From: Cypionkella sp. | Lineage (GTDB): Bacteria > Pseudomonadota > Alphaproteobacteria > Rhodobacterales > Rhodobacteraceae | Length of the DNA stretch: 64,000 nucleotides | Assembly: GCF_030652235.1 (NCBI RefSeq) | Contig: NZ_JAUSBA010000018.1 | Span: forward strand, 62,001 to 126,000 | Direction of reading: 5' to 3' | Shown: piece after piece, positions 1 through 64,000 of the stretch | Layout: every line of letters begins with the position of its first letter | Numbering within the stretch: position 1 is the stretch's first letter | The notes under the pieces: generated by a model | Told to the model about the DNA's origin: nothing | Databases searched by the model: none | What the model saw: only the letters and a program-made list of their open reading frames with translations | Program-made: the position numbers and the translations under genes

Positions 1-947
1 GCGGGCGCAATCACATAATACGCAGGCAAAGCATATTTCGCATGCGGCAACGAGATATCGACAATCTCGGCCCCCGCATCGCGCAGCATCTCGCGCCCCT
101 GCGTCCACAACGCATCAATCTCGGCAGGGATGCCCTCAATCCGATACTCGCGCGGAATGCCGATCTTCTTGCCGCGAATATCCCCAGTCAGGGCAGCTTC
201 AAAATCCGGCACCGCCATATTGGCGCTGGTTGAATCTTTTGGGTCATGGCCCGCCATCGCGGCCAAGAAAATCGCCGCATCGCGCACCGATTTCGTCATC
301 GGCCCGGCTTGGTCCAGAGACGAGGCATAGGCGATGATCCCCCAGCGGCTGACCCGGCCATAGGTTGGCTTGATCCCCACCGTCCCGGTAAACGCCGCAG
401 GTTGCCGGATCGATCCGCCGGTATCCGTGCCGGTCGCAGCCAGACACAAATCCGCCGCCACCGCCGCAGCCGAGCCGCCCGAAGACCCTCCCGGCGTGCG
501 CAGCACATCATCGACCTTCCACGGGTTCACCGCAGGGCCATAGCAACTGCTCTCGGTCGACGAACCCATGGCGAATTCGTCCATGTTCAGCTTGCCGAGC
601 ATCACTGCGCCTGCGCCAAACAACTTCGCGGTCACGGTGGATTCATACTCCGGCACAAACCCCTTCAGGATGTGCGACGCCGCTTGCGAAGGCACGCCCT
701 TGGTGCAGAACACATCCTTGATCCCCACAGGAATCCCGCACATATCCGGCGCATCGCCGCCCGCAATCCGCAGATCAGCCGCCCGCGCCTGCGCCAAAGC
801 CAGCTCCGGCGTCTTGTGCACAAAGGCGTTCAGCGCATCGCCCGCGTCGATCGCCGTCAAACAAGACATCGTCAGATCAACCGCCGAAATCTCCCCCTTG
901 CGCAACGCATCCCGCGCCGCCGCAATGGTCCAAGTGTTCGCGTTCAT
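1..947 (-). CDS. gatA: Asp/Glu-tRNA amidotransferase subunit A, 3' part missing
   Basis: Catalytic amidase subunit of the GatCAB complex, which converts misacylated Glu-tRNA(Gln) (and Asp-tRNA(Asn)) to the amide form in the cytoplasm. The frame is open from the ATG at 947 to the window edge, about 315 residues, so the C-terminal third is outside; it is absent from the ORF track because no stop lies in the window. Amidase-signature elements are visible: GIPVGIKD with the catalytic Lys, [13 protein letters not shown], and the serine region [10 protein letters not shown]. The start overlaps the gatC stop as ATGA, indicating translational coupling. Family assignment is firm. Confidence 0.96.
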
Positions 948-1231
948 TCCACCACCTTCGGCACTGCAAAAAACCCTTCCCGCGCATCCGGCGCATTGGC
1001 CAGAACCGCCCGTTGCTGATTGCCATCCGTGACCACATCCGCCCGGCGCACCAAACGCATTGGCGTCACCGACACCATCGGCTCGATGCCCGTCACATCG
1101 ACCTCATTCAGCTGCTCCATAAACCCAAGGATTCCAGACAACTGCTCTGCCAGTTTCGGCAAAGCCGCTTCCTCCACCCGGATACGCGCCAGCTTAGCCA
1201 CCTTGCGCGCGGTGTCGATGTCGATGGACAT
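944..1231 (-). CDS. gatC: Asp/Glu-tRNA amidotransferase subunit C
   Basis: Small 95-residue GatC subunit that clamps GatA and GatB together. The sequence [17 protein letters not shown] followed by the [10 protein letters not shown] region is typical of GatC. I start at 1231 rather than the ORF-track start at 1288, because this gives the usual family length and places GGAGAG six bases upstream. The stop overlaps the gatA start by four bases. gatB is not in the window. Its 5' end faces the phosphotransferase gene across about 220 bp, which must contain both promoters. Confidence 0.95.
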
Positions 1232-1270
1232 GGGGTCTCTCCGCAAATTGATTGGCTGACGTTTACCCGC

Positions 1271-1336
1271 CAAGCCCCGGTGCCGCAAGTAGGGTGGGCT
1301 TCACGCCGCCACGCCCGCAATTTTCGGAGTGTGAAG
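1271..1336. repeat. Imperfect inverted repeat in the gatC upstream gap
   Basis: The gap between gatC and the phosphotransferase gene contains GTAGGGTGGGCTTCAC followed about 40 bases later by GTGAAGTTCCACCCC. The arms GGGTGG-CTTCAC and GTGAAG-CCACCC are complementary with a one-to-two base slip. It may be a dispersed GGGTGGGCTTCA-type palindrome or part of a leader. No second copy was seen in the window, so the call is weak. Confidence 0.3.
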
Positions 1337-1451
1337 TTCCACCCCACCGCCCCCATCCGCCCGAATACCGCTTGCCTGCCCAACACAATTCGCCCAAGTT
1401 TCAGCGAGACACTCCACAAACCACCCGATAACCCGTTGGAATTTGGCAATT

Positions 1452-2420
1452 ATGCTCGATGCAGACTATAGCGTAAAAGCTGCACGACGGGCGTTGCACG
1501 CATTTCTGCCAGACGAAGAATTCGCGCTGGCCTCGCTCAAAGATCCGACAAAGCTTTATGGCACATGGGTGTTTCGCTGCAAAACTCGCGGCAAGAACTC
1601 CACATTCGTCTGCAAACTCAGCACACCAGACGCGGCAGGTCGTGCCAAAATCCTGAACCAATATCAACGCCTCAAATCGACCCATGCCGCGATGAAAGAC
1701 CCGCTTTTAACCACACCGCAAGCCCTCGCTTTTGTGGAAAAAGACTGCGCCCTGATCATGCAGCATGTGAAAGGTGACTCGCTGCAACACCTGCTGCTGC
1801 AGTTTTCCAATCTCGCCGAGGCCAACACCCATCTGCAAAACGCAGGCCGCTGGATATCCAGCTTTCAACAGCCAACGATGCACCCTGCCGCATTTGACGC
1901 CAAGCCGCACATGAATTGGTTGCTGAAAAAACTCCAACGCCACGACGAAAAACTGATCGTTATTCCTGACCACGACGCCTTCATGATGGAGTTTCACCAG
2001 CTTGAGCAACGCGCTGCCGCAGCCCAAGGATTGCCGAGTACACGCTGCGTGACGCACAAAGACTTTCATCTCGGCAACCTGCTGTTTGGCCGCAAAGGCG
2101 CGGTCTATGGCATAGATTTTGAAAACAAAAAAGAAGATGACGCGCTGCGGGACGTCATCTCGTTCCTGTTCGATTTTGCGATAAAATGGCCCAGTAGCGC
2201 CACGGCGTTTGACAGCCTTCAAACCGCCGCCGCTGCCTTTTTGGCCGGATACGCCGACCCCGCAACTCCGCCCGTGGTGTTCGCGTTTTTTCAGAAATTC
2301 TCCGCCTTAAACGGATGGTCCGGCCTAAATGACCGTGACCTTGCAAATCAAAGTAAGCGACACAGGCTGACGTGTTTAAAGCTCTTGGCTCAAACCTCCC
2401 TCCTAGGCCTTACGCGCTGA
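1452..2420 (+). CDS. APH/choline-kinase-like phosphotransferase
   Basis: A 322-residue protein of the protein-kinase-like aminoglycoside phosphotransferase/choline kinase superfamily. The catalytic loop HKDFHLGNLL (about residues 202-211, Brenner-type HxDxxxxN) and the metal-binding YGIDFE (about 220-225) are intact, so a small-molecule kinase activity is likely; the substrate cannot be read from sequence. I use ATG 1452; a TTG at 1443 in the same frame is the alternative. Base composition is somewhat more AT-rich than the flanks. It stands alone, convergent with the cupin gene downstream. Confidence 0.8.
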   Translation: MLDADYSVKAARRALHAFLPDEEFALASLKDPTKLYGTWVFRCKTRGKNSTFVCKLSTPDAAGRAKILNQYQRLKSTHAAMKDPLLTTPQALAFVEKDCALIMQHVKGDSLQHLLLQFSNLAEANTHLQNAGRWISSFQQPTMHPAAFDAKPHMNWLLKKLQRHDEKLIVIPDHDAFMMEFHQLEQRAAAAQGLPSTRCVTHKDFHLGNLLFGRKGAVYGIDFENKKEDDALRDVISFLFDFAIKWPSSATAFDSLQTAAAAFLAGYADPATPPVVFAFFQKFSALNGWSGLNDRDLANQSKRHRLTCLKLLAQTSLLGLTR

Positions 2421-2483
2421 CAGCACATTTCAGGCGCGTAATGTCAGGCGTGAACATGCCCGCCAGACACCCAGCGCTCCAAA

Positions 2484-2520
2484 TTGCTCTTTCTCAAATA
2501 CTCCCGCGCGGAGCGCTCCC
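2484..2520 (+). terminator. 3'-end repeat element, copy A1
   Basis: TTGCTCTTTCTCAAATACTC followed by CCGCGCGGAGCGCTCCC, with CTCC/GGAG and self-complementary GGAGCGCTCC pairing. It lies 63 bases after the phosphotransferase stop, in sense orientation, in a convergent gap. Near-identical to copy A2 at 17417. A terminator or 3'-stabilising role is inferred from position and hairpin. Confidence 0.6.
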
Positions 2521-2528
2521 CAACGTCC

Positions 2529-3104
2529 CTACAAAATAACCGATTTCGCCGCCAAATCCCCACCGCGCCACAAATACAGCGCCGCCAGCGGCTGATCCCC
2601 CGTCCGCATCGCATGCGGCGTCCAGCTTGGATGATGGATCGCCTGCCCCACAGGTACGGCGGCATAATCGCCCGCGCCCTTTTGCCATTCGGCCACACCA
2701 GAAATTGGCAGATAAACCTCCTCTGCCGCATGGGCGTGCGATGGATAGCTTATGCCCGGGGCCAACAACAGCACGCCGCAAGCCAACCGCGCACTCGGCA
2801 CGGGTCCGCGCAGCCCGATAAACTCGCTCCAACCATAGCCGCGCAAAAAATCCGCCCCAAAATCGCCCGCGCCATAGGTCTGCCGCCATGCCAAATTCGC
2901 AGCCACCCGCTGCAACTCTGCCACCACCGCCGCCGTATCAACCGGGCCCGCCCCTGCCTGCAACTCCGGCATCCAGTCGCAAACCGGCAAAGCCCCCGCC
3001 ACAGTCTCGCGTCGTTCACCCACAGCAGGCCAATCCACCAAAAACGCCGCCGCCTCCGGCACAGGCGCAAACGCCCGTCTCAACAACGCCAACAACCGAT
3101 CCAT
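2529..3104 (-). CDS. Cupin protein of the DMSP-lyase (DddL/DddQ-like) family
   Basis: A 191-residue cupin. The metal-binding motif YPSHAHAAEEVYLPISG, followed by a second motif with a conserved His (IHHPSWTPHAM), matches the cupin DMSP lyases that split dimethylsulfoniopropionate to acrylate and dimethyl sulfide in marine Rhodobacterales. The helical N-terminus (MDRLLALLRRAF) precedes the barrel. I start at ATG 3104 with GGAG about 12 bases upstream; a GTG at 3173 would give 214 residues. No acrylate-use genes (acuI, acuK) are adjacent, so true DMSP lyase activity is unproven. A generic cupin isomerase is the main alternative. Confidence 0.65.
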   Translation of the reverse strand: MDRLLALLRRAFAPVPEAAAFLVDWPAVGERRETVAGALPVCDWMPELQAGAGPVDTAAVVAELQRVAANLAWRQTYGAGDFGADFLRGYGWSEFIGLRGPVPSARLACGVLLLAPGISYPSHAHAAEEVYLPISGVAEWQKGAGDYAAVPVGQAIHHPSWTPHAMRTGDQPLAALYLWRGGDLAAKSVIL

Positions 3105-3269
3105 CCAGCCCGTACTCCGAAACCCTGTATCCCCACATTGCCTTGCGCCCGTACCGCTTGCAACCGGGTGCACCCTTTTGCCCGCTTCCCAATCTTAACC
3201 CCCGATTAACCATACCCCTCACCTCCCTAAAATTCCCCCATGAAAACAATGGCCCCAAGTTGGGACCTT

Positions 3270-3296
3270 CCCCAAACACCCCCTTCCCCTCCCCCC
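3270..3296 (-). other. G-quadruplex-type tract upstream of mtnP
   Basis: The minus strand reads G6-A-G4-AA-G5-TGTTT-G4, a canonical four-run G-quadruplex motif with loops of 1, 2 and 5 bases. The surrounding plus strand (about 3267-3335) is extremely C-rich with very few G. It lies in the divergent gap between the cupin gene and mtnP, inside the likely mtnP leader or promoter. Confidence 0.5.
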
Positions 3297-3342
3297 AATC
3301 CCCGCCTAAACTGCCCCCAACCCCCAGCCCAAGGACCTCCAA

Positions 3343-4209
3343 ATGCCCCCCATGATCGGCGTAATCGGCGGCTCCGGCGTCTATCAGATTGACGGGCTAG
3401 AGGGCGCAAGCTGGGTCAAAGTCAGCACGCCTTGGGGCAAGCCCTCGGATGAAATCCTGCTGGGCCGGCTGAACGGCACCCCGATGGCCTTTCTGCCCCG
3501 CCACGGCCGCGGCCACGTCCACTCCCCCACATCCGTGCCTTACCGCGCCAATATCGACGCGCTGAAACGCCTCGGCTGCACCGACATCATCGCCGTCTCC
3601 GCCGTAGGATCGCTGCGCCCCGATTACGCGCCAGGCGATTTCGTACTGGTCGACCAATACATCGACCGCACCTTCGCCCGCGAGAAATCCTTTTTCGGCG
3701 AGGGCTGCGTTGCCCATGTCAGCCTCGCCCACCCCACCTGCCCCCGCCTCGGCGCTGCCTGCCTGCACGCCGCGCAACAGGCGGGCATCAAAACCCACGC
3801 CACCGCCACCTACCTTGCGATGGAAGGCCCGCAATTCTCCACCCTCGCGGAATCCCGCCTCTACCGCAGCTGGGGCGCTGATGTGATCGGCATGACCGGC
3901 ATGCCCGAAGCCAAACTCGCGCGTGAGGCCGAGCTTTGCTACGCCTCGCTCGCCATGATCACCGATTTCGATTGCTGGCACCAAGACCACGGCGCCGTGG
4001 ACGTCGCACAGGTGATTCAAACCCTCACCGCCAACGCGAACTCCGCCCGCAATCTTGTCACCAATCTGCCCGCCCTGCTGCCAAATCACCCGACCTGCCC
4101 GCATGGCTGCGACCACGCCCTCACTCACGCATTGATGACCGCTCCCGACAAACGCGACCCAGACCTGCTGGCCAAACTCGACGCCATCGCAGGCCGCGTG
4201 TTGAAATAA
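3343..4209 (+). CDS. mtnP: S-methyl-5'-thioadenosine phosphorylase
   Basis: 288-residue PNP/MTAP-family enzyme that phosphorolyses 5'-methylthioadenosine to adenine and 5-methylthioribose-1-phosphate. Visible signatures are the N-terminal IGVIGGSGVY phosphate-binding loop, the FLPRHGRGH segment, and the substrate-binding MEGPQFSTLAES and GMTGMPEAKLAREAE blocks. AAGGA lies just upstream of the ATG. The adenine product is the substrate of apt, encoded about 480 bp downstream on the same strand with only a degenerate gene between, so the two probably form a salvage operon. Confidence 0.95.
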   Translation: MPPMIGVIGGSGVYQIDGLEGASWVKVSTPWGKPSDEILLGRLNGTPMAFLPRHGRGHVHSPTSVPYRANIDALKRLGCTDIIAVSAVGSLRPDYAPGDFVLVDQYIDRTFAREKSFFGEGCVAHVSLAHPTCPRLGAACLHAAQQAGIKTHATATYLAMEGPQFSTLAESRLYRSWGADVIGMTGMPEAKLAREAELCYASLAMITDFDCWHQDHGAVDVAQVIQTLTANANSARNLVTNLPALLPNHPTCPHGCDHALTHALMTAPDKRDPDLLAKLDAIAGRVLK

Positions 4210-4210
4210 G

Positions 4211-4680
4211 GTGCTGCTGCTGGGGGCCGATGGGTTCATCGGTCGCCACATCGCCTTCCACCTGCGCCGCGCCGGCGTGCAAGTCATCGCCCAAGCCCGC
4301 AACCCCGCCCGCCTGAAACGCATCGGCTTTGCCCCCCCGCAAGCCGATTTCACCAACCGCGCCACCCATACCCCCGCCTTCTGGCAGGCGCACGGCGACC
4401 CAGACACCCATGGCATCAACGCCGCAGGCCCGCTGACTGGAACCGCGGGCCGTTTCGAAGCCCTCACCGCCTATGCCGCTCGCCAACCGGGCACCCAAGC
4501 CCACCTCTGAAGAAACTGCGCCGCAAAATCCGTGACCTTGCGGCGCAGGCTGTCGCCAATCGTGCACGTCTGCCACCGCAGGCTCAAAAACTCTGCCGCA
4601 GTTGGCTCGCCTTGGGCTGGCCCGCTTTCGCAGCCCTTGTCGCGGTGTTCTGGCTGATGGTAAACAAGCCGCAATTCTAA
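4211..4680 (+). pseudogene. Remnant of an SDR-type gene with a membrane C-terminus
   Basis: Two parts in different frames. The first (GTG 4211 to the stop at 4510) begins with a Rossmann nucleotide-binding start, MLLLGADGFIGRHIAFHLRR, and runs about 90 residues of an NAD-dependent epimerase-like protein. After about 4490 the coherent sequence continues in the frame of mtnP, with KKLRRKIRDLAAQAV and then the membrane tail WLALGWPAFAALVAVFWLM, ending at TAA 4678-4680. The middle of the protein is missing and the frames no longer join, so this is read as an internal deletion plus frameshift. The tail resembles the DUF2269-type membrane ends found on such SDR proteins (from memory). Confidence 0.7.
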
Positions 4681-4690
4681 GGGGATAGCG

Positions 4691-5224
4691 ATGGCAAAAA
4701 CCGTTAAAGACTACATCCGCACCATCATTGATTTCCCGCATGAAGGCATCCTGTTCCGCGATGTCACCACTTTGTTCGCCGATCCGCGCGGGTTTCGCAT
4801 GTGCGTGGATCAACTGCTCGCCCCCTATGCCGGGATGCGGATTGACAAGGTGGTCGGGTTGGAAGCGCGCGGTTTCATCCTTGGCGGAGCGGTCGCGCAC
4901 CAGCTTTCCACGGGCTTTGTGCCGATCCGCAAAAAGGGCAAACTGCCGGGGCAGACCATTTCCCAAGCCTATACGCTGGAATATGGCGAGGCGGTGGTCG
5001 AGGTCCACGAAGACGCCATGCAACCCGGTGAGAAAATCCTGCTGGTCGATGATCTGCTGGCAACCGGGGGCACGGCCGAGGCTGGCATCAAACTGATCGA
5101 GCGTCTTGGCGCACAGGTGATCGGCTGCGCCTTTGTGGTGGATCTGCCCGACTTGGGTGGGCGTGAAAAACTGGTTAGCATGGGTATGGAAGTCCACGCC
5201 CTCTGCGCCTTTGAAGGTCATTAG
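4691..5224 (+). CDS. apt: Adenine phosphoribosyltransferase
   Basis: 177-residue type-I PRTase converting adenine plus PRPP to AMP. The PRPP-binding loop [15 protein letters not shown] is intact, as are the N-terminal [15 protein letters not shown] and [14 protein letters not shown] blocks typical of Apt. AAGGGGA precedes the ATG. It follows mtnP and the degenerate SDR gene on the same strand, which fits recycling of adenine released by MTA phosphorolysis. Confidence 0.97.
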
Positions 5225-5410
5225 GCCCGCAGCCCACGCCGCCTCGGCCCTAAGCCGGGGCCTCAGGGTTCAGGCGCGTTTCATCAGCCCAAACGCCAAT
5301 TCGCATCAACATTAACGGCCTGTTTACCGAATCATCCTACACCAAACTTACTAAGGCCAACCCAGCCTTAGGGTGACGCTGCTTGCAACACGTGACCCAC
5401 CCAACCCCAG

Positions 5411-5436
5411 CGCCCTGTCGGTTTTCCGGCAGGGCG
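5411..5436 (+). terminator. Intrinsic terminator downstream of apt
   Basis: CGCCCTGTCGG-TTTT-CCGGCAGGGCG forms an 11-bp stem with one G-T pair and a four-base loop, followed by TTTCT. It lies about 190 bp after apt in the 249-bp convergent gap before the DUF1428 gene. The gap holds no ORF worth calling. A weaker stem, TAAGGC/GCCTTA, lies near 5352-5370. Confidence 0.65.
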
Positions 5437-5473
5437 TTTCTGATCGCCAAATGTCCCGCCCTATGTCCCGACG

Positions 5474-5866
5474 TCAGGTTGAACTTGAAAAGCCCGCCCC
5501 AGCCCATGGCTCGCTCTGCGTATCAAAGATCGGCTCAAACCCGCCCCAGACCATGCGCTTGCCGTCAAACGGCATCTCGGGCATGTTTTGCCAACGCGCG
5601 TCGGTTTGCATTCTGGCATGCGCCGCCTCGTAGGTCTGCTGATCCGGCCATTCGATCCAGGAAAACACCACGGCTTCATCCGGCGTGGCCTTCACCGCCA
5701 TTTTGAAGTCGGTGACTTTGCCATCGGTAATCGTTTCGCTCCACGTCTCGACAACCCGCAGCGCGCCGTATTCCTGAAAGATCGGGACCGCTGCCTGCGC
5801 AGATTGAATGTAGGCCTGCTTTTTGGCTTTTGGCACCGCGACGAGAAATCCTTGAACGTAGCTCAT
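5474..5866 (-). CDS. DUF1428 family protein
   Basis: 130-residue protein that matches the DUF1428/YbaA pattern: the N-terminal MSYVQGFLVAVP, a central ALRVVETWSETITDGKVTDF, a FSWIEWP strand and the closing MPFDGKRMVWGGFEPI. The family adopts a dimeric alpha/beta-barrel (ferredoxin-like) fold of unknown function. It is transcribed alone, convergent with apt and 90 bp downstream of the FAD oxidoreductase start. Confidence 0.88.
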   Translation of the reverse strand: MSYVQGFLVAVPKAKKQAYIQSAQAAVPIFQEYGALRVVETWSETITDGKVTDFKMAVKATPDEAVVFSWIEWPDQQTYEAAHARMQTDARWQNMPEMPFDGKRMVWGGFEPIFDTQSEPWAGAGFSSST

Positions 5867-5956
5867 GATTCGCCATCCTGTTTCGGGATGGTAACGCTCA
5901 AACCGCCAAAAATGCGCTCCGTTCCGCGATCAGCCAGCAGATCAACCAATCGCCGC

Positions 5957-7375
5957 CTATGCGCGCAGCACAGCACCCGGATTCATAATGCCAAAAGGAT
6001 CCAGCGCTGCCTTGATCGCCCGCATCGCGGCCAGCTTACCCGGATCGCCGTAACGTTCCAGATCCTCCACCTTCAGCCGCCCCAAACCATGCTCTGCCGA
6101 CATTGATCCGCCCAATTCATCGACCAGATCATGCACGCAGATTTTCACCGCATCACGTTGATGTTCATAGTCTTTCCGATTGCGCCCCAACGCCGGGAAC
6201 ACGTTGTAATGTAAATTCCCATCGCCCAAATGGCCAAAACAGTTCACCCGAAAATCGCCCATCGCCGCCAGCCGAGGCCCCGCTTTCGCGATAAACTCTG
6301 CCACCAGCCCCAGCGGTACTGAAATATCATGGCTGCTGACCGCGCCGATCATCCGGTTGGCTTCCGGGATCGCCTCACGAATCCGCCACAGCCCCGCCCG
6401 CTGCGCTTCCGAGGTTGCAATGACGCCATCAGACACCAAACCCGCCTCTAGCCCCGCCTCAAACAACCCGCCCAAGTGATCTTCGGCCACGCCAAAGCCC
6501 GCAGGCAGGCCAATTTCAATCAGCACCATCCACTCTGGCATCCCCAAGGGCAGCTTCACCTCGGGGATACGCTCGGCCAGAAATTCCAACCCCATCCGCC
6601 CGATCAACTCAAACGCGCTCACCAGCCCCGACAGCCGCTCTTGCGCCAGCGACAGCAATTTTAACGCAGCCGCCGGGCTTTCCACCGCAAGCAAAGCCGT
6701 TCCCACCACCGCAGGCTGCGGGAACAACCGCAGGCTGGCGGCGGTGATCACGCCCAAAGTGCCCTCGGCCCCGATCAGCAGGTGCCGCAGATCATAGCCG
6801 GTGTTGTCCTTGCGCAGCCGCTTCAAACCATTGAAAACGCTGCCATCCGGCAAAACCGCCTCAACGCCCAAGCACAAATCCCGCGCATTGCCATACCGCA
6901 GCACGTTCAGCCCCCCGGCATTGGTCGATAGATTGCCACCAATCCGGCAGGTGCCTTCCGACGCCAAAGCCAGCGGAAACACCCGGCCCATGCTTGACGC
7001 ATGGCGCTGGACATCGGCAAGGATCATCCCAGCCTCGACCACCAACACGTTTTCGTCAGGATAGCTGCCGCGCAACGCCGCCATCCGCTCCAGCGACAGC
7101 ACCACCGGCAGCGGGCCTTCGGTCAGCAACTGCCCGCCGACAAGCCCAGTGCCACCGCCCCAAGGCACGATACCGACCCGCGCCTGCGCACAAGCCCGCA
7201 CCACAACCGACACCTCGGCCAAGGTCCGGGGCAGCGCCACCACCGCCGCCAAACCCTGCCAACGGCCACGCGGTTCTTCCAGATAACGCGGCTCGGGCAC
7301 GTGCAAAGCACCGTCGGGCAGCAGCCCGCGCAGCATTTCAACAAACGCAGGATCGGCAGGGTTCAGCATCGTCAC
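5957..7375 (-). CDS. FAD-linked 2-hydroxyacid dehydrogenase (GlcD family)
   Basis: 472-residue flavoprotein of the VAO/PCMH fold, like GlcD, D-lactate dehydrogenase and D-2-hydroxyglutarate dehydrogenase. The FAD-binding segment IVPWGGGTGLVGGQ, the CRIGGNLSTNAGG block, the GAEGTLGVIT strand and the C-terminal CFGHLGDGNLHYNV and SAEHGLGRLK motifs are present. Together they indicate oxidation of a D-2-hydroxyacid to a 2-oxoacid. No glcE/glcF partners are adjacent, so a D-lactate or D-2-hydroxyglutarate substrate is as likely as glycolate. It shares a strand with the DUF1697 gene, 27 bp apart. Confidence 0.9.
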   Translation of the reverse strand: MTMLNPADPAFVEMLRGLLPDGALHVPEPRYLEEPRGRWQGLAAVVALPRTLAEVSVVVRACAQARVGIVPWGGGTGLVGGQLLTEGPLPVVLSLERMAALRGSYPDENVLVVEAGMILADVQRHASSMGRVFPLALASEGTCRIGGNLSTNAGGLNVLRYGNARDLCLGVEAVLPDGSVFNGLKRLRKDNTGYDLRHLLIGAEGTLGVITAASLRLFPQPAVVGTALLAVESPAAALKLLSLAQERLSGLVSAFELIGRMGLEFLAERIPEVKLPLGMPEWMVLIEIGLPAGFGVAEDHLGGLFEAGLEAGLVSDGVIATSEAQRAGLWRIREAIPEANRMIGAVSSHDISVPLGLVAEFIAKAGPRLAAMGDFRVNCFGHLGDGNLHYNVFPALGRNRKDYEHQRDAVKICVHDLVDELGGSMSAEHGLGRLKVEDLERYGDPGKLAAMRAIKAALDPFGIMNPGAVLRA

Positions 7376-7402
7376 ATCTCACTCAAGGCTTCAAGCCGCG
7401 GT

Positions 7403-7948
7403 TCAGACGGTGATTGTGCGCGCCAAAGCCGCAATCGCCGTGGCCGAAGTTTGGTTGCGCGCGGTCTTCACCATGCTCAAACCCGCCTCCAGTTTGGTCG
7501 CCAACACAGATCGCCCGATTCCGTTCGGAGCTAACAGATAAACCGCCTTGTCAGAAAACAAGATCTGCTCGCCATTCGCCGCATGAACCGACAAAGCCTG
7601 CACCGCCGTGGCCGCCGCGGGGCTGGCGAGGAAATAGATATGCACACCAGTGCCATCAGCCTCGCCCTGTTTTTTGAACGGGTTCGCCGCCAAAATCGCA
7701 TCGTATTCTTTCAGCGTCATCACGAACATCGGCGGCGCAAAGCCGAAACGCTCTTTCATCGCGGTGGTAATTTTCGTCTCAACCCCGGCGACGCCCGGAT
7801 CAAGATACACCGCATTGCCACTTTGCAGATGGGTGTGGATTTGCTGAAGCCCTTGTTCCAGCAGCATTTGCCGGAACTCCGGCATTGGCAGGCGATTGGC
7901 GCCCGACACGTTCACGCCGCGCAACAACAGGACTTTGACTTCACTCAT
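7403..7948 (-). CDS. DUF1697 family protein
   Basis: 181-residue cytoplasmic protein starting MSEVKVLLLRGVNVSGANRLPMPEF, the hallmark of DUF1697. LQSGNAVYLD and a C-terminal ATKLEAGLSMVKTARN complete the pattern. Biochemical role unknown. The ORF-track start at 8161 would add 71 residues that overlap the GNAT gene; ATG 7948 has GGAGAG six bases upstream and is preferred. Runs in the same direction as the GNAT, M16 and thrC genes upstream. Confidence 0.9.
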   Translation of the reverse strand: MSEVKVLLLRGVNVSGANRLPMPEFRQMLLEQGLQQIHTHLQSGNAVYLDPGVAGVETKITTAMKERFGFAPPMFVMTLKEYDAILAANPFKKQGEADGTGVHIYFLASPAAATAVQALSVHAANGEQILFSDKAVYLLAPNGIGRSVLATKLEAGLSMVKTARNQTSATAIAALARTITV

Positions 7949-7988
7949 TGGGCTCTCCAGACAAGACCCCGCCCGCTCCGGCGTAGGA

Positions 7989-8573
7989 TTAGCCCACGTC
8001 CGTGCGACCACGTCGGTCGTTCCGTAAGTTGGCGTATAACACATGGTTCCGCCAGCGCCCGTTGATTTGCAAATAAGATTGGGCCACGCCCTCATATTTA
8101 AAGCCGGATTTCTCCAAAACCCCACGCGAAGCGATGTTTTCCGGCAAACAGGCGCTTTCAATCCGGCTTAGGTCAAGCTGAGCGAAGGAAAAATGCACCA
8201 AAGCCTGCACCGCTTCCTTCATATAGCCCCGCCGCGCGAAGGGCGCGCCAATCCAATAGCCCATCGTGCCCGCCTGCACCGGGCCACGCCGGATATTGTC
8301 CAGCGTCACCGCGCCCAACAACTGCCGATCCTCGCGCCGAAACATCAGCATCGGCAGCGCCGTGCCCGTGGCCTCGGCCCGCCCCGCCCAATACACCCGG
8401 TTGGTAAACGCTTTGCGCGACAAATGATCATGCGCCCAAACTGGCTCCCACGGGGTAAGATGCGCCACGGAAGCCTCGCGCAAACCTGCCCAAGCTCTGT
8501 AATCGCTGTGCGCAGGCAACCGCAAAGTCATCCGCTCGGTTTCAACCGTGGGCCTACGGCGGAAGGATAACAT
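7989..8573 (-). CDS. GNAT N-acetyltransferase, RimJ/RimL type
   Basis: 194-residue acetyltransferase. The N-terminal TERMTLRLPAHSDYRAW, the strand-loop GYWIGAPFARRGYMKEAVQALV that contacts acetyl-CoA, and NIASRGVLEKSGFKYEG are typical of the RimJ/RimL subfamily that acetylates protein N-termini or small amines. The start codon shares one base with the M16 peptidase stop (TAATG), so translation is probably coupled. The substrate is not readable. Confidence 0.9.
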   Translation of the reverse strand: MLSFRRRPTVETERMTLRLPAHSDYRAWAGLREASVAHLTPWEPVWAHDHLSRKAFTNRVYWAGRAEATGTALPMLMFRREDRQLLGAVTLDNIRRGPVQAGTMGYWIGAPFARRGYMKEAVQALVHFSFAQLDLSRIESACLPENIASRGVLEKSGFKYEGVAQSYLQINGRWRNHVLYANLRNDRRGRTDVG

Positions 8574-9847
8574 TACGCCGCCAAACGCTTGCGAATATCG
8601 TCCAGCGAGGGGGCATCCGCAACCGGACCATACAAAGCCAAAGCCGAGTCCGCCTCTGACAGTTCTCCCGCATAGCGCCGCACATCCGCCACCGTCACCG
8701 CATCAATCCGCGCCACCGCCTCATCGACCCCCGGCACCCGGTCATAAATCGCCAGCAGCCGCGCGATGCGCTCGGCACGAGACGACGGGCTTTCCAGCCC
8801 CATCAACATCCCGGCCTTGATCTGCGTCCGGGCGCGGGCCACTTCGGCCTCGGACATATCATCCGCCGCGCGCTTCAGCTCATCCACGGTGATCTGGGTC
8901 AACTGGTCGATTTCTTCCGCTGAAGTCCCGGCATAAAGCGTGATCTGCCCTGCATCCTCATAAGCGCCAGACTGCGCGAAGATTGAATAGCACAGCCCGC
9001 GTTCTTCGCGCACTTTCTGGAAAAGCCGCGAGGACATCCCGCCGCCCATCGTCATCGCATAGACCTGCGCCGTATAAACATCCGGGTGCCGATAGCCCGG
9101 CGCGTCAAACGCCATGGCGAAATGCACCTGCTCCAGATCTTTCACTTCGCGGCGTTCCGAGCCTTTGAAGGTCGCCGCTTGGAACGTGGTTGCGGGTTTG
9201 GCCTTCATGCTGCCAAACATCGCCTCGGCTTGCTTCACAATCGCATCGTGATCGACCGCGCCCGCGGCGGCCAAAATCATCTGCCCCGGCCCGTAATGCT
9301 CGGCGACAAAACCCTGCAAATCCTTGCGGCCGAACGAAGAAACCCGCTCCTCTGGCCCCAGAATCGTGCGGCCAAACGCCTGATCGGGATAAGACGCCTC
9401 TTGCAGCCAATCGAACACGATATCGTCGGGCGTATCCAACGCCTGCCCGATTTCCTGCAAGATCACATGCCGCTCTACCTCTATTTCCTTCTTGTCAAAG
9501 GCCGGGTTCAGCACAATATCACCGATCACATCCAACGCGAGGCCAACATCAGCCTGCAACACCCGCGCATAATAAGCCGTCATCTCGCGTGAGGTATAGG
9601 CGTTGATGTAACCGCCAACATCCTCAATTTCCTCGGCAATTTGTAAACTGGTGCGCCGCTTGGTGCCCTTGAACGCCATATGTTCCAGAAAATGCGCAAT
9701 GCCGTTCTGTGCGGGCTTCTCGTGCCGCCCGCCCGCCATCACCCAGATGCCAGCGCTGGCAGACAGCAGCCCCGGCATATGTTCGGTGACGATGCGGAAG
9801 CCGTTCGGTAAAGTGGTCAGGCGCAGTCCGGCAGATGCGTAGCTCAA
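8573..9847 (-). CDS. M16 family zinc peptidase (processing-peptidase type)
   Basis: 424-residue pitrilysin/mitochondrial-processing-peptidase-like protein. The inverted zinc motif HFLEHMAFKGT (HxxEH) is intact, with the downstream Glu region typical of active M16B subunits, and a glycine-rich GGGMSSRLFQKVREERGLCYSI block in the C-terminal half. The start is a TTG whose sequence overlaps the thrC stop (TTGA). Bacterial homologues are cytoplasmic or periplasmic; no signal peptide is seen here. The order thrC-M16-GNAT is consistent with a single transcript. Confidence 0.92.
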   Translation of the reverse strand: MSYASAGLRLTTLPNGFRIVTEHMPGLLSASAGIWVMAGGRHEKPAQNGIAHFLEHMAFKGTKRRTSLQIAEEIEDVGGYINAYTSREMTAYYARVLQADVGLALDVIGDIVLNPAFDKKEIEVERHVILQEIGQALDTPDDIVFDWLQEASYPDQAFGRTILGPEERVSSFGRKDLQGFVAEHYGPGQMILAAAGAVDHDAIVKQAEAMFGSMKAKPATTFQAATFKGSERREVKDLEQVHFAMAFDAPGYRHPDVYTAQVYAMTMGGGMSSRLFQKVREERGLCYSIFAQSGAYEDAGQITLYAGTSAEEIDQLTQITVDELKRAADDMSEAEVARARTQIKAGMLMGLESPSSRAERIARLLAIYDRVPGVDEAVARIDAVTVADVRRYAGELSEADSALALYGPVADAPSLDDIRKRLAA

Positions 9848-11229
9848 CGGGCAATCCTTTCGCGGATCAGGGTCTGCAAAGCGCCCAGATCATTCGGCAC
9901 ACGCGTGACACGTTCCGGGCGCGCGAACAAGTCCGCCATGCGTGGCGGCAATGCCGGACGGGTTCCCATCGCAGCTTCCACGGCATCGGGAAACTTCGCC
10001 GGATGTGCTGTGGCAAGGGTGATCATCGGCGCATCGCCCAAATGTTCCTCGGCCACCTTGACGCCCACCGCCGAATGCGGGCACAAAATCTCGCCCGTTT
10101 CCGCAAAGATCCGCTGCATAGTCGCCGTGGTTTCGGCTTCCGAACACCGCCCCGAAGCAAACGTCTCACGCAGCATCCCCATCGCGCCTTGGCTGATGTG
10201 GAAACCGCCCGCCTTCAATTCGTCCATCAGCACCGAAACCGCCGTCCCATCGCGCCCGTAGGCGTCAAACAACGCCCGCTCAAAGTTCGAGCTGACCTGA
10301 ATATCCATCGAAGGCGAAATCGTCGGCGTCACCCCGTTCTGCACATAATCTCCGGTCTTCATTGCCCGATCCAGAATGTCATTCTGATTGGTTGCGATCA
10401 CCAGTTGCTCAATCGGTAACCCCATTTTCCGCGCAATATAGCCCGCGAAAATGTCGCCAAAGTTGCCCGTCGGCACGGTGAAACTCACGCTGCGCTCGGG
10501 CGCGCCCAAAGCCACCGCCGCGTAGAAATAATACACCACCTGCGCCAACACCCGCGCCCAGTTGATCGAGTTCACCCCCGCCAACCGCACGCCATCGCGG
10601 AAGGCGAAATCGTTGAACATATCCTTCACGCGGGCTTGGCAATCGTCAAAATCGCCATCCATCGCCAAAGCATAAACGTTGGCCTCAGACGGCGTGGTCA
10701 TCTGACGGCGTTGCACATCCGACACCCGGCCATGCGGATACAGGATAAACAGATCGACATTGGCCAGACCCCGAAACGCCTCCATCGCCGCCGATCCAGT
10801 ATCGCCGCTCGTCGCCCCGACAATGGTGACCCGCTCGCCCGTCTTCGCCAATGCCGCCTGCATCATCTGCCCGATCAACTGCATGGCGAAGTCTTTGAAC
10901 GCCAAGGTCGGGCCGTGAAACAGCTCTAGCAGGAAATGGTTCGGCCCCAATTGCACCAAAGGCGCGCGCGCGGCGTGGCCAAAACCCGCGTAAGCCTTGG
11001 CAATCAACCCCTTGAATTCGGCATCGGTAAAGGTCGAACCAAGATAGGGCCGCATCACCCGGAACGCGATCTCTTCATAGGATTGGCCCGCCATCGCCGC
11101 GATTTCGGCCTTGGACAAAGCCGGCACCACTTCCGGCACATAAAGCCCGCCATCGCGCGCCAGCCCGGTCATCATCGCTTCGCTAAACGTCAAAACCGGG
11201 GCCTGTCCCCGCGTCGAAATATACCGCAT
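9844..11229 (-). CDS. thrC: Threonine synthase
   Basis: 461-residue PLP enzyme converting O-phosphohomoserine to threonine. The N-terminal MRYISTRGQAPVLTFSEAMM and the PLP-lysine region HGPTLAFKDFAMQ fit the long (E. coli/yeast-like) ThrC group, as does GATSGDTGSAAMEAF. Its stop overlaps the M16 peptidase TTG start. It begins 9 bp after the SURF1 stop, so it may be read through from the cytochrome oxidase operon upstream. Confidence 0.96.
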   Translation of the reverse strand: MRYISTRGQAPVLTFSEAMMTGLARDGGLYVPEVVPALSKAEIAAMAGQSYEEIAFRVMRPYLGSTFTDAEFKGLIAKAYAGFGHAARAPLVQLGPNHFLLELFHGPTLAFKDFAMQLIGQMMQAALAKTGERVTIVGATSGDTGSAAMEAFRGLANVDLFILYPHGRVSDVQRRQMTTPSEANVYALAMDGDFDDCQARVKDMFNDFAFRDGVRLAGVNSINWARVLAQVVYYFYAAVALGAPERSVSFTVPTGNFGDIFAGYIARKMGLPIEQLVIATNQNDILDRAMKTGDYVQNGVTPTISPSMDIQVSSNFERALFDAYGRDGTAVSVLMDELKAGGFHISQGAMGMLRETFASGRCSEAETTATMQRIFAETGEILCPHSAVGVKVAEEHLGDAPMITLATAHPAKFPDAVEAAMGTRPALPPRMADLFARPERVTRVPNDLGALQTLIRERIAR

Positions 11230-11238
11230 CGTCTTCCC

Positions 11239-11907
11239 CTAAACCTGCCGCCGGATGCGCCACACCAGCCCTGCCGTCATCACCGCCCACACCAAGGCCA
11301 GCGAAAACCAAGTAATGGCATAACCCCAATGGTCATTGGGAATAGACGAAGTATCCACCGGCATCGCCTCGATCCCGTCACCGGTTGGCAAACGCGCGAC
11401 AATAAATGTCGGCTCTGTGTGCAAAACCGCCGCCATCGCCACCGCATCACGCGCAAACCACATCCCGGTCTTGGCATCGGGCGGCGGGGTGTATTGATTG
11501 GAATCACGCGGCCACATCAGATTGCCCTGCACGGTCAAATCCGTGACATGCAGTTTTTTATGCTTTTCCTCATCCGGCAAAAACCCGCGATCCACCAGCA
11601 AGCGTCGCCCATCTGCCATCTGCAAAACCGAGATCACCTGCACGCCCGCCCCCACCATCGGCTGGCCGGACAGCACATACAATGTCTCGCCCGTAAACCG
11701 CCCCGCCGCCACAACCGGGCGATAGCGGTCGCGCTCAGGGTCCAACACCGCCGGCACCACCACCGCAGGTTCAGAAATCCCCGCCGTCATCTCATCCAGT
11801 TGCGCGCGCTTTTCATACATGCGCGACACCTGCCAAAGGCCAAGGCTGCACAAAAACCCCACGCCAGCCAAACCCAGCAGCAGCGCCGATATCAGACGGA
11901 ATTTCAT
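11239..11907 (-). CDS. SURF1 family cytochrome oxidase assembly protein
   Basis: 222-residue membrane protein of the SURF1/Shy1 family, which assists haem insertion into cytochrome oxidase subunit I. It has an N-terminal transmembrane segment, the LGLWQVSRMYEKRAQL motif, a periplasmic domain with RGFLPDEEK, and a C-terminal transmembrane segment preceded by NDHWGYAITWFSLA. I start at MKFRLISALL (11907), six codons after the ORF-track ATG. It follows ctaE on the same strand behind a hairpin, so part of the oxidase transcript may end before it. Confidence 0.92.
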   Translation of the reverse strand: MKFRLISALLLGLAGVGFLCSLGLWQVSRMYEKRAQLDEMTAGISEPAVVVPAVLDPERDRYRPVVAAGRFTGETLYVLSGQPMVGAGVQVISVLQMADGRRLLVDRGFLPDEEKHKKLHVTDLTVQGNLMWPRDSNQYTPPPDAKTGMWFARDAVAMAAVLHTEPTFIVARLPTGDGIEAMPVDTSSIPNDHWGYAITWFSLALVWAVMTAGLVWRIRRQV

Positions 11908-11923
11908 GCCCAAACCCTGAAAC

Positions 11924-11952
11924 ACAAAGCGCGGGCCACATCGGGCCCGCGC
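11924..11952 (-). terminator. Hairpin between ctaE and SURF1
   Basis: On the minus strand GCGCGGGCC-CGATGT-GGCCCGCGC forms a 9-bp perfect stem followed by TTTGTGTTT. This looks like an intrinsic terminator or attenuator after ctaE that would lower expression of SURF1 and thrC relative to the structural oxidase genes. Confidence 0.6.
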
Positions 11953-11973
11953 GCTGATCTTATTGCCGTTAAA

Positions 11974-12780
11974 TTAAGCGCTGCCCCAGATATAGATAGA
12001 GGCGAACAGGAACAACCAGACCACATCGACGAAGTGCCAGTACCAAGCCGCAGCTTCAAAGCCGACATGCTGTTCCTGCGTGAAATGGCCCTTGTAGGTA
12101 CGGATCAGGCAGACCGTCAAAAAGATCGTGCCGATCACCACATGGAAGCCATGAAACCCGGTCGCCATGAAGAACGACGCGCCATAGATATTGCCCGCAA
12201 AGCCAAACGCCGCGTGGCTATATTCATAGGCCTGAAAGAACGTGAACAACACGCCCAGCAGCACCGCCAGAATCAAGCCTTGCTTCATCGCCGCGCGGTT
12301 GTTGTTCTCATGCACCAAAGCATGGTGCGCCCAAGTCGCGGCACAGCCCGAGCACAGCAAAATCAGCGTGTTGATCAGCGGCAGATGCCACGGGTCGAAC
12401 ATCACGATGCCTTCGGGCGGCCAAACACCATCGACCAGCGGGCTCATCGGCCCCATCGGATACATCGCGTGTTTGAAGAACGTCCAGAACCACGCCGAAA
12501 AGAACATCACTTCCGACATGATGAACAGGATAAAGCCATAGCGCAGGCCGATCCGCACCACCGGGGTGTGATCGCCGGTCTGGCCCTCATGCACCACTTC
12601 CGACCACCATGCATACATGACGTAAAGCACCAGCGCCAAGCCGATCAGCCCCATCCACGGGCCAGAGCCATGCATCCACAGCACGAAGCCGAACAGCATG
12701 ATGAACGAGCCAAGGGAACCGGCAAATGGCCAGATCGACGGCGGCAGGATATGATAGTCGTGGTTCTTGGCGTGGGCCAT
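11974..12780 (-). CDS. ctaE: Cytochrome c oxidase subunit III
   Basis: 268-residue integral membrane subunit III of the aa3-type oxidase. It starts [23 protein letters not shown] and has about seven hydrophobic segments, including [13 protein letters not shown] and the closing [20 protein letters not shown]. It is the last structural gene of the cta block, 28 bp downstream of ctaG. Subunit I (ctaD) is not in the window, as is usual when cta genes are split in this group. Confidence 0.97.
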
Positions 12781-12808
12781 GTTTGGGTTCCCTCGGTTTT
12801 TCTTGTCT

Positions 12809-13408
12809 TTATTCTATAAGCTTGACGGGCGTCTCGGCAAGAGCGGGGGCAACCGTATTGGCAGCCTGCTTTTGCGGAATATCGGCAACGTGAAAGGTGT
12901 AAGACAGCGTGATCTCTTTGATCAGGCTGGCTTCCGGATCTTTCACAATCGACGGATCGACGTAAAAGCTGACGGGCATCTGCACCCGTTCACCGGGTTG
13001 CAAAATCTGCTCGGTGAAGCAAAAACACTCAATCTTGGTGAAATAGCCGCCCGACTGATCCGGCGTGACGTTATAGCTGGCCTGCCCGCCTACCGCTTTG
13101 TCGGTCGGGTTATAGGCCTCATAGAACGCAAGCCCGGTCTCGCCGATCCGAATGGTCATCGAGGGCTGCACTGCGCGGAATTCCCACGGCATCCCGGCTT
13201 CGAGAGAGGCGTCAAAGCGGATTTTCACGGTTTGCTCTAGCACTTCATCGGCACCTGTTGCCGCGACCGACGTGGTGCCCGCATAGCCCGTCACCCGGCA
13301 GAACCAGTTGTAAAACGGCACCGCCGCGAAGGACAAAGACAGCATCACCACTGCGACCCCAGCCAACATGGCGGCGGTTTTCTTTTGTGCAGCGACAGAC
13401 TTGCTCAT
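12809..13408 (-). CDS. ctaG: Cytochrome c oxidase assembly protein CtaG (Cox11)
   Basis: 199-residue copper chaperone that delivers copper to the CuB centre of subunit I. A single N-terminal transmembrane anchor is followed by the periplasmic domain with the copper-binding [10 protein letters not shown] (CFCF) motif, [15 protein letters not shown] at the start of the domain and MPVSFYVDP near the end. Overlaps the upstream 78-residue ORF by four bases. Confidence 0.95.
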
Positions 13409-13637
13409 GGGCTCACCGCCCCAGTCGCAGGCGCGGGCGCAGGCAATTCCGGCGCAATCGGCACGGTCGATCCCAGCATCCCCGGCGCGTCATTGGCATG
13501 GCCCAGATCGCCATTGGTCACTTTCACCACGGTCAGCGCGAACACCAAGGCGACAAAGCAGACCAACGTCAGCCCAACGCCCAGATTGCGCGAAAATCGC
13601 CTGCGGTGAATCTCATGTTCAGGAGCCGGAAACGCCA

Positions 13638-13641
<4 letters not shown>
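13405..13641 (-). CDS. Small single-span membrane protein between ctaB and ctaG
   Basis: 78-residue protein with one transmembrane segment (LGVGLTLVCFVALVFALTVV) preceded by a positively charged stretch and followed by a Pro/Ala-rich tail. It overlaps both ctaB (4 bp) and ctaG (4 bp), so it is co-translated with the haem and copper assembly factors. Its place matches the small unnamed ORF between the haem O synthase and Cox11 genes in the Paracoccus oxidase operon (from memory). No enzymatic motif; an accessory role in oxidase assembly is inferred only. Confidence 0.8.
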
Positions 13642-14570
<929 letters not shown>

Positions 14571-14638
14571 AACGTCCTGGCTTTCTGGTCTAACGCAGGC
14601 CCCCAAAACCGGAGGCCCGCCGTGCCGTCACTGGGATC

Positions 14639-15583
14639 TTAGTTTGCCGCGAGCCGGATATTACCCGTGGTCGTCGCCTGCGCGATCCACGCATCATACG
14701 CCGCTTGGCTGACCACTTTCACCGTGATCGGCATATAGGCATGATCCTTGCCGCACAGCGTGGTGCACTGACCAAAGTAAATGCCCTCACGGTCAGCCTT
14801 GAACCACAACTGGCCCAAACGACCGGGAACCGCCGATTGCATCACACCAAAGGCGGGCATCGCCCAAGCGTGGATCACATCCGCGCCCGTCACCTGTATC
14901 ACCACGGTTTTGTCGACCGGGATCACCACGGCGTTGTCGGTGGCCAGCAGGAAATCTTCTTTCTTGTAGCCGTAATACGCCAGCTTCTTCACCGCGACGT
15001 CGCTCATCACTTGCGCCGTAGACATCGGCTGATCATCACCCCAGCCCGCCGCCTCATCGTCAATCTTCATCGCGCCATCAATGCGGAAGGCGTCAAACTT
15101 CAGCGTATCCGTCTCACCGACCTTCACATCCGGGTATTCATAGGACCAGTACCACTGGTTGCCCGTCGCCTTGATGGTGATGTCCGCAACCGGAATTTCC
15201 TGCTGGGCGAACAGAGCTGGCAATGAAAACGAGCCGATGAACACCAGAATCAGGATCGGAATGATCGTCCATGCCACTTCCAACGGCGAATTGTGGGTGA
15301 AAGTTGCAGGCACCGGGTTCCGCTTCCGGCTGAACCGGAACATGATGTAAATCAGCAGCACCGTCACAAACGCCACGATCAGCGTAATGATGACCAAGAT
15401 CATATGATCCAGCCATTGCAGATCACGGGCGATGTTGGTCGCCGCTGGCTGATGCTCGGTGCCATATGGTACCGGAGCCCCCACGGTTTCCAAAGCCTGG
15501 GCCAAAGCGAAGCTAGGCTGCATAAGCAGACCAAGGCTGGCAGCCGCAACAGCGTTGAAAGTGGACTTAAGACGCATGTTCAT
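14639..15583 (-). CDS. ctaC: Cytochrome c oxidase subunit II
   Basis: 314-residue CuA-bearing subunit II. It has a signal-like N-terminus (LGLLMQPSFALAQA), two transmembrane helices, and a periplasmic cupredoxin domain with the aromatic GNQWYWSYEYPD cluster and the His ligand in VIHAWAMPAFGV. The CuA loop reads QCTTLCGKDHAYMPI: both Cys, the His and the Met are present, but the usual Glu of CSELC is Thr. Start ATG 15583 follows GGGAA; a second ATG lies six bases on. The track start at 15772 is too long. First gene of the cta operon. Confidence 0.95.
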   Translation of the reverse strand: MNMRLKSTFNAVAAASLGLLMQPSFALAQALETVGAPVPYGTEHQPAATNIARDLQWLDHMILVIITLIVAFVTVLLIYIMFRFSRKRNPVPATFTHNSPLEVAWTIIPILILVFIGSFSLPALFAQQEIPVADITIKATGNQWYWSYEYPDVKVGETDTLKFDAFRIDGAMKIDDEAAGWGDDQPMSTAQVMSDVAVKKLAYYGYKKEDFLLATDNAVVIPVDKTVVIQVTGADVIHAWAMPAFGVMQSAVPGRLGQLWFKADREGIYFGQCTTLCGKDHAYMPITVKVVSQAAYDAWIAQATTTGNIRLAAN

Positions 15584-15719
15584 TTCCCGTATCCAAGGGC
15601 AGCTTTCATGCCGCCTTTTTGACCGTGCCCAAACAGGGGGCAGAATCCCGTTATCTCTGGTTCGTGAAACCATATTACCCGCTTCCCGACAAGAGTAAGC
15701 TGCGGCAAAACCGCACCAC

Positions 15720-15733
15720 TTGATCAAGATCAA
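15720..15733. promoter_or_regulatory. FNR-type box between ctaC and tldD
   Basis: TTGATCAAGATCAA is a perfect match to the FNR/Anr/FnrL consensus TTGAT-N4-ATCAA. It lies in the 289-bp divergent gap, about 140 bp from both the ctaC and tldD starts, so either or both could be controlled by oxygen status. For ctaC a repressing role under anaerobiosis would make sense, but that is inference. Confidence 0.65.
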
Positions 15734-15872
15734 AGCAAAAACCCCACGCAAGACCGCTGGCAATCGTGGCACTGCGCACTAGGAAACGCCCAAACCCGCC
15801 TTGTGATACCCCGGTCCGCCGCCTAAGTTCTCTTCAACCGGGCCACATCGCGCCCCGAAAGGCCCTGTCCTG

Positions 15873-17306
15873 ATGTCCACCGCATCCACTGACGCCCCGT
15901 TCCGCCCGTTTGAAACGCATTTAGAGGAAGCCACCGCCCTCGCCACCCTGCGCGCCGCCACCGCTGGTGCCGATGACGGCGAGCTGTTTTTTGAGCGTCG
16001 CCGTTCCGAAGCCATCGTGCTGGATGACGGCCGCATCAAGACCGCCAGCTACGACGCCTCCGAAGGTTTTGGGCTGCGCGCCGTGCGCGGTGAGGTCGCA
16101 GGCTATGCCCATTCCACCGAAATCTCCGAATCCGCGCTGAAACGCGCAAGTGAAACCGCCCGCCTTGCCGTAGGCGATGGCGGCGGTACCTTGGCCGATG
16201 CCCCCAAACGCACCAACATCAAACTGTACAGCGACGCCGATCCGATGGCCGACGCGGTGTTCGCGGTGAAAATCGACCTGCTGAAAGAGATTGACGCCTA
16301 TGCCCGCGCGCTTGACCCCCGCGTGGTGCAAGTCTCGGCCACCATCGCCGCGGGCCTGCAAGAGGTTGAAATCCTGCGCCCCGAAGGTCTGCGCTATACC
16401 GACGTGCGGCCGATGGCGCGGATGAACGTCTCGGTGATCATCGAAGCCAATGGCAAACGCGAACAAGGCGGCACGGGGGGCGGTGGCCGCTATGGCCTTG
16501 CAGGTCTGATGGAGCCAAGCCACTGGCAACCCATGCTGAAAGAAGCCCTGCGCATCGCGCTGGTGAACCTAGACGCCGTCCCCGCCCCTGCTGGCATGAT
16601 GGATGTGGTGCTTGGCCCCGGCTGGCCGGGTATTTTGCTGCACGAAGCCATCGGCCACGGGTTGGAAGGCGATTTCAACCGCAAGAAAACCAGCGCTTTT
16701 GCAGGCCTGATGGGCCAAATGATCGCCGCTCCCGGTGTCACGGTGCTGGACGATGGCACCATCCCCAACCGTCGCGGCTCAATCTCGGTCGATGACGAAG
16801 GCACGCCGTCGCAGAAAAACACCCTGATCGAAGACGGTCGTCTTGTCGGCTTCATGCAAGATCGCCAAAACGCCCGGCTGATGGGGGTTGCCGCCACCGG
16901 AAACGGTCGCCGCGAAAGCTACGCCCATATCCCAATGCCCCGCATGACCAACACCTATATGCTGTCGGGCAAAGACGATCCGGCAGGCATCGTGGCGTCG
17001 CTCAAAGACGGCATCTACGCGGTCGGCTTCGGCGGCGGCCAAGTTGACATCACCAACGGTAAATTCGTGTTCAGTTGCACCGAAGCCTACCGCGTCCGCA
17101 ACGGCGTGATCGGCGAAGCGGTGAAAGGGGCCACCCTGATCGGCGACGGCGCCACCGCTCTTAAGCAAATCCGCGCCATCGGCAACGATCTGAAACTCGA
17201 CCCCGGCATTGGCAACTGCGGCAAGGCCGGCCAATGGGTGCCCGTCGGCGTCGGCCAACCCACCCTGCTGATCGGCGGTCTCACGGTCGGCGGCTCGCAA
17301 ACCTAA
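15873..17306 (+). CDS. tldD: Metalloprotease TldD
   Basis: 477-residue subunit of the TldD/TldE peptidase, which in other bacteria matures microcins and removes unstructured peptides. The catalytic zinc motif LLHEAIGHGLEGDFNRK (HExxxH) is intact. The C-terminal FVFSCTEAYRVRNGVIGEAVKGATLIGDG region is typical of TldD rather than TldE. Divergent from ctaC; no tldE in the window. Confidence 0.95.
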   Translation: MSTASTDAPFRPFETHLEEATALATLRAATAGADDGELFFERRRSEAIVLDDGRIKTASYDASEGFGLRAVRGEVAGYAHSTEISESALKRASETARLAVGDGGGTLADAPKRTNIKLYSDADPMADAVFAVKIDLLKEIDAYARALDPRVVQVSATIAAGLQEVEILRPEGLRYTDVRPMARMNVSVIIEANGKREQGGTGGGGRYGLAGLMEPSHWQPMLKEALRIALVNLDAVPAPAGMMDVVLGPGWPGILLHEAIGHGLEGDFNRKKTSAFAGLMGQMIAAPGVTVLDDGTIPNRRGSISVDDEGTPSQKNTLIEDGRLVGFMQDRQNARLMGVAATGNGRRESYAHIPMPRMTNTYMLSGKDDPAGIVASLKDGIYAVGFGGGQVDITNGKFVFSCTEAYRVRNGVIGEAVKGATLIGDGATALKQIRAIGNDLKLDPGIGNCGKAGQWVPVGVGQPTLLIGGLTVGGSQT

Positions 17307-17416
17307 GACGGCCTGCAGCACGATGTTCAACGCGAAAATCGTGGCCCGGACCAAGCGCTCCACACATCCGGCAGGCCGCAGCACCCGGCCTGCCGAATCG
17401 AGAACCACCCCAAGAT

Positions 17417-17453
17417 TTGCTCTTTTGGAAATACTCCCGTGCGGAGCACTCCC
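17417..17453 (+). terminator. 3'-end repeat element, copy A2
   Basis: TTGCTCTTTTGGAAATACTC then CCGTGCGGAGCACTCCC. Same design as copy A1 at 2484, differing at only a few bases, with both changes in the hairpin part (CGTGCGG, GAGCACTC) keeping pairing. It is 110 bp after the tldD stop, in sense orientation. Confidence 0.6.
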
Positions 17454-17507
17454 GCCGCCGTATCCAAAACAACGGCCCAGACCCCGCAGACCCGCCCCAC
17501 CAGACCA

Positions 17508-17532
17508 CGATTTTCGGCCTGTCCGAAAATCG
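17508..17532. terminator. Hairpin in the tldD/aminotransferase gap
   Basis: CGATTTTCGG-CCTGT-CCGAAAATCG, a 10-bp perfect stem with a 5-base loop in a convergent gap. It could stop transcription from both sides, although there is no clear U-run. Confidence 0.5.
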
Positions 17533-17715
17533 CCTTGCCTGCGGACTCGCTTGTCCAGATCAGAAATCTGGCGCAACGCTCAGCTTCGGCTGGGGGCTTA
17601 AGCAGGTAACCACTACATATAGTATGTATCCGCCCAAATAGCCTGAGTTAACCACAACTCACTCCCAGCTGGGAACAAAATCGCGCCGCCGCAAGCCCCC
17701 CATCACCTCATCCCT

Positions 17716-18837
17716 TCACAAAACCGCCTCGACCCCGCGCCGCAACCGCGCCACGGTGGCCGCAACATCCGCCAGCTTGTCCAAGCCAAACAGCCCCAGA
17801 CGGAAGGTGCGAAACGCCTCTCCCTCGCCCACCTGCAACGGCACGCCGGCAGCAATCTGCATCCCCAAAGCGCGGAACTTCGCGCCGTTCTGCACCGCCG
17901 GATCCTCGGTGAAACTCACGACAACCCCCGGCGCCTGAAACCCCGCCGCCGCCACCGACGCCACACCCTTTTCAGCCAGCAGCCCGCGCACCGCCGTCCC
18001 CAATTCCCACTGCGCGGCCTTGGCGACATCAAACCCCATCGCCTTCGTCTCCAACATCGCGTCTCTGAACCCCACGATCGCATCTGTCGGCATCGTGGCA
18101 TGATAGGCATGCCCACCGCCTTCATAAGCCGCCATGATGCTGCGCCATTTCTTCAAATCCAGCGCGAAACTGTTCGACGTGGTCTCGGTCAACCGGGCTT
18201 CCGCAAGCGCGCTCATCACCACGATCCCCACCGCAGGCGAGGCCGACCAGCCCTTCTGCGGCGCGGAAATCAGCACATCCACGCCAGTCGCAGCCATATC
18301 CACCCAAACGCAGCCCGACGCGATGCAATCCAGCACCATCAGCGCGCCCACCTCATGCGCCGCCTCTGCCACCGCCGCGATATAGTCGTCCGGCAGAATG
18401 ATCCCCGACGAGGTCTCCACATGCGGCGCAAACACCGCATCGGGCTTCGTCTCGCGGATCTTCGCACAAACTTCCTCGACCGGCGGTGGCGCAAAGGCCG
18501 CCTGCGCGCCATTTCCGCTCGCCCGCGCCATCACCACCACAGGCTCGGCAAACCCGCCCACCTCAAAAATCTGGCTCCAGCGATAGGAAAACCAGCCATT
18601 GCGGATGATCAAAGCCGAGCCTTGCCCGAACTGCCGCGCCACCGACTCCATCGCATAAGTGCCACCACCCGGCACCAAAGCCACCGCCGCGCCGCTGTAA
18701 ACCTCACGCAGCAGCCCCGAGACCTCACGCATCACGCCCTGAAACTTCGCCGACATGTGGTTCAAAGACCGATCGGTGAACACCACCGAGAATTCTTCCA
18801 AACCATCGGGATCAACATAAGCATGTGGCAGTTTCAT
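17716..18837 (-). CDS. Class-V aminotransferase
   Basis: 373-residue PLP enzyme of the alanine-glyoxylate/serine-pyruvate aminotransferase group. The N-terminal glycine-rich ALVPGGGTYAMESVARQF, the acidic VLDCIASGCVWVDM and the Schiff-base lysine segment ISAPQKGWSASPAVG are all present, so it is probably active. Likely acts on small amino acids with glyoxylate or pyruvate; the exact donor is not readable. It stands alone, divergent from nothing and 123 bp from the Lrp pair, whose products might regulate it. Confidence 0.88.
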   Translation of the reverse strand: MKLPHAYVDPDGLEEFSVVFTDRSLNHMSAKFQGVMREVSGLLREVYSGAAVALVPGGGTYAMESVARQFGQGSALIIRNGWFSYRWSQIFEVGGFAEPVVVMARASGNGAQAAFAPPPVEEVCAKIRETKPDAVFAPHVETSSGIILPDDYIAAVAEAAHEVGALMVLDCIASGCVWVDMAATGVDVLISAPQKGWSASPAVGIVVMSALAEARLTETTSNSFALDLKKWRSIMAAYEGGGHAYHATMPTDAIVGFRDAMLETKAMGFDVAKAAQWELGTAVRGLLAEKGVASVAAAGFQAPGVVVSFTEDPAVQNGAKFRALGMQIAAGVPLQVGEGEAFRTFRLGLFGLDKLADVAATVARLRRGVEAVL

Positions 18838-18960
18838 CGCAGCACTCCTTGCAAAGCTTTGCCCGCAATCTAACGCTAATTTCCGTCAATGCCGCGTGAA
18901 AACCGACACCTCCGTCGTGCTTTTCGCAGAAGACTGCTTTCGAAAAATCCTGAAAGTCTG

Positions 18961-19419
18961 TTACCCCAATGGCCCCGGCCTGCGCTCCTCGGTCAACAAC
19001 ACATTCGCCTCGACCTGCCCCACCCCCGGCAAGGTCATAATCCGCCGCCGCAACACCCGCTCAAAATCCGCAATGTCCCGCGCCACCACCCGCAGGCGGT
19101 AATCGAATAGCCCCAACACATGCTGCACCACCTGCACCTCAGGAATCGCCATCACCGCGCGCTCAAAATCCTCCAGTGAAATCCTCCCCTTGGTGGCCAG
19201 CTTCACCCCCAAAAACACCGTCACGCCAAAGCCCAAAGCCGCGCGATCCGCATCCACCCGCGCGCCCGCAATCACCCCAGCCGCCTCCAGCCGCTTCACC
19301 CGCCGCCACGCCGCCGGCTGAGATAACCCCAACCGCCGCCCCAATTCCCCCGCCGACACCCCAGCATCCAACGCCAGGCTGCGCAAAATCGCGCGGTCGA
19401 GATCATCAAGATCCATCAC
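18961..19419 (-). CDS. Lrp/AsnC family regulator 1
   Basis: 152-residue feast/famine regulator. The N-terminal helix-turn-helix (LDRAILRSLALDAGVSAGELGRRLGLSQPAAWRRVKRLE) is followed by a RAM ligand-binding domain with VQVVQHVLGLFDYRLRVVA. Such proteins bind amino acids and regulate their metabolism. Its ATG overlaps the stop of the second Lrp gene (ATGA), so the two are co-translated. The start might be the second Met. Confidence 0.92.
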   Translation of the reverse strand: MMDLDDLDRAILRSLALDAGVSAGELGRRLGLSQPAAWRRVKRLEAAGVIAGARVDADRAALGFGVTVFLGVKLATKGRISLEDFERAVMAIPEVQVVQHVLGLFDYRLRVVARDIADFERVLRRRIMTLPGVGQVEANVLLTEERRPGPLG

Positions 19420-19874
19420 AGCGGCAACCCCTCGGAATCCTTAATCGTCGCAATCAACATCAGCGCATCGACCTCAGCAATATGTGGCAAGGCCAGAATC
19501 CGCTGCCGATACACCGCCTGATACTGCGCCATATCCGTTGCGATCACGTTCAGCCGCACGTCCACCCGGCCTAAGAATGTCTCAATCGCCACCACCTCCG
19601 GCACCTCACGCGCAGCGGCGATAAACTCGTCAAACGCCCGCGGATTGGTTTTATCCAGCGTGAAGCGCAAGCTGACCTCCACCTCATAGCCCAGCTTGCG
19701 CCAATCAATCCGCGCCTGCGCCACCCCAATCACCCCGGCCTGCGTCAACCGCTCCAACCGCCGCGACAAGGTGGCCTGAGTCACCCCGGCCCGATCGGCC
19801 AATGCGCTGCGCGTTAACGTAGGCTCGCTTAGATGATGGCGCAAAATCCTGCGGTCGGCTTCGTCAAGCTGCAT
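19416..19874 (-). CDS. Lrp/AsnC family regulator 2
   Basis: 152-residue Lrp-family protein with helix-turn-helix (LDEADRRILRHHLSEPTLTRSALADRAGVTQATLSRRLERL) and a RAM domain ending DVRLNVIATDMAQYQAVYRQRILALPHIAEV. I start at MQLDEADRRI (19874); the ORF-track start at 19976 would run to within the ilvC promoter. It is divergent from ilvC (127 bp), suggesting, but not proving, that the pair controls branched-chain amino acid synthesis. Confidence 0.92.
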   Translation of the reverse strand: MQLDEADRRILRHHLSEPTLTRSALADRAGVTQATLSRRLERLTQAGVIGVAQARIDWRKLGYEVEVSLRFTLDKTNPRAFDEFIAAAREVPEVVAIETFLGRVDVRLNVIATDMAQYQAVYRQRILALPHIAEVDALMLIATIKDSEGLPL

Positions 19875-19932
19875 GATCTCATCACCAATCTGTAATATGA
19901 CGCATGATCCATCCACCAAACCGCAAAAATAG

Positions 19933-21024
<1,092 letters not shown>

Positions 21025-21034
21025 AGATAATACT

Positions 21035-21071
21035 GGCTTTCCGCCCCGCTCAGCTTTCGGGGCGGAAAGCC
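21035..21071 (+). terminator. Strong hairpin after ilvC
   Basis: GGCTTTCCGCCCCG-CTCAGCTTT-CGGGGCGGAAAGCC, a 14-bp perfect stem beginning 11 bp after the ilvC stop. No U-run follows, so it may act as a 3' barrier to RNA decay as well as, or instead of, a terminator. Confidence 0.65.
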
Positions 21072-21492
21072 AACCCCAGTTATCAGATCATTTCGAGTGA
21101 GAAATTACACTCCGGGTAATTCTAGCCGCTAATGCAAGCTGTGCCTTCTTGGCGTCAGCGCAGCCCAAGCCTTTACGATTGGCTTTGACTGGGCGGGTCT
21201 GAAATCCTGCACCGGAGGCAATCCAAATACCGTTGCCAACCCCCTAATCACACCCATATGATAATAAAGAAGACCGGGGAAAAACCTCCGGCCTTTTGCT
21301 TGCGAACCGTGCCGCCTTAGTGCCAGAGCCACGCCGCCCCGGACTTGATCCCGGGCCTCATGGCTGCTTGAAGTGAGGCCCAGGATCAAGTCTGGGGCGG
21401 CGTGGAACACGAGGATGGCACAGGCTGGGCAAAGGCTAAAAAGATTAAGGCCTTATGAAAATCCAATCATAAACCATTGATTTCATTACATC
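21072..21492. other. Convergent gap between ilvC and glmM
   Basis: About 420 bp without a convincing gene. The 93-residue minus-strand ORF at 21129-21410 mostly reads through the large palindrome and has no recognisable features. The rest is AT-richer than the flanking genes. Confidence 0.55.
21329..21405. repeat. Long palindromic repeat, 32-bp arms
   Basis: Left arm CCACGCCGCCCCGGACTTGA... ending GGGCCTCA (21329-21360) and right arm TGAGGCCC...GGCGGCGTGG (21374-21405), separated by 13 bases. The arms match at 30 of 32 positions, and the two differences give G-U pairs in one RNA strand. The core GGACTTGATCC resembles palindromic units scattered in alphaproteobacterial genomes (from memory). 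Only copy seen in this window. Confidence 0.75.
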
Positions 21493-21516
21493 GGAAAACG
21501 GTCCCAACTCGGGACC
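21493..21516 (-). terminator. Intrinsic terminator of glmM
   Basis: On the minus strand GGTCCC-GAGTT-GGGACC is followed by GTTTTCC, a short stem with a U-rich tail, five bases after the glmM stop. Confidence 0.6.
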
Positions 21517-21520
21517 ATGT

Positions 21521-22864
21521 TCAGACCGCAGCTTGCACCGCCCCCACAATCTCATCCACCACGCAGCGCAGCATCGCCTCATCCTCACATTCCGCCATCA
21601 CCCGGATCAACGGCTCGGTGCCGGATTTGCGGATCAAAATCCGCCCCTTGCCCTTGATCTCGGCTTCCTTGGCCGCAATCACCGCCTTCACAGCCTCGGC
21701 CTTCAAAGGCTCCAACCCCGGCGCGTAGCGCACATTTTTCAGCATCTGCGGCACGGTTTCAAACTGCCGCACCAGCGCGCTTGCGGCCATCCCAGACCGC
21801 GCCATCTCAGCCAGAAACTGCAAGCCCGCAATCAGCCCATCGCCAGTGGTGGCATAATCGGTCATCACAATATGCCCCGACTGCTCGCCACCCAGATTGT
21901 ACCCGCCGCGCCGCATCGCCTCGACGACATAGCGGTCGCCGACCGAGGTCCTCTCCAGCCGCAAACCGCGCCCCGTCATGAACCGCTCCAGCCCCAGATT
22001 GGACATCACGGTGGCGACCAGAGTGCCGCCCTGCAACCGCCCCTCATCCGCCCAGCGGCCTGCCAGCAGCGCCATGATCTGATCGCCGTCGGCGACCCGG
22101 CCAGTTTCATCCAAGATCATCACCCGGTCAGCATCGCCGTCCAGACTGATGCCCACATGCGCGCCATGCGCCACCACAGCCTCTGCCGCCGTTTGGGTAT
22201 AGGTCGAGCCACAACGCTGGTTGATGTTCTTGCCGTTCGGGCTGACCCCAACCGGGATCACCTCGGCCCCCAGTTCCCACAAAACCTCGGGGGCGGCTTT
22301 GTAGGCGGCGCCGTTGGCGCAGTCGATCACCACTTTCAGACCGTCCAGCCGCAGCCCACCCGGGAAGGTGGTCTTGACGAACTCCTGATAGCGCCCCACC
22401 GCATCGTCAATCCGTTTGGCGCGCCCGATGCTTTCCGGCGGGGCGAGGTTGGGATCAGCCTCGACCATTGCCTCAATCTCGATTTCGGCGGCGTCAGACA
22501 GCTTAAACCCATCCGGGCCGAAGAACTTGATGCCGTTGTCGTGGTGCGGGTTGTGGCTGGCGCTGATCATCACGCCCAGATCGGCGCGCATCGAACGGGT
22601 CAGGAACCCCACTGCAGGTGTCGGCACCGGGCCGAGCAGCAGCACGTTCATGCCGGTGGAGGTCAGCCCCGCCGTCAAAGCATTCTCCAGCATATAACCC
22701 GAAAGCCGCGTGTCCTTGCCGATCACCACCCGGTGCGCGGTGGCACCATCGCGGCGGAAAAACTGGCCCGCTGCGGCCCCCAGTTTCAACGCCATCTCGG
22801 CAGTCATCGGATAGCTGTTGGCAGTGCCACGCACGCCATCGGTGCCAAAAAGTTTGCGGGTCAT
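21521..22864 (-). CDS. glmM: Phosphoglucosamine mutase
   Basis: 447-residue mutase converting glucosamine-6-phosphate to glucosamine-1-phosphate for peptidoglycan and LPS precursors. [16 protein letters not shown], the phosphoserine loop [18 protein letters not shown], the metal loop [14 protein letters not shown] and the sugar-binding GGEQSGHI are intact. I use ATG 22864 (GGAGGG upstream); the track start at 22894 is upstream of this. The start overlaps the folP stop (ATGA), a folP-glmM linkage common in bacteria. Confidence 0.97.
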
Positions 22865-23871
22865 TGCGTCCCTCCTGTTGTTGCGGCTTGCCATAGGGAT
22901 AGCGCCTGCCGGGTCTCGGCCACATCATGCACGCGGATCATCTGCATGCCCTGCGCCACGCCCGCCAAAGCGACCGCGAGACTGCCTGGCAGCCGCTTTT
23001 GCGCATCCGCCTCGGCGCTGATCGTGCCGATGAAGCGCTTGCGCGAGGCCCCCAGCAGCACCGGGACGCCAAGATTATGGAACAGCGACAGCCGCGACAG
23101 CAGGGTCAGGTTGTGCTGCAGGGTTTTGCCAAAGCCGATGCCGGGGTCAATCGCCAGCTTATCGCGCGGGATGCCTGCCGCCTCGGCCTCTACCAGACGG
23201 GCGGCGAGGGCATCATACACATCCAACAGCACATCATCATAATGCGGGTCCACCTGCATAGTCTCGGGTGTGGCGATGGAGTGCATCAGGATCACCGGAC
23301 GGCCCGAAGCTGCCACCACCCCCGCCATCGCCGGATCAAATTGCAGCGCCGTCACATCGTTCAGGATCGTCGCACCCGCAACAAAGGCGGCACCCGCGAC
23401 CGCAGCCTTGCGGGTGTCGATAGAGATCGGCACATCAAGGCCACCCTCGCGCAGCGCCGCAATCAGGGGGGCGGTTCGGGCAGTTTCTTCATCCGGCAAA
23501 ACTTCAACCGCGCCGGGCCGCGTGCTTTCACCGCCAATGTCGAGAATATCCGCCCCCGCAGCCATCTTACGCGCCTGCATCAACGCCGCTTCGGGGCGCA
23601 GGAACAGTCCGCCATCGGAAAAACTGTCGGGTGTCACGTTCAGGATACCCATGAGGCGCGGGCGGTCCATCGCCAAGCCGCCGAAATCGGGGCGCTTGGC
23701 GGACAGGCGGTGCCGGGTTGCATCATCCAGATCCGACACGGGCACCAGCATTGGCGGCGCGTCCCGGTGGATCACTTCAACGTGGGAGAACCAGCACCAG
23801 CCGCCTGCAATCGTCAAAGCGCCAGCGGGACGGGCGGGGTCGGTCATCGGGATAGGGCGGATATAGGTCAT
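22861..23871 (-). CDS. folP: Dihydropteroate synthase
   Basis: 336-residue TIM-barrel enzyme joining p-aminobenzoate to 6-hydroxymethyl-dihydropterin diphosphate; target of sulfonamides. Signature blocks [30 protein letters not shown] and the Lys/Arg-containing [13 protein letters not shown] are present. An N-terminal extension of about 70 residues precedes the barrel. Flanked by folB upstream (45 bp) and glmM downstream (overlapping), giving a folate/cell-wall operon. Confidence 0.96.
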
Positions 23872-23916
23872 GATCCTGTGGTAAAACTCTAACCCTTGTG
23901 TCGCAAGGGGGAAGCT

Positions 23917-24825
23917 TCAGGCCAGTTCGACCTGCACGCGGCTTCCCGCCGGAAGTGCAACATCACCGTGAACCACCAAGCGATCCGCCGCCATCAGTTC
24001 GGCCAGCCACAAAGCCAGCGCCACCGGCTCGCGGCTGTGCGGGCCATCGACGGCATCCAGCACCAGTTTCGACGGTGCCCAGACCACCATCTGACCGCGC
24101 TTGATCGCCCAATCAATCTCTGTCCGCGTCGCCATCACCACGCAGCGCGGATCGCGAGCGGCCAAAACCCAAGCATTTTGCTCAATGGCCAGCATGTCAA
24201 CGCGGCGCTGGGTCGGTTTATGCCCGGTCTGCGGGCGGGCCATATCGGGCAGACCAACCGTCAGGATCACCGGGCGGCCTTGGGCTTGCCAATGATCCAA
24301 CCGGGTTTCAAGATCAGCCGCCATGATCGCCGCATTGTCGAGGAAGACCACCAACGGATGCACGGCAGCTTCTTCGCCGTCCTGCCCCATCACCTTGACG
24401 GCGGTCTCGGCCCGGCTGCGCACGATTTCCACGCCCAACTTGTAAGGGCCAACATCCAGCTTTTCGATCCGAACGAACACCCGCATCGCCTGCGGCTCGG
24501 CCAAGATGCGCTCGGCCAGACGCTCGGCGAGGGTTTCCAGCAGGTTCAGCCGTTCGGCGGCGAGTTCGGTGGCAATCGCCTCGGTCAGCGTGTCGTAGGA
24601 CAGGATCAGATCAACATCGTCGTTCAGCGGCTCTACCGCCGGGCGGACCTCGACCACAATGTTGAACAGCACGCGCTGGGTGTGGCCACGTTCTTTCTGG
24701 AATGCGCCAATATCCACCGCGACGATGTGATCGCGCAGACTGATACGGTCACGCGGATCGGCGGTGGCCGAGGCGATGGAACGCTCTTCCGGGTGGGCGA
24801 AGGCTTGGGCGATGTCGCTGGTCAT
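23917..24825 (-). CDS. folB: Dihydroneopterin aldolase with long C-terminal extension
   Basis: 302-residue protein. Residues about 20-140 form the FolB domain (ISLRDHIVAVDIGAFQKERGHTQRVLFNI, SYDTLTEAIATEL, LLETLAERLAERIL), which retro-aldol cleaves dihydroneopterin in folate synthesis. Stand-alone FolB is about 120 residues; here another 160 follow (from about VKVMGQDGEEAAV) with no domain I recognise, though they contain hydrophobic strands like VILTVGLPDM and WVLAARDPRCVVMAT. Start at MTSDIAQAF, six codons after the track start. Upstream of folP on the same strand. Confidence 0.88.
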   Translation of the reverse strand: MTSDIAQAFAHPEERSIASATADPRDRISLRDHIVAVDIGAFQKERGHTQRVLFNIVVEVRPAVEPLNDDVDLILSYDTLTEAIATELAAERLNLLETLAERLAERILAEPQAMRVFVRIEKLDVGPYKLGVEIVRSRAETAVKVMGQDGEEAAVHPLVVFLDNAAIMAADLETRLDHWQAQGRPVILTVGLPDMARPQTGHKPTQRRVDMLAIEQNAWVLAARDPRCVVMATRTEIDWAIKRGQMVVWAPSKLVLDAVDGPHSREPVALALWLAELMAADRLVVHGDVALPAGSRVQVELA

Positions 24826-24941
24826 GGGGCCCCCGAAAGGCAAAACGCATTCAGGGCAAGCTATCGTGCGCCCTGCACAGCGCCTAGTCCGAACCCGACA
24901 CGAAGCGCAAGGGGCGCGACCAAAGCGTCGGTGATTTGCTC

Positions 24942-25655
24942 TTACGGCTGACGGTAAAACAGATGCGAGCCAATAGCTGCGGTGCGGTCAAACTTACGTG
25001 ACCATGATGGGCTGACGGCGCGGGTGTGGAAATAGGTGGCCCCAGCGGTCAGCTGACGCGGGGCGCCATCCAGCATCACGCGGGCGATACGGCCAGCCAC
25101 ATCGGCAGGACCGGGTTCGGTCATCACATCTTTGTTGCCATCGCAGGAATAAGAAAACGCGCAAGACCCGCTACCACGCTGCTGCACGACGCCGCAGATG
25201 GTTTTGGGATAACGCAGGCTGTCGACGCGGTTCAGCACCACCTCGGCCACCGCGAACTGACCTTGCAGGGTTTCGCCCCGGCTTTCAAAGTAGATCGCGG
25301 TTTTCAGACATTGCCATTGCGCATCGCCCGCAGGCTGTGGTTGCGCCAGCAGCCAATCGGCGGTGTAGCTGACCAGAACCGGGTTTTGCAGTTTGGTCTT
25401 CTTGTCAGCCTTCGCAGTCTTTACGGGCTTGGGTGCTGCGGGGGTAACCACTTTCGGCCCCACCGCCATCGCCGTCAGTTTACCCTCGGGCAGCGCATCG
25501 AACGCCTTGTGTTCCGCCCCAAACAAGGACGCCATCTGCGAGCCCATCAGCAAGGTGGGGTCGTTGGAATGGCTTACCGTCACATCGGCAAAGGCCGCCC
25601 CGCTAAGGACGCAAAGCGCCGCAGCGGCACTCGTCCAGGCTTGGTGGAAGCGCAT
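24942..25655 (-). CDS. SleB-type cell wall hydrolase
   Basis: 237-residue secreted protein. A signal peptide (AAAALCVLSGAAFA) and a Lys/Pro-rich linker lead to a C-terminal Hydrolase_2 (SleB-like) domain with the catalytic Glu in LKTAIYFESRGETLQGQFAVAEVVLNRV and the family's PKTICGVVQQRG and CAFSYSCDG segments. Such enzymes cut peptidoglycan glycan strands. Single gene, with about 180 bp of AT-rich sequence upstream for its promoter. Confidence 0.9.
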   Translation of the reverse strand: MRFHQAWTSAAAALCVLSGAAFADVTVSHSNDPTLLMGSQMASLFGAEHKAFDALPEGKLTAMAVGPKVVTPAAPKPVKTAKADKKTKLQNPVLVSYTADWLLAQPQPAGDAQWQCLKTAIYFESRGETLQGQFAVAEVVLNRVDSLRYPKTICGVVQQRGSGSCAFSYSCDGNKDVMTEPGPADVAGRIARVMLDGAPRQLTAGATYFHTRAVSPSWSRKFDRTAAIGSHLFYRQP

Positions 25656-25839
25656 ATATCAGTATCCCGGTCTGTTTCAGCAACGCCGGATGAGAGCAGC
25701 CTCACGCGACGAGAAATTGGCCTAGAGAACGAATCTGCCTCGGTCCACCCGCGCGGCAAAATTACCACGGTATTTTCGTACATTTGAGCGGATTTCCGCG
25801 CAAAACCTTAAAGCGATACATTCACTTCAACCTGCAAAT

Positions 25840-28395
25840 TCATGATATTGTGGTTTTTTTCCGAATATCCACACGATCAGCCAAAGCCAGATGCGCCGCC
25901 GCCAGACGCGCCAAAGGCACTCGATAGGGGCTGCAAGAGACATAGTCGAAGCCCGCCTTGCGGCAAAACCCAATCGATTCGGGGTTGCCGCCATGCTCGC
26001 CGCAGATCGAAACCGTCAGGTCAGGGCGGGTTGCGCGACCGCGTTCACTGCCGATCAACAGCAGTTCTCCAACGCCATCGACGTCGAGAGTATGGAACGG
26101 ATCTTCCGGGAAAACCCCCTGCTGCACATAGGTGTTCATGAAGCGGCCGGCATCGTCGCGGGACAGGCCATAGGTCATCTGCGTAAGGTCGTTGGTGCCG
26201 AACGACAAGAAATCGGCGTGTTGCGCGATTTCTCCGGCGCGCAAAGCGGCGCGCGGGGTTTCCACCATGACGCCCAGTTTGAACTCAAACGCCACGCCAG
26301 ATTTCACCCGTACGGCTGCGGCGACGGCGTCGATATGGGTCTTGACCAGTTCCACCTCGCGCCGCGCCGAAACCAACGGAATCATGATTTCTGGCACCAC
26401 GGGCGTGCCTTTGCGAGCAAGCACAACGGCGGCCTCAAAGATCGCCTGCGCCTGCATGGCGTAAATTTCCGGCAACACCACACCCAAGCGGACGCCGCGC
26501 ATCCCCAACATCGGGTTGAACTCGGCCAAAGCCTCGGCACGACGAACCACGTCGGACAGTGGTTTGTCCAGCGCCTCGGCCAGTTCGCGCAGGCCTTCCC
26601 GCGAGTGCGGCAGGAATTCGTGCAGGGGCGGATCGAACAGCCGGATGCAAACCGGCAGGCCCGCCATGATCTCGAACAGTTGTACAAAATCGGCGCGCTG
26701 CATCGGCAGCAGGCGGGCAAGGGCAGCGGCGCGGTCTTTTGAGGTGTCGGCGAAAATCATCTCGCGCATCACCACAAGGCGATCTTCCTCGAAGAACATA
26801 TGCTCGGTGCGGCAGAGGCCAATGCCCTGCGCCTCGAACTGCCGCGCGGTGATCGCATCGGCGGGGGTATCGGCATTGGCGCGGATGCCAATGTCACGGA
26901 AGCTGTCGGCCCAACCCAGAAGCTTGCGGAAGGCATCGTCCAAAGCTGGAGCGAGCATTTCCGCAGCGCCCGCCAGCACATCGCCGGTGGTGCCATCAAC
27001 CGTGATCAAATCGCCCTCGCTAAAGGTGCGGCCATCGGCGGCGACAAGGCGTTTTTCTTTTGTGTCCAAGCGCATCCCCGACGCGCCCACTACGCAGGGC
27101 ACACCAAGCCCCCGCGCGATCACGGCGGCATGCGAGGTGACGCCGCCGCGTTCGGTGACAACCCCCACCGCCGCGTGCATGCCGCGAATATCCTCGGGCG
27201 CGGTTTCGCGGCGCACCATGATGCAGGGCTCACCCCGCGCCGCGCTTGCTTGCGCGGCTTGCGATGAGAACACGATGCGGCCCACCGCAGCACCGGGAGA
27301 AGCGGCGATACCCTTGGCGAACACGTCACGCGCCGAGCGCATATCGACCTGCGGGTGCAACAGTTCCGAAAGCGCCCGGGGTTCCACCCGCAGCACCGCT
27401 TCCTCGCGGCTGATCACACCGTCATCGGCCAAAGCCACCGCGATCTTCAGGCCCGCGCGGGCCGAGCGTTGCACTTTAATCGCGTCAAGAACCGAGAGTT
27501 TGCCATCCTCGATGGTGAATTCGATCTGCATTTCTTCGCGCAGTTTTTGCCGACACACCGCCCCGTGGCGGATCAGATCGGCGAAGATTTCGGGCGCGAT
27601 GTCTTCCAACGAGGGGCCGCGCTTGTCGCGGGTCAGGTAGATCGCTTCGGTCTTTTTCAGCGCATCTCGGCCTTGGGATTGCCCCAAGTAACGCCCCTTC
27701 ACCAAAGCCAATCCTGTGACCGGATCAATGAATTGCATCACACCCGAGCCGGAAATCCCCTGCCCAATGCCTTGCGCCATTTCCTGCACCACAAGACCCA
27801 AAGCGGCCTCGACGGGCGCACCCTTGGCTTGACGTAAAAGGCGGGCCGAGGTGCCCTCCCATGCGCGGGCCATCGAGCGCAGCACTTCCGACAGTTGCTG
27901 GGCGGGGTCTTCGGGGAAGGGTTCTTCCATTTCCCGCTCATAATGGCGGAGCGCATCACGCAGGCTATCGGCGTTAGGTTTGCCGGAATCGAACATATCT
28001 GGGTCGAGGCGAGCAACATGTGTGGCGTAGGCTTGCACAAACCGCAGATAGAGCGCATCGGCGGCTTCGCGGCCATTGGTTTCCACAAGGCGATCATGCT
28101 GGGCGGCGTTCATGCCGATGTTCAGCACGGTGCCGGGGCCGCCCCAATCTGGGTTCTCGGGCGAAGGCCGCACGGAAATCAACGGCATCGCGCCGAAATG
28201 CGTCAGAATGGCTCTGACATCCACAGGATGGCCCGCCGCAATCGCCCGCACAGTTTGCGCCGGAAGCGCCACGGTTTCGGGCACCGGCAGGTCAAGCCGC
28301 ACCAGCCGTTGCAGGCATTTTGCACGCCAACCATGGGCTTGGGTGCGGATGTCGGCACTTGGGGTGATCTCGGCGAACTCGGCGATTTTCTGCAC
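25840..28395 (-). CDS. Pyruvate,phosphate dikinase-like protein with degenerate ATP domain
   Basis: 851-residue PPDK-family protein. The central phosphohistidine domain is intact (ERGGVTSHAAVIARGLGVPCV), as is the C-terminal PEP/pyruvate barrel (GLCRTEHMFFE, SFGTNDLTQMTYG, SICGEHGGNPESIGF). The N-terminal nucleotide-binding domain is poorly conserved: the glycine loop usually reading GGKGANLAEM appears as GWRAKCLQRL, and the usual SVRSGA block is SVRPSP. I prefer the GTG at 28395 (AAGG upstream), because the track start at 28491 runs into the 3'-end repeat B1. The family is certain; dikinase activity is doubtful. Confidence 0.8.
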   Translation of the reverse strand: MQKIAEFAEITPSADIRTQAHGWRAKCLQRLVRLDLPVPETVALPAQTVRAIAAGHPVDVRAILTHFGAMPLISVRPSPENPDWGGPGTVLNIGMNAAQHDRLVETNGREAADALYLRFVQAYATHVARLDPDMFDSGKPNADSLRDALRHYEREMEEPFPEDPAQQLSEVLRSMARAWEGTSARLLRQAKGAPVEAALGLVVQEMAQGIGQGISGSGVMQFIDPVTGLALVKGRYLGQSQGRDALKKTEAIYLTRDKRGPSLEDIAPEIFADLIRHGAVCRQKLREEMQIEFTIEDGKLSVLDAIKVQRSARAGLKIAVALADDGVISREEAVLRVEPRALSELLHPQVDMRSARDVFAKGIAASPGAAVGRIVFSSQAAQASAARGEPCIMVRRETAPEDIRGMHAAVGVVTERGGVTSHAAVIARGLGVPCVVGASGMRLDTKEKRLVAADGRTFSEGDLITVDGTTGDVLAGAAEMLAPALDDAFRKLLGWADSFRDIGIRANADTPADAITARQFEAQGIGLCRTEHMFFEEDRLVVMREMIFADTSKDRAAALARLLPMQRADFVQLFEIMAGLPVCIRLFDPPLHEFLPHSREGLRELAEALDKPLSDVVRRAEALAEFNPMLGMRGVRLGVVLPEIYAMQAQAIFEAAVVLARKGTPVVPEIMIPLVSARREVELVKTHIDAVAAAVRVKSGVAFEFKLGVMVETPRAALRAGEIAQHADFLSFGTNDLTQMTYGLSRDDAGRFMNTYVQQGVFPEDPFHTLDVDGVGELLLIGSERGRATRPDLTVSICGEHGGNPESIGFCRKAGFDYVSCSPYRVPLARLAAAHLALADRVDIRKKTTIS

Positions 28396-28471
28396 TGCGG
28401 CACCTTTACTTTGCGGGCGCAGGATACACTTGGTGCGGCGTGGCGCAAGCTTAATGGGCGGTCTGCGAAGG

Positions 28472-28519
28472 GTGGGGGCTCGCCCCCACACCCCCAGGAT
28501 ATTTGAGCACAGAGGATGG
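28472..28519 (-). terminator. 3'-end repeat element, copy B1
   Basis: Directly after the glyS stop, reading on the minus strand: CATCCTCTGTGCTCAAATATCC, then GTGGGGGC-GA-GCCCCCAC, an 8-bp perfect stem. Shares its core with copy B2 after ftsY and with the A copies. It would separate glyS from the PPDK-like gene. Confidence 0.65.
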
Positions 28520-28520
28520 G

Positions 28521-30794
28521 CTAGCCGTCAATTTTCGTCAGGTCAGCCACGCCCGAGCAGATGGCGCGGATGCGGTGCAGCAGGTTCAGGCGGTTGCGCC
28601 GGATGATCGGATTGTCCGAGTTGACCTGAACGGCGGTGAAGAAGGCGTCGATGGGCGCGCGTAGTTGTGCCATCGCGGCCATCGCGGCGGCGAAATCTTC
28701 GCTGCGCATGGCGGGGGTGATCTGGGCTTCTGCGGTGTCGAGGGCTGCGAACAGGGCGCGTTCTTCGTCAGTTTCGGCGAATTTCGCATCGGCGCCGTAG
28801 GAGTATTCGACGCCGTCTTTGGCTTCCGCTTGGCTCAGGATGGTGTTGGCGCGTTTGAAGCCGGCCAACATGTTGGGGCCGTCTTCGGTTTTCAGGAAGG
28901 CGGCGAGCGCCTCGGCGCGTTTGACCAGCAGGGTGAGATCGTCGTTGCCCGGCATGGCAAGGCAGGCGTCGATCACATCGTGGCGGATGCCTTGGTCTTT
29001 CAGGAAGACTTTCAGGCGGTCGTGGAAGAAGGCGAGGAGATCGGCTTCACCACCACGACCTGCCAATCGCCCATAGGTAGTTTCTGCGGGAAATGAAACG
29101 GACTTTCCAGCAGGGCGACCAAGGTATTCGCCTATTAGAAGTGGTTGGCCCGAATAGCGCGGTTCATCACCGTCTTCATCAAATGGGACTTTATTGATTT
29201 GATAAGCAATCCCATAGTTGGGATGCCCATCGATGTACAACTGGCGAGTTTTTGCGCTGACATTGACTATCTCGTCATAGGCTTTCGACAGAAGATCGAC
29301 GAGGCAAACTTTCACCCCATTCCCCAAAACCAACCGAATAACCCCCAGAGCGGCCCTGCGCAGCGCAAACGGGTCTTTGCTCCCTGTGGGCTTCTCGTCA
29401 ATCGCCCAGAAGCCCGTCAGGGTGTCGATCTTGTCGGCCAGCGCCACGGCGACGGAAACTGGGTCGCTGGGCACTGTGTCGGTGGGGCCGAGGGGGGAGT
29501 AGTGGTCGCGGGCGGCAAGAGCCACCGCTTCGGGCAGACCAGCTTCGCGGGCGTAGTACATGCCCATCCGGCCTTGCAGTTCGGGGAATTCACCGACCAT
29601 GGCGGAGCGGAGGTCGGCTTTGGCGAGTTTGGCGGCTTGCTCGGCTGTGTCGGGATCGGCCCCGACCAAGGGGGCGATTTCACGCGCCAATGCGGCAATG
29701 CGGGCGATGCGGTCGGCTTGGCTGCCGAGTTTGTTGTGGAAGGTGACGGAGTTCAGACCATCCAGCCATTCGGTCATGCCCGCTTTCGCCACGCGCAGAT
29801 CGTTTTCCCAGAAGAATTTCGCATCCGACAGGCGGGCTGACAGCACCTTCTGGTTGCCCTTCAGGATGGTCTCGCCGTGGTCGGCGGTTTCAGTATTGGC
29901 GACGGTGATGAAGCCTTCAATGCGGCCCGTCTTGGGGTTTTTTACCGAGAAGAACTTCTGGTGTTCCTTCATGCTGGTCTGCAAAACCTCGGGCGGCAGG
30001 CCAAGGAACGTCTCGGCAATCCGGCCCATCAGGGGGACGGGCCATTCGACAAGGCCAGCGACTTCGGTGAGAAGACCTTTGTCCTCAACCACTTCCATGC
30101 CCGCCGCGAAGGCGAGGTTTTGCGCGCCTTGCCAGATTGCGGCTTCCCGCTCGGCAGAGTCCAGCACGACATGGGCGCGTTTCAGTTTCACTGCGTAGTC
30201 GTCAAAGCTGGTGACGGGGAAGCGGGCGGGGGACAGGAAGCGGTGGCCTGCGGTGGTGTTGCTGGATTGGATGCCGTCGATGTTCAGGGACACGACTTCG
30301 GCCCCGCCTTCGTCGGACAGCAGGCAGAGGATCGAATGCAGCGGGCGGACCCAGCGCAGGGTGCCCGTCCCCCAGCGCATGGATTTCGGCCATGGGAACG
30401 TGCGGATGGTGGATTCCAGCACCTCGGCGATGATCACGCTCGCGGCGCGGCCGGGTTTTTCGACCACGGCGTAAAGGGTTTCGCCCTTTTTATCGGCGCG
30501 GCGTTCCAACTGATCCGGCGTCAGGCCAGTGGAGCGCAGGAAACCTTCGATGGCGGCAGGCGGCGCAGAGGCGCTTGGCCCTTTGCGTTCTTCGCGGACG
30601 GGTTTGCTTTCGGTGGAAAGCCCTTCGATGGAAAGCACCAAGCGGCGCGGCGTCGAGAACGCACCAGCCGAAGAATAGGTTAGGCCGGCATCCACCAAGC
30701 CATGGGTGATCATAGATTTCAGATCATCACGGGCGCGGGCTTGCATCCGGGCGGGGATTTCCTCGGAAAACAGTTCGATCAGCAGGTCGGACAT
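28521..30794 (-). CDS. glyS: Glycyl-tRNA synthetase beta subunit
   Basis: 757-residue beta subunit of the heterotetrameric bacterial GlyRS, needed for tRNA recognition. Starts MSDLLIELFSEEIPARMQ and carries FPWPKSMRWG, the HD-type AARDHYSPLG segment, and the C-terminal anticodon-binding region with ADLTKI at the very end. It is roughly 60-70 residues longer than the usual 690; the extra block (about residues 487-570, YDEIVNVSAKT to AETTYGRLA) is distinctly less GC-rich. The gene follows the DUF6446 and glyQ genes. Confidence 0.95.
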   Translation of the reverse strand: MSDLLIELFSEEIPARMQARARDDLKSMITHGLVDAGLTYSSAGAFSTPRRLVLSIEGLSTESKPVREERKGPSASAPPAAIEGFLRSTGLTPDQLERRADKKGETLYAVVEKPGRAASVIIAEVLESTIRTFPWPKSMRWGTGTLRWVRPLHSILCLLSDEGGAEVVSLNIDGIQSSNTTAGHRFLSPARFPVTSFDDYAVKLKRAHVVLDSAEREAAIWQGAQNLAFAAGMEVVEDKGLLTEVAGLVEWPVPLMGRIAETFLGLPPEVLQTSMKEHQKFFSVKNPKTGRIEGFITVANTETADHGETILKGNQKVLSARLSDAKFFWENDLRVAKAGMTEWLDGLNSVTFHNKLGSQADRIARIAALAREIAPLVGADPDTAEQAAKLAKADLRSAMVGEFPELQGRMGMYYAREAGLPEAVALAARDHYSPLGPTDTVPSDPVSVAVALADKIDTLTGFWAIDEKPTGSKDPFALRRAALGVIRLVLGNGVKVCLVDLLSKAYDEIVNVSAKTRQLYIDGHPNYGIAYQINKVPFDEDGDEPRYSGQPLLIGEYLGRPAGKSVSFPAETTYGRLAGRGGEADLLAFFHDRLKVFLKDQGIRHDVIDACLAMPGNDDLTLLVKRAEALAAFLKTEDGPNMLAGFKRANTILSQAEAKDGVEYSYGADAKFAETDEERALFAALDTAEAQITPAMRSEDFAAAMAAMAQLRAPIDAFFTAVQVNSDNPIIRRNRLNLLHRIRAICSGVADLTKIDG

Positions 30795-31268
30795 TTATTG
30801 CTCCGCTTCAGGAGAAAGCTGGTGCCACGCATAGGCGCGGCCATCGGGGAACACCGCAACAACGCGGTCGATTTCGGGGGCGATATTGGCTTGGGACAGG
30901 AAGGCGATGGCCTCCCCCTTCTCCAAGGCTGCGCCGATTTTATTGGCATCAAAGCAGCCGAACCATGTGGGGGCGATCAGCGGCACGGGCTTTTCGTAGA
31001 GTTTGTAGGTTTCGGTCAGCATGGCTTGCGACAGCGGCGTGTGGAAGCAGGCACGGAACCTCAGGGGCGAGCTGTCTGCGGTGATGCCTTCGATGCCGTC
31101 CACCAAGATCGGTTCAGGCTGGCCGGATTCGATCAGGGTGAGTTCGATTTCCGCCCCCTTCTGGAAGCTGGCCGGAGTGTAATAGGCGTATTCTTGCAGC
31201 CAATACATGGCGATGCCTGCGAGGGCGGCGGTGATCACGATGAAACCTGCGACGTATTTGCCATTCAC
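30795..31268 (-). CDS. DUF6446-like membrane-anchored protein between glyQ and glyS
   Basis: 157-residue protein with one N-terminal membrane helix ([19 protein letters not shown]) and a periplasmic domain containing two cysteines (FRACFHT, WFGCF). Sits between the two GlyRS genes, overlapping the glyQ stop as GTGA and abutting glyS, an arrangement I associate with Rhodobacterales. The GTG at 31268 gives the membrane start; the track's ATG at 31322 lies inside glyQ. Function unknown; there is no obvious link to tRNA charging. Confidence 0.82.
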
Positions 31269-32203
31269 TGTGCAACCTCTGCATCTTGGCCTGCCGGAGT
31301 CAGCCGGAAGGCGTCGGCGCATTTCTTCGCCAGCGCGCGGACTCGGCCGATATAGGCTTGGCGTTCGGTGACGGAAATCACCCCGCGCGCGTCGAGCAGG
31401 TTGAACAGGTGGCTTGCCTTGATGGTCTGGTCATAGGCCGGGTGGGCCATGATGATGGTCTTGCCGGATTTCGGATCGAGTGGCGGAAAATCCAGCAGGC
31501 GCTGGCATTCGGCCTCGGCATCCTCGAAATGCCGCAACAATTGAGCGGTATCGGCGCCGTCGAAGTTGTGTCGCGAGTATTCTTCCTCGGTCTGCATGAA
31601 GATATCGCCATAGGTCAGCGGGATGGGTGCGGCAGGGTCGTTGAACGGCATGTCCATGACGTGATCGACGCCCAAGACATACATTGCCAGACGCTCAAGG
31701 CCGTAAGTGAGCTCGCCAGAAACCGGGCGGCAATCATGGCCGCCGACCTGCTGGAAATAGGTGAACTGCGACACTTCCATGCCGTCACACCAAATCTCCC
31801 AGCCCAGCCCCCAAGCGCCGAGGGTCGGGGATTCCCAGTCGTCCTCGACAAAGCGGATGTCATGCAGAGAGGCGTCGATGCCGATGGCTTTCAGCGAGCC
31901 AAGGTAGAGGTCTTGCAGATCGGGCGGCGAGGGTTTGATGATCACCTGATATTGATAATAATGCTGCAGGCGGTTGGGGTTTTCGCCATAGCGGCCATCG
32001 GTTGGGCGGCGCGAGGGCTGCACATAGGCCGCAGCCCAAGGTTTTGACCCCAATGAACGCAGGGTCGTGGCAGGGTGGAAGGTGCCTGCGCCAACCTCCA
32101 TATCATAGGGCTGCAACACGGCGCAGCCCTGCGCTGCCCAGTAATTCTGCAAACGCAGGATGATCTCCTGAAAGCTGCGGGGGGCTTTGGGGGCATCAGC
32201 CAT
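31265..32203 (-). CDS. glyQ: Glycyl-tRNA synthetase alpha subunit
   Basis: 312-residue class-II catalytic alpha subunit. [43 protein letters not shown] at the N-terminus and [15 protein letters not shown] are diagnostic. I start at [10 protein letters not shown] (32203) with AGAGG upstream; the track start at 32293 is too early. Divergent from the pseudoprotease gene across about 155 bp. Confidence 0.96.
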
Positions 32204-32359
32204 GACGAACCTCTTGAAATGTTGCCACTGCATAGGCAAGAGGCAGCCAAGGGTCAATGCGGCGCTTATGTTTGGGGCGGAAACCGCGTGCATCTGCGGG
32301 GTGCTCTGCTAGGTTCGCCAAAATGCCGCGCTTTGCGAAAAATGAGAATGGACGGATCT

Positions 32360-34099
32360 ATGAGACTTCGGATGGTTGTGCTGGCGCTGCTGGTGGTGCT
32401 TGGGTTTAGCCCAATGGTGATGGCGCAACAGCAAGCTTGGGTGCAAGTTGAAGCCCAGCCCAGTTTGGCTGAGGCCGAGGGCCGCGCCCGTGACTATGCC
32501 GCCGCGTTTCCGAATGTGGCTGGCTACCAGCTTTCGTCAGGTTGGTATGCGATTGTGCTGGGGCCATATTTGGCAGAAGCCGCCGCAGGCGCGCTGGCTG
32601 ATTTGCGCAGCGCCGGCGCGATTCCGCGCGACAGCTTTGTGACGGATGGCGAAGCGCATCGCCAACAATTCTGGCCAGTGGGGGCGATTGCTGGCCAGCC
32701 GCAGGTCGACCCGGTACTGGTTGATCCGGATATTCAGACGGTGGCTCCGGTGATCGAGGTGATGCCCGCCGAGGAAACCGTGCGTGAGTCAAAAGCTTCG
32801 GAGGCGGAATTGGATGCCGAGGGCCGAATGGCGCTGCAAACCGCGATGGCATGGTATGGCTTTTACGACGGCGGCATTGACGGCGCGTTTGGCCCCGGCA
32901 CCCGCAACTCGATGGCGGCTTGGCAAGAGGCGAATGGGTTTGAAGCGACCGGGGTGCTGTCCACCAAGCAGCGCACGGCTTTGGTGGCAAATTATCAGGC
33001 GGATCAGGCGGAGTTTGGCTTTGTTTTGGTGTCGGAACCGGAGGCGGGGATCGAGATTACGCTGCCGATGGCCTTGGTGCGGTTCGACCATTACGAGCCG
33101 CCGTTCGTACATTACACTGAAAAGTCGGGCTCTGGGCTGAAGGTGATCCTGATTTCCGAACCGGGCAATCAGGACAGCCTGTCAGGACTATATGATGTTC
33201 TGCAAACCTTGGAGGTGGTGCCAGCCGAAGGGGAACGCAGCAAGTTGGAAAAAAGCTTCACCATCCATGCGGCGTCCAGCACTGTGCAAAGCTATGCGTA
33301 TGCGGAAGTGAAAGATGGCATGGTGAAGGGCTATCTGGTGGTGTGGAACCCAATCGATGCAGAGCGGATGAGCCGGATTTTGCCCGCGCTGAAAGCCAGC
33401 TTCCGGGGCGTGGGCGAAAAGGCTTTGGACCCCGGCTTGGTGCCGATGGATGCAGCGACACGGTCGGGGTTGCTGGCGGGGATGGAAGTGAAGCTGCCGA
33501 AACTGTCGCGCTCGGGGTTTTTTGTCGATGCGGCGGGGACGGTGGTGACCACGGTTGAAGCGGTGGCGCAATGTGGCCGGGTGACGATTGATCACGCGAC
33601 CGAGGCGCGGGTGGTGGCGCAGGACGCCGCAACTGGGATTGCGATTTTGCAGCCGGTCACACCATTGGCACCGCAAGCTTTTGCGCGGTTTTCCAGCGGT
33701 GTCGTGCGGTTGGGATCGGAGATCGCCGTGGCGGGATATTCTTACGAGGATAAGTTGCCTGCCCCTGTGCTGACTTTCGGCACGCTGGAGGACGAAAAGG
33801 GATTGAACGGCGAGGCGGGGTTGTCTCGGCTGGCGGCTCCGGTGATGCCCGGCGATGCGGGCGGGCCCGTTCTGGACGGCACTGGGGCGGTGCTGGGGAT
33901 GCTGCTGCCACCAGCGGTGAAGGGGGCGAAACTGCTGCCCGATGGGGTGGCTTTTGCCGCGCAAGCTGGGGTGATCGGGCAGGCTTTGACGTTGGCGGGG
34001 ATGGCTGTGAGCCCGGCCACCTCGACCACGTTGGCGACACCGGATGCTTTGAATGCGGCGGGGCTGGGGATGACGGTTCTGGTATCTTGCTGGGAATGA
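32360..34099 (+). CDS. Secreted trypsin-fold pseudoprotease with SPOR-like and PG-binding domains
   Basis: 579-residue exported protein: signal peptide (MVVLALLVVLGFSPMVMA), a SPOR-like repeat region (about residues 20-90), a peptidoglycan-binding-1 domain (MAWYGFYDGGIDGAFGPGTRNSMAAWQEANGF), a middle domain and a C-terminal trypsin-like domain. The protease core is recognisable, but the His motif is TTVEAV instead of TNAHVV and the serine motif is GDAGGP instead of GDSGGP. The catalytic Ser and His are therefore gone. It probably binds cell wall and a partner rather than cleaving. The track start at 32075 lies in glyQ; ATG 32348 is an alternative to 32360. Confidence 0.82.
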   Translation: MRLRMVVLALLVVLGFSPMVMAQQQAWVQVEAQPSLAEAEGRARDYAAAFPNVAGYQLSSGWYAIVLGPYLAEAAAGALADLRSAGAIPRDSFVTDGEAHRQQFWPVGAIAGQPQVDPVLVDPDIQTVAPVIEVMPAEETVRESKASEAELDAEGRMALQTAMAWYGFYDGGIDGAFGPGTRNSMAAWQEANGFEATGVLSTKQRTALVANYQADQAEFGFVLVSEPEAGIEITLPMALVRFDHYEPPFVHYTEKSGSGLKVILISEPGNQDSLSGLYDVLQTLEVVPAEGERSKLEKSFTIHAASSTVQSYAYAEVKDGMVKGYLVVWNPIDAERMSRILPALKASFRGVGEKALDPGLVPMDAATRSGLLAGMEVKLPKLSRSGFFVDAAGTVVTTVEAVAQCGRVTIDHATEARVVAQDAATGIAILQPVTPLAPQAFARFSSGVVRLGSEIAVAGYSYEDKLPAPVLTFGTLEDEKGLNGEAGLSRLAAPVMPGDAGGPVLDGTGAVLGMLLPPAVKGAKLLPDGVAFAAQAGVIGQALTLAGMAVSPATSTTLATPDALNAAGLGMTVLVSCWE

Positions 34100-34225
34100 C
34101 TAACCCTGCCCACGCGCGGCCACAAGGCTGCGCACATGGAGTTTCAATGGGTTACGGGGTAGTCGTTAGGGAAGTCTTAACTTTTGCATCCCTGCGCCTG
34201 TAGAGGTGTTGAAGCCTCCGGCTGC

Positions 34226-34246
34226 GATTTTTGAGCAGAGAGGAGG
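34226..34246 (-). terminator. 3'-end repeat element, copy B3 (degenerate)
   Basis: On the minus strand CCTCCTCTCTGCTCAAAAATC followed by AGCC-GGA-GGCT. It matches the B copies with changes and lies about 130 bp after the folE2 stop in sense orientation. Confidence 0.45.
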
Positions 34247-34268
34247 ACCAAGAACTGCGGTTTAGGAT

Positions 34269-34288
34269 TTGCTCTTTCGGAAATACTC
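34269..34288 (+). terminator. 3'-end repeat element, copy A3
   Basis: TTGCTCTTTCGGAAATACTC, 169 bp after the pseudoprotease stop, in sense orientation. Here the GC hairpin of other copies is replaced by the separate stem at 34305-34337. Confidence 0.55.
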
Positions 34289-34304
34289 ATCTTTGAAAAC
34301 ACCG

Positions 34305-34337
34305 ATGCCGCAAACCGGAGTTTCCAGTTTGCGGCAT
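34305..34337. terminator. Hairpin in the pseudoprotease/folE2 gap
   Basis: ATGCCGCAAAC-CGGAGTTTCCA-GTTTGCGGCAT, an 11-bp perfect stem in a convergent gap 40 bp from the folE2 stop; probable bidirectional terminator. The rest of this 277-bp gap holds only repeat copies A3 and B3. Confidence 0.6.
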
Positions 34338-34376
34338 TGGTCTTTGCCATGACAAGATAGGTTTACCCCGCCCCTG

Positions 34377-35483
34377 CTAGCCGACGTGATACAGGCTGGC
34401 GAACAGCTTCGGATCCAGACTGTCGGCGGCAAACGTGGCTCCTTCGGTCAGCACGGACACCGCATCATGGCTGTGCAGACTTTCCTGATGGCTCGCCACA
34501 ATGCGGAAATCGCCGATGCGGTCGTCTTGTTGCAATGCTTGGCAGAAGGTGCGCGCGGCGTCCTCGACGAAGATCGGGTTGGCGGCGTTCAACTCGGCGA
34601 AAGCCTGTTCATCTTCGCGTTTGACCATCACTTGCGTCTCTGTCGGCACGGCTTTGCGGGCGATATCAATTAGGTCTTCAAACCAGACGCATTTGTCGCC
34701 GGTCAGTTCCACCGAGATGCGCGCGACAGAGCGTTGCGAATGCGGTGTCGCCATCTGTCCCCGAGTTTGGCGGGCGTGCTCCGACAGTTCCAAACTACAC
34801 GGGCAGGTGCTGGAATAAACGAAATCGAGGTGCATCAGGCGTTTGCGCACCCCGGCTTTGTCCACAAGCTCCAAAGCGATATCATAATATTGCCAGCCAG
34901 ACAGACCCGAGCGCAAGCTTTCCACCTTCATCGGGAAAGAAAACCGCATTTGGATGCGGGCATCAAAGCTACCGAGGTCTTTCAGGTAATCTTCCAGCGC
35001 GTGTTCGATCACTTGGTAGGAAAACTCACGCTCGGCATGGCCGTAGAAAGACCGTATAATCCGGCTCATGTTGATGCCTTTTTTTTCGGCCTCAAGACTG
35101 ACGGTGCCTGTCACGGAAGTTTCCAGCGTCACCGGTCCATTGTCGCGGGTCCGGTAGCGGATCGGCAGGCGGAAGTTGGAAATCCCGACATGCTGGATCA
35201 CCTGTTTCGCGCCGATGATCAGGCTGGCGGGACCATTTTGCAGATCAGGCATCGAGTCTTTATAGGCGTCGGACACCACGAAATCGGCAGGATATTCGCG
35301 CGACAGAACAGGATAGGTTTCGCCAACCAGCGCACCTGCGCCGGGAGCCAAGGTTGCGATCTCGGCTTCGGTTGCCCGCTGCGCCCATGCGCGCAGGGTC
35401 GCCAAAGCGGCTTCGGCCTCGGCGCGACCGGGTTTGATATCAAGGCCCGATTTTTCCTCAAGACCGATCATGTGGATGTTCAT
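34377..35483 (-). CDS. folE2: GTP cyclohydrolase FolE2 (type IB)
   Basis: 368-residue zinc-independent GTP cyclohydrolase that starts folate synthesis by making dihydroneopterin triphosphate. FVYSSTCPCSLELSEHARQ contains the metal-binding Cys, and NPIFVEDAARTFCQAL the catalytic region. It feeds the same pathway as folB and folP about 11 kb away. Start chosen at MNIHMIGLEE (35483). FolE2 is often induced by zinc starvation, but I see no clear Zur operator upstream. Confidence 0.94.
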   Translation of the reverse strand: MNIHMIGLEEKSGLDIKPGRAEAEAALATLRAWAQRATEAEIATLAPGAGALVGETYPVLSREYPADFVVSDAYKDSMPDLQNGPASLIIGAKQVIQHVGISNFRLPIRYRTRDNGPVTLETSVTGTVSLEAEKKGINMSRIIRSFYGHAEREFSYQVIEHALEDYLKDLGSFDARIQMRFSFPMKVESLRSGLSGWQYYDIALELVDKAGVRKRLMHLDFVYSSTCPCSLELSEHARQTRGQMATPHSQRSVARISVELTGDKCVWFEDLIDIARKAVPTETQVMVKREDEQAFAELNAANPIFVEDAARTFCQALQQDDRIGDFRIVASHQESLHSHDAVSVLTEGATFAADSLDPKLFASLYHVG

Positions 35484-35636
35484 AGCAGCGCTCCCCTCGT
35501 TGGTCGCAGAAAATAGCATATAGAGGGGTTGCCCCATTATCCAACCCTGACCGAAGAAATACGCGTGAAAGGCGACATTGGATTGACAAACAGCAGATTT
35601 TTGTCGCCTGGCGGGGCTTGCAACCCCGCCCTTCGG

Positions 35637-36818
35637 TCAGATCGCGCTCAGCGCGTTTTGCAGATCGCTGATCAGATCATCCACGTCCTCTAGCCCAACC
35701 GACAGCCGGATCAGGCCGGGGGTGATGCCCAAAGCGTCTTTTTGCGGCTGTGGCAGGCGCTGGTGGGTGGTGGTGGCGGGATGGGTGGCGATGGATTTGG
35801 CATCGCCGAGGTTATTGGAAATCTTGATGATTTCTAAAGCGTTGCAGAATTTGAACGCGGCTTCTTTGCCGCCTTTGATGTCAAACGTCACCAAAGTGCC
35901 GCCCGAACCCATCTGCGCCATCGCAAGCTGATGTTGCGGATGCGACGCCAGCGCCGGGAAGATCACCTTGGAGATGCGGTCGTCGGTTGACAGCACTTCG
36001 GCGATTTTTAGCGCAGAGTCCGCCATTGCACGACAGCGCAGGTCCAAAGTGGCCATACCGTTCAGCATGATCCATGCGGTGAACGGGCTCATCGCCGCAC
36101 CGGTGTGCTTGAGGTAAGGCTCGGCCACTTTGCGGATGAAATCTTTGGTGCCGCAGATCACCCCGCCCAAAGCCCGACCTTGGCCGTCGATGTGTTTGGT
36201 GGTGGAATAGACCACCACATCGGCGCCTTGCTCGACCGCGCGGCTGAACACTGGGGTGGCAAAGACGTTATCGACGATCACCAAAGCGCCGACGGCATGG
36301 GCGATTTTTGAGACTTCGGTGATATCGACCAACTCTAACGTCGGGTTGGACATTGACTCGAAAAACACCGCCTTGGTGGCGGGGGTGCAGGCGGCGCGCC
36401 ATTGATCGAGGTCTGTGCCATCGACGAAGCTGACGCTGACGCCGTAGCGGGTCAACACTTCTTCGAGGATGTAGAGGCACGAGCCGAACAGGGCTCTTGA
36501 CGACACCACATGGTCGCCCGCGCGCAGCATCGACACCAGTGCGCCGTTGACGGCGGCCATTCCGCTCGCTGTGGCGAAGGCGTCTTCGGTGCCTTCCAGC
36601 GCCGCGATGCGTTCTTCAAACATCCGGGTGGTCGGGTTGCCGTAGCGGGCGTAGATGAATTCGTCGTCACCGGCTTTGATAAAGCGTTCCTCGGCGGATT
36701 CGGCGGTGGGGTAGACGAAGCCTTGGGTGAGAAAGATCGCCTCGGCCATCTCGCCATATTGGCTGCGGCGCGAACCCTCATGCACCAGTTTGGTGCGCGT
36801 TTTCCAGTCTTTGGTCAT
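35637..36818 (-). CDS. metZ: O-succinylhomoserine sulfhydrylase
   Basis: 393-residue Cys/Met-metabolism PLP enzyme that forms homocysteine from O-succinylhomoserine and sulfide. FIYARYGNPTTRMFEERIAALEG, the PLP Lys segment VVYSTTKHIDGQGRALGG and the C-terminal GLIRLSVGLEDVDDLI are intact. The SAM-II riboswitch upstream supports a methionine role. ATG 36818 is correct; the track start at 36935 lies in the riboswitch. GGAGGG is the ribosome-binding site. Confidence 0.93.
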   Translation of the reverse strand: MTKDWKTRTKLVHEGSRRSQYGEMAEAIFLTQGFVYPTAESAEERFIKAGDDEFIYARYGNPTTRMFEERIAALEGTEDAFATASGMAAVNGALVSMLRAGDHVVSSRALFGSCLYILEEVLTRYGVSVSFVDGTDLDQWRAACTPATKAVFFESMSNPTLELVDITEVSKIAHAVGALVIVDNVFATPVFSRAVEQGADVVVYSTTKHIDGQGRALGGVICGTKDFIRKVAEPYLKHTGAAMSPFTAWIMLNGMATLDLRCRAMADSALKIAEVLSTDDRISKVIFPALASHPQHQLAMAQMGSGGTLVTFDIKGGKEAAFKFCNALEIIKISNNLGDAKSIATHPATTTHQRLPQPQKDALGITPGLIRLSVGLEDVDDLISDLQNALSAI

Positions 36819-36841
36819 GGCGAAGACCCTCCGGTCCAAAG

Positions 36842-36870
36842 AAAAACCCCGAAACCAAGGGGCTTCGGGG
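36842..36870 (-). terminator. Intrinsic terminator below the SAM-II aptamer
   Basis: On the minus strand CCCCGAA-GCCCCTTGGT-TTCGGGG is followed by TTTTTC. It lies between the riboswitch and metZ, so the aptamer may control transcription read-through as well as translation. Confidence 0.75.
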
Positions 36871-36883
36871 CTGCTGACCCGGA

Positions 36884-36936
36884 CCCTCTTTAGCGGATTG
36901 TTTAACGTGGCCCGCAATTCGGAATAAAGCACCACC
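36884..36936 (-). promoter_or_regulatory. SAM-II riboswitch upstream of metZ
   Basis: The minus strand reads GTGGTGCTTTA, then ATTGCGGGCCACGTTAAACA, then CGCTAAAGAGGG. This matches the SAM-II (metA-type) consensus: the P1 arms GTGG/CCAC, the conserved CCACGUUAAACAA and the downstream GCUAAAGAG that closes the pseudoknot. Expected to shut off metZ when S-adenosylmethionine is plentiful. The SAM-II class is typical of alphaproteobacterial methionine genes. Confidence 0.92.
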
Positions 36937-37056
36937 AGCGTTGGATAGCCTGTCGCCGAAGCGAGGTCAACGGCGGGCGGCAGATTTTGCGCGCGTTGCG
37001 ACAGAAAGCGCGTAGGCTGACCGGATTATCGCATATTTTTCCACGAGGTGATTCCG

Positions 37057-37782
37057 ATGTCTGGATATGGCTATCAGCCAAAACCGATGAATTTGATGAC
37101 CGGCAAGCTGGCGCTTTCGCCCGAAACCCAAGCGATCATTGCCGAGATTGAGGCGAAGATGGCGGCGCGGGCTTGGATAGAGGCGATGCTGGCCCCAAAA
37201 TGGGCCGATCTCATTCCCACGTTGCAACTTTCGACGTTGCGTCCAGTGCTGGTGGGTCCGGTGGCGGGGGCTCCTGCGGCATGGCTTGTGCCGCTTCCGG
37301 CTGGGGCGGGACCGACTGCGCCGAACCCGGGGCCAGAAACACCCCATGCGGGTGAGGCCAAAGATGTATTGGAGGCGGTTTATAAACTGCCGATCGTGCA
37401 AAAGCAGGTCGGACTGGTGCAGGATGAAGCCAAGCGACAATGGGGGGTGCTGAAGGGCGAGTGGAAGGCGGCTCCGACGGGCGAGAAGGTCCTGATGGTC
37501 AGCAGTTCCATCGTGGTGGCGGGGGCATTCATTGCGCCGATTTTGGCGGTGCGCGACACGCGGCTGATGGCATTTGGGCTGATCAAGGACAAATGGCTGC
37601 CGGTGCCGGGGCTGGACGGCTACAAGATCAAGCTGCTGGATGAGGGCGCGGGGGTGACGGTGCCTTTGCCGGTGCCGGGGCTGACGGTAGAGGCAGAGTC
37701 GCAATTTTTGCAGAGCGGGGCGAAGCCGACGACGATCATGTTCCAGTTTGATCTAATGGAGTTCTGGGGCAAGAAAAAGTAG
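37057..37782 (+). CDS. Hypothetical protein with one hydrophobic segment
   Basis: 241-residue protein that I do not recognise. It starts MSGYGYQPKPMNLMTGK, with GAGGTG six bases upstream of ATG 37057 (the track's GTG at 37048 is that ribosome-binding site). Residues about 60-110 are Pro/Gly-rich, then a charged helix (QVGLVQDEAKRQWGVLKGEWK) leads to a hydrophobic stretch (VLMVSSSIVVAGAFIAPILAV) and a strand-rich C-terminus with repeated VPLPVPGL. Possibly membrane-associated. 81 bp before the alpha/beta hydrolase on the same strand. Confidence 0.7.
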   Translation: MSGYGYQPKPMNLMTGKLALSPETQAIIAEIEAKMAARAWIEAMLAPKWADLIPTLQLSTLRPVLVGPVAGAPAAWLVPLPAGAGPTAPNPGPETPHAGEAKDVLEAVYKLPIVQKQVGLVQDEAKRQWGVLKGEWKAAPTGEKVLMVSSSIVVAGAFIAPILAVRDTRLMAFGLIKDKWLPVPGLDGYKIKLLDEGAGVTVPLPVPGLTVEAESQFLQSGAKPTTIMFQFDLMEFWGKKK

Positions 37783-37863
37783 CCGTTACGCTGCTGTAAC
37801 CCCGCGTTCATGGCTTTGTTGCAGCCTTGTGGCAGCCTTTGGGTGTCATGAGGAGACTGTGTC

Positions 37864-38781
37864 ATGCCGGATCAGGCGGTGTTGCGTGTCGACGTGGGCC
37901 GCGCGGGGTTGCGGGTAGACCGGGCGGCTTTGGCGGCGGCATTGACAGCCCTGCCTGCGGGCGCGCCAGTGGTGGTGATGATCCACGGCTATCGCTTTGC
38001 ACCGGGGGCTGCGGGCGGGAATTGCCCGCATCGGCATATCTTCTCGTTGCAACCGCCGGTGCAGGACTGGACGGCGATCTCTTGGCCTCGGCATTTGGGC
38101 TTGAGTGGCGGGCGGGCGCTGGCGATTGGTTTTGGCTGGCCCGCGCGCGGGCGGTTTCGCGGGGCCTGTGTGCGGGCAAGGGTTGCGGGGCGGGCTTTGG
38201 CGGAACTGGCGGAGCTGGTGCAGAGCCTTGATCCGGGACGGGCGTTTGATGTCGTGGGGCATAGCTTGGGGGCCAGGGTGGCGCTGGCCGCCCTGCCCTA
38301 TGCCAGCCCCGGCGCTCTGCGGCGGTTGATTTTACTGGCGGCGGCAGAGACGCGGCGTCCGGCGATGCGGGCGATGGCCTCGGCTGCGGGGCGCAGTGTG
38401 CAGGTGGTCAATGTCACCACGCGCGAGAATGATCTGTTTGATTTTCTGTTCGAGTGGCTGGCAGGCGCGGGTCTGGATACCGCGATTGGGCAGGGCTTGC
38501 GCGAAACGCCTGCGAATTGGCTCGATCTGCAGTTGGATCAGCCCACGAGTTTGGCGGCGTTGGCGCGGTTGGGCCATGCTTTGCCCGAGGCTCCGGCGCG
38601 GATCAGCCATTGGTCGCCTTACCTGCGGCCGGGGGCTTTGGGGCTGTATCGGGCGATTTTGGACGGCTCACTGCCGCTTGGGGTGTTGCGGAATGCGCTG
38701 CCCGAGCGGCGTGATCCACGGTGGTCACGGTTGCTGGCGGGGTGGTGCTGGCCGTTGATTGGGCGGATGCAGCGGGTTTAA
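37864..38781 (+). CDS. Alpha/beta hydrolase
   Basis: 305-residue alpha/beta-hydrolase-fold protein. The oxyanion strand VVVMIHGYRFAPG and the nucleophile elbow FDVVGHSLGARVALAAL (GHSLG) are clear; a late ISHWSPY may supply the catalytic His. Probably an esterase or lipase-like enzyme; substrate unknown. Its last four bases overlap the end of the convergent membrane-protein gene. Confidence 0.85.
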   Translation: MPDQAVLRVDVGRAGLRVDRAALAAALTALPAGAPVVVMIHGYRFAPGAAGGNCPHRHIFSLQPPVQDWTAISWPRHLGLSGGRALAIGFGWPARGRFRGACVRARVAGRALAELAELVQSLDPGRAFDVVGHSLGARVALAALPYASPGALRRLILLAAAETRRPAMRAMASAAGRSVQVVNVTTRENDLFDFLFEWLAGAGLDTAIGQGLRETPANWLDLQLDQPTSLAALARLGHALPEAPARISHWSPYLRPGALGLYRAILDGSLPLGVLRNALPERRDPRWSRLLAGWCWPLIGRMQRV

Positions 38782-39398
38782 GCCGAAGCGTAGCCTTCCT
38801 GCACGCTGCGCACCAAGGCGGTGCGGATCAGGTTCGACACCAAGGGCAGCAGGCCGAAATACAAAAGCCAAGTGGTTTGCGAGGCATGATGGATCAATGT
38901 CTCATTCACTAAGACCATGGCGAGGTTATAGATCACCATCACCCGGGTCATCACCGCATCGGTGCCGCGCATTTCCGGCTGCGGCCAGCGGAGACGGTTG
39001 ATGGCGTAGGACCCGTCCACCACGTCGATGGTGTAAAGCGCTGCGGCGAAGACAAAGTAGAGGCTCAGGAAGCGTTGACACAGCAGAGGTTCCGCGCTCC
39101 AGATCAGCAAAGCCAGGGCTCCGGGGCCTGCCAGCAGGATCAGCGCGACGGTGACGGGGGCGGAAACATGCGCGCGGGTGCGGCTGATCATCAGCCGAGA
39201 TTTCATCGCCAGACGCAGCCCCATGCCCAGCACGAAAGCGACCATGAAGGTGGTGCTGGCATCGTCCAGCCAGATCCGCAGCAGCGGCCATGCAAACAGG
39301 ATCAACAGGCCGGGCAACAGGATTTCAACCGGAAACGGAGAGGTACGGCGAAAGCTGCGGAAAAACTGCGCGACGTTGTCCAGTATTGCTTCAAACAT
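38778..39398 (-). CDS. Hypothetical integral membrane protein
   Basis: 206-residue protein with about five hydrophobic segments, for example VEILLPGLLILFAWPLL, TVALILLAGPGALALLIW and TTWLLYFGLLPLVSNLI. No family recognised. It ends four bases inside the alpha/beta hydrolase gene on the other strand, and starts about 90 bp downstream of yciB on the same strand. Confidence 0.75.
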   Translation of the reverse strand: MFEAILDNVAQFFRSFRRTSPFPVEILLPGLLILFAWPLLRIWLDDASTTFMVAFVLGMGLRLAMKSRLMISRTRAHVSAPVTVALILLAGPGALALLIWSAEPLLCQRFLSLYFVFAAALYTIDVVDGSYAINRLRWPQPEMRGTDAVMTRVMVIYNLAMVLVNETLIHHASQTTWLLYFGLLPLVSNLIRTALVRSVQEGYASA

Positions 39399-39489
39399 TC
39401 CGCATCCCCCGGTTGACCGCGCTCTTTCTCAAGGCGCAATCTGGCCGGGGTTGGGCTGGATTGTGGTGAGTTTACGGCAGCAACAGCGG

Positions 39490-40104
39490 TCAGCTGTTGT
39501 CGGTTGGCGCGTCAGGTTCCAACGCAAAGCGGCTGAGCACACCGCTTTGGCTGATGAAGAACAGGAACAAAGCTGCGGTCAGGCCGAAGGTTTTGAAGGT
39601 CACCCAAGTGTCGGTGCTGAACATCCGCCAGATCGCCTCGTTGGCAATCGCGAGGGCGAAAAAGAAGGCGGTGAGGCGACGCGTCAGGATCATCCAACCC
39701 TCGGGTTGCAGCGGAAGGGCTTCTTCCATCACCAGTTTCAGGTAGGACTGGCCGCGCAGAAGGCCGATGCCAAGGGTGATGGCAAAAGCGAGATAGAGCA
39801 GCGTCGGCTTCATTTTGATGAAACGCTCGTCTTTCAGCCAGACCGACAAGCCCCCCATGACGATCACCAAGATCAGCGTCATCAACTGCATCTTTGACAG
39901 CGTGCCCGTGAGTTTCCACAAGATCGCGGTGGTGGCGATGATCAGCACCACGAAAATCGCCGTCATCAGGATGAAGCCGGAATAATCAGTGCCAAGGATG
40001 TGGAAGGTTTTGTCTTTGAAAAACCGGAAGCCCGCGAAGAACAGCACGATGGGGCCAAGCTCTAGGCCCAGCTTGACCATTGGATTTAGTTTACTGGTTG
40101 CCAT
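39490..40104 (-). CDS. yciB: Inner membrane protein YciB (septation protein A)
   Basis: 204-residue protein with five to six membrane spans. KLGLELGPIVLFFAGF, FKDKTFHILGTDYSG and ANEAIWRMFSTDTWVTFKTFGL are family hallmarks. YciB is linked to cell-envelope synthesis and division in enterobacteria. It follows the EamA transporter and ftsY on the same strand, a run often seen in Rhodobacterales. Confidence 0.93.
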   Translation of the reverse strand: MATSKLNPMVKLGLELGPIVLFFAGFRFFKDKTFHILGTDYSGFILMTAIFVVLIIATTAILWKLTGTLSKMQLMTLILVIVMGGLSVWLKDERFIKMKPTLLYLAFAITLGIGLLRGQSYLKLVMEEALPLQPEGWMILTRRLTAFFFALAIANEAIWRMFSTDTWVTFKTFGLTAALFLFFISQSGVLSRFALEPDAPTDNS

Positions 40105-40108
40105 CGCC

Positions 40109-41008
40109 CTACCCCGCCCATTCCATCACGACTGCTCCTAACGCAATCAGCGCCATCAGGCCAGTGCGGACAAGCCCGACCTTCTCGCCCAGCACAAGCC
40201 AGCCGATCAGGGCGGCGAAAACGGTCGAGGTTTCGCGCAGCACTGCCGCTTCGCCGACACGATCAAGCCGGGTGGCGATCATGATCGAGCCAAAAGAGAA
40301 ATAGGCGACAAAGGCTCCGATCAGGCCGCGTTTGAACAGCGGGATCGCTTGGGTTTTGGTAAGGGATGCGATGCGGCGGGCCATCAGGGCGGGGATGAAG
40401 ATGCCGTCGAACATGAAGAACCATGCAAGGAAGGTGAACGGATCAGCGGTGGCGCGGATGCTCCAAGCGTCATAGGTGGTGTAGACCGCGACGAAAGCGC
40501 CAGTGGCGGCGGCAAAGGTCAGCGCAGAGACGAGGGTGTCGCGCTCGGCTTGGAGGTGGCGCAGGTTGTAGACAGCGAGGCCAAGGATCCCCGCCACCAG
40601 CAGGCAGACGCCGAACCATTGCAGCGGATGGTAGGTTTCACCGAACACCAACCCAGCGCCAATTACAGTGAACAGCGGGCCGGTGCCTCGGACAACTGGG
40701 TAGACCACGGTGTAAGCGCCGCGGTCATAGGTCATCGCTTGCAGCAGTTTGTAGACCGCGTGGATCACGAACGCGCCCGCAAAGATCGCCCACATATGCG
40801 GCTCAGGCCAAGGCACGACGAATAGGGCAAACGGGGCGGCGATCACGCCATAGGTCAGGTCAATGACAGCGCGCGACAGCCACGGGTCGTGCTTGCCCTT
40901 TTGCAGCGCGCCAAAAATGGCGTGCAAGACGGCGGCCAGCAGGGCCAGCGCAAGGGCGAGGTGCTGGCCGGTCGGGGTGCCGGCGATCGAGACGAGCCAG
41001 TTTGACAT
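40109..41008 (-). CDS. EamA/DMT family transporter
   Basis: 299-residue membrane protein with about ten helices in two EamA-like halves (first about LALALALLAAVLHAIFGALQKG, second about FTFLAWFFMFDGIFIPALM). The substrate cannot be inferred; DMT exporters often handle amino acids or nucleotide metabolites. Its stop is four bases before the yciB start, so the two are probably co-expressed; ftsY lies upstream behind repeat B2. Confidence 0.88.
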   Translation of the reverse strand: MSNWLVSIAGTPTGQHLALALALLAAVLHAIFGALQKGKHDPWLSRAVIDLTYGVIAAPFALFVVPWPEPHMWAIFAGAFVIHAVYKLLQAMTYDRGAYTVVYPVVRGTGPLFTVIGAGLVFGETYHPLQWFGVCLLVAGILGLAVYNLRHLQAERDTLVSALTFAAATGAFVAVYTTYDAWSIRATADPFTFLAWFFMFDGIFIPALMARRIASLTKTQAIPLFKRGLIGAFVAYFSFGSIMIATRLDRVGEAAVLRETSTVFAALIGWLVLGEKVGLVRTGLMALIALGAVVMEWAG

Positions 41009-41035
41009 TATTCACTCTGCGCTTGGGGTTAACCG

Positions 41036-41078
41036 CCGGGGCCAGCCCCGGACCCCGGGATATTTGAGCACAGAGGAT
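41036..41078 (-). terminator. 3'-end repeat element, copy B2
   Basis: Immediately after the ftsY stop on the minus strand: CATCCTCTGTGCTCAAATATCC, then CCGGGGC-TG-GCCCCGG, a 7-bp stem. The first 20 bases are identical to B1, while the hairpin bases differ but still pair. Confidence 0.65.
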
Positions 41079-41081
41079 GAC

Positions 41082-42077
41082 CTAGTCGGGTTGGCCTACC
41101 AAGGCGCGGGCGAAATCGTCGGGGTCGAACGGCGCGAGGTCGTCGATTTGCTCGCCGATACCGATGGCGTGGATCGGTAGGCCGAATTTATCGGCCAGCG
41201 CCACGAGAACGCCACCCTTGGCAGTGCCGTCGAGTTTGGTCATCACAAGGCCTGAGACATCGGCAATTTTGCGGAAGATTTCGACTTGGTTGATGGCGTT
41301 TTGCCCGGTGGTGGCGTCCAGCACAAGGATAGTGTTGTGCGGCGCGGTCGGGTCTTTCTTGCGGATGACGCGGACAATTTTCGACAGCTCCTCCATCAGA
41401 TCCTGACGGTTTTGCAAGCGACCCGCAGTGTCGATCAGCAGCAGGTCAGCGCCATCGGCTTGGGCTTTGGTGAGCGCATCGAAGGCAAGCGAGGCGGGGT
41501 CGGAGCCTTCGGGGGCGGTCAGCACGGGGACGCCCGCGCGGGTGCCCCAGACTTGCAACTGCTCGACCGCCGCCGCGCGAAACGTGTCGCCTGCGGCGAT
41601 CACCACGGATTTTCCGGCGGCTTTGAATTGCGCGGCGAGTTTGCCAATGGTGGTGGTTTTGCCAGAGCCATTGACGCCGACCACCAGCACGACCTGCGGT
41701 TTTTGTGGGTAAAGCGGAAGGGGCCGAGCCACCGGGGCCATGATACGGGCGATCTCAGAGGCGAGGGCGTCGCGCAGTTCCGAGGTGGAGATGCGTTTGC
41801 CAAAGCGGCCCTCGGCGATATTGGCGGTGACGCGAGTGGCGGTATCGACACCCATATCGGCGGTGATCAGCAATTCCTCAAGGCTTTCGAGCATGGCATC
41901 GTCAAGCAGGCGGCGGGGTTCGTCGCTGCGGCCGATCAGGCGCGAGATCAGGCCGGGTTTGGCCTCGGGCGTGGCTTCCGGGGTGGTTCCGGGATCTGCC
42001 ACCAAAGCCTCCAGCCCCTCACCGATCTTGTCGGAGGAGCGGAACATCCGGTCTTTCAGCTTTTTGAAGAAGGACAT
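41082..42077 (-). CDS. ftsY: Signal recognition particle receptor FtsY
   Basis: 331-residue SRP-GTPase that docks ribosome-SRP complexes at the membrane for co-translational insertion. An N-terminal NG-preceding acidic region is short; the G domain has VVLVVGVNGSGKTTTIGKLA (P-loop), DTAGRLQNRQDLMEEL (G3) and TKLDGTAKGG (G4). RBS and start at MSFFKKLKDRMF fit. Repeat element B2 marks its 3' end. Confidence 0.96.
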   Translation of the reverse strand: MSFFKKLKDRMFRSSDKIGEGLEALVADPGTTPEATPEAKPGLISRLIGRSDEPRRLLDDAMLESLEELLITADMGVDTATRVTANIAEGRFGKRISTSELRDALASEIARIMAPVARPLPLYPQKPQVVLVVGVNGSGKTTTIGKLAAQFKAAGKSVVIAAGDTFRAAAVEQLQVWGTRAGVPVLTAPEGSDPASLAFDALTKAQADGADLLLIDTAGRLQNRQDLMEELSKIVRVIRKKDPTAPHNTILVLDATTGQNAINQVEIFRKIADVSGLVMTKLDGTAKGGVLVALADKFGLPIHAIGIGEQIDDLAPFDPDDFARALVGQPD

Positions 42078-42152
42078 GGCGAGTTTTGGCCTTTGGCTGA
42101 GGTTTCCTTCACCTAAGGGATTTATCGGGTCGGGAAAAGGGCGGGTACGGGT

Positions 42153-42872
42153 TTAAGCGCCGAAAGGCAGCCAATAGAGACCAGACCCGTGCAAGATAAG
42201 CATTTGCCCGCACCAATAAGCGGGCCAGAGTGCAATCGACAGCTTTTGCGCCGTCTTTCCGGTGGGGACCACGAACAGCCGTAGTGCCAGCAGCAGGTCG
42301 GACAGGATGAACAGGGCAGCCCCGATTTGCAAATATGTCGCCCCGGCGGTTTCGGGATGCGGCACCAGCAGAACGGATGTCAGGCCCATCAGACCGATCA
42401 CAATGACATAGCCGCGCACCGGCCAACGCAGGGGGCCAGTGCGGGGAGCCAGTACGGGGAGCCAGCCAGATTTCGGTTGAAAGAACCAGCAGAGCGAGCG
42501 CGATCAGGGCGGCAAGGCTTAGGCCAGACAGAGCGGCGGGTGGTAAGGTATCGGTAAGAGTTTGCGCGCGCAGCCAGAACGCTGCGCTATAGGCGAGATG
42601 GCCTGCGGCAAACGCGGCCATTCCGAGCAGAAACGCGGTCTTCCTGCGCCGGGTCAGGGCAAAATCGCCCAGCGCGCCGAACGCGAGGCCGAGGCCGATC
42701 AACGGAGAAATGCTGGTCGGATGGGTGAAAGCCACGACGGCGAGCAGACCTGTCGATGCTGTCTTTAAAACAGATCCGGTCAAGCCGACTTGATCACGCG
42801 CGGCACCGATGACCCAATAGGTACCGAAACAGAGCCCGCGAGGATCAGCAGCAGGGGCACGTCGTCTGGCAT
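42153..42872 (-). pseudogene. Lysoplasmalogenase (YhhN/TMEM86 family), two frameshifts
   Basis: The protein is readable only across three frames. ATG 42872 (AAGGAG upstream) gives MPDDVPLLLILAG; one missing G in a G-run (42835-42837) shifts it to LCFGTYWVIG...LKTASTGLL through EIWLAPRTG. A 13-bp tandem duplication at 42440-42465 then shifts it to LRWPVRGYVIVIG...AYWCGQML to the stop at 42153. Removing one duplicate and adding one G restores a full-length polytopic YhhN protein, whose family cleaves lysoplasmalogens. Two independent lesions argue for a true pseudogene. Confidence 0.75.
42440..42465. repeat. 13-bp tandem duplication inside the lysoplasmalogenase
   Basis: TGCGGGGAGCCAG (42440-42452) directly followed by TACGGGGAGCCAG (42453-42465), one mismatch. 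The extra 13 bases cause the downstream frameshift. Confidence 0.85.
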
Positions 42873-42940
42873 CTGCGGCTCCTTGCCTTTGACCCTTGTT
42901 GGCTCTGGCCCTTGTGATTTCTCCTGTTAGATTGCCGACC

Positions 42941-43984
42941 ATGCAAGCTGTTAGCTCACGTCCCCTGCCTATGGCGCTGTTCGCGCTGGCCTCGTTGCTG
43001 CCTTTGGCGCTGTTTGGCGCGGGCGTGGCATGGGGTGGGTGGTGGGGGGTAGCAGGACTGACCTATATGACCGGCTTTGCCGCCTGTTTGGACCAGATTA
43101 GCAGTTGGTTTTTGGGCGATGCGCCCGAGGGAGCGGAGTTTCCGGCAGCGGATGCGTTGCTGGTGGTATTGGGGCTTGGCGCGCTGGCACTGATGCCTGC
43201 CGCCGTTTGGGCGGTTGCCGGGCAGAGTGGGCTTTCGGCTGGCGCGCGGGTGGCGGTGTTTGCGGGCGCAGGGCTGTGGCTGGGCCAAGTGGCGAACCCT
43301 GCGGCACATGAGTTGATCCATCGGCCGGGGCGCGGGCTGTTTCGCCTGGGCGCGCTGGTGTATTGCTGGCTGCTGTTTGGCCATCACACTTCGGCCCACC
43401 GCTTGGTGCATCATCGCCATGCCGCTTCGGCGCAGGACCCGAATACGGCGCGCTCAGGTGAGGGCTATTATGCGTTTTTGATCCGGGCCTGGGGCGGCAG
43501 TTTTCGGCGCGGCTGGGCGGCGGAGGATGCGTTGCGCGAGCGCGGGAAAGTCGGGCTGCATCCCTATGCAGTTTATATTGGGGTGGCGGGGCTGTGTCTG
43601 GCCTTGGGTTTCGTGATTGCTGGGGTTTGGGGGGCTTTGGCTTGGGCGGCGCTGGCAACTCATGCGCAAAGCCAGTTGATGCTGTCGGATTATGTGCAGC
43701 ATTATGGGCTTACGCGGGCAGTGCAAGCGGATGGGCGGTTTGAGCCAGTCTCGGCCCGGCACAGTTGGAACGCGCCGCATTGGTTTTCCGCCGCCTTCAT
43801 GCTGAACGCGCCGCGGCATTCCGATCACCATGCGCATCCCGGCCGCCCCTACCCTGCCTTGCGCTTGCCGGATGCCGAAGACGCGCCGCGCCTGCCTTGG
43901 CCGCTGCCGCTGGCCTGTATGATCGCGCTCTGCCCTCCGCTCTGGAAGCGCGCGATCCGCCCGCATCTGAGGCGCTGGCAGTAG
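42941..43984 (+). CDS. AlkB-type membrane di-iron monooxygenase
   Basis: 347-residue integral membrane protein of the alkane hydroxylase/fatty acid desaturase superfamily. All histidine boxes are present: HELIH, HRLVHHRHA, and APRHSDHHAHP, with the AlkB-type LSDYVQHYGLTR between the second and third. Catalyses O2-dependent hydroxylation of an alkyl chain; alkanes are the family substrate, but fatty acids or lipids are possible here. No rubredoxin gene is adjacent. I start at MQAVSSRPL (42941); the start is divergent from the broken lysoplasmalogenase. Confidence 0.85.
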   Translation: MQAVSSRPLPMALFALASLLPLALFGAGVAWGGWWGVAGLTYMTGFAACLDQISSWFLGDAPEGAEFPAADALLVVLGLGALALMPAAVWAVAGQSGLSAGARVAVFAGAGLWLGQVANPAAHELIHRPGRGLFRLGALVYCWLLFGHHTSAHRLVHHRHAASAQDPNTARSGEGYYAFLIRAWGGSFRRGWAAEDALRERGKVGLHPYAVYIGVAGLCLALGFVIAGVWGALAWAALATHAQSQLMLSDYVQHYGLTRAVQADGRFEPVSARHSWNAPHWFSAAFMLNAPRHSDHHAHPGRPYPALRLPDAEDAPRLPWPLPLACMIALCPPLWKRAIRPHLRRWQ

Positions 43985-44050
43985 CGGACACGAAGCTGTC
44001 ACTGGATTTCTCGCCGGGCTGCGGGCAGGATCGCGGCAACGGAGATTTTC

Positions 44051-44494
44051 ATGCGCCATTGCCTCGCCCTCGCCTTCCTTGCGTTTGCAGCCCCGGTTTT
44101 GGCCGAAACGCCGCCACCGCCAAGCCCTGTGCTGCCCAGCCCAGTGCGCCCGAGCGCGCCTATGACGGCGACGGCGTTTGAGGCTTATGTGACGGGCAAA
44201 ACCCTGACCTATGCGCTTGACGGCACGGTGTATGGCACCGAGCAGTATAAACCGGATCGCAAGGTGGTCTGGGCCTTCACCGAGGATGAATGCCGCGAGG
44301 GTTATTGGTATGACAAAGGCCCGCAGATTTGTTTTGTCTATGAAGATCCGAACGATCCGCAATGCTGGCTGTTTTTCTTGGGCAGCACCGGCATGAAGGC
44401 TGAATTCATCGGCGACGGCGCGGGGTCTGATCTGTCCGAAGTGGCGCAAAGCGCTGGACCTATGGGCTGCATGGGGCCGCAGGTCGGGGTTTGA
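44051..44494 (+). CDS. Hypothetical exported protein
   Basis: 147-residue protein with a signal peptide (MRHCLALAFLAFAAPVLA), a Pro-rich linker and a compact domain with four cysteines (DECREGYWYD, QICFVYED, PQCWLFF, GCMG), which could form two disulfides in the periplasm. Similar small proteins occur in Rhodobacterales but I know no function. Follows the AlkB-like gene by 66 bp on the same strand. Confidence 0.72.
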   Translation: MRHCLALAFLAFAAPVLAETPPPPSPVLPSPVRPSAPMTATAFEAYVTGKTLTYALDGTVYGTEQYKPDRKVVWAFTEDECREGYWYDKGPQICFVYEDPNDPQCWLFFLGSTGMKAEFIGDGAGSDLSEVAQSAGPMGCMGPQVGV

Positions 44495-44603
44495 CCGTTT
44501 AACCGGAGCCGCCTCGGGGGCCATCGAGGCCCCGCTCAGCGGCGCTGCCGGGGATCAATACTGAAGCTCGATCTTGAGCTGCAGCGTTAGATGCCTGCGG
44601 CGC

Positions 44604-44623
44604 GAGTATTTCAAAAAGAGCAA
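44604..44623 (-). terminator. 3'-end repeat element, copy A4
   Basis: Minus-strand copy of the TTGCTCTTT..GAAATACTC element, 139 bp past the xseA stop in sense orientation. It pairs with copy A5 (19 of 20 bases) across an 11-base loop. Confidence 0.6.
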
Positions 44624-44634
44624 GCCTGAAGTCA

Positions 44635-44668
44635 TTGCTCTTTCTGAAATACTCCCCCCCCGGAGGGT
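44635..44668 (+). terminator. 3'-end repeat element, copy A5
   Basis: TTGCTCTTTCTGAAATACTC then CCCCCCCGGAGG, serving the plus-strand exported-protein gene. Together with A4 it makes a near-perfect 20-bp stem in the 268-bp convergent gap; nothing else is seen in the gap. Confidence 0.65.
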
Positions 44669-44762
44669 CCACCGTTGCGGCCATACTTCTAATTTCAGAC
44701 TTAGGCCTATACGGCTCCGCGCTACAACTTTCGTGCTTGAAATTCGGTTGTCGGGCAGGCGC

Positions 44763-46322
44763 TTAAAACAAACTGCCTTGCTCTGAGCCCCCCGGCTTGA
44801 GTTTTCTTGACGCGCGCGGACCTAGGGTGACTCGGCCATCGGCGAATTCGATCTCGAGAGTTAGGGCTTTTTCAGCGACGGTTTTGCTGGTGATGACATG
44901 ACCGTCGCCGCGCACCACGGCGTAGCCGCGTTTGAGGGTTTCGGCATAACCCAGTGTGGTGCGGGTGCGGTCGAGGGCGTCGAGGCGTTGCGACAAGCGG
45001 ATGAAGCGTTGGGTCGGGGCGGCTTGCAGGCGGGTATCGAGGGCTGCCAGTTTGATGCGGCCTTCGGCGGTTTTGCGGGTGGCATCGCTGATTAGGCGGG
45101 TGAGCGCGGGAGCTAACCGCGAGGCCCATTTGTCTAAGCTGGCGTGTTTGCGTTCTTGCGCCCGAGCGGTGCGGTCATGAAGGCGCAGACCCGCGTTGCT
45201 GAGTGCCTCGGCGCGGCGGGCGATCAGGGCCAGCAGGGCTTCGGGGCGCAGGCGCGAGGCGATCGTGGCATAGGTGCCGCGTTTTTTTGCCGCCGCTATG
45301 CCCAGTGCGCCGCCAAGGCGTTGGTTTGCGGTATCAAGGCGTTGGCGGGGGGTGGCGAGCAGGGTTTCCAGCCGCGGCAGCGCCCGGGTCAGATCGCGCA
45401 GGCGTTGGTCGCGGCGTTGCAGGGTTTGCGCCACTCCACGCGATTGGCGGGCGGTCAGCGCATCGAGCGTGGCAATCAGGTCGAGGCGCACCGGGACGGC
45501 GAGTTCGGCGGCGGCGGTGGGGGTGGGCGCGCGCAGGTCTGACGCGTAATCGATCAGGGTGGTGTCGGTTTCGTGGCCTACGGCAGAGATGAGGGGTATT
45601 TCTGACGCTGCCGCGGCTCGGACGACGATTTCTTCGTTGAAGCCCCAAAGGTCTTCAAGGCTGCCTCCGCCCCTTGCGACAATAATCAGGTCGGGGCGCG
45701 GGATCGGGCCTCCGGGTTGCAGGGCGTTGAAGCCTTTGATGGCGGCGGCGACTTCCGCCGCGCAGTTCTGGCCTTGCACGGCGACGGGCCAGATCAGCAC
45801 ATGGCGGGGAAAGCGGTCACGCAGGCGGTGCAGGATGTCGCGGATGACGGCACCAGAGGGCGAGGTCACGACGCCGATGACGTGCGGCAGATAGGGGATC
45901 GGCTTTTTGCGGGCGGGGTCGAACAGGCCCTCGGCGCCCAGCGCGGCTTTGCGTTTCTCCAGCATCGCCATCAAAGCGCCCGCACCCGCCAGGGCCACAT
46001 CATCGACGATCAGTTGGTATTTCGACTGGCCAGGGAAGGTGGTCATCCGCCCGGTGGCGATCACCTCCATGCCTTCCTCGGGTCGGACCTGCATCTTGGC
46101 GACCTGGCCCTTCCATGACACGGCATCCAAGGAAGCCCGGTCGTCCTTCAGCGCGAAATACAGATGGCCCGAGGCGGGGCGGCTGACCCGGCCAACCTCG
46201 CCGCGCACCCGGACAAGGCCAAATTCGCCCTCGATCACCTTCTTCACCGCGCCGGAAAGTTCCGAGACGGTGAATTCCGGGGAGTTGGAGGGCGCGGGGG
46301 TGTCTTCGAACATATCGGTCAT
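44763..46322 (-). CDS. xseA: Exodeoxyribonuclease VII large subunit
   Basis: 519-residue XseA. The N-terminal OB domain (FTVSELSGAVKKVIEGEFGLVRVRGEVG, SGHLYFALKDDRASLDAVSWKG) precedes the nuclease domain with VGVVTSPSGAVIRDILHRL and the catalytic DLIIVARGGGSLEDLWGFNEE and ISAVGHETDTTLIDYASDLRAPTPTAAAEL blocks, then a coiled-coil. Degrades single-stranded DNA with XseB. Start overlaps the stop of the low-GC gene upstream; MFEDTPAP (46313) is an alternative start. Confidence 0.95.
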   Translation of the reverse strand: MTDMFEDTPAPSNSPEFTVSELSGAVKKVIEGEFGLVRVRGEVGRVSRPASGHLYFALKDDRASLDAVSWKGQVAKMQVRPEEGMEVIATGRMTTFPGQSKYQLIVDDVALAGAGALMAMLEKRKAALGAEGLFDPARKKPIPYLPHVIGVVTSPSGAVIRDILHRLRDRFPRHVLIWPVAVQGQNCAAEVAAAIKGFNALQPGGPIPRPDLIIVARGGGSLEDLWGFNEEIVVRAAAASEIPLISAVGHETDTTLIDYASDLRAPTPTAAAELAVPVRLDLIATLDALTARQSRGVAQTLQRRDQRLRDLTRALPRLETLLATPRQRLDTANQRLGGALGIAAAKKRGTYATIASRLRPEALLALIARRAEALSNAGLRLHDRTARAQERKHASLDKWASRLAPALTRLISDATRKTAEGRIKLAALDTRLQAAPTQRFIRLSQRLDALDRTRTTLGYAETLKRGYAVVRGDGHVITSKTVAEKALTLEIEFADGRVTLGPRASRKLKPGGSEQGSLF

Positions 46323-46903
46323 GCGCCTAGCTTTGCCACAAATCCCTTACGAAAGGGAAGGTTCCTTGGCCAAGGGCCTTCGGTAAACCAAAGAAATCCG
46401 CCCGTCAAAAGCAAGATCAGAGAAACAGCCAACGTCGGAAAGCCATAACGAGCGGCAATGCCAAAAGCGATACCAGCGGCCAATGCGGTCCAACCAAGCA
46501 GTTGCAACTTCATTGAAAATGGTTGGGGCCAAATATGCTCGGGGTCTACCGGACCAAATTCCATAGCACGTAATTCTAAGGTCCGACGATAACCCTCCCG
46601 CAGGGCGACGGGAACTATTGTTGGCGTCAAAAAGATGCGGCACTGGCCAATCGCTTGAGAAAGCATCATCATGTGTAGCGGGCGCAAGCATTGTAGGGCC
46701 AGTGCGACAAAGTGACTGGGAACCAATGCTTCATTGCTGACGGCTAAGAGATAGAAAAAACGTCTTAGTTCCTCAATGATTTCCAGCTTTACATGGTCAG
46801 ACAGCGGTTTCCCGCCAAAAAGCCATGATGTTGGCAAGATAAGATCATCAACATTGAGCAAATCAACGGCCTGCAACCGCGCCCACAAGGTTTCGTTACG
46901 CAT
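46319..46903 (-). CDS. Low-GC hypothetical protein with C-terminal membrane segments
   Basis: 194-residue protein, not recognised. The first 130 residues are soluble and helical (HVKLEIIEELRRFFYLLAVSNEAL, ALQCLRPLHMMMLSQAI); the end has two hydrophobic spans (LLGWTALAAGIAFGIAARY, LAVSLILLLTGGFLWF). It is markedly less GC-rich than xseA and purD and uses more A/T-ending codons, suggesting late arrival. Overlaps the xseA start (ATGA) and is 63 bp from purD on the other strand. Confidence 0.72.
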   Translation of the reverse strand: MRNETLWARLQAVDLLNVDDLILPTSWLFGGKPLSDHVKLEIIEELRRFFYLLAVSNEALVPSHFVALALQCLRPLHMMMLSQAIGQCRIFLTPTIVPVALREGYRRTLELRAMEFGPVDPEHIWPQPFSMKLQLLGWTALAAGIAFGIAARYGFPTLAVSLILLLTGGFLWFTEGPWPRNLPFRKGFVAKLGA

Positions 46904-46966
46904 CCTTGCCTCCTGTTGGTGCAGACCTTATGACGGCCCTATCCACAAGCCAAGCGGAGGCAGCTT

Positions 46967-48229
46967 ATGAACATCCTTATTCTGGGGTCAGGCGGGCGCG
47001 AACATGCTTTGGCTTGGGCGGTGAAGCAGAACCCGAAGACGGATCGCTTGATCGTGGCTCCGGGGAACGCTGGGATCGCGATGCTGGCGGAATGTGCGGA
47101 TTTTGACATTCTCGACGGGGCTGCGGTGGTGGCGTTCTGTGCCGAAAATGCCATTGATTTTGTGATTATCGGGCCGGAAGCTCCACTTGCGGCGGGGGTG
47201 GCGGATGCGACGCGGGCGGCAGGATTTCTGACATTTGGGCCGAGTGCTGAGGCGGCAAAGTTGGAGGCCTCGAAAGGGTTCACCAAGGAAATCTGCGCCG
47301 CTTGCGGCGCGCCTACAGCGGCATATGCGCGGTTTACCGAAGCGGGGCCCGCGAAGGATTATATCCGGGCGCAGGGGGCCCCGATTGTCGTCAAGGCCGA
47401 TGGCTTGGCGGCGGGCAAGGGTGTGATTGTGGCTGAGACCGAGGCCGAGGCCCTTGCTGCGATTGACGATATGTTCGGCGGCGAGTTTGGCGCGGCTGGC
47501 GCGGAAGTGGTGATTGAGGAGTTTATGACCGGCGAGGAGGCCAGTTTCTTCATCCTGACCGATGGCGTGCACGCGTTGCCGATTGGCACGGCGCAGGATC
47601 ACAAACGGGTGGGCGATGGCGATACCGGGCCGAATACCGGTGGCATGGGGGCCTACTCCCCCGCCCCGGTGTTGACCGATGCGGTGGCCCAGCGCGCGAT
47701 GAATGAGATCATTTTGCCGACGATCACAGAGATGGCCCGGCGCGGCACGCCCTATCAGGGGGTGCTTTATGCCGGGCTGATGATCAAGGACGGTCAGGGT
47801 CGGCTGGTGGAGTATAACGCGCGGTTTGGCGACCCTGAGACACAGGTGCTGATGATGCGTCTGGGCGCGCAGGCGTTGGATTTGTTGCTGGCTTGTGCTG
47901 AGGGGCGGCTGGATAAAGCGCAGGTCAACTGGGCGGAGGATCATGCCATTACCGTGGTGATGGCGGCAAAGGGTTATCCGGGGGCGTATCAGAAGGGCTC
48001 GGTGATCGAAGGGCTGGAGCGGATGCCCGAAGACAGCCGTCATATGGCTTTCCATGCCGGCACGGCGATGAAGGACGGTCAGGTTACAGCCAATGGCGGC
48101 CGGGTGCTGAACATCACGGCGCGCGGCGATAGCTTGGCCGATGCGCGCAACCGGGCCTATGCGATGATTGATCTGCTGCACTGGCCAGACGGGTTTTGCC
48201 GCTCTGACATCGGCTGGCGGGCCCTGTAA
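46967..48229 (+). CDS. purD: Phosphoribosylamine-glycine ligase
   Basis: 420-residue GAR synthetase of purine synthesis, full length. MNILILGSGGREHALAW, the ATP-grasp blocks IVVKADGLAAGKGV and EEFMTGEEASFF, KRVGDGDTGPNTGGMGAY, and the metal-binding VEYNARFGDPETQ are intact, with the expected end GFCRSDIGWRAL. It is the last clearly chromosomal gene before the prophage, so the integration event did not damage it. Confidence 0.97.
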   Translation: MNILILGSGGREHALAWAVKQNPKTDRLIVAPGNAGIAMLAECADFDILDGAAVVAFCAENAIDFVIIGPEAPLAAGVADATRAAGFLTFGPSAEAAKLEASKGFTKEICAACGAPTAAYARFTEAGPAKDYIRAQGAPIVVKADGLAAGKGVIVAETEAEALAAIDDMFGGEFGAAGAEVVIEEFMTGEEASFFILTDGVHALPIGTAQDHKRVGDGDTGPNTGGMGAYSPAPVLTDAVAQRAMNEIILPTITEMARRGTPYQGVLYAGLMIKDGQGRLVEYNARFGDPETQVLMMRLGAQALDLLLACAEGRLDKAQVNWAEDHAITVVMAAKGYPGAYQKGSVIEGLERMPEDSRHMAFHAGTAMKDGQVTANGGRVLNITARGDSLADARNRAYAMIDLLHWPDGFCRSDIGWRAL

Positions 48230-48346
48230 GCGAATTCCGATGCGGGTTTCGTCGTCTTAGCAATAACCAACAAATATTGATTATTTTACTATTCCAAGCC
48301 CCATCTTTGTGATGCAAAATGAGCCTCAAATCAACCGGGGCAACTT
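48230..48346. other. AT-rich gap at the presumed prophage left end
   Basis: 117 bp between purD and the first phage gene. Positions about 48262-48295 are unusually AT-rich (AATATTGATTATTTTACTAT) for this genome; a promoter for the rightward gene chain or the attachment site could lie here. Neither can be fixed without the right end of the prophage. Confidence 0.4.
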
Positions 48347-48526
48347 ATGACCAATTACCTCCTGAAACCGCTTTTCGAGGATTTCGACACCCGCGCAGCT
48401 GTCGCGCGCCGCCATGCTGTTGGTGGCGTGCTGTCCGAGGCTGACACGCACGGACTCTACCGCCGTGTCGCATCCAATCACGGCTGCACGCCCGAGGATG
48501 CTAAACGCTGGATCGAGGGCCGGTGA
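48347..48526 (+). CDS. Small phage protein, first gene of the overlapping chain
   Basis: 59 residues (MTNYLLKPLFEDFDTRAAV to KRWIEGR), too short for the ORF track. Acidic/basic mixed, probably helical, with the end CTPEDAKRWIEG suggesting a small DNA-binding or adaptor fold, but no family recognised. Its stop shares one base with the next start (TGATG). Confidence 0.65.
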   Translation: MTNYLLKPLFEDFDTRAAVARRHAVGGVLSEADTHGLYRRVASNHGCTPEDAKRWIEGR

Positions 48527-48750
48527 TGGACGCGGGACATTGGATCACCGCAGCGCTTGCGGCTGTCGTTTTGATCGTCGCGGCCATCGCCCGGAGAAAG
48601 CCGCGCACAAGCGATCTGAGCGCCGGGCAGCAGTATCGGCGGCGTCAGGATTGGCACAAGGCCTCCAAGCCGAATCCCGATTCGGCACCATCGCGCCAAG
48701 TGCGCCGCGCCCAAGAGCGGGCAGCAAAGAAGGGGCGGGCCAATGGCTGA
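48526..48750 (+). CDS. Small phage membrane protein
   Basis: 74 residues with an N-terminal membrane helix (WITAALAAVVLIVAAIA) and a basic cytoplasmic tail rich in Arg/Lys/Gln (RRAQERAAKKGRANG). ATG 48526 is chosen; the track's GTG at 48523 is also possible. Function unknown. Overlaps the next gene by eight bases (ATGGCTGA). Confidence 0.65.
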   Translation: MDAGHWITAALAAVVLIVAAIARRKPRTSDLSAGQQYRRRQDWHKASKPNPDSAPSRQVRRAQERAAKKGRANG

Positions 48751-49036
48751 TCAGTGCCAGCATATGAATTTTGGGGCGAATGTCTCGGTCGGTCGGATCA
48801 CAAAGAGCGAAGGTGCCCCCGTCGATTATTTCACGGCTGACGTTCGCATCAAGTGCGCGGACTGCGGCCTGCCCTTTCAGTTTCTCGGACTGGAGGCGGG
48901 CATGGATACACAGGGCGCGCGAGTTAGCGTCGATGGCCTTGAGGCTCGCTTGGCTGTTTGCCCGCAAGGGGCTGAACTGTCGCCGTTTGACCGGGTGATC
49001 GTCCGCATTGGTGGGGTGGGCCCGCGTCATGGCTGA
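48743..49036 (+). CDS. Phage protein with CxxC pair
   Basis: 97 residues. IKCADCGLPFQFLGLEAG looks like a half zinc-ribbon, followed by TQGARVSVDGLEARLAVCP. Similar small proteins are common in phages of Rhodobacterales (from memory), function unknown. Ends with the same ATGGCTGA junction as its predecessor. Confidence 0.7.
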   Translation: MADQCQHMNFGANVSVGRITKSEGAPVDYFTADVRIKCADCGLPFQFLGLEAGMDTQGARVSVDGLEARLAVCPQGAELSPFDRVIVRIGGVGPRHG

Positions 49037-49877
49037 GAACTCAAACATCGAGTGGACCAAACACACTTTTAATCCCCACATCGGCTGCACGAAGGTCGGG
49101 CCGGGCTGCGATCATTGCTACGCCGAGGTGTGGGATGCGCGCGGGCTGCAACAGGCCGAAACCCGCTGGGGTCCACATGCGCAGCGCACCCGCACCAGCG
49201 CAGCCAACTGGCGGAAACCGATTGCTTGGAACAAAGCTGCGGCTGCCCTTGGTGAGTTTCATCGCGTGTTCTGCGCGTCTCTTGCTGACGTGTTCGACAA
49301 CCACACCAGCATTCAGCCCCAATGGCGGCGCGACCTCGGCGCGCTGATCGAAGCAACACCCAACCTGATCTGGATGCTGTTGACCAAGCGTATCGGCAAT
49401 GCCCGCCAATACCTCGCGATGATGTTTCCCAATGGCGTTCCCAAAAACGTCTGGCTGGGCGCAACAGTGGTCAATCAGGAAGAAGCTGACCGCGACATTC
49501 CTAAACTGATCGCCACGCCAGCCAGCATCCGCTTTCTTTCGATGGAGCCGCTTCTTGGTCCGGTGGATCTGCGCGGTGTCACCGTCGCGCATGGCATCAA
49601 TGCGATGTGGCCGGTCGATCTGGTGATCGTCGGCGGCGAGAGTGGCAAAGGCGCGCGGCCATGCGACCCGCAATGGGTTCGCCCGATCCGCGATCAATGC
49701 GTTGCCGCTGGGGTGGCATTCCACTTCAAGCAGTGGGGCAACTGGCATTCTGACGCCCTGCGCTTCACCGATATGCAGGGTCGCTGCCCGCCGCCAGATA
49801 TGAACATCGGCAAGAAGGCTGCCGGCCGAACGCTCGACGGTCGCACATGGGATGAAATGCCAGTGGTGGCCGCATGA
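49029..49877 (+). CDS. Phage Gp37/Gp68-type protein (DUF5131)
   Basis: 282 residues, well matched to the DUF5131 family. N-terminal NIEWTKHTFNPHIGCTKVGPGCDHCYAE has three Cys (residues 20, 27, 30; Cx6CxxC), then FCASLADVFDN, WMLLTKRIGNA, VWLGATVVNQEEADRDIPKLI, RFLSMEPLLGPVDL and VIVGGESGKGARPCDPQWV. The three-Cys start and barrel-like strands recall radical-SAM-type proteins, but a function is not established. ATG 49029 is used; the track start at 49008 lies in the previous gene. Confidence 0.9.
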   Translation: MAENSNIEWTKHTFNPHIGCTKVGPGCDHCYAEVWDARGLQQAETRWGPHAQRTRTSAANWRKPIAWNKAAAALGEFHRVFCASLADVFDNHTSIQPQWRRDLGALIEATPNLIWMLLTKRIGNARQYLAMMFPNGVPKNVWLGATVVNQEEADRDIPKLIATPASIRFLSMEPLLGPVDLRGVTVAHGINAMWPVDLVIVGGESGKGARPCDPQWVRPIRDQCVAAGVAFHFKQWGNWHSDALRFTDMQGRCPPPDMNIGKKAAGRTLDGRTWDEMPVVAA

Positions 49878-50171
49878 TCCCGCAAACCGATCAATGGGAT
49901 GAAACCCTGCGCGGCAAGAAAATGTCGGCCGCCACAGGCAAGGTGATCTTCAAATATCAGATGCCGGTGCTGGAGCAATTCACCATGAGGCTGCCAAAGG
50001 GCGCGGAAATCATCCGCATGGCCGATCAGGGCGGCATGTTCTGGCTCTGGGCCGTGGTGGATACCCGCCTGCCAGACGAGGACCGGCCTGTTCTATCGCG
50101 GCTTCTGCGCCGTCCATGTCCAACAAGAGTTGGGGCTCTACATCTTCGAGGATCTCACAAATGCGGACTGA
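49874..50171 (+). pseudogene. DUF7352-like phage protein with a frameshift
   Basis: Starts MIPQTDQWDETL; the core KVIFKYQMPVLEQFTMRLPKGAEIIRMADQGGMFWLWAVVD fits DUF7352-type proteins. After about 50078 the expected continuation GLFYRGFCAVHVQQELGLYIFEDL lies in another frame and ends at TGA 50169-50171, eleven bases into the next gene. The track frame instead runs on to 50281 as nonsense. Either a one-base deletion (real or a sequence error) or programmed frameshifting; a mutation is more likely. Confidence 0.65.
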
Positions 50172-50826
50172 TGCAATCTACGGCAGCCTCCCTGTCGATC
50201 TGGGCTTGGTCGATATTTCGCCAGTGGAGCAGATGGCTTGGCTTTACTGCCCGATCAAGCTGCCCAGTCAGTTGGTGGTGACGATGCCGCCAAATCTGTG
50301 GCAGTTCATGCCGATCATCAACGCGGTGATCGACGATGTGGTCGATACCGACGCCGATCTGTGGCCCGACAGCTATGTCTATCTGACGGCAAAGCGCCTT
50401 TGGGTAACTGCGGACAGCCCCGGCAATCGTCCCGGATGGCACTCTGACGGTTTCCTGACCGATGATCTGAATTACATCTGGTCGGACGGAAATCCGACTG
50501 TGTTCTGGTCGCGCGAAACGCAGAAGGTGAGCTTCATCGCCGATCATGTTGGATCGATTCCAGAAATGGAATTGATCTGCGAAACTGATCGCTTCCGGCA
50601 CCACATCTATTCCAACAAGCACCTTCTGCGGCTTGATCAGACCGTGATGCACAGGGTTGGGCCCGTCGCAAACCCCGGATTCCGCAGCTTCGTCAAGGTG
50701 TCGGTGGCGAAGGATCTCTATGCGCTCGAGGGCAACTCAATCAACCACGGATTGCCCATCGGCGGCAGGTATCAGGCCCGTGCTGAGGTGCGAAATAATC
50801 CGGCTGGCCGGAGTGATGCGCTATGA
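50161..50826 (+). CDS. Phage protein, possible 2OG-Fe(II) oxygenase
   Basis: 221 residues from ATG 50161. WHSDGF (H94, D96) with a later MHRVGP (H164) and Arg in GFRSFVKVS about nine residues on has the H-x-D...H...R spacing of double-stranded beta-helix dioxygenases. The flanking strands (SYVYLTAKRLWVTA, TVFWSRETQKVSFIADH) fit such a fold. No named family is certain. If right, it could modify a nucleotide or protein. The track start at 50116 is upstream of the true start. Confidence 0.6.
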   Translation: MRTDAIYGSLPVDLGLVDISPVEQMAWLYCPIKLPSQLVVTMPPNLWQFMPIINAVIDDVVDTDADLWPDSYVYLTAKRLWVTADSPGNRPGWHSDGFLTDDLNYIWSDGNPTVFWSRETQKVSFIADHVGSIPEMELICETDRFRHHIYSNKHLLRLDQTVMHRVGPVANPGFRSFVKVSVAKDLYALEGNSINHGLPIGGRYQARAEVRNNPAGRSDAL

Positions 50827-51251
50827 GCGCGCTTCCGCAACTCGCCCTGTCGATCCGCCAGCCGTGGGCATGGGCGATCATCAACGCCGGCAAAGACATC
50901 GAGAACCGCTCTTGGCCGACCAAGCAGCGCGGGCCGATCTGCATCCATGCCGCCAAGGGCATGACGAAAGATGAATATTCCGATGCAAATCGCTTCATCC
51001 AGCGGAATGTGGGGGCCGTCGATCAGGTATGGCTTAACCGCTGGCTTGGAGTGACAGCTGCGGAGTTTCTGCTAGATCGCGGTGGCATCATTGGAACGGC
51101 TGAAATCGTGGACTGCGTTGAGGCAAGCGACAGCCCGTGGTTCTTTGGCACCTATGGCTTCGTTCTGCGCAATGTGCAGCCCGTCGAGTTTATCCCGGTC
51201 AAGGGGGCGCTCGGCTTCTTCGACTGGCGCAAGCAGATGGTGGCTGCATGA
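50823..51251 (+). CDS. ASCH domain protein
   Basis: 142 residues. The start LALSIRQPWAWAIINAGKDIENRSWPTKQRGPICIHAAKGM is a clear ASCH/EVE-like signature; GIIGTAEIVDCVEASDSPWFFGTYGFVL completes the barrel. ASCH proteins bind RNA or modified bases, and phage versions have been linked to nucleoside hydrolysis. Overlaps both neighbours by four bases. Confidence 0.88.
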   Translation: MSALPQLALSIRQPWAWAIINAGKDIENRSWPTKQRGPICIHAAKGMTKDEYSDANRFIQRNVGAVDQVWLNRWLGVTAAEFLLDRGGIIGTAEIVDCVEASDSPWFFGTYGFVLRNVQPVEFIPVKGALGFFDWRKQMVAA

Positions 51252-51445
51252 TCGAAGATCCCTGGCACCCCATCGTCACCGTCCAGCTTTCCGGCAGCAT
51301 CACCGCACAAGGGCCGACCGTCGAGGAAGCCGATGTGCGCCGCCAAAGCCTACCCACCGATATGCACGGAAAGCTGGCGGTGCGGACCGGCGAAAACACG
51401 GTTGCCGTTGGCAGGCCGATTCAGAAAATGAGGAAGCCATCATGA
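51248..51445 (+). CDS. Small phage protein
   Basis: 65 residues starting MIEDPWHPIVTVQLSGSITAQG, mostly beta by appearance. The track gives a longer ORF from 51137 that lies over the ASCH gene; ATG 51248 overlaps the ASCH stop as ATGA. Not recognised. Confidence 0.6.
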   Translation: MIEDPWHPIVTVQLSGSITAQGPTVEEADVRRQSLPTDMHGKLAVRTGENTVAVGRPIQKMRKPS

Positions 51446-51846
51446 CTTCCACCCCCGATCCCGCCCTAGCCGCGCGGTCCCTGTCGGCGCTTGAGAAAAT
51501 CCAGCAATTCCCGAAGCAACAACCTGTGACCCGCGCCGCGATCAATCCGGAAACGATTTGGATATACCCCGAGCAAGGCGATCCCGGCGCTGGCGAATGG
51601 TTTTGTGCCGCAGAGGTTGATAAGCCGGAAGCATCCGCAGCCATCCAATACATGCGCGTCGATCTGCATAACGCCGCCGTGCAAGCCGCCGTGGCGAAGG
51701 CGGTGGAGGCGGAACGGGAGGCGTGTGCAAGGATTGCGCGCGGGCTTCGTGATCAATGGCGATGCGCAAACGGCTTCGAAGGCTTTGCGACCGGGGCCAA
51801 GATCATAGATGATGCCATCCGCGCCCGCAAAGGAGATGCGCTGTGA
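51442..51846 (+). CDS. Phage hypothetical protein
   Basis: 134 residues from ATG 51442 (the track's 51082 start is in the ASCH gene). A C-terminal helix VAKAVEAEREACARIARGLRDQWRC and KIIDDAIRARK resemble the widespread phage C-terminal segment that ends many accessory proteins of this type; function unknown. Overlaps the next gene as GTGA. Confidence 0.65.
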   Translation: MTSTPDPALAARSLSALEKIQQFPKQQPVTRAAINPETIWIYPEQGDPGAGEWFCAAEVDKPEASAAIQYMRVDLHNAAVQAAVAKAVEAEREACARIARGLRDQWRCANGFEGFATGAKIIDDAIRARKGDAL

Positions 51847-51965
51847 AGGACACCATCGCCATAATTCTGCTGCTGACATTTCTCTACTTCGTCGGTGATC
51901 CGGCCGCACTCGGGAGAATGGCTGCATCGGTTCGTAACGGTTTCAACAGCGAGGCCACCCCATGA
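51843..51965 (+). CDS. Tiny phage membrane peptide
   Basis: 40 residues, MKDTIAIILLLTFLYFVGDP then a short polar tail; a single hydrophobic helix. Too short for the track. Called on tight coupling (GTGA before, ATGA after). Confidence 0.5.
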   Translation: MKDTIAIILLLTFLYFVGDPAALGRMAASVRNGFNSEATP

Positions 51966-52156
51966 CCCACCCACAGACCGCCGCGATGCAAGAACTACGC
52001 CAGATGATCTATGAAATGCGGATTGAGCAGGCCAAACTGCGCCCCGTTCTGCGCGATTACTCAGCCAAGATGAGGGCTAACATGCGGCAGGATGGACCGA
52101 CAGGTTTTGTCATGCTGCGCCTATCTGACCTGATCGCAGACACGGAGGGGCGGTGA
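51962..52156 (+). CDS. Small helical phage protein
   Basis: 64 residues with a long charged helix (AAMQELRQMIYEMRIEQAKLRPVLRDYSAKM). No family recognised. Overlaps its neighbours by four bases on both sides. Confidence 0.6.
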   Translation: MTHPQTAAMQELRQMIYEMRIEQAKLRPVLRDYSAKMRANMRQDGPTGFVMLRLSDLIADTEGR

Positions 52157-52383
52157 TGTGGACTGAAACTGTTGACGCGCTGCCAATTAAACCCGGAAAA
52201 AGCAGCTACGAGCAAATCTGCTGCCTGATCTATGTGAATGGCGCATATGAAGTTGCGGTTTGGAACTGCGAACACGATTGCTGGGATGATGCTGAAGGCG
52301 ATGATTTCCGCTATCACCCCAAGCAGCCGCGTTGCTGGATGCCGCTCGATGCCCCGCCCCCAACACCGCAGGAGACGCCTTAG
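52153..52383 (+). CDS. DUF551-like phage protein
   Basis: 76 residues. WTETVDALP at the start and FRYHPKQPRCWMPLDAPP at the end follow the pattern of DUF551-type phage proteins (W..xP...WMPLP.PP). GTG 52153 or ATG 52156 starts. Last gene of the chain; ends overlapping the Rz1 stop on the opposite strand. Confidence 0.65.
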   Translation: MMWTETVDALPIKPGKSSYEQICCLIYVNGAYEVAVWNCEHDCWDDAEGDDFRYHPKQPRCWMPLDAPPPTPQETP

Positions 52384-52574
52384 CCGCGCGCCACGCACAT
52401 GCCGAGGTTAGCCCGATCACGGCCCCAGAACACCTCAATCTCTGCATCGTCCATCGCGCGCGGCGGTAGCACTTGCGGGCCGGGGATAGGCGGAAGATCA
52501 GGGCTTGGAATATTCGTTGAGCCGCAGGACGCGAGAAGCAGGCAGGCAAGCATGGCTTTGGACAGGTTCAGCAC
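52380..52574 (-). CDS. Rz1-like outer-membrane spanin lipoprotein
   Basis: 64 residues: a lipoprotein signal with lipobox (MLACLLLASCGS), then a Pro-rich body (IPSPDLPPIPGPQVLPP). It starts 77 bases inside the 3' part of the Rz-like gene in another frame, the classic nested Rz/Rz1 arrangement. With Rz it fuses inner and outer membranes at lysis. Confidence 0.82.
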   Translation of the reverse strand: MLNLSKAMLACLLLASCGSTNIPSPDLPPIPGPQVLPPRAMDDAEIEVFWGRDRANLGMCVARG

Positions 52575-52782
52575 GGGCTTGATCCTCTAGGGCTAGGGCG
52601 AATTGGCGCGCGTCCACCTCTGCGGTCAGGATTTCGCGCTGTTTGATCGCGGTGCGCTCTGCGGATTCCAGAGCGGCGGCTACATGGCCCGCCTCGCAGT
52701 CTGAGCCACCCTTATGGTATCCAGCGCCGAAGGCCATCAGAACGGCCCCCAGCGCGCCCAGAATGAGCCAAGGCCGCATCAT
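52498..52782 (-). CDS. Rz-like inner-membrane spanin
   Basis: 94 residues: N-terminal membrane helix (LILGALGAVLMAFGAGYHKG) then a periplasmic coiled-coil (AALESAERTAIKQREILTAEV). Overlaps the endolysin stop by four bases and contains the start of Rz1. Confidence 0.82.
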   Translation of the reverse strand: MMRPWLILGALGAVLMAFGAGYHKGGSDCEAGHVAAALESAERTAIKQREILTAEVDARQFALALEDQARAEPVQSHACLPASRVLRLNEYSKP

Positions 52783-53270
52783 GCTTCGTTTTTCGACACA
52801 GCCGCGCCGCGCTTAAGCACTGGCAGCGGGATCTTGGGGTTAGCATAGGTCGAGGGCCAGCGGATTGCCTTGCACCGATCCTTTGCAATCCAAGTGCGAG
52901 AGATACTGTCACCCTGATTGCCGCCGAGGACGCAGTAATTGTCAGCATCCTGCCCGACCAGCACGCCGATGTGCCCGCCTGTGGGTCGCTTGAACGCGGC
53001 GAACGCACCATAGAGCGGCATGCAGGAGACACCAAGATATGACCAATTCAGCGCCCAATACGGGTTGCGACCCAGATCGCCGGGCCGGGGCTCTTTCGGC
53101 AGCGCCAGATAAAGCGCGGTGTCAGCGGCATCGCCGCACCACGGCAGCTTTGCAGGATCGCCCAGCGTCTTGCCATCCGACCGCAGCCACTTCGCCAACT
53201 TGTCGTGGTCGCGGGCCTCATGCCAGCCCAGCACCTTCTCAAGCTCGGTTATCCAAGGAAGTTGCTGCAT
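52779..53270 (-). CDS. Endolysin, TIGR02594-type cysteine peptidase
   Basis: 163 residues. KLPWCGDAADTALYLA carries the catalytic Cys45, and GGHIGVLVGQD the His100, with VLGGNQGDSISRTWI following; this is the CHAP/NlpC-like TIGR02594 family. Cuts peptide bonds in peptidoglycan at lysis. ATG 53270 (GGAG six bases upstream) is preferred over the track's TTG 53282. Confidence 0.88.
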   Translation of the reverse strand: MQQLPWITELEKVLGWHEARDHDKLAKWLRSDGKTLGDPAKLPWCGDAADTALYLALPKEPRPGDLGRNPYWALNWSYLGVSCMPLYGAFAAFKRPTGGHIGVLVGQDADNYCVLGGNQGDSISRTWIAKDRCKAIRWPSTYANPKIPLPVLKRGAAVSKNEA

Positions 53271-53271
53271 G

Positions 53272-53394
53272 TCAGGCTCCAATCAGGGGCAGGAAAAGGA
53301 TGATCAGGGAGAAAACGCATCCCCATGTTAGACGGTGCAAGAAATCGTCAATGTCCGAGCTGCTGTCGCGGCGGATCTTGCGCAGATCAAACAT
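53272..53394 (-). CDS. Small lysis-cassette membrane protein
   Basis: 40 residues, MFDLRKIRRDSSSDIDDFLH then a hydrophobic helix (CVFSLIILFLPLIGA). Not in the track. Sits between holin and endolysin, overlapping the holin end by eight bases. May be an antiholin or lysis accessory; inferred from place only. Confidence 0.6.
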   Translation of the reverse strand: MFDLRKIRRDSSSDIDDFLHRLTWGCVFSLIILFLPLIGA

Positions 53395-53761
53395 CGGGCT
53401 TTCCCCCATCATTGGCGGGCAGAACCCCCCGTTTCATGCCCCTCAGGTAGACTTCCAGAAGGCCGGGGATCAGGACTCCACCGAGGTAAGCGGTTGACCC
53501 AGCTACGCCCCCAAAGGCAGGCGTCATTACATCAAGCGGCAATTTGAGCGACCACATCAGGAAGGGCCACGTCAGCGCCCCCAAGCCTGTCGAAACGAGA
53601 CTGCCAATGGCGATGTGCCGGAATAGATCGCGGCGGGCTACCTTGATAATCAGGCCAGAAGTGGCCCCGCCGATAGCACCCCATGCCGCCAGATTGAACA
53701 AGCTGGACGCAGCGATTGCTTGCAGAAGATCAGCCCAGAAGGATTGGTTTTCAGCGGGCAT
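53387..53761 (-). CDS. Phage holin
   Basis: 124 residues with three hydrophobic stretches (LFNLAAWGAIGGATSGLII, IAIGSLVSTGLGALTWPFLMW, FGGVAGSTAYLGGVLIPGLL) and a charged C-terminus, directly upstream of the endolysin. Similar in outline to LydA-type holins. Would time membrane permeabilisation. Confidence 0.75.
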   Translation of the reverse strand: MPAENQSFWADLLQAIAASSLFNLAAWGAIGGATSGLIIKVARRDLFRHIAIGSLVSTGLGALTWPFLMWSLKLPLDVMTPAFGGVAGSTAYLGGVLIPGLLEVYLRGMKRGVLPANDGGKPDV

Positions 53762-53800
53762 ATCGACCTCGTTTTGAATGTGTCTGGCGGAGCATTTCCA

Positions 53801-54199
53801 TCAGCCCAAATCCTGCACAACGCTAACCAGCCCCATCAGAGCCAGCGCTGCCAGCCCATCCATGCCGCCAATCGCTGTGATCGCCTCGTTGGCTGCCAGT
53901 GGTGCCGCTGTCTCTGAACCTGCCAGCCACAGCACGACAAGAGCCTGCGCACGGTTTGCCCCGGCCATGTTGATCGCATACGGCTCCACGTCCCATCCGG
54001 GGCGGGTTAGCGTGGCCTGTGCGTTGGCGATGAAGTTATCCCCCACGAGTGGAGACGCCGCTGCGTAGAGGTTGCCAGCGGCGTCCTGCCATTGTGGTTC
54101 ACGGTATGTCAGTTCGTCGGCTGGGCCATAGCCGAGGATCATCGCGAGTTGGTTGGCGTCTGCGATGTGTGCTGCTGGAACTGCGATGGTGATAATCAT
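53801..54199 (-). CDS. Phage tail-associated hypothetical protein
   Basis: 132 residues, starts MIITIAVPAAHIADANQLAMILGYG; WQDAAGNLYAAASPLVG and an Ala/Leu-rich end. This start recurs in minor tail/virion-associated proteins of alphaproteobacterial prophages (from memory); function unknown. Overlaps the next gene (ATGA). Confidence 0.7.
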   Translation of the reverse strand: MIITIAVPAAHIADANQLAMILGYGPADELTYREPQWQDAAGNLYAAASPLVGDNFIANAQATLTRPGWDVEPYAINMAGANRAQALVVLWLAGSETAAPLAANEAITAIGGMDGLAALALMGLVSVVQDLG

Positions 54200-55020
54200 A
54201 ATACGACCCCTGTCTTTCCGGCCATGTAGGTTTCAGTGCTGGCAATCTGGGCGGCGGTCAGGTTTGCGCCAAATCGGAAGGTTAAGCCGTAGAGGTTGCC
54301 GTTGAATGGCAGCGACGTTCCGCCTCGGCGACCGATGTAGATCGGATAGGCGAGGTAGTTTCCTGTGCCTTGGTCTGCCACTGCCGAAGCTATCTGCGCA
54401 CCGTTTAGCCGCAAAATCTGGTTGTCAGCGGCTATGTCGCCCAAGCCAGTCAAAACCACGGTGCTGGGGGCAGCAAAACCCGCGCCAGAAACGCTCCATG
54501 CACTAAACAGGGTACCCTTACTAGCAAACCCGAACGTGCTGCCTGTGGTGTTTAGCGGAGCGACAATACCAATCACACCGTTATTTGCTGCAATACTTGC
54601 GCTGCTTTCCAGTAGCACCCCAACTGCCGCATCCGACAGCTTCCGCACCCCGGCGAACACCTGTGCCTTATCCGTTCCCGGCGTGATCGTCCCTGTGACC
54701 ATGAAATCATCAACGCCGTCGAACGCGAGATAACTCAGCCCGCCGCTGGTTTGATACGTTGGCCGTGACGCTGCTGTGGCTTGCGTTGCGTGATTGCCGC
54801 GCCCCGACTTATCCAGCATCAGCCCAACAGGTTGCCCGGATGCCGTAACAGGAGTGGTGCCAGCGGCGTCTTGAAACAGCGTTGACAGGTCGGACGGGTC
54901 ATACCACGCGCCCGGCTCACCAAGGGCGAATAGGGTGAGGATGGATACGCTGCGAAGCAAGCCGTGGCCTGTCAGAATCCGCCCAAGCCTTGCGTTTCCT
55001 CTGTTTGCCCCCACCCGCAT
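54196..55020 (-). CDS. LamG-like phage tail protein
   Basis: 274 residues. PGAWYDPSDLSTLFQDAAGTTPV, LMLDKSGRGNHATQAT and YLAFDGVDDFMVTGTI are the typical concanavalin/LamG-like lectin fold of phage tail fibres and adhesins, ending NLYGLTFRFGANLTAAQIASTETYMA. Likely host-surface or particle-surface binding. Confidence 0.82.
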   Translation of the reverse strand: MRVGANRGNARLGRILTGHGLLRSVSILTLFALGEPGAWYDPSDLSTLFQDAAGTTPVTASGQPVGLMLDKSGRGNHATQATAASRPTYQTSGGLSYLAFDGVDDFMVTGTITPGTDKAQVFAGVRKLSDAAVGVLLESSASIAANNGVIGIVAPLNTTGSTFGFASKGTLFSAWSVSGAGFAAPSTVVLTGLGDIAADNQILRLNGAQIASAVADQGTGNYLAYPIYIGRRGGTSLPFNGNLYGLTFRFGANLTAAQIASTETYMAGKTGVVL

Positions 55021-55022
55021 GG

Positions 55023-55271
55023 TTACACCAGCGTGTCAGCAATGACATAGACACCGCCGCGCCCGCGCAAGTGAAGGTATTCACCTGCGACCAGCGCCAA
55101 AGACACCGCCTTTTCCCGCTCGACCTTTGCGCCGCCAACAATACCAGCTGGGCTGGCAGAGCTGATTACTGTCCACTCGCCGGGATGATCGTCGGTTTCA
55201 AAGGTGGCGTTTCCGGGGCCTGTAGCGACCGGAAGCCATGCAGCAGAGAGGGTGTAATTATTCTGGGCCAT
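55023..55271 (-). CDS. Phage hypothetical protein before the polyvalent gene
   Basis: 82 residues (MAQNNYTLSAAWLPVATGPG to GVYVIADTLV), mostly beta. Small virion-associated candidate, two bases from the LamG-like start. A 116-bp gap separates it from the polyvalent gene and could hold a late promoter. Confidence 0.65.
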   Translation of the reverse strand: MAQNNYTLSAAWLPVATGPGNATFETDDHPGEWTVISSASPAGIVGGAKVEREKAVSLALVAGEYLHLRGRGGVYVIADTLV

Positions 55272-55387
55272 AGAAAGCTCGATCCATTGGGGGTAAACCC
55301 GGTTGATCGGCGCACATCCTATGCGTCAGTGAAATCTGGATACCAGATTTGGTGCTTGGGTTCTAGTCTGAGAATATATGTGGCGTT

Positions 55388-58300
55388 CTATCGCCCGATT
55401 GGTGTTGCCCGCTCTGCCCGCAGTCGATCATTCAACCTCGGATTAAGAATAATCCCAAACTCTGACCGATCGGAGGCGCGCATCTTGCTGCGAGCTGACA
55501 GCTTGATCGACTCGCCAGTGATCGGATATTCAGGATAGCGGCTGTTGAAGTCGCCGATCTGGGCCAGAATGTCAGCCGGAATCCCATCGCCAGCCAAGAT
55601 CGCCTTTGCCGCCGCCTTCTGGATGCCGCTGCGTTCATCCGTCACCTGCATCTCGCGGTCTTTCAGGCGGCTGTTGATGTCATACCGCTCCGCAATCTCG
55701 GCCGGGGTAAACCCGATGGCTTGCACGATTGCCTGATACGGCGAAACGCCTTCGATCAGGCTGTCACCTTTCAAGGTGTTGACGCCATCGCCGACATATC
55801 GAACCGACTTCATGCCATCGCGGATTACCTTGGGAACGGCCGCTTCTGTGCCGCGCCACCATTCGCCATCCGCCGCCAACTGCACGCCACGGGCAGCTCC
55901 TGCACCAATAGAAACGGCTGGGCCAAGCAAATTCATTACTTGGTGCGTATAGAGGTCAGCCCCTTCCAGATCGTTCGGCGCATCGCGCCACCAAAGGTTT
56001 GGCATGCCGATACGGTCCGTCAGATCGACGCCAAGGATCTGGCCGGGAACACCATTTAGCACGGCACCCATTGTGAAATTCCATGCCGCAACACCAGCGG
56101 AATCGCCCTGCATCAAGAGCGCCTCTTGCAGCCATTCTTTGATGTCGTCGTCATCAGCACCGGGGGCAAGCATGCCCATAAGCATCATCAGCAGGCCATA
56201 GCCCCAGACGCCCCGGATACCTGCATGTGCCATCATCGACAGGGTGAGGCCGACAAGCTGCAACCGGGCCTCGCGGCGGTCCTCTTTGGTGGCACCGTTG
56301 AGCATCTGGTGGGTGTCGCGGAACAACCGCCACAGCATGTTCACGGTGAACTGGCGGAACGTGGTCAGCGCCTTGCCCATGTTATCCTGCATGAAGCGCG
56401 GGCGGCTGTTGTTCTGCATGTCGAAGTGGATTTTGAACGTCAGATCGCCAGCCGCATCCACCGCCGCAGCATGGTCCAGCCCCTCAGCCTTGGCCAAGCG
56501 ATAGCTGGCAAGGAATGTGACCTCGCGGTTAAAGCGTTCGGCGTGATGGAAGAAGAAGCCGATCCGCTTCATCCATTTCTCACGGCGGGCATTGTATTCG
56601 ATGCCATGTTCCGCCGCAGATGCCAGATCGTGCGCCTGCGTCTTGTCGATGGTGCCGCGCCGCACCGCCTCGGCCAGCGCCGCTTTTTCCTCTGTGGTCA
56701 GGTTCGGCGAGTTTTCCGCCGTCCACTGATCGGTCCAGACCGGGACACCAGCAACACGCTTGGAAACTTTACCCCGGCCTGCCACGAAGTCCTTGCTGGC
56801 TTTGCCGAGTGCCTTGGTGACGCCCACAACCCCGGCCTTGCCGAACCGTGCCGACATCAACGGGATGCCGACAACTGTGGTTTGCGTGATGTTCGCCAGT
56901 GCCGCCGCAGGGGTGGCACCGAGATACCAGATGAAGGCCGCATTGGACATATACGCGACGTAACGATTGCCCTTCGGGTTCATGGTGAAGTCGTGGCGCT
57001 TCTTCATCTCGGCCACGACTTGCAGCGCCCGGTTGGGGTTATCAGCAACCTTCGCCTGTTCAGTTGCGTCGTTGAGGTGTTCTTCCATAAGCAGGCCATG
57101 CTCCAGCTTCGCGAGCTGGTGGCCACCGTGGAACATCTGATTGCTGAACGCGCGGAAGGCATCGGCACTGTAGCCAGCCCGGCCTTTGCGGTGAATACTC
57201 GAGGTGCGGATAGACATATCCGGCAAGGTTCCCAGCCAGTGCTGCCATACCGCATCCATGACCTCATCGCTGGCGCCGGATTCGGCGAGCATGTTCTCGA
57301 TGTCAGCGACAAAACTTGGGTCGATCTGCCCGCGCAGCTTTTGCGCATCATCCATGGTGCCATGCTCGATCTTGGTTTCGCCTTTTTCTTTCATCTCACG
57401 GATGAAGGCTTGTTGCTGGCTCTCCTTCTCGAACTTGCTGAACGAAATGACGGCCCCCACGGAATTTCGCACGGTGACAAAATAGTTGCCGAAGCGCGCC
57501 AGAGGGAAATATGGGCCCAAGAGCCGGTTCAACTCAAACTTCTTGCGCAGAGCGGCCAAGCGCGCACGCGCCGAGAAACCACCGCGCATCTTCACCGCTT
57601 TCAACTTGGCATCGGCGGCGGCAATGGCCTCGTCCCGCTCCACACCTTCCAGCCCTTCATCGCGGATGCGCGCGATTTCCTTTTCATGGGTGCGAACCGC
57701 GCGCTTCAAGCCGATCTTCGTGGCGTTCTGGATGTTCTGGAGGATCGCCTTTTCGGAAGCTTGCCCCATGGCATCATAGCCAGATTTCACCGTGCGATAG
57801 AGCTGGCGGAACTCTAAAGGCAGCGCCTTATATTCAGCCCTCAGCTTGGCGTAGCTGCCTTCATGCGCCTCAATCTCGCGCATCGCATCCTTGGCCCAAT
57901 CGCTTGCTTTATCGCCATTCTCCGCAATCTCACGCCGCGCCCTCGCATCCATTGCATGCACCCAGGTATCTGGCTCGGAAGGGTCGATACCGGACAGCGT
58001 TGAGCTGTGCATCAGGTCGGACATTTTGCTGCTGGCGTCAGGGTTCTTGTTCTGGGCGGCCAGCCAGCGCTGCGCCACGGCATCGGCCCGCGCGTGCCAC
58101 TCGTTGCGCACGGAATCCATTTCCTCCTTCTGGCGCAGATAGGCCTTGGCTGCGGGCAGATATTTACCCAACTCGGCGAACAGCGCCCGACCGGGCACCA
58201 GCGACAGAGCGTTGTAGCCATTATCGCCCACCATCTTATCGGTGACGATGTTGGAAACCCATTCGCCGGGGTTTTTCCAGTGGCGCGAGCCAACCAAACC

Positions 58301-61300
58301 CTTGAACTTATCCTGCACTGCGATCAGTGGATTGCGCATTTCCTTTTCATCCGAGGCCGCCGCATCGGGCGAGGCATCAGGCTTTGGCCCAATGTCAGCG
58401 CCACCATCCTGCCCGCGCCCGCCGACCTTACCGCCAGCAATCCGCTCCATGACCATGGCCGCATCTGTGAAACCTTCACCGCGCAGCGCCGAAGCAAACG
58501 CGCGGAAGAACGCCGCAACCTTGTTGAATATCCGCGACACCGGCCCCGCCGCAGCCCGAGCGCCTGCCCATTCCCGATACATCTCGGCCACGGCTTCTTC
58601 GGTCTGTACTGCGGGGGATTTATCGGAATATGCCTTCTCCACCCGCGCCATGATCTCAACATCACCACGCGCCGCCGCCACCAGCGTCCGCCATTCTACG
58701 CCAGTGAACAAGCCATAGGGCTTTGACCAGAGCGATTCATCCCGCAGGGCGTGAACAATCTCATGTCGCATGACGCCAACTGGATCAGCCGAGTCCGCGG
58801 AGATTTCAATCTGCGCCCCGGCCTGCCGCCCTTGGATCGGGATGCCGTTGCGATCCAGCAGACGACGCACAAGGATTGGCGAAACCTTGCCAGCCAGCCC
58901 AGCCGATTTTACTTCGGCAGCAATCGACTCTGAAATCGCGAGTAGGGATGAAACCGGGATGGGTTTGGAATTGGCAACATCGCCTCGGCTGTAGAATATC
59001 TTGCCGAGGCCGCGCGCTACCAGTTTATCCGACTGCTGTAGAGATCGTTCCAGTAGTCCGGGTCTTTTTCCGCTCGGCGTGTGTGCCAAGGTATTGAGGA
59101 GAATGCCTCGCTTAAGCGTTTTGCGCCCCGCGCCTGCCGCTCTAGCTCCGGCAGTGGTACTCCATGCTCTAAAGCGCCCATCAGCAATGGACTCGCCTTC
59201 ACCATCTCGGAAGGTGCCTGTTGCGAAATCGTATCGAGCATCGGCTACCTCCGGCACATGATGGATAAGGTTTTCCACACTGACATCAATCAGTGATTCG
59301 ACATTACCAACTGTATCGCCATCCGTCCAGACCAGCGGGGTTACACCAAGGGCCGCATCACCTTTAATTTGCCGTTCATGGGGCTCCAAATGCTTGGTGG
59401 TGCCGTGCTTAAGCGCCGAAGAAAGCATTGCCTCGGTTCTGCGCCGCAACGCGATGTCGGAAAGGCCTTCTGGATCACCAATGAACACCTGACCCGAGTT
59501 ATAGGCGTAATCAGCCACCGCCGAATAGACGGCGCTGCCCGCGCCGCCTTCCGTCATGTTGCTGACATCCATCCAGACGTTGCCATCGCCTTCATAGACA
59601 AAGAAGTCCTGCCCACCCGTGCGAAGAAGGTGCATCTTTTCGGCCCCAAGCTTTTCAGCCCGTTCCGAAAATGCGCTGGCCTCGCCCTGCGTGGCAACAT
59701 CACCAACATAGGTGACGCTTGGGTCAACCTCGCCAAACACCGCCTTGATTGAGGTGCCTTGTGCCGTGGGGTTCTGGAACAGATCATCGACCGATGCCAA
59801 CTCCGCCATGATCTCGGCGGCAAAGGCAGAATCCATATCCGCAGGCTCTTGGCCATCTGGGAACCGCGAATACATCTCGACGCCGCGATCTGTTTCCCGC
59901 GTCTCGATTACAGTGAACAGCTTGTCGAAAGCCGCCCGCACCGCTGGTTCTTCATCGGCGATCAGGTAAGGATAGCTATCGCCTTCCAAGCCCTGCAAGG
60001 CCGCCGCTGCTTTCCAATATTCCTCGGAAACGATGTTCGCGAGATAATCGTTGGCGGCGTTCTGATCGCGCAGCTTGGCGATGACGTAGCTTTCAAACGC
60101 CCGCGCGTGCATTTCAACGCCGGTGGACCAATAGGGAGTCGACCGCATCTTGTCGATCACGGCGGAGCGCGGTTTCAGCTTCGTGGTGCGCAACGCCTCC
60201 CGCAGATCGGCGAAGGCCTGCAACACCTCTGGCCGCACGTCCGCAGCCTCGCCAGTCTTGCGCGGGGCCGGGTTGTTGGTGACAAATTCGACAGGCCGCC
60301 CCCGCATCCGCTCGAAATAGTTATCGACGGCATGAAACCATTCATGCGCCAGCGAGCCCGCCCCTTTGTCCTTGGTCAGATTGATCACGATATTGCCGGA
60401 CTCGTAATGCGCCTTTGCCGGGGTTTTCCCGCCACGCCCGCGCGCGCCGAAAGCCAAGCCCATCTGCCCATTCAAGGAAAGAGCCTTGGGCGGAATCCCG
60501 ATGATGCCTGCCAAATCCATCAGCGCGTCATAGGCTTGGTTCAAGTCCTGCTGACGGCGCGCGCCCTCGACATAATTTCCGAACTGGACACCACGAAAGC
60601 CAAAGGTCTGCTCGAATGCTTCCGGGGTGACATCTGCGCCAAGGCGGTGATCATCGCCGATCCGCTCGCTGTTGGTGTCGCGGCGCTCGCTGGGCACCTC
60701 TTTCATCGCGGCCAATCGTTTTTCCAGATCGGCCCGATTGTTGGTGCGGTAGGCGCGCGCCTCCTGACTGGTGGCAAAACGTTGAACTTCTACGGGCTTG
60801 CCCGCGACTTTCACGCCGATGAACACATAGGCCTCGCCACCCTTGGGCTTGGCGCTGTAGATCAGGAACTCCGGGCCTTTCTTGGCTTTGGCGGTTTCGG
60901 CAGTGGTATCCGTGCCAGTGGCTTTGAAAGCCTGAATTGCCGCCTCTTTGGTTGCACCGAAGGCCAAAACCTTGGGCCAGTTGCGCGCGCCGGGGCCGAT
61001 CACCTCATAGCGGGCTTGGGTCATTTTGCCGTCAGACAGATATGGGGTGGAGTGTTGGAGCTTGATTCCAGTCAGATCGCGATCATGGCCGAGGGCAAGA
61101 TAAAGATCGACCGCACCCATGATGTCGTCACGCAGACGCGACATCGAAGGCTGCTCCAACCGGTCACGGATGCCTTGCGGATCTATGACGCCATCCAGAA
61201 GGCTGCGTGAGAACGTGCGCAGCAACTTCACGGCTTCGACCCAGCCCTTGAGTTTCCAGCCCTGCGGCTTGCGCGGCACATGCTGGCGGGCGGCACGGAT

Positions 61301-64000
61301 GAATGCCACTGACCAAGGATCGGCCCCGTCCTCGATCAGCGCCGCATAGTTGGGTTCCGGCCACGACTTCGACAGCGGATGATTGGCGACATCGCCATCG
61401 GGCACATCGCCGAGACGTTTCGCAAAGCCCTTCCAACGATCCTTGGCTGCACCGTCCAGCTTTTCGCCGAAGTCAGCGATCTTGCCAGCAGGCTTCGCTG
61501 GAGCGACGGCGGCACCCTCCAACCGAACCGGCTTGGTCGTATCCCCGTTCGCCACCCAATCCTTGAACTCGGCGACAGTCATAACCTTGTGCGCGCCCAT
61601 CCGGTCGGCACCTTTGCCGTCAGAAAAGCCCTGCACATAGAAATCCAGCGCGGTTTTGCGGTTGGTGAAGCCCAGCATCGACTTGGTTTCATCGAATTTC
61701 TTCGTATCGGCATCGACCTGATCGACCACCACTACGACATCGCTATCGGGATTATCGCCCATGTAAACGTCGAGATGATCACCATCTGCGCCTTCCGTGC
61801 GCTTCAGGTAGCCGTAGTGCGCTGGCAGCTTCACCGACCATTCGTTGCCATCGGCATCTTTGCCTTTGCGCAGCGCGCCCTTCGGCGTTTCGATGGTGAT
61901 GTCCAAGCCGTTCCAAGCGGCGTGAGCCATTTTGTAGTTGCCCGCCTCTTTCTGGGCGTCTGTGGGGTTCTTGTCGGCCTCTGCGGCGGCAGTGTCGATT
62001 TCTGCGGCGGTCGGCGCTGGCGTTGGCTCCTTGGCAACGGTTTGCTGTTGCTCACGATCAACTGGCCCCGCGCGCAGCTCGCGCTCGCTTGGCGTGGTGC
62101 CGTGGCTCCGCACGCGCATATCGCTGGGGTTCTTCACCCACTTATCACCCTGCTTCACCACGGATTCGACGGTAACTTTCGGGCCGCCATCTTTATCCCG
62201 TTCAAAGGCAACAACCCTATCATGTCCGCCGCCGTAAGCCGACACGATGTTGCCGGGGGTGAAGTGCGCGTCGATCTGGGCGTCATGCGCAGTGCGGGCG
62301 GCTTTGGGCGACAGCTTTGGTTTCGCTGGCGGCGCGGGGGTGTGGGGTTTTGCGAGCGGGGCATCCACCGTTTCTTCGTTTGGTTTCACCGGATCGGCAA
62401 CCGAACGCTCCACTTCGGTCTTAAACCCGGCACCACGATCAGCTTTCGGTTGCCAGCGGTTCTCGCCATTCACCTTGACCAATGGCTCAACAACCCTGTT
62501 GCCATTCTGGCGATAAGATCGAACGCCATCGGCATCCTCAAACAGCGGATTGCCTTCGGCGTTGACGCCGATCTGGCTTTGCTTCGGCTTGGCAGAAGGT
62601 TTTACAACTTGATCAACAGGCTCGGATTCCGCCACAGGCGCAATTTTATCCAGCTCATTCATCGCCCCTTGGGTGGCAGCGGCAATATCATCCTCTGACA
62701 TGCCCTTGGTGTCGATCACCCGGTCAAAATCACTTGGGCCATCCGGCTTGGCACGAACCACAACCTTGCCGGGACGCACCAAGACATTGCGACCAGCAAC
62801 TTCGCCATCCCAAGCGCTTTTGCCATTGGCTGCAATCGGCAGAAACTGCCCCCACTCGCGGCGGGCCTGCTCTTTGCTGGCAGGATCAGCCTTAGTGCTG
62901 TCGGCAACGGGTTTTGATGCTAGCGCCTTGTCTGGCATCACCACATCGCGCATATCCGCTTCGGCCTTGGTGATCGCGGCTTCCTGCTCAGCGTCGGCCT
63001 GAGCGCGTTCCGCGTCATCGTCGGCCTTGGTGACGTGATCAGCAGCAAGGCCATCATCGAGCATGGGCGCGACTGGCGCGCGCGGGGCGGTCAGTGCAGA
63101 AGGTTGCTCGCTGCCGGTTCCCGCAGCAGGAATATCAGCATCGCCGCCCGACACTCCGGCGTCCCGCGCTGGAGAAGCGTTACCTCCGTCGAGTCCTTGT
63201 CCAGCGCCTTGCTGAGCGACTGCGCCACTTCCGGCGACACCTCCCCCATTTGCTGCAACTGGCTCAGGGCTTGGCGGGCTGACATTTTGCGTGACATCTT
63301 GCTTCCCTGTGACGGCATCTGTCGGTTGCGCGGGCGGTGCGGTTGCATCTTCATTCCACGGCCCATCGTAGTAGCCCATCTCACGCAATGCTTCTGGTGC
63401 CGCATCATCGACATGACCAACCGATAATTCACTTTCAGGTGCCAAGGCAGGCACTTCTGCCTGTTTCTGTGGGGCTTTTTTCCCAGCCCCTTTAGCTGCT
63501 GCCTTGGCTTCTTCCTCTAGCCGCAGTGCCTCATTGCGCGCCTGATCAAACTCTTGGGGGTCAAGCACGATTTCTTCGCCGTTGACGCGGACGGAAACAC
63601 CATCTGGGCCTTCACCAAGGAAAACAGCGTTGTGCGTGACTTCACCTTCGGGGTCATAGAGCTTGATTGCGCTGCCCGGTTTCTGATCGGGGAAGAACGA
63701 AGGCGGAGGCACGGCCTCTGGCTGCGGGGTGAGATCCGGCGCAAGGGCTGCGGCGCGGCCAATCGGCCCGGTTGGTGCGGCAATCGTGGCTGCGGTGAGC
63801 CCATCGTCGGCCATTGGCGCTGGAGCTGCTGGTGGCATATTGGCGGAAGCCGCCCCTGCATCTGGTCCGGGGAGGCCCATAGCTGGAGCAGCTTCCTGAC
63901 CCCCGGCGCTGCCATCGCCGAGAGGTTGGGAATTGGGGGTCGTGAGTGGAGGCTGAGTGACGGGTTGGCCCGCAGGACGGTTCGCAGCACCAGCGACGGC
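55388..64000 (-). CDS. Giant phage polyvalent protein (PLxRFG type), N-terminus beyond window
   Basis: At least 2871 residues: the track begins at a Met at 63880, but the frame is open to the window edge. Numbering from that Met: 1-640 Ala/Pro-rich linkers with small beta-modules; 655-790 an inorganic-pyrophosphatase-like domain (ETPKGALRKGKDADG, GDHLDVYMGD); about 1085-1300 an LPD1-type region (FGFRGVQFGNYVE, LAFGARG) with HEWFH at 1179; about 1660-1780 a second HExxH (HEIVH at 1706); 1990-2120 helical/coiled-coil; PLARFGNYF at 2126; then a long helical region with membrane-like segments (GYGLLMMLMGMLAPG). Such multidomain proteins are thought to be injected with phage DNA and act early in the host. 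Confidence 0.85.
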   Translation of the reverse strand, partial: AVAGAANRPAGQPVTQPPLTTPNSQPLGDGSAGGQEAAPAMGLPGPDAGAASANMPPAAPAPMADDGLTAATIAAPTGPIGRAAALAPDLTPQPEAVPPPSFFPDQKPGSAIKLYDPEGEVTHNAVFLGEGPDGVSVRVNGEEIVLDPQEFDQARNEALRLEEEAKAAAKGAGKKAPQKQAEVPALAPESELSVGHVDDAAPEALREMGYYDGPWNEDATAPPAQPTDAVTGKQDVTQNVSPPSPEPVAANGGGVAGSGAVAQQGAGQGLDGGNASPARDAGVSGGDADIPAAGTGSEQPSALTAPRAPVAPMLDDGLAADHVTKADDDAERAQADAEQEAAITKAEADMRDVVMPDKALASKPVADSTKADPASKEQARREWGQFLPIAANGKSAWDGEVAGRNVLVRPGKVVVRAKPDGPSDFDRVIDTKGMSEDDIAAATQGAMNELDKIAPVAESEPVDQVVKPSAKPKQSQIGVNAEGNPLFEDADGVRSYRQNGNRVVEPLVKVNGENRWQPKADRGAGFKTEVERSVADPVKPNEETVDAPLAKPHTPAPPAKPKLSPKAARTAHDAQIDAHFTPGNIVSAYGGGHDRVVAFERDKDGGPKVTVESVVKQGDKWVKNPSDMRVRSHGTTPSERELRAGPVDREQQQTVAKEPTPAPTAAEIDTAAAEADKNPTDAQKEAGNYKMAHAAWNGLDITIETPKGALRKGKDADGNEWSVKLPAHYGYLKRTEGADGDHLDVYMGDNPDSDVVVVVDQVDADTKKFDETKSMLGFTNRKTALDFYVQGFSDGKGADRMGAHKVMTVAEFKDWVANGDTTKPVRLEGAAVAPAKPAGKIADFGEKLDGAAKDRWKGFAKRLGDVPDGDVANHPLSKSWPEPNYAALIEDGADPWSVAFIRAARQHVPRKPQGWKLKGWVEAVKLLRTFSRSLLDGVIDPQGIRDRLEQPSMSRLRDDIMGAVDLYLALGHDRDLTGIKLQHSTPYLSDGKMTQARYEVIGPGARNWPKVLAFGATKEAAIQAFKATGTDTTAETAKAKKGPEFLIYSAKPKGGEAYVFIGVKVAGKPVEVQRFATSQEARAYRTNNRADLEKRLAAMKEVPSERRDTNSERIGDDHRLGADVTPEAFEQTFGFRGVQFGNYVEGARRQQDLNQAYDALMDLAGIIGIPPKALSLNGQMGLAFGARGRGGKTPAKAHYESGNIVINLTKDKGAGSLAHEWFHAVDNYFERMRGRPVEFVTNNPAPRKTGEAADVRPEVLQAFADLREALRTTKLKPRSAVIDKMRSTPYWSTGVEMHARAFESYVIAKLRDQNAANDYLANIVSEEYWKAAAALQGLEGDSYPYLIADEEPAVRAAFDKLFTVIETRETDRGVEMYSRFPDGQEPADMDSAFAAEIMAELASVDDLFQNPTAQGTSIKAVFGEVDPSVTYVGDVATQGEASAFSERAEKLGAEKMHLLRTGGQDFFVYEGDGNVWMDVSNMTEGGAGSAVYSAVADYAYNSGQVFIGDPEGLSDIALRRRTEAMLSSALKHGTTKHLEPHERQIKGDAALGVTPLVWTDGDTVGNVESLIDVSVENLIHHVPEVADARYDFATGTFRDGEGESIADGRFRAWSTTAGARAAGAGRKTLKRGILLNTLAHTPSGKRPGLLERSLQQSDKLVARGLGKIFYSRGDVANSKPIPVSSLLAISESIAAEVKSAGLAGKVSPILVRRLLDRNGIPIQGRQAGAQIEISADSADPVGVMRHEIVHALRDESLWSKPYGLFTGVEWRTLVAAARGDVEIMARVEKAYSDKSPAVQTEEAVAEMYREWAGARAAAGPVSRIFNKVAAFFRAFASALRGEGFTDAAMVMERIAGGKVGGRGQDGGADIGPKPDASPDAAASDEKEMRNPLIAVQDKFKGLVGSRHWKNPGEWVSNIVTDKMVGDNGYNALSLVPGRALFAELGKYLPAAKAYLRQKEEMDSVRNEWHARADAVAQRWLAAQNKNPDASSKMSDLMHSSTLSGIDPSEPDTWVHAMDARARREIAENGDKASDWAKDAMREIEAHEGSYAKLRAEYKALPLEFRQLYRTVKSGYDAMGQASEKAILQNIQNATKIGLKRAVRTHEKEIARIRDEGLEGVERDEAIAAADAKLKAVKMRGGFSARARLAALRKKFELNRLLGPYFPLARFGNYFVTVRNSVGAVISFSKFEKESQQQAFIREMKEKGETKIEHGTMDDAQKLRGQIDPSFVADIENMLAESGASDEVMDAVWQHWLGTLPDMSIRTSSIHRKGRAGYSADAFRAFSNQMFHGGHQLAKLEHGLLMEEHLNDATEQAKVADNPNRALQVVAEMKKRHDFTMNPKGNRYVAYMSNAAFIWYLGATPAAALANITQTTVVGIPLMSARFGKAGVVGVTKALGKASKDFVAGRGKVSKRVAGVPVWTDQWTAENSPNLTTEEKAALAEAVRRGTIDKTQAHDLASAAEHGIEYNARREKWMKRIGFFFHHAERFNREVTFLASYRLAKAEGLDHAAAVDAAGDLTFKIHFDMQNNSRPRFMQDNMGKALTTFRQFTVNMLWRLFRDTHQMLNGATKEDRREARLQLVGLTLSMMAHAGIRGVWGYGLLMMLMGMLAPGADDDDIKEWLQEALLMQGDSAGVAAWNFTMGAVLNGVPGQILGVDLTDRIGMPNLWWRDAPNDLEGADLYTHQVMNLLGPAVSIGAGAARGVQLAADGEWWRGTEAAVPKVIRDGMKSVRYVGDGVNTLKGDSLIEGVSPYQAIVQAIGFTPAEIAERYDINSRLKDREMQVTDERSGIQKAAAKAILAGDGIPADILAQIGDFNSRYPEYPITGESIKLSARSKMRASDRSEFGIILNPRLNDRLRAERATPIGR

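Follow-up and report, generated by a model that had tools for sequence, protein, structure and literature searches.

A conserved predicted pseudoprotease of the cell envelope in Rhodobacteraceae, with a trypsin-like domain that has lost its catalytic triad

Introduction

Inactive members of serine protease families are in themselves nothing new: in a survey published in 2008, 42 of 966 prokaryotic serine proteases were inactive homologues (PMC2605481). The closest functional precedent for the protein described here is MamO of Magnetospirillum, which is HtrA-like and catalytically dead, binds metal and promotes MamE-dependent proteolysis (PMC4794232). The two have in common an alphaproteobacterial trypsin-like domain that has lost catalysis and has gained (in our protein, by prediction) non-catalytic roles. 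However, in MamO the catalytic His and Asp are still present and Ser is replaced by Thr (PMC4794232), whereas our protein has lost all three; MamO also carries a C-terminal TauE transporter domain and belongs to the magnetosome island, whereas our protein (no TauE domain in a Pfam scan) has SPOR, peptidoglycan-binding (PGB) and PsbP-like domains attached and is near-universal in its family.

The best PDB sequence match (7.4e-5) is the periplasmic protease domain of MarP (Rv3671c; PDB 3k6z/3lt3). MarP is an active enzyme, and our protein fails NCBIfam NF033740 (30.3 against a cut-off of 250 bits); the entry 3lt3 is an engineered S343A mutant of MarP that reads GDAGGP, as our protein does. Among the HtrA/Deg proteases (DegS, DegP), DegS (3lgi) gives the best fold match, but our protein lacks the catalytic triad and shows no PDZ domain in the Pfam scan. 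A SPOR domain also occurs in the septal proteins FtsN, DamX and RlpA, but here it stands at the N-terminus, joined to PGB and a pseudoprotease.

The gene lies in a stretch of 64,000 nucleotides of Cypionkella sp. (contig NZ_JAUSBA010000018.1), hereafter the window, whose numbering is used throughout for this locus. Cypionkella belongs to the Rhodobacteraceae, a large group of aquatic bacteria. Judged by sequence, the protein is the representative of a new, well-conserved family of bacterial pseudoproteases of a known type such as MamO. A literature search found no paper describing it, and no passage attributable to this gene was seen in the main text of a Tn-seq study of R. sphaeroides (PMC5513736). 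The vesicle SPOR protein Dshi_0924 of Dinoroseobacter (PMC7901474) was considered as an orthologue, but its identity with this protein was not established.

Gene and domain architecture

The open reading frame at 32360-34099 (+) is intact, begins with MRLRMVV and ends with a TGA stop at 34097-34099. Its conservation in 257 of 298 family genomes and the purifying selection acting on every domain indicate a real gene and not a chance reading frame; the overlapping frames are mechanical ORFs, as is usual in GC-rich DNA. The following features were assigned:

32360..34099, + strand: whole gene, 579 aa, predicted exported PG-binding pseudoprotease (ORF, Pfam, orthologues)
32360..32425, + strand: Sec signal peptide, residues 1-22, with a putative cleavage site between SPMVMA and QQQ (sequence; model helix 2-15)
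32429..32644, + strand: SPOR domain, residues 24-95 (Pfam PF05036)
32807..32989, + strand: PG_binding_1 domain, residues 150-210 (Pfam PF01471)
32996..33409, + strand: PsbP/Mog1-like domain, residues 213-350, without a Pfam model (AlphaFold2, Foldseek)
33500..33994, + strand: trypsin/HtrA-fold pseudoprotease domain, residues 381-545 (Pfam PF13365; AlphaFold2 model and Foldseek matches to DegS and MarP)
33557..33559, + strand: former catalytic His site, E400 (alignment of 215 sequences)
33572..33574, + strand: C405, invariant in 214/214 and also present in active relatives; putative disulphide partner C577 (alignment)
33635..33637, + strand: former catalytic Asp site, G426 (alignment of 214 orthologues)
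33827..33829, + strand: R490, clade-specific fixed change (R in 202/214; Q in 28/28 active relatives)
33854..33859, + strand: D499 and the former catalytic Ser site, A500 (alignment)
34088..34093, + strand: C577-W578 at the C-terminus, the Cys invariant in 214/214 (alignment)

The fold, the SPOR-like part and the peptidoglycan-binding part, which the first-pass annotation had described as retained, are all recovered above the Pfam cut-offs. Trypsin_2 (PF13365; residues 385-514, 47.4 bits against 27.6) and PG_binding_1 (PF01471; residues 154-208, 43.1 bits against 23) are kept in 30/30 orthologues, while SPOR (PF05036; residues 26-85) is marginal, with 23.1 bits against a cut-off of 21, and was matched in 22 of the 30 at E<=0.01, the other 8 falling below threshold. 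Because the Trypsin_2 score exceeds its cut-off, annotation as a trypsin-like peptidase is very likely.

The PsbP/Mog1-like region (about 140 residues between PGB and the trypsin domain) was modelled by AlphaFold2 with a pLDDT of 94.9, using 53 orthologues as input. It gave no significant match to PDB sequences; by Foldseek, it matched a chain of a spinach supercomplex (1.8e-6), cyanobacterial PsbP (CyanoP, 2.3e-6) and Mog1 (9.3e-5), and similarity to the PsbP/Mog1 group (E 1.8e-6 to 2e-4, TM 0.57-0.69 by query length) is a likeness of fold only. The full-length model had a mean pLDDT of 85.6 and a pTM of 0.43, which leaves the relative placement of the domains unsure; its last domain matched DegS (3lgi, E 5.7e-10) and MarP.

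Loss of the catalytic triad

That Ser and His are missing had been noticed in the first-pass annotation, and the alignment agrees: A500 (in GDAGGP) occupies the Ser position and E400 (in TTVEAV) the His position. The loss goes further than had been stated, since the catalytic Asp is replaced by G426 (in QDAATGIAIL), and thus the whole triad is gone. Substitutions were counted in 215 distinct sequences that matched the full profile well, or in the 214 clade orthologues that remain after removal of the protein of one genome (G559, see below). None of the triad residues is retained in 206 of the 214 and a single one in 8, and no orthologue retains two or three. The Asp site is Gly in 202 of the 214; the His site, with the intact G559 protein included (n=215), reads E 122, D 42, A 20, Q 14 and others, with H in 2.

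The Ala itself had been put forward as a residue whose conservation should be checked. It prevails (154 of 214 clade orthologues) and is not invariant: across the 215 sequences, position 500 reads A 154, V 25, T 12, S 5, with R and others making up the remainder. This variation points to a former catalytic site that is non-catalytic and yet holds no fixed ligand pocket. An alternative nucleophile or a misplaced active site was rejected, no conserved candidate being found in the cleft, and a fixed metal or ligand site formed by E400 and D499 is unlikely, as position 400 is not constant (A, Q, S and G occur, among others).

Constraint on the trypsin domain

Among close orthologues, NG86 dN/dS was about 0.08-0.17 for the trypsin domain and 0.04-0.31 for the SPOR, PGB and PsbP-like domains, the trypsin domain lying mostly below the linkers. 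Mean conservation in 200 full-length orthologues was highest in PGB (0.70), followed by the trypsin and SPOR domains (0.62 each) and the PsbP-like domain (0.60). Since its dN/dS is in the same range as that of the other domains, the trypsin domain is not a decaying remnant. A pseudogene or frameshift was likewise ruled out by the intact reading frame in relatives and a whole-protein dN/dS of about 0.1-0.2.

Residues specific to the dead clade were sought by comparison with 28 active relatives that have the same Cys pair. Common to both sets are G386, G393, T397, C405, G459, G474, G501-P503, P527 and C577; released in the dead clade are the triad and its neighbours, whereas G426, R490, D499, P432, T409 and P380 are newly fixed, which argues for a new constraint. 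D499, for example, is D in 210 of 214 orthologues but N in 27 of the 28 active relatives. A salt bridge between R490 and D499 was considered, but in a covariation test the exceptions failed to pair, and there is no support beyond co-fixation. C405 and C577 are the sole cysteines beyond the N-terminal signal region (30 orthologues checked), and a predicted disulphide between them probably locks the dead trypsin domain. The conservation of the glycines, the GDxGGP motif and the Cys pair, while the triad positions vary, fits a fold that was kept around an active site that was set free.

Distribution and genomic context

In a survey of 298 Rhodobacteraceae genomes (almost one per genus; 263 of high quality), an orthologue was present in 257 genomes and in 230 of the high-quality ones. 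Named records show it in Cypionkella, Pseudorhodobacter, Tabrizicola, Gemmobacter, Cereibacter, Litoreibacter, Actibacterium and many others. At 71 loci with enough flanking sequence, the gene is divergent from glyQ in 67, and no conserved operon partner and no cell wall gene in the operon were found. Neighbours therefore gave no lead to function, the gene standing alone and divergent from glyQ. Loss of the whole trypsin domain is rare among the orthologues examined; one glyQ-divergent gene (L203:6246-7886 (-), contig 12 of genome G421) lacks it, its product comprising two SPOR-like segments, PGB and the PsbP-like domain. Elsewhere in the window, a SleB-like cell wall hydrolase is encoded at 24942-25655 (-), about 7 kb from the gene, with no evidence of a link, and a small ORF between glyS and glyQ (~155 aa; ~30797-31265 (-)) has a membrane helix at its N-terminus.

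Active relatives and the origin of the dead clade

In other families of the class, the nearest relatives align mostly over residues 387-584, and some carry Sel1 repeats or PGB in front; all those examined have His-Asp-Ser and both cysteines, except one partial sequence (L138) without the Ser region. Two alphaproteobacterial proteins, L197 and L320, share the domain order and the Cys pair of the window protein, L197 with a SPOR-like segment as well, but both have an intact His-Asp-Ser triad. L197:4911-6809 (+) is from the same family (genome G559, contig 166; a partial copy occurs in the congener G691) and encodes SPOR-like, PGB, PsbP-like and trypsin domains. Orthologues with an intact triad had been named as what would speak against a pseudoenzyme: none occurs in the 214-member clade, and the single protein of the same architecture that has one, that of G559, is encoded away from glyQ. 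As it falls outside the dead clade, we read it as marking the active ancestor and not as refuting the pseudoenzyme.

In trypsin-domain trees, a single branch separates the dead orthologues from all other sequences (SH-aLRT 100; 100/100 in a more careful tree), so that a single loss suffices, and catalysis was probably lost once in the Rhodobacteraceae dead clade. PGB-PsbP-trypsin proteins without SPOR occur in other alphaproteobacterial families: L320 and L357-L361 read His-Asp-Ser, L324 retains His and Ser (the alignment is uncertain at its Asp column), and three are dead (L321:1451-2809 (+), LDS; L322:2172-5480 (-), SGS; L323:1606-3036 (+), GGG). A tree in which all dead sequences form a single clade was rejected, though only just (p-AU 0.0495; 0% of bootstrap trees), and long branches are involved; a second, independent loss in these related proteins is likely. 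L357-L361 and L324 do not have the C405/C577 pair; they have cysteines beside the catalytic His (TNCH), and L357-L361 also near the Asp (DRC).

Proposed function and alternatives

The first-pass annotation had suggested a binding or regulatory pseudoenzyme at the envelope, and the sequence data argue strongly for such a protein, as the triad is lost in all 214 clade orthologues while the fold and the PG-binding domains persist, with a trypsin domain no less constrained than the rest. We favor, with a probability of roughly 0.6, a periplasmic, peptidoglycan-tethered pseudoprotease that acts as a non-catalytic adaptor or regulator. Its anatomy, conservation and phylogeny were tested here, while its export and localisation, disulphide, peptidoglycan binding, partner binding and regulatory role would follow from what is known of the families. 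The signal peptide would export the protein, and SPOR and PG_binding_1 would hold it on peptidoglycan, SPOR perhaps on septal, denuded glycan, although the marginal SPOR score and the 8 of 30 orthologues below threshold speak against taking septal targeting for granted. Binding surfaces for other proteins may then be offered by the PsbP/Mog1-like domain and by the dead trypsin domain with its putative disulphide lock; the partner recruited or controlled would most likely be a factor in wall remodelling or in quality control of the envelope.

The trypsin domain might instead be a structural cap or stability module that binds nothing, with the SPOR, PGB and PsbP-like domains doing the work as a wall tether. 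The variable triad positions would suit such a module, and the glyQ-adjacent gene of G421 suggests that the front part can stand alone; however, the trypsin domain is as constrained as the others, has its own clade-specific fixed residues and is rarely lost as a whole, and we consider a mere cap unlikely. It is likewise unlikely that the trypsin domain controls an active envelope protease in the same cell, whether by forming hetero-oligomers with it or by binding substrates. MamO sets a precedent by promoting MamE-dependent proteolysis (PMC4794232), and three or more HtrA-like proteins of the genome have intact triads (L031-L033), but the gene has no genomic linkage to any protease and no PDZ domain was found in its product. 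Persistence of enzymatic activity through a non-classical active site, e.g., E400 with D499, is highly improbable: acidic residues are frequent at these positions (Glu or Asp in 164/215 at the His site, D499 in 210/214), but the remaining His sites carry A, Q, S, G and others, the Ser site is mostly A or V, and the cleft has no conserved alternative nucleophile.

A broader scenario, which we put forward tentatively and hold to be possible rather than probable, extends the adaptor or regulator reading back in time: in a single event at the base of most Rhodobacteraceae, an ancestral active SPOR-PGB-PsbP-trypsin envelope protease would have turned into a peptidoglycan-docked pseudoprotease hub that defines the family, an obligatory binding protein in control of wall remodelling or of quality control at the envelope. 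Related PGB-PsbP-trypsin proteins of other alphaproteobacterial families would have undergone such a conversion independently.

The protein is an unusually clear bacterial pseudoprotease, being single-copy and near-universal in its family and not an isolated dead paralogue. The family includes genetic models (Cereibacter/Rhodobacter sphaeroides, Phaeobacter, Dinoroseobacter), and the survival of active relatives with the same Cys pair and architecture allows loss of catalysis and new constraint to be compared side by side. The PsbP/Mog1-like domain is common to many alphaproteobacterial PG-binding proteins and could be defined as a new family.

Follow-up and report, generated by a model that had tools for sequence, protein, structure and literature searches.

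An overlapping twelve-gene cassette, probably accessory, at the left end of a Bcep22/Atu_ph08-like prophage in Cypionkella sp.

A chain of small, tightly overlapping open reading frames (ORFs) lies just inside the left end of a Cypionkella sp. prophage, where it faces the lysis genes. The question is whether this chain is accessory cargo, a displaced piece of the phage's early operon, a set of genes for attack or defence, or a remnant. To answer it, we present here an analysis of the window, meaning the whole 64,000-nucleotide stretch of contig NZ_JAUSBA010000018.1 under study, and of related phages and prophages.

Genome context and integration site

By its genes, the prophage can be assigned to the Bcep22/Atu_ph08-like temperate podophages. 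Its portal is P22-like (PF16510, E 2.5e-165) and 46-48% identical to those of Atu_ph08, BcepMigl and Itty13. Further structural genes include an SU10-type adaptor and a terminase, and near the lysis module lies a 2830-aa ORF (55388-63880) for a DarB-like/PLxRFG giant protein that matches PEp14 and Pavtok at 43% identity across 43% of its length. A scan of viral contigs with the portal protein gave no confirmed relative. The prophage would measure about 57.6 kb (about 44.3 kb on contig C60 and 13.3 kb on contig C44), compared with 58-63 kb in its relatives, a size that depends on a C60-C44 join inferred from synteny and gene content. A Mu-like early region was ruled out by the att sites, the tyrosine integrase and the podophage structural genes.

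The sequence-only reading had placed the chain at the prophage left end, and the att sites bear this out. attL follows directly after an intact purD (stop at 48229), and host homology in congeners stops there. The empty site, GCGAATTCCGATGCGGAATTCGG, is found in congener G248, and its core is common to attL and attR. attR, GCACGAAACCCGATGCGGAATTCGGG, lies on C44 with the shared core CCGATGCGG, beside a tyrosine integrase gene (L302:11863-13131). Together these sites predict where in the chromosome the phage integrates, in a group with few known cases of integration; JC1 has been termed the first stable integration case in its phage group (PMC9144972). The features of the left end are as follows.

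48230-48253: attL, the left prophage end (host attB half-arm, 9-base core CCGATGCGG at 48237-48245, phage half-arm)
48254-48346, + strand: AT-rich cassette leader, presumed promoter; about 48269-48346 conserved in the C53 paralogue (alignment)
48347-48526, + strand: gene 1, 59 aa; 84% identical copy at C53:10507-10659
48526-48750, + strand: gene 2, 74 aa; hydrophobic N-terminus, then a basic tail
48743-49036, + strand: gene 3, 97 aa; relatives near phage DUF5131 genes (L166, L184)
49029-49877, + strand: gene 4, DUF5131 (Gp37/Gp68), 282 aa; PF07505, phrog_2045
49874-50171, + strand: gene 5, DUF7352, broken; C-terminal part in the +1 frame
50161-50826, + strand: gene 6, predicted 2OG-Fe(II)-type oxygenase, 221 aa; phrog_1843
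50823-51251, + strand: gene 7, ASCH-type (PUA-like) protein, 142 aa; phrog_3193
51248-51445, + strand: gene 8, 65 aa; 70% identical copy in the C53 paralogue
51442-51846, + strand: gene 9, 134 aa
51843-51965, + strand: gene 10, 40 aa; GTG start, hydrophobic N-terminal segment
51962-52156, + strand: gene 11, 64 aa
52153-52383, + strand: gene 12, 76 aa; weak match to phrog_60; tail overlaps the convergent lysis genes by 4 bases
52380-53761, - strand: lysis module (context); same gene order in relative L303
52380-52574 and 52498-52782, - strand: Rz1/Rz-type spanins, named by position and shape
52779-53282, - strand: lysozyme of the lysis module
53387-53761, - strand: holin-like, named by position and shape

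Around the circular phage, the early operon is followed by int, attP, the cassette and the lysis module; the early operon and cassette point one way and int and the lysis genes the other. The early operon, which carries S24-type repressor, helicase, FtsK_gamma-GapR and KTSC genes, runs toward int and overlaps its end by 4 bases. The cassette was said to run opposite to the late genes, and it does: its last gene stops at 52383, running into the minus-strand lysis genes, whose end is at 52380.

The gene chain

The ORF listing of the window contains a plus-strand chain of twelve overlapping small ORFs at 48347-52383. Successive junctions overlap by 1, 8, 8, 4 and 11 bases and then six times by 4 bases, and the two identical ATGGCTGA junctions noted earlier are present at 48743-48750 and 49029-49036. 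All cassette ORFs show GC1 > GC2 < GC3, the same coding pattern as purD and the lysis genes. A chance origin was ruled out by comparison with 300 first-order Markov shuffles, whose longest overlapping-ORF chain was 9, against 12-13 in the window.

The ORFs and overlaps stand as first described, except that gene 5 as drawn is not one frame; the cassette consists of eleven intact genes and one broken gene. In alignment with its nearest relative, gene 5 lacks 44 bases, out of frame. The frame opened by the ATG at 49874 continues to 50281, while the conserved DUF7352 C-terminus (...VHVQQELGLYIFEDLTNAD*) sits in the +1 frame ending at 50171, and the Pfam DUF7352 profile is matched at positions 3-55 of 97 only. 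A programmed frameshift was ruled out, as the gene is a single open frame in nearly all DUF7352 relatives and shows the 44-base gap in the window copy; the L116 copy is also frameshifted, at a different place. Because of this deletion, the 11-base overlap between genes 5 and 6 joins a broken gene to gene 6.

Such overlaps are ordinary for the Bcep22/Atu_ph08-like lineage: 17 of the 27 junctions in the Atu_ph08 early operon, counted from its gene table, overlap by 1, 4, 8 or 11 bases. ATGGCTGA was rejected as a special junction: it occurs once in Atu_ph08, as one of the early operon's 8-base overlaps, and ATGACTGA occurs there four times.

A consensus sigma-70 scan recognized no plus-strand promoter in the leader (48254-48346), and no terminator was predicted after purD or in the leader. 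The only structured-RNA match in the region was on the minus strand and below threshold (24.5 bits versus 50).

Predicted gene functions

The reading from the sequence had named a DUF5131 protein, an ASCH protein and a possible oxygenase. DUF5131 is clear: gene 4 covers positions 1-243 of 243 of PF07505 (E 7.6e-88). Its invariant cysteines are spaced C20-x6-C27-x2-C30 in the alignment, and the radical SAM cluster motif CX3CX2C is absent. Variant radical SAM cluster motifs exist. The spacing lowers the likelihood that gene 4 belongs to the radical SAM enzymes, not that of a similar mechanism. The gene 4 model is TIM-barrel-like with a weak radical-SAM resemblance; AprD4, DesII and spore photoproduct lyase are among the top fold matches (E 1e-3 to 7e-3), mixed with aldolases. 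In NCBIfam there was a weak TIGR04471 match far below cut-off, a PDB sequence search with DUF5131 gave no match, and a literature search found no paper on it.

Gene 6 had no Pfam match; it is predicted to be a 2OG-Fe(II)-type oxygenase by motif and predicted fold, in agreement with the earlier suggestion. H94xD96, H164 and R175, an HxD...H metal triad with a distal Arg, are invariant in 25 aligned sequences. The best PDB matches of its structure model (pLDDT 90) are 2OG oxygenases (ColD, E 1.7e-4, probability 1.00), at a TM of only 0.43. The ASCH assignment of gene 7 is supported by its resemblance to the solved ASCH domain of activating signal cointegrator 1 (E 1e-4, residues 8-55 only), but falls short of Pfam's standard, with 17.8 bits against PF04266 and a gathering score of 21.2. 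It is plausible that these three putative proteins modify nucleic acids or nucleotides. Gene 2 had no family match in Pfam or PHROGs, and gene 1, its C53 copy aside, had no match in 397 genomes of the family.

The cassette's best lead is a pair: an overlapping DUF7352 gene directly 5' of a phrog_1843 oxygenase-like gene recurs in unrelated phages, including Bradyrhizobium phage BDU-MI-1 and Agrobacterium phage OLIVR5, although in the window copy DUF7352 is broken. Polynucleotide kinase and RNA ligase genes directly follow the oxygenase gene in Microbacterium phage Lyell, and in DSS3_VP1 the oxygenase gene is near RNA ligase 2; an RNA-repair role for the oxygenase would fit these neighborhoods. 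That the pair is an undescribed phage enzyme module that hydroxylates a nucleobase, nucleotide or tRNA, and forms with DUF5131 and ASCH a modification and counter-defence set in the cassette, is a long shot. The recurrent, unnamed pair is a testable enzyme candidate.

Exchange of cassette content

Cassette content is exchanged in blocks between related phages, as the earlier description of an accessory, modular region implied. In the C53 paralogue, a second locus of the same genome, the leader, gene 1 and gene 8 are kept, one 38-aa ORF replaces genes 2-7, and a 96-aa ORF follows gene 8, showing the interior exchanged between kept genes. C53 also holds a degraded relative with an int fragment. 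The homologous position contains int and one 77-aa gene in Atu_ph08, an MTase/dGTP_diPhyd/ThyX operon in L303, and a regulator with partition genes in POI1126. Metabolic genes thus occur at this position, though neither exclusively nor without modular exchange.

Interpretation

Very probably the region serves a temperate Bcep22/Atu_ph08-like podophage as an accessory cassette ("b-region" or moron-type), situated between attP and the lysis module of a prophage that integrated just after purD; overall, it would be a usual accessory region. On the circular phage, the cassette and the early operon would point the same way, with only attP and the oppositely directed int gene between them, and integration would shift the cassette to the purD side. 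The leader presumably holds its promoter, and host read-through may also occur, since no terminator is predicted after purD. The genes would be translated as one coupled unit; they are probably dispensable for virion building and are exchanged between phages in blocks. The cassette probably encodes small enzymes that act on nucleic acids or nucleotides (oxygenase, DUF5131, ASCH) along with small proteins, which may confer a conditional benefit during infection or lysogeny.

Some of the cassette may consist of early genes that were displaced, not of later acquisitions: DUF5131 belongs to the early operon in Atu_ph08 and to the accessory operon in POI1126. A different reading, in which the whole cassette is the distal end of the early operon, separated from the rest by int and attP, transcribed on the circular phage from the early promoter across int and shut off once the phage integrates, is conceivable but doubtful. 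The shared direction in the circular order and the placement of DUF5131 agree with it, as does L303, in which an early-type operon runs directly into the lysis module without int. The conserved leader 5' of gene 1 in the C53 paralogue, however, suggests that the cassette has its own control signals, and the early operon ends in its 4-base overlap with int. The anti-defence or host-takeover role originally proposed is unlikely. The position, the block exchange, the small proteins and the possible nucleic-acid modifiers would suit such a region, as known from other phages, but no anti-defence family was matched in Pfam, PHROGs, NCBIfam or PADLOC, the last scanned with ten cassette proteins, and metabolic genes (ThyX, dGTP_diPhyd) are also found at such positions.

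The one PADLOC match, of DUF5131 to the candidate defence parts PDC-M41B (E 4e-56) and PDC-M30B, bears instead on superinfection exclusion, that is, lysogeny-expressed protection of the host from other phages, for which a position near attL and co-oriented with purD could permit expression. This role is improbable: DUF5131 would be the B part, but none of the ten cassette proteins scanned (genes 1-4, 6-9, 11 and 12) matched the A partner, these PADLOC systems are candidates only, and DUF5131 is present in numerous phages (156 of 50,697 records). Least probable is a decaying remnant without function. Broken gene 5 and the degraded C53 relative point that way, but the remaining eleven ORFs are unbroken and coding-like in composition, genes 4 and 6 retain their key residues, and the prophage still has open int, repressor and 2830-aa DarB-like genes.

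Comparison with known systems

As an accessory cassette, the region can be likened by position to the lambda b region, where ea47, ea31 and ea59, listed next to int, score as nonessential (PMC10695390). In both, the accessory genes adjoin int and lie in the stretch from the attachment site to the late genes, and the cassette is convergent with the latter; the window differs in its twelve tightly coupled genes, its podophage type and an early operon of other content. Atu_ph08 (Agrobacterium phage, Roslyckyvirus) shares a 48% identical portal, a long early operon of overlapping genes that converges on int (with a 4-base overlap in each) and a DUF5131 gene, gp55, but carries that gene inside the early operon and only the single 77-aa gene between int and lysis. 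POI1126 (Ochrobactrum phage, Namazuvirus), a related podophage whose prophage is maintained as a plasmid (PMC5492332), likewise has a long accessory operon of overlapping genes that includes DUF5131 and points at the lysis genes, but partition genes and a regulator at the cassette position. Burkholderia phages Bcep22, BcepIL02 and JC1 resemble the prophage in their P22-like portal and DarB-like giant protein; their size is about 61-63 kb. JC1 also integrates (PMC9144972), using a serine recombinase and an 18-base overlap at rimO, whereas the window prophage has a tyrosine integrase and a 9-base core at a site after purD.

The region at 48347-52383 is a genuine but unremarkable accessory cassette carried by a temperate podophage; its position has been mapped, exchange of its content has been shown, and nothing in it is categorically new. 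Its twelve plus-strand ORFs (genes 1 to 12), described by a sequence-only reading as an unbroken overlapping chain, are present as claimed, with junction overlaps of 1, 8, 8, 4, 11, 4, 4, 4, 4, 4, and 4 bases. In every ORF, GC content varies across codon positions as it does in known genes nearby, and none of 300 Markov shuffles gave an overlapping-ORF chain as long. Such overlap lengths are typical of the phage lineage: 17 of the 27 early-operon junctions of Agrobacterium phage Atu_ph08, counted from its annotation, overlap by 1, 4, 8, or 11 bases, and Ochrobactrum phage POI1126 shows the same kinds of overlap.

The 11-base overlap between gene 5 (DUF7352) and gene 6 exists, but its upstream member is a broken gene: gene 5 switches frame and has a 44-base gap when aligned to its relative in L118. 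A single frame extends from the gene 5 ATG to 50281, while the conserved DUF7352 C-terminus lies in a different frame and ends at 50171. A second frameshifted DUF7352 gene (L116:2762-3107) is broken at a different position.

Gene 4 encodes a DUF5131 protein, a family with three invariant cysteines spaced C-x6-C-x2-C. Its structure model (pLDDT 85) appears to resemble a TIM barrel; radical-SAM enzymes are among the best fold matches, but these are weak. In PADLOC, the family figures as the B component of two candidate defense systems; no A component was found among the ten cassette proteins scanned (genes 1 to 4, 6 to 9, 11, and 12). The gene 7 product is similar to ASCH domains. Gene 6 (50161-50826) is a member of phrog_1843, in which H94, D96, H164, and R175 are invariant; its product is predicted to be an oxygenase from a confident structure model whose best PDB matches are 2OG-Fe(II) oxygenases, and its viral matches include viral dioxygenases. 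The anti-defense role that had been proposed for the cassette is a guess.

In about a dozen viral contigs, as well as in Bradyrhizobium phage BDU-MI-1, Agrobacterium phage OLIVR5, and a Shinella genome, the oxygenase gene is overlapped or directly adjoined by a DUF7352 gene; in several other carriers, such as RHEph01 and Microbacterium phage Lyell, DUF7352 is missing or located elsewhere. Downstream of the Lyell oxygenase gene come genes for polynucleotide kinase and RNA ligase; in DSS3_VP1, RNA ligase 2 is encoded two genes upstream of the oxygenase gene. The DUF7352-oxygenase pair is the most useful lead and merits a biochemical test.

The window covers C60:62001-126000 of a 4.8-Mb draft genome. 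Congener matches to the window run through purD and end at ~48250, and contig C44 continues from 13310 with sequence found after purD in a congener. This host sequence is immediately preceded by a minus-strand gene for a tyrosine integrase (C44:11863-13131). The sites are as follows.

Window 48230-48253: attL, GCGAATTCCGATGCGGGTTTCGTCG
C44 (L302:13300-13330): attR, GCACGAAACCCGATGCGGAATTCGGG
Congener genome G248: empty site, GCGAATTCCGATGCGGAATTCGG

All three share the core CCGATGCGG. The deduced attB and attP are inverted repeats around ATG, CGAATTCCG-ATG-CGGAATTCG (9-base arms) and ACGAAACCCG-ATG-CGGGTTTCGT (10-base arms), respectively. Integration is predicted to occur just 3′ of purD, which the prophage leaves intact. 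Because C60, the cassette contig, runs out within the prophage (window position 92525), we infer that it joins C44; with this join, the prophage parts sum to ~57.6 kb.

Content at the cassette position differs among relatives. The lysis-int interval of Atu_ph08 holds one 77-amino-acid gene, and POI1126 has regulator and partition genes there. L303, the closest relative judged by lysozyme (72%), has an operon on the minus strand (DNA methylase, GapR protein, dGTP_diPhyd_N, and ThyX) that leads into the lysis genes, and int does not intervene. The genome that carries the window has a second version at C53:10763-9860, in which the leader, gene 1 (84%), and gene 8 (70%) recur, a 38-amino-acid ORF replaces genes 2 to 7, and a 96-amino-acid ORF follows gene 8; the points of exchange fall near gene boundaries. 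This paralogue is a stand-alone copy adjoining glycosyltransferase genes, and at the start of C53 (about 120-450) is a fragment of a broken int gene. GGCCAATGGCTGA, found upstream of gene 3 in the window (48730-48755) and of gene 8 in the paralogue (~10340), is possibly a short homology used for module exchange.

The portal matches the P22-like family (46-48% identity to Atu_ph08, Itty13, and BcepMigl), and a 2,830-amino-acid protein (55388-63880) belongs, like that of PEp14, to the DarB-like/PLxRFG giants; known phage relatives match its C-terminal half only. The early genes are as follows.

C44, plus strand in circular order: early operon with S24-type repressor, helicase, FtsK_gamma-GapR fusion, and KTSC gene

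The fusion (L302:9754-10704) joins an FtsK gamma domain to a GapR-like DNA-binding domain. Elsewhere in the prophage (L005:4178-6494), an MT-A70 methyltransferase gene overlaps an SNF2-type helicase gene. The KTSC gene overlaps int by four bases, like gp42 and int of Atu_ph08. Given the C60-C44 join, the circular order would be early operon (+), int (−), attP, cassette (+), and lysis (−). In lambda, ea47, ea31, and ea59 map to the b region, and the cassette occupies the equivalent position; these lambda genes are nonessential (PMC10695390).
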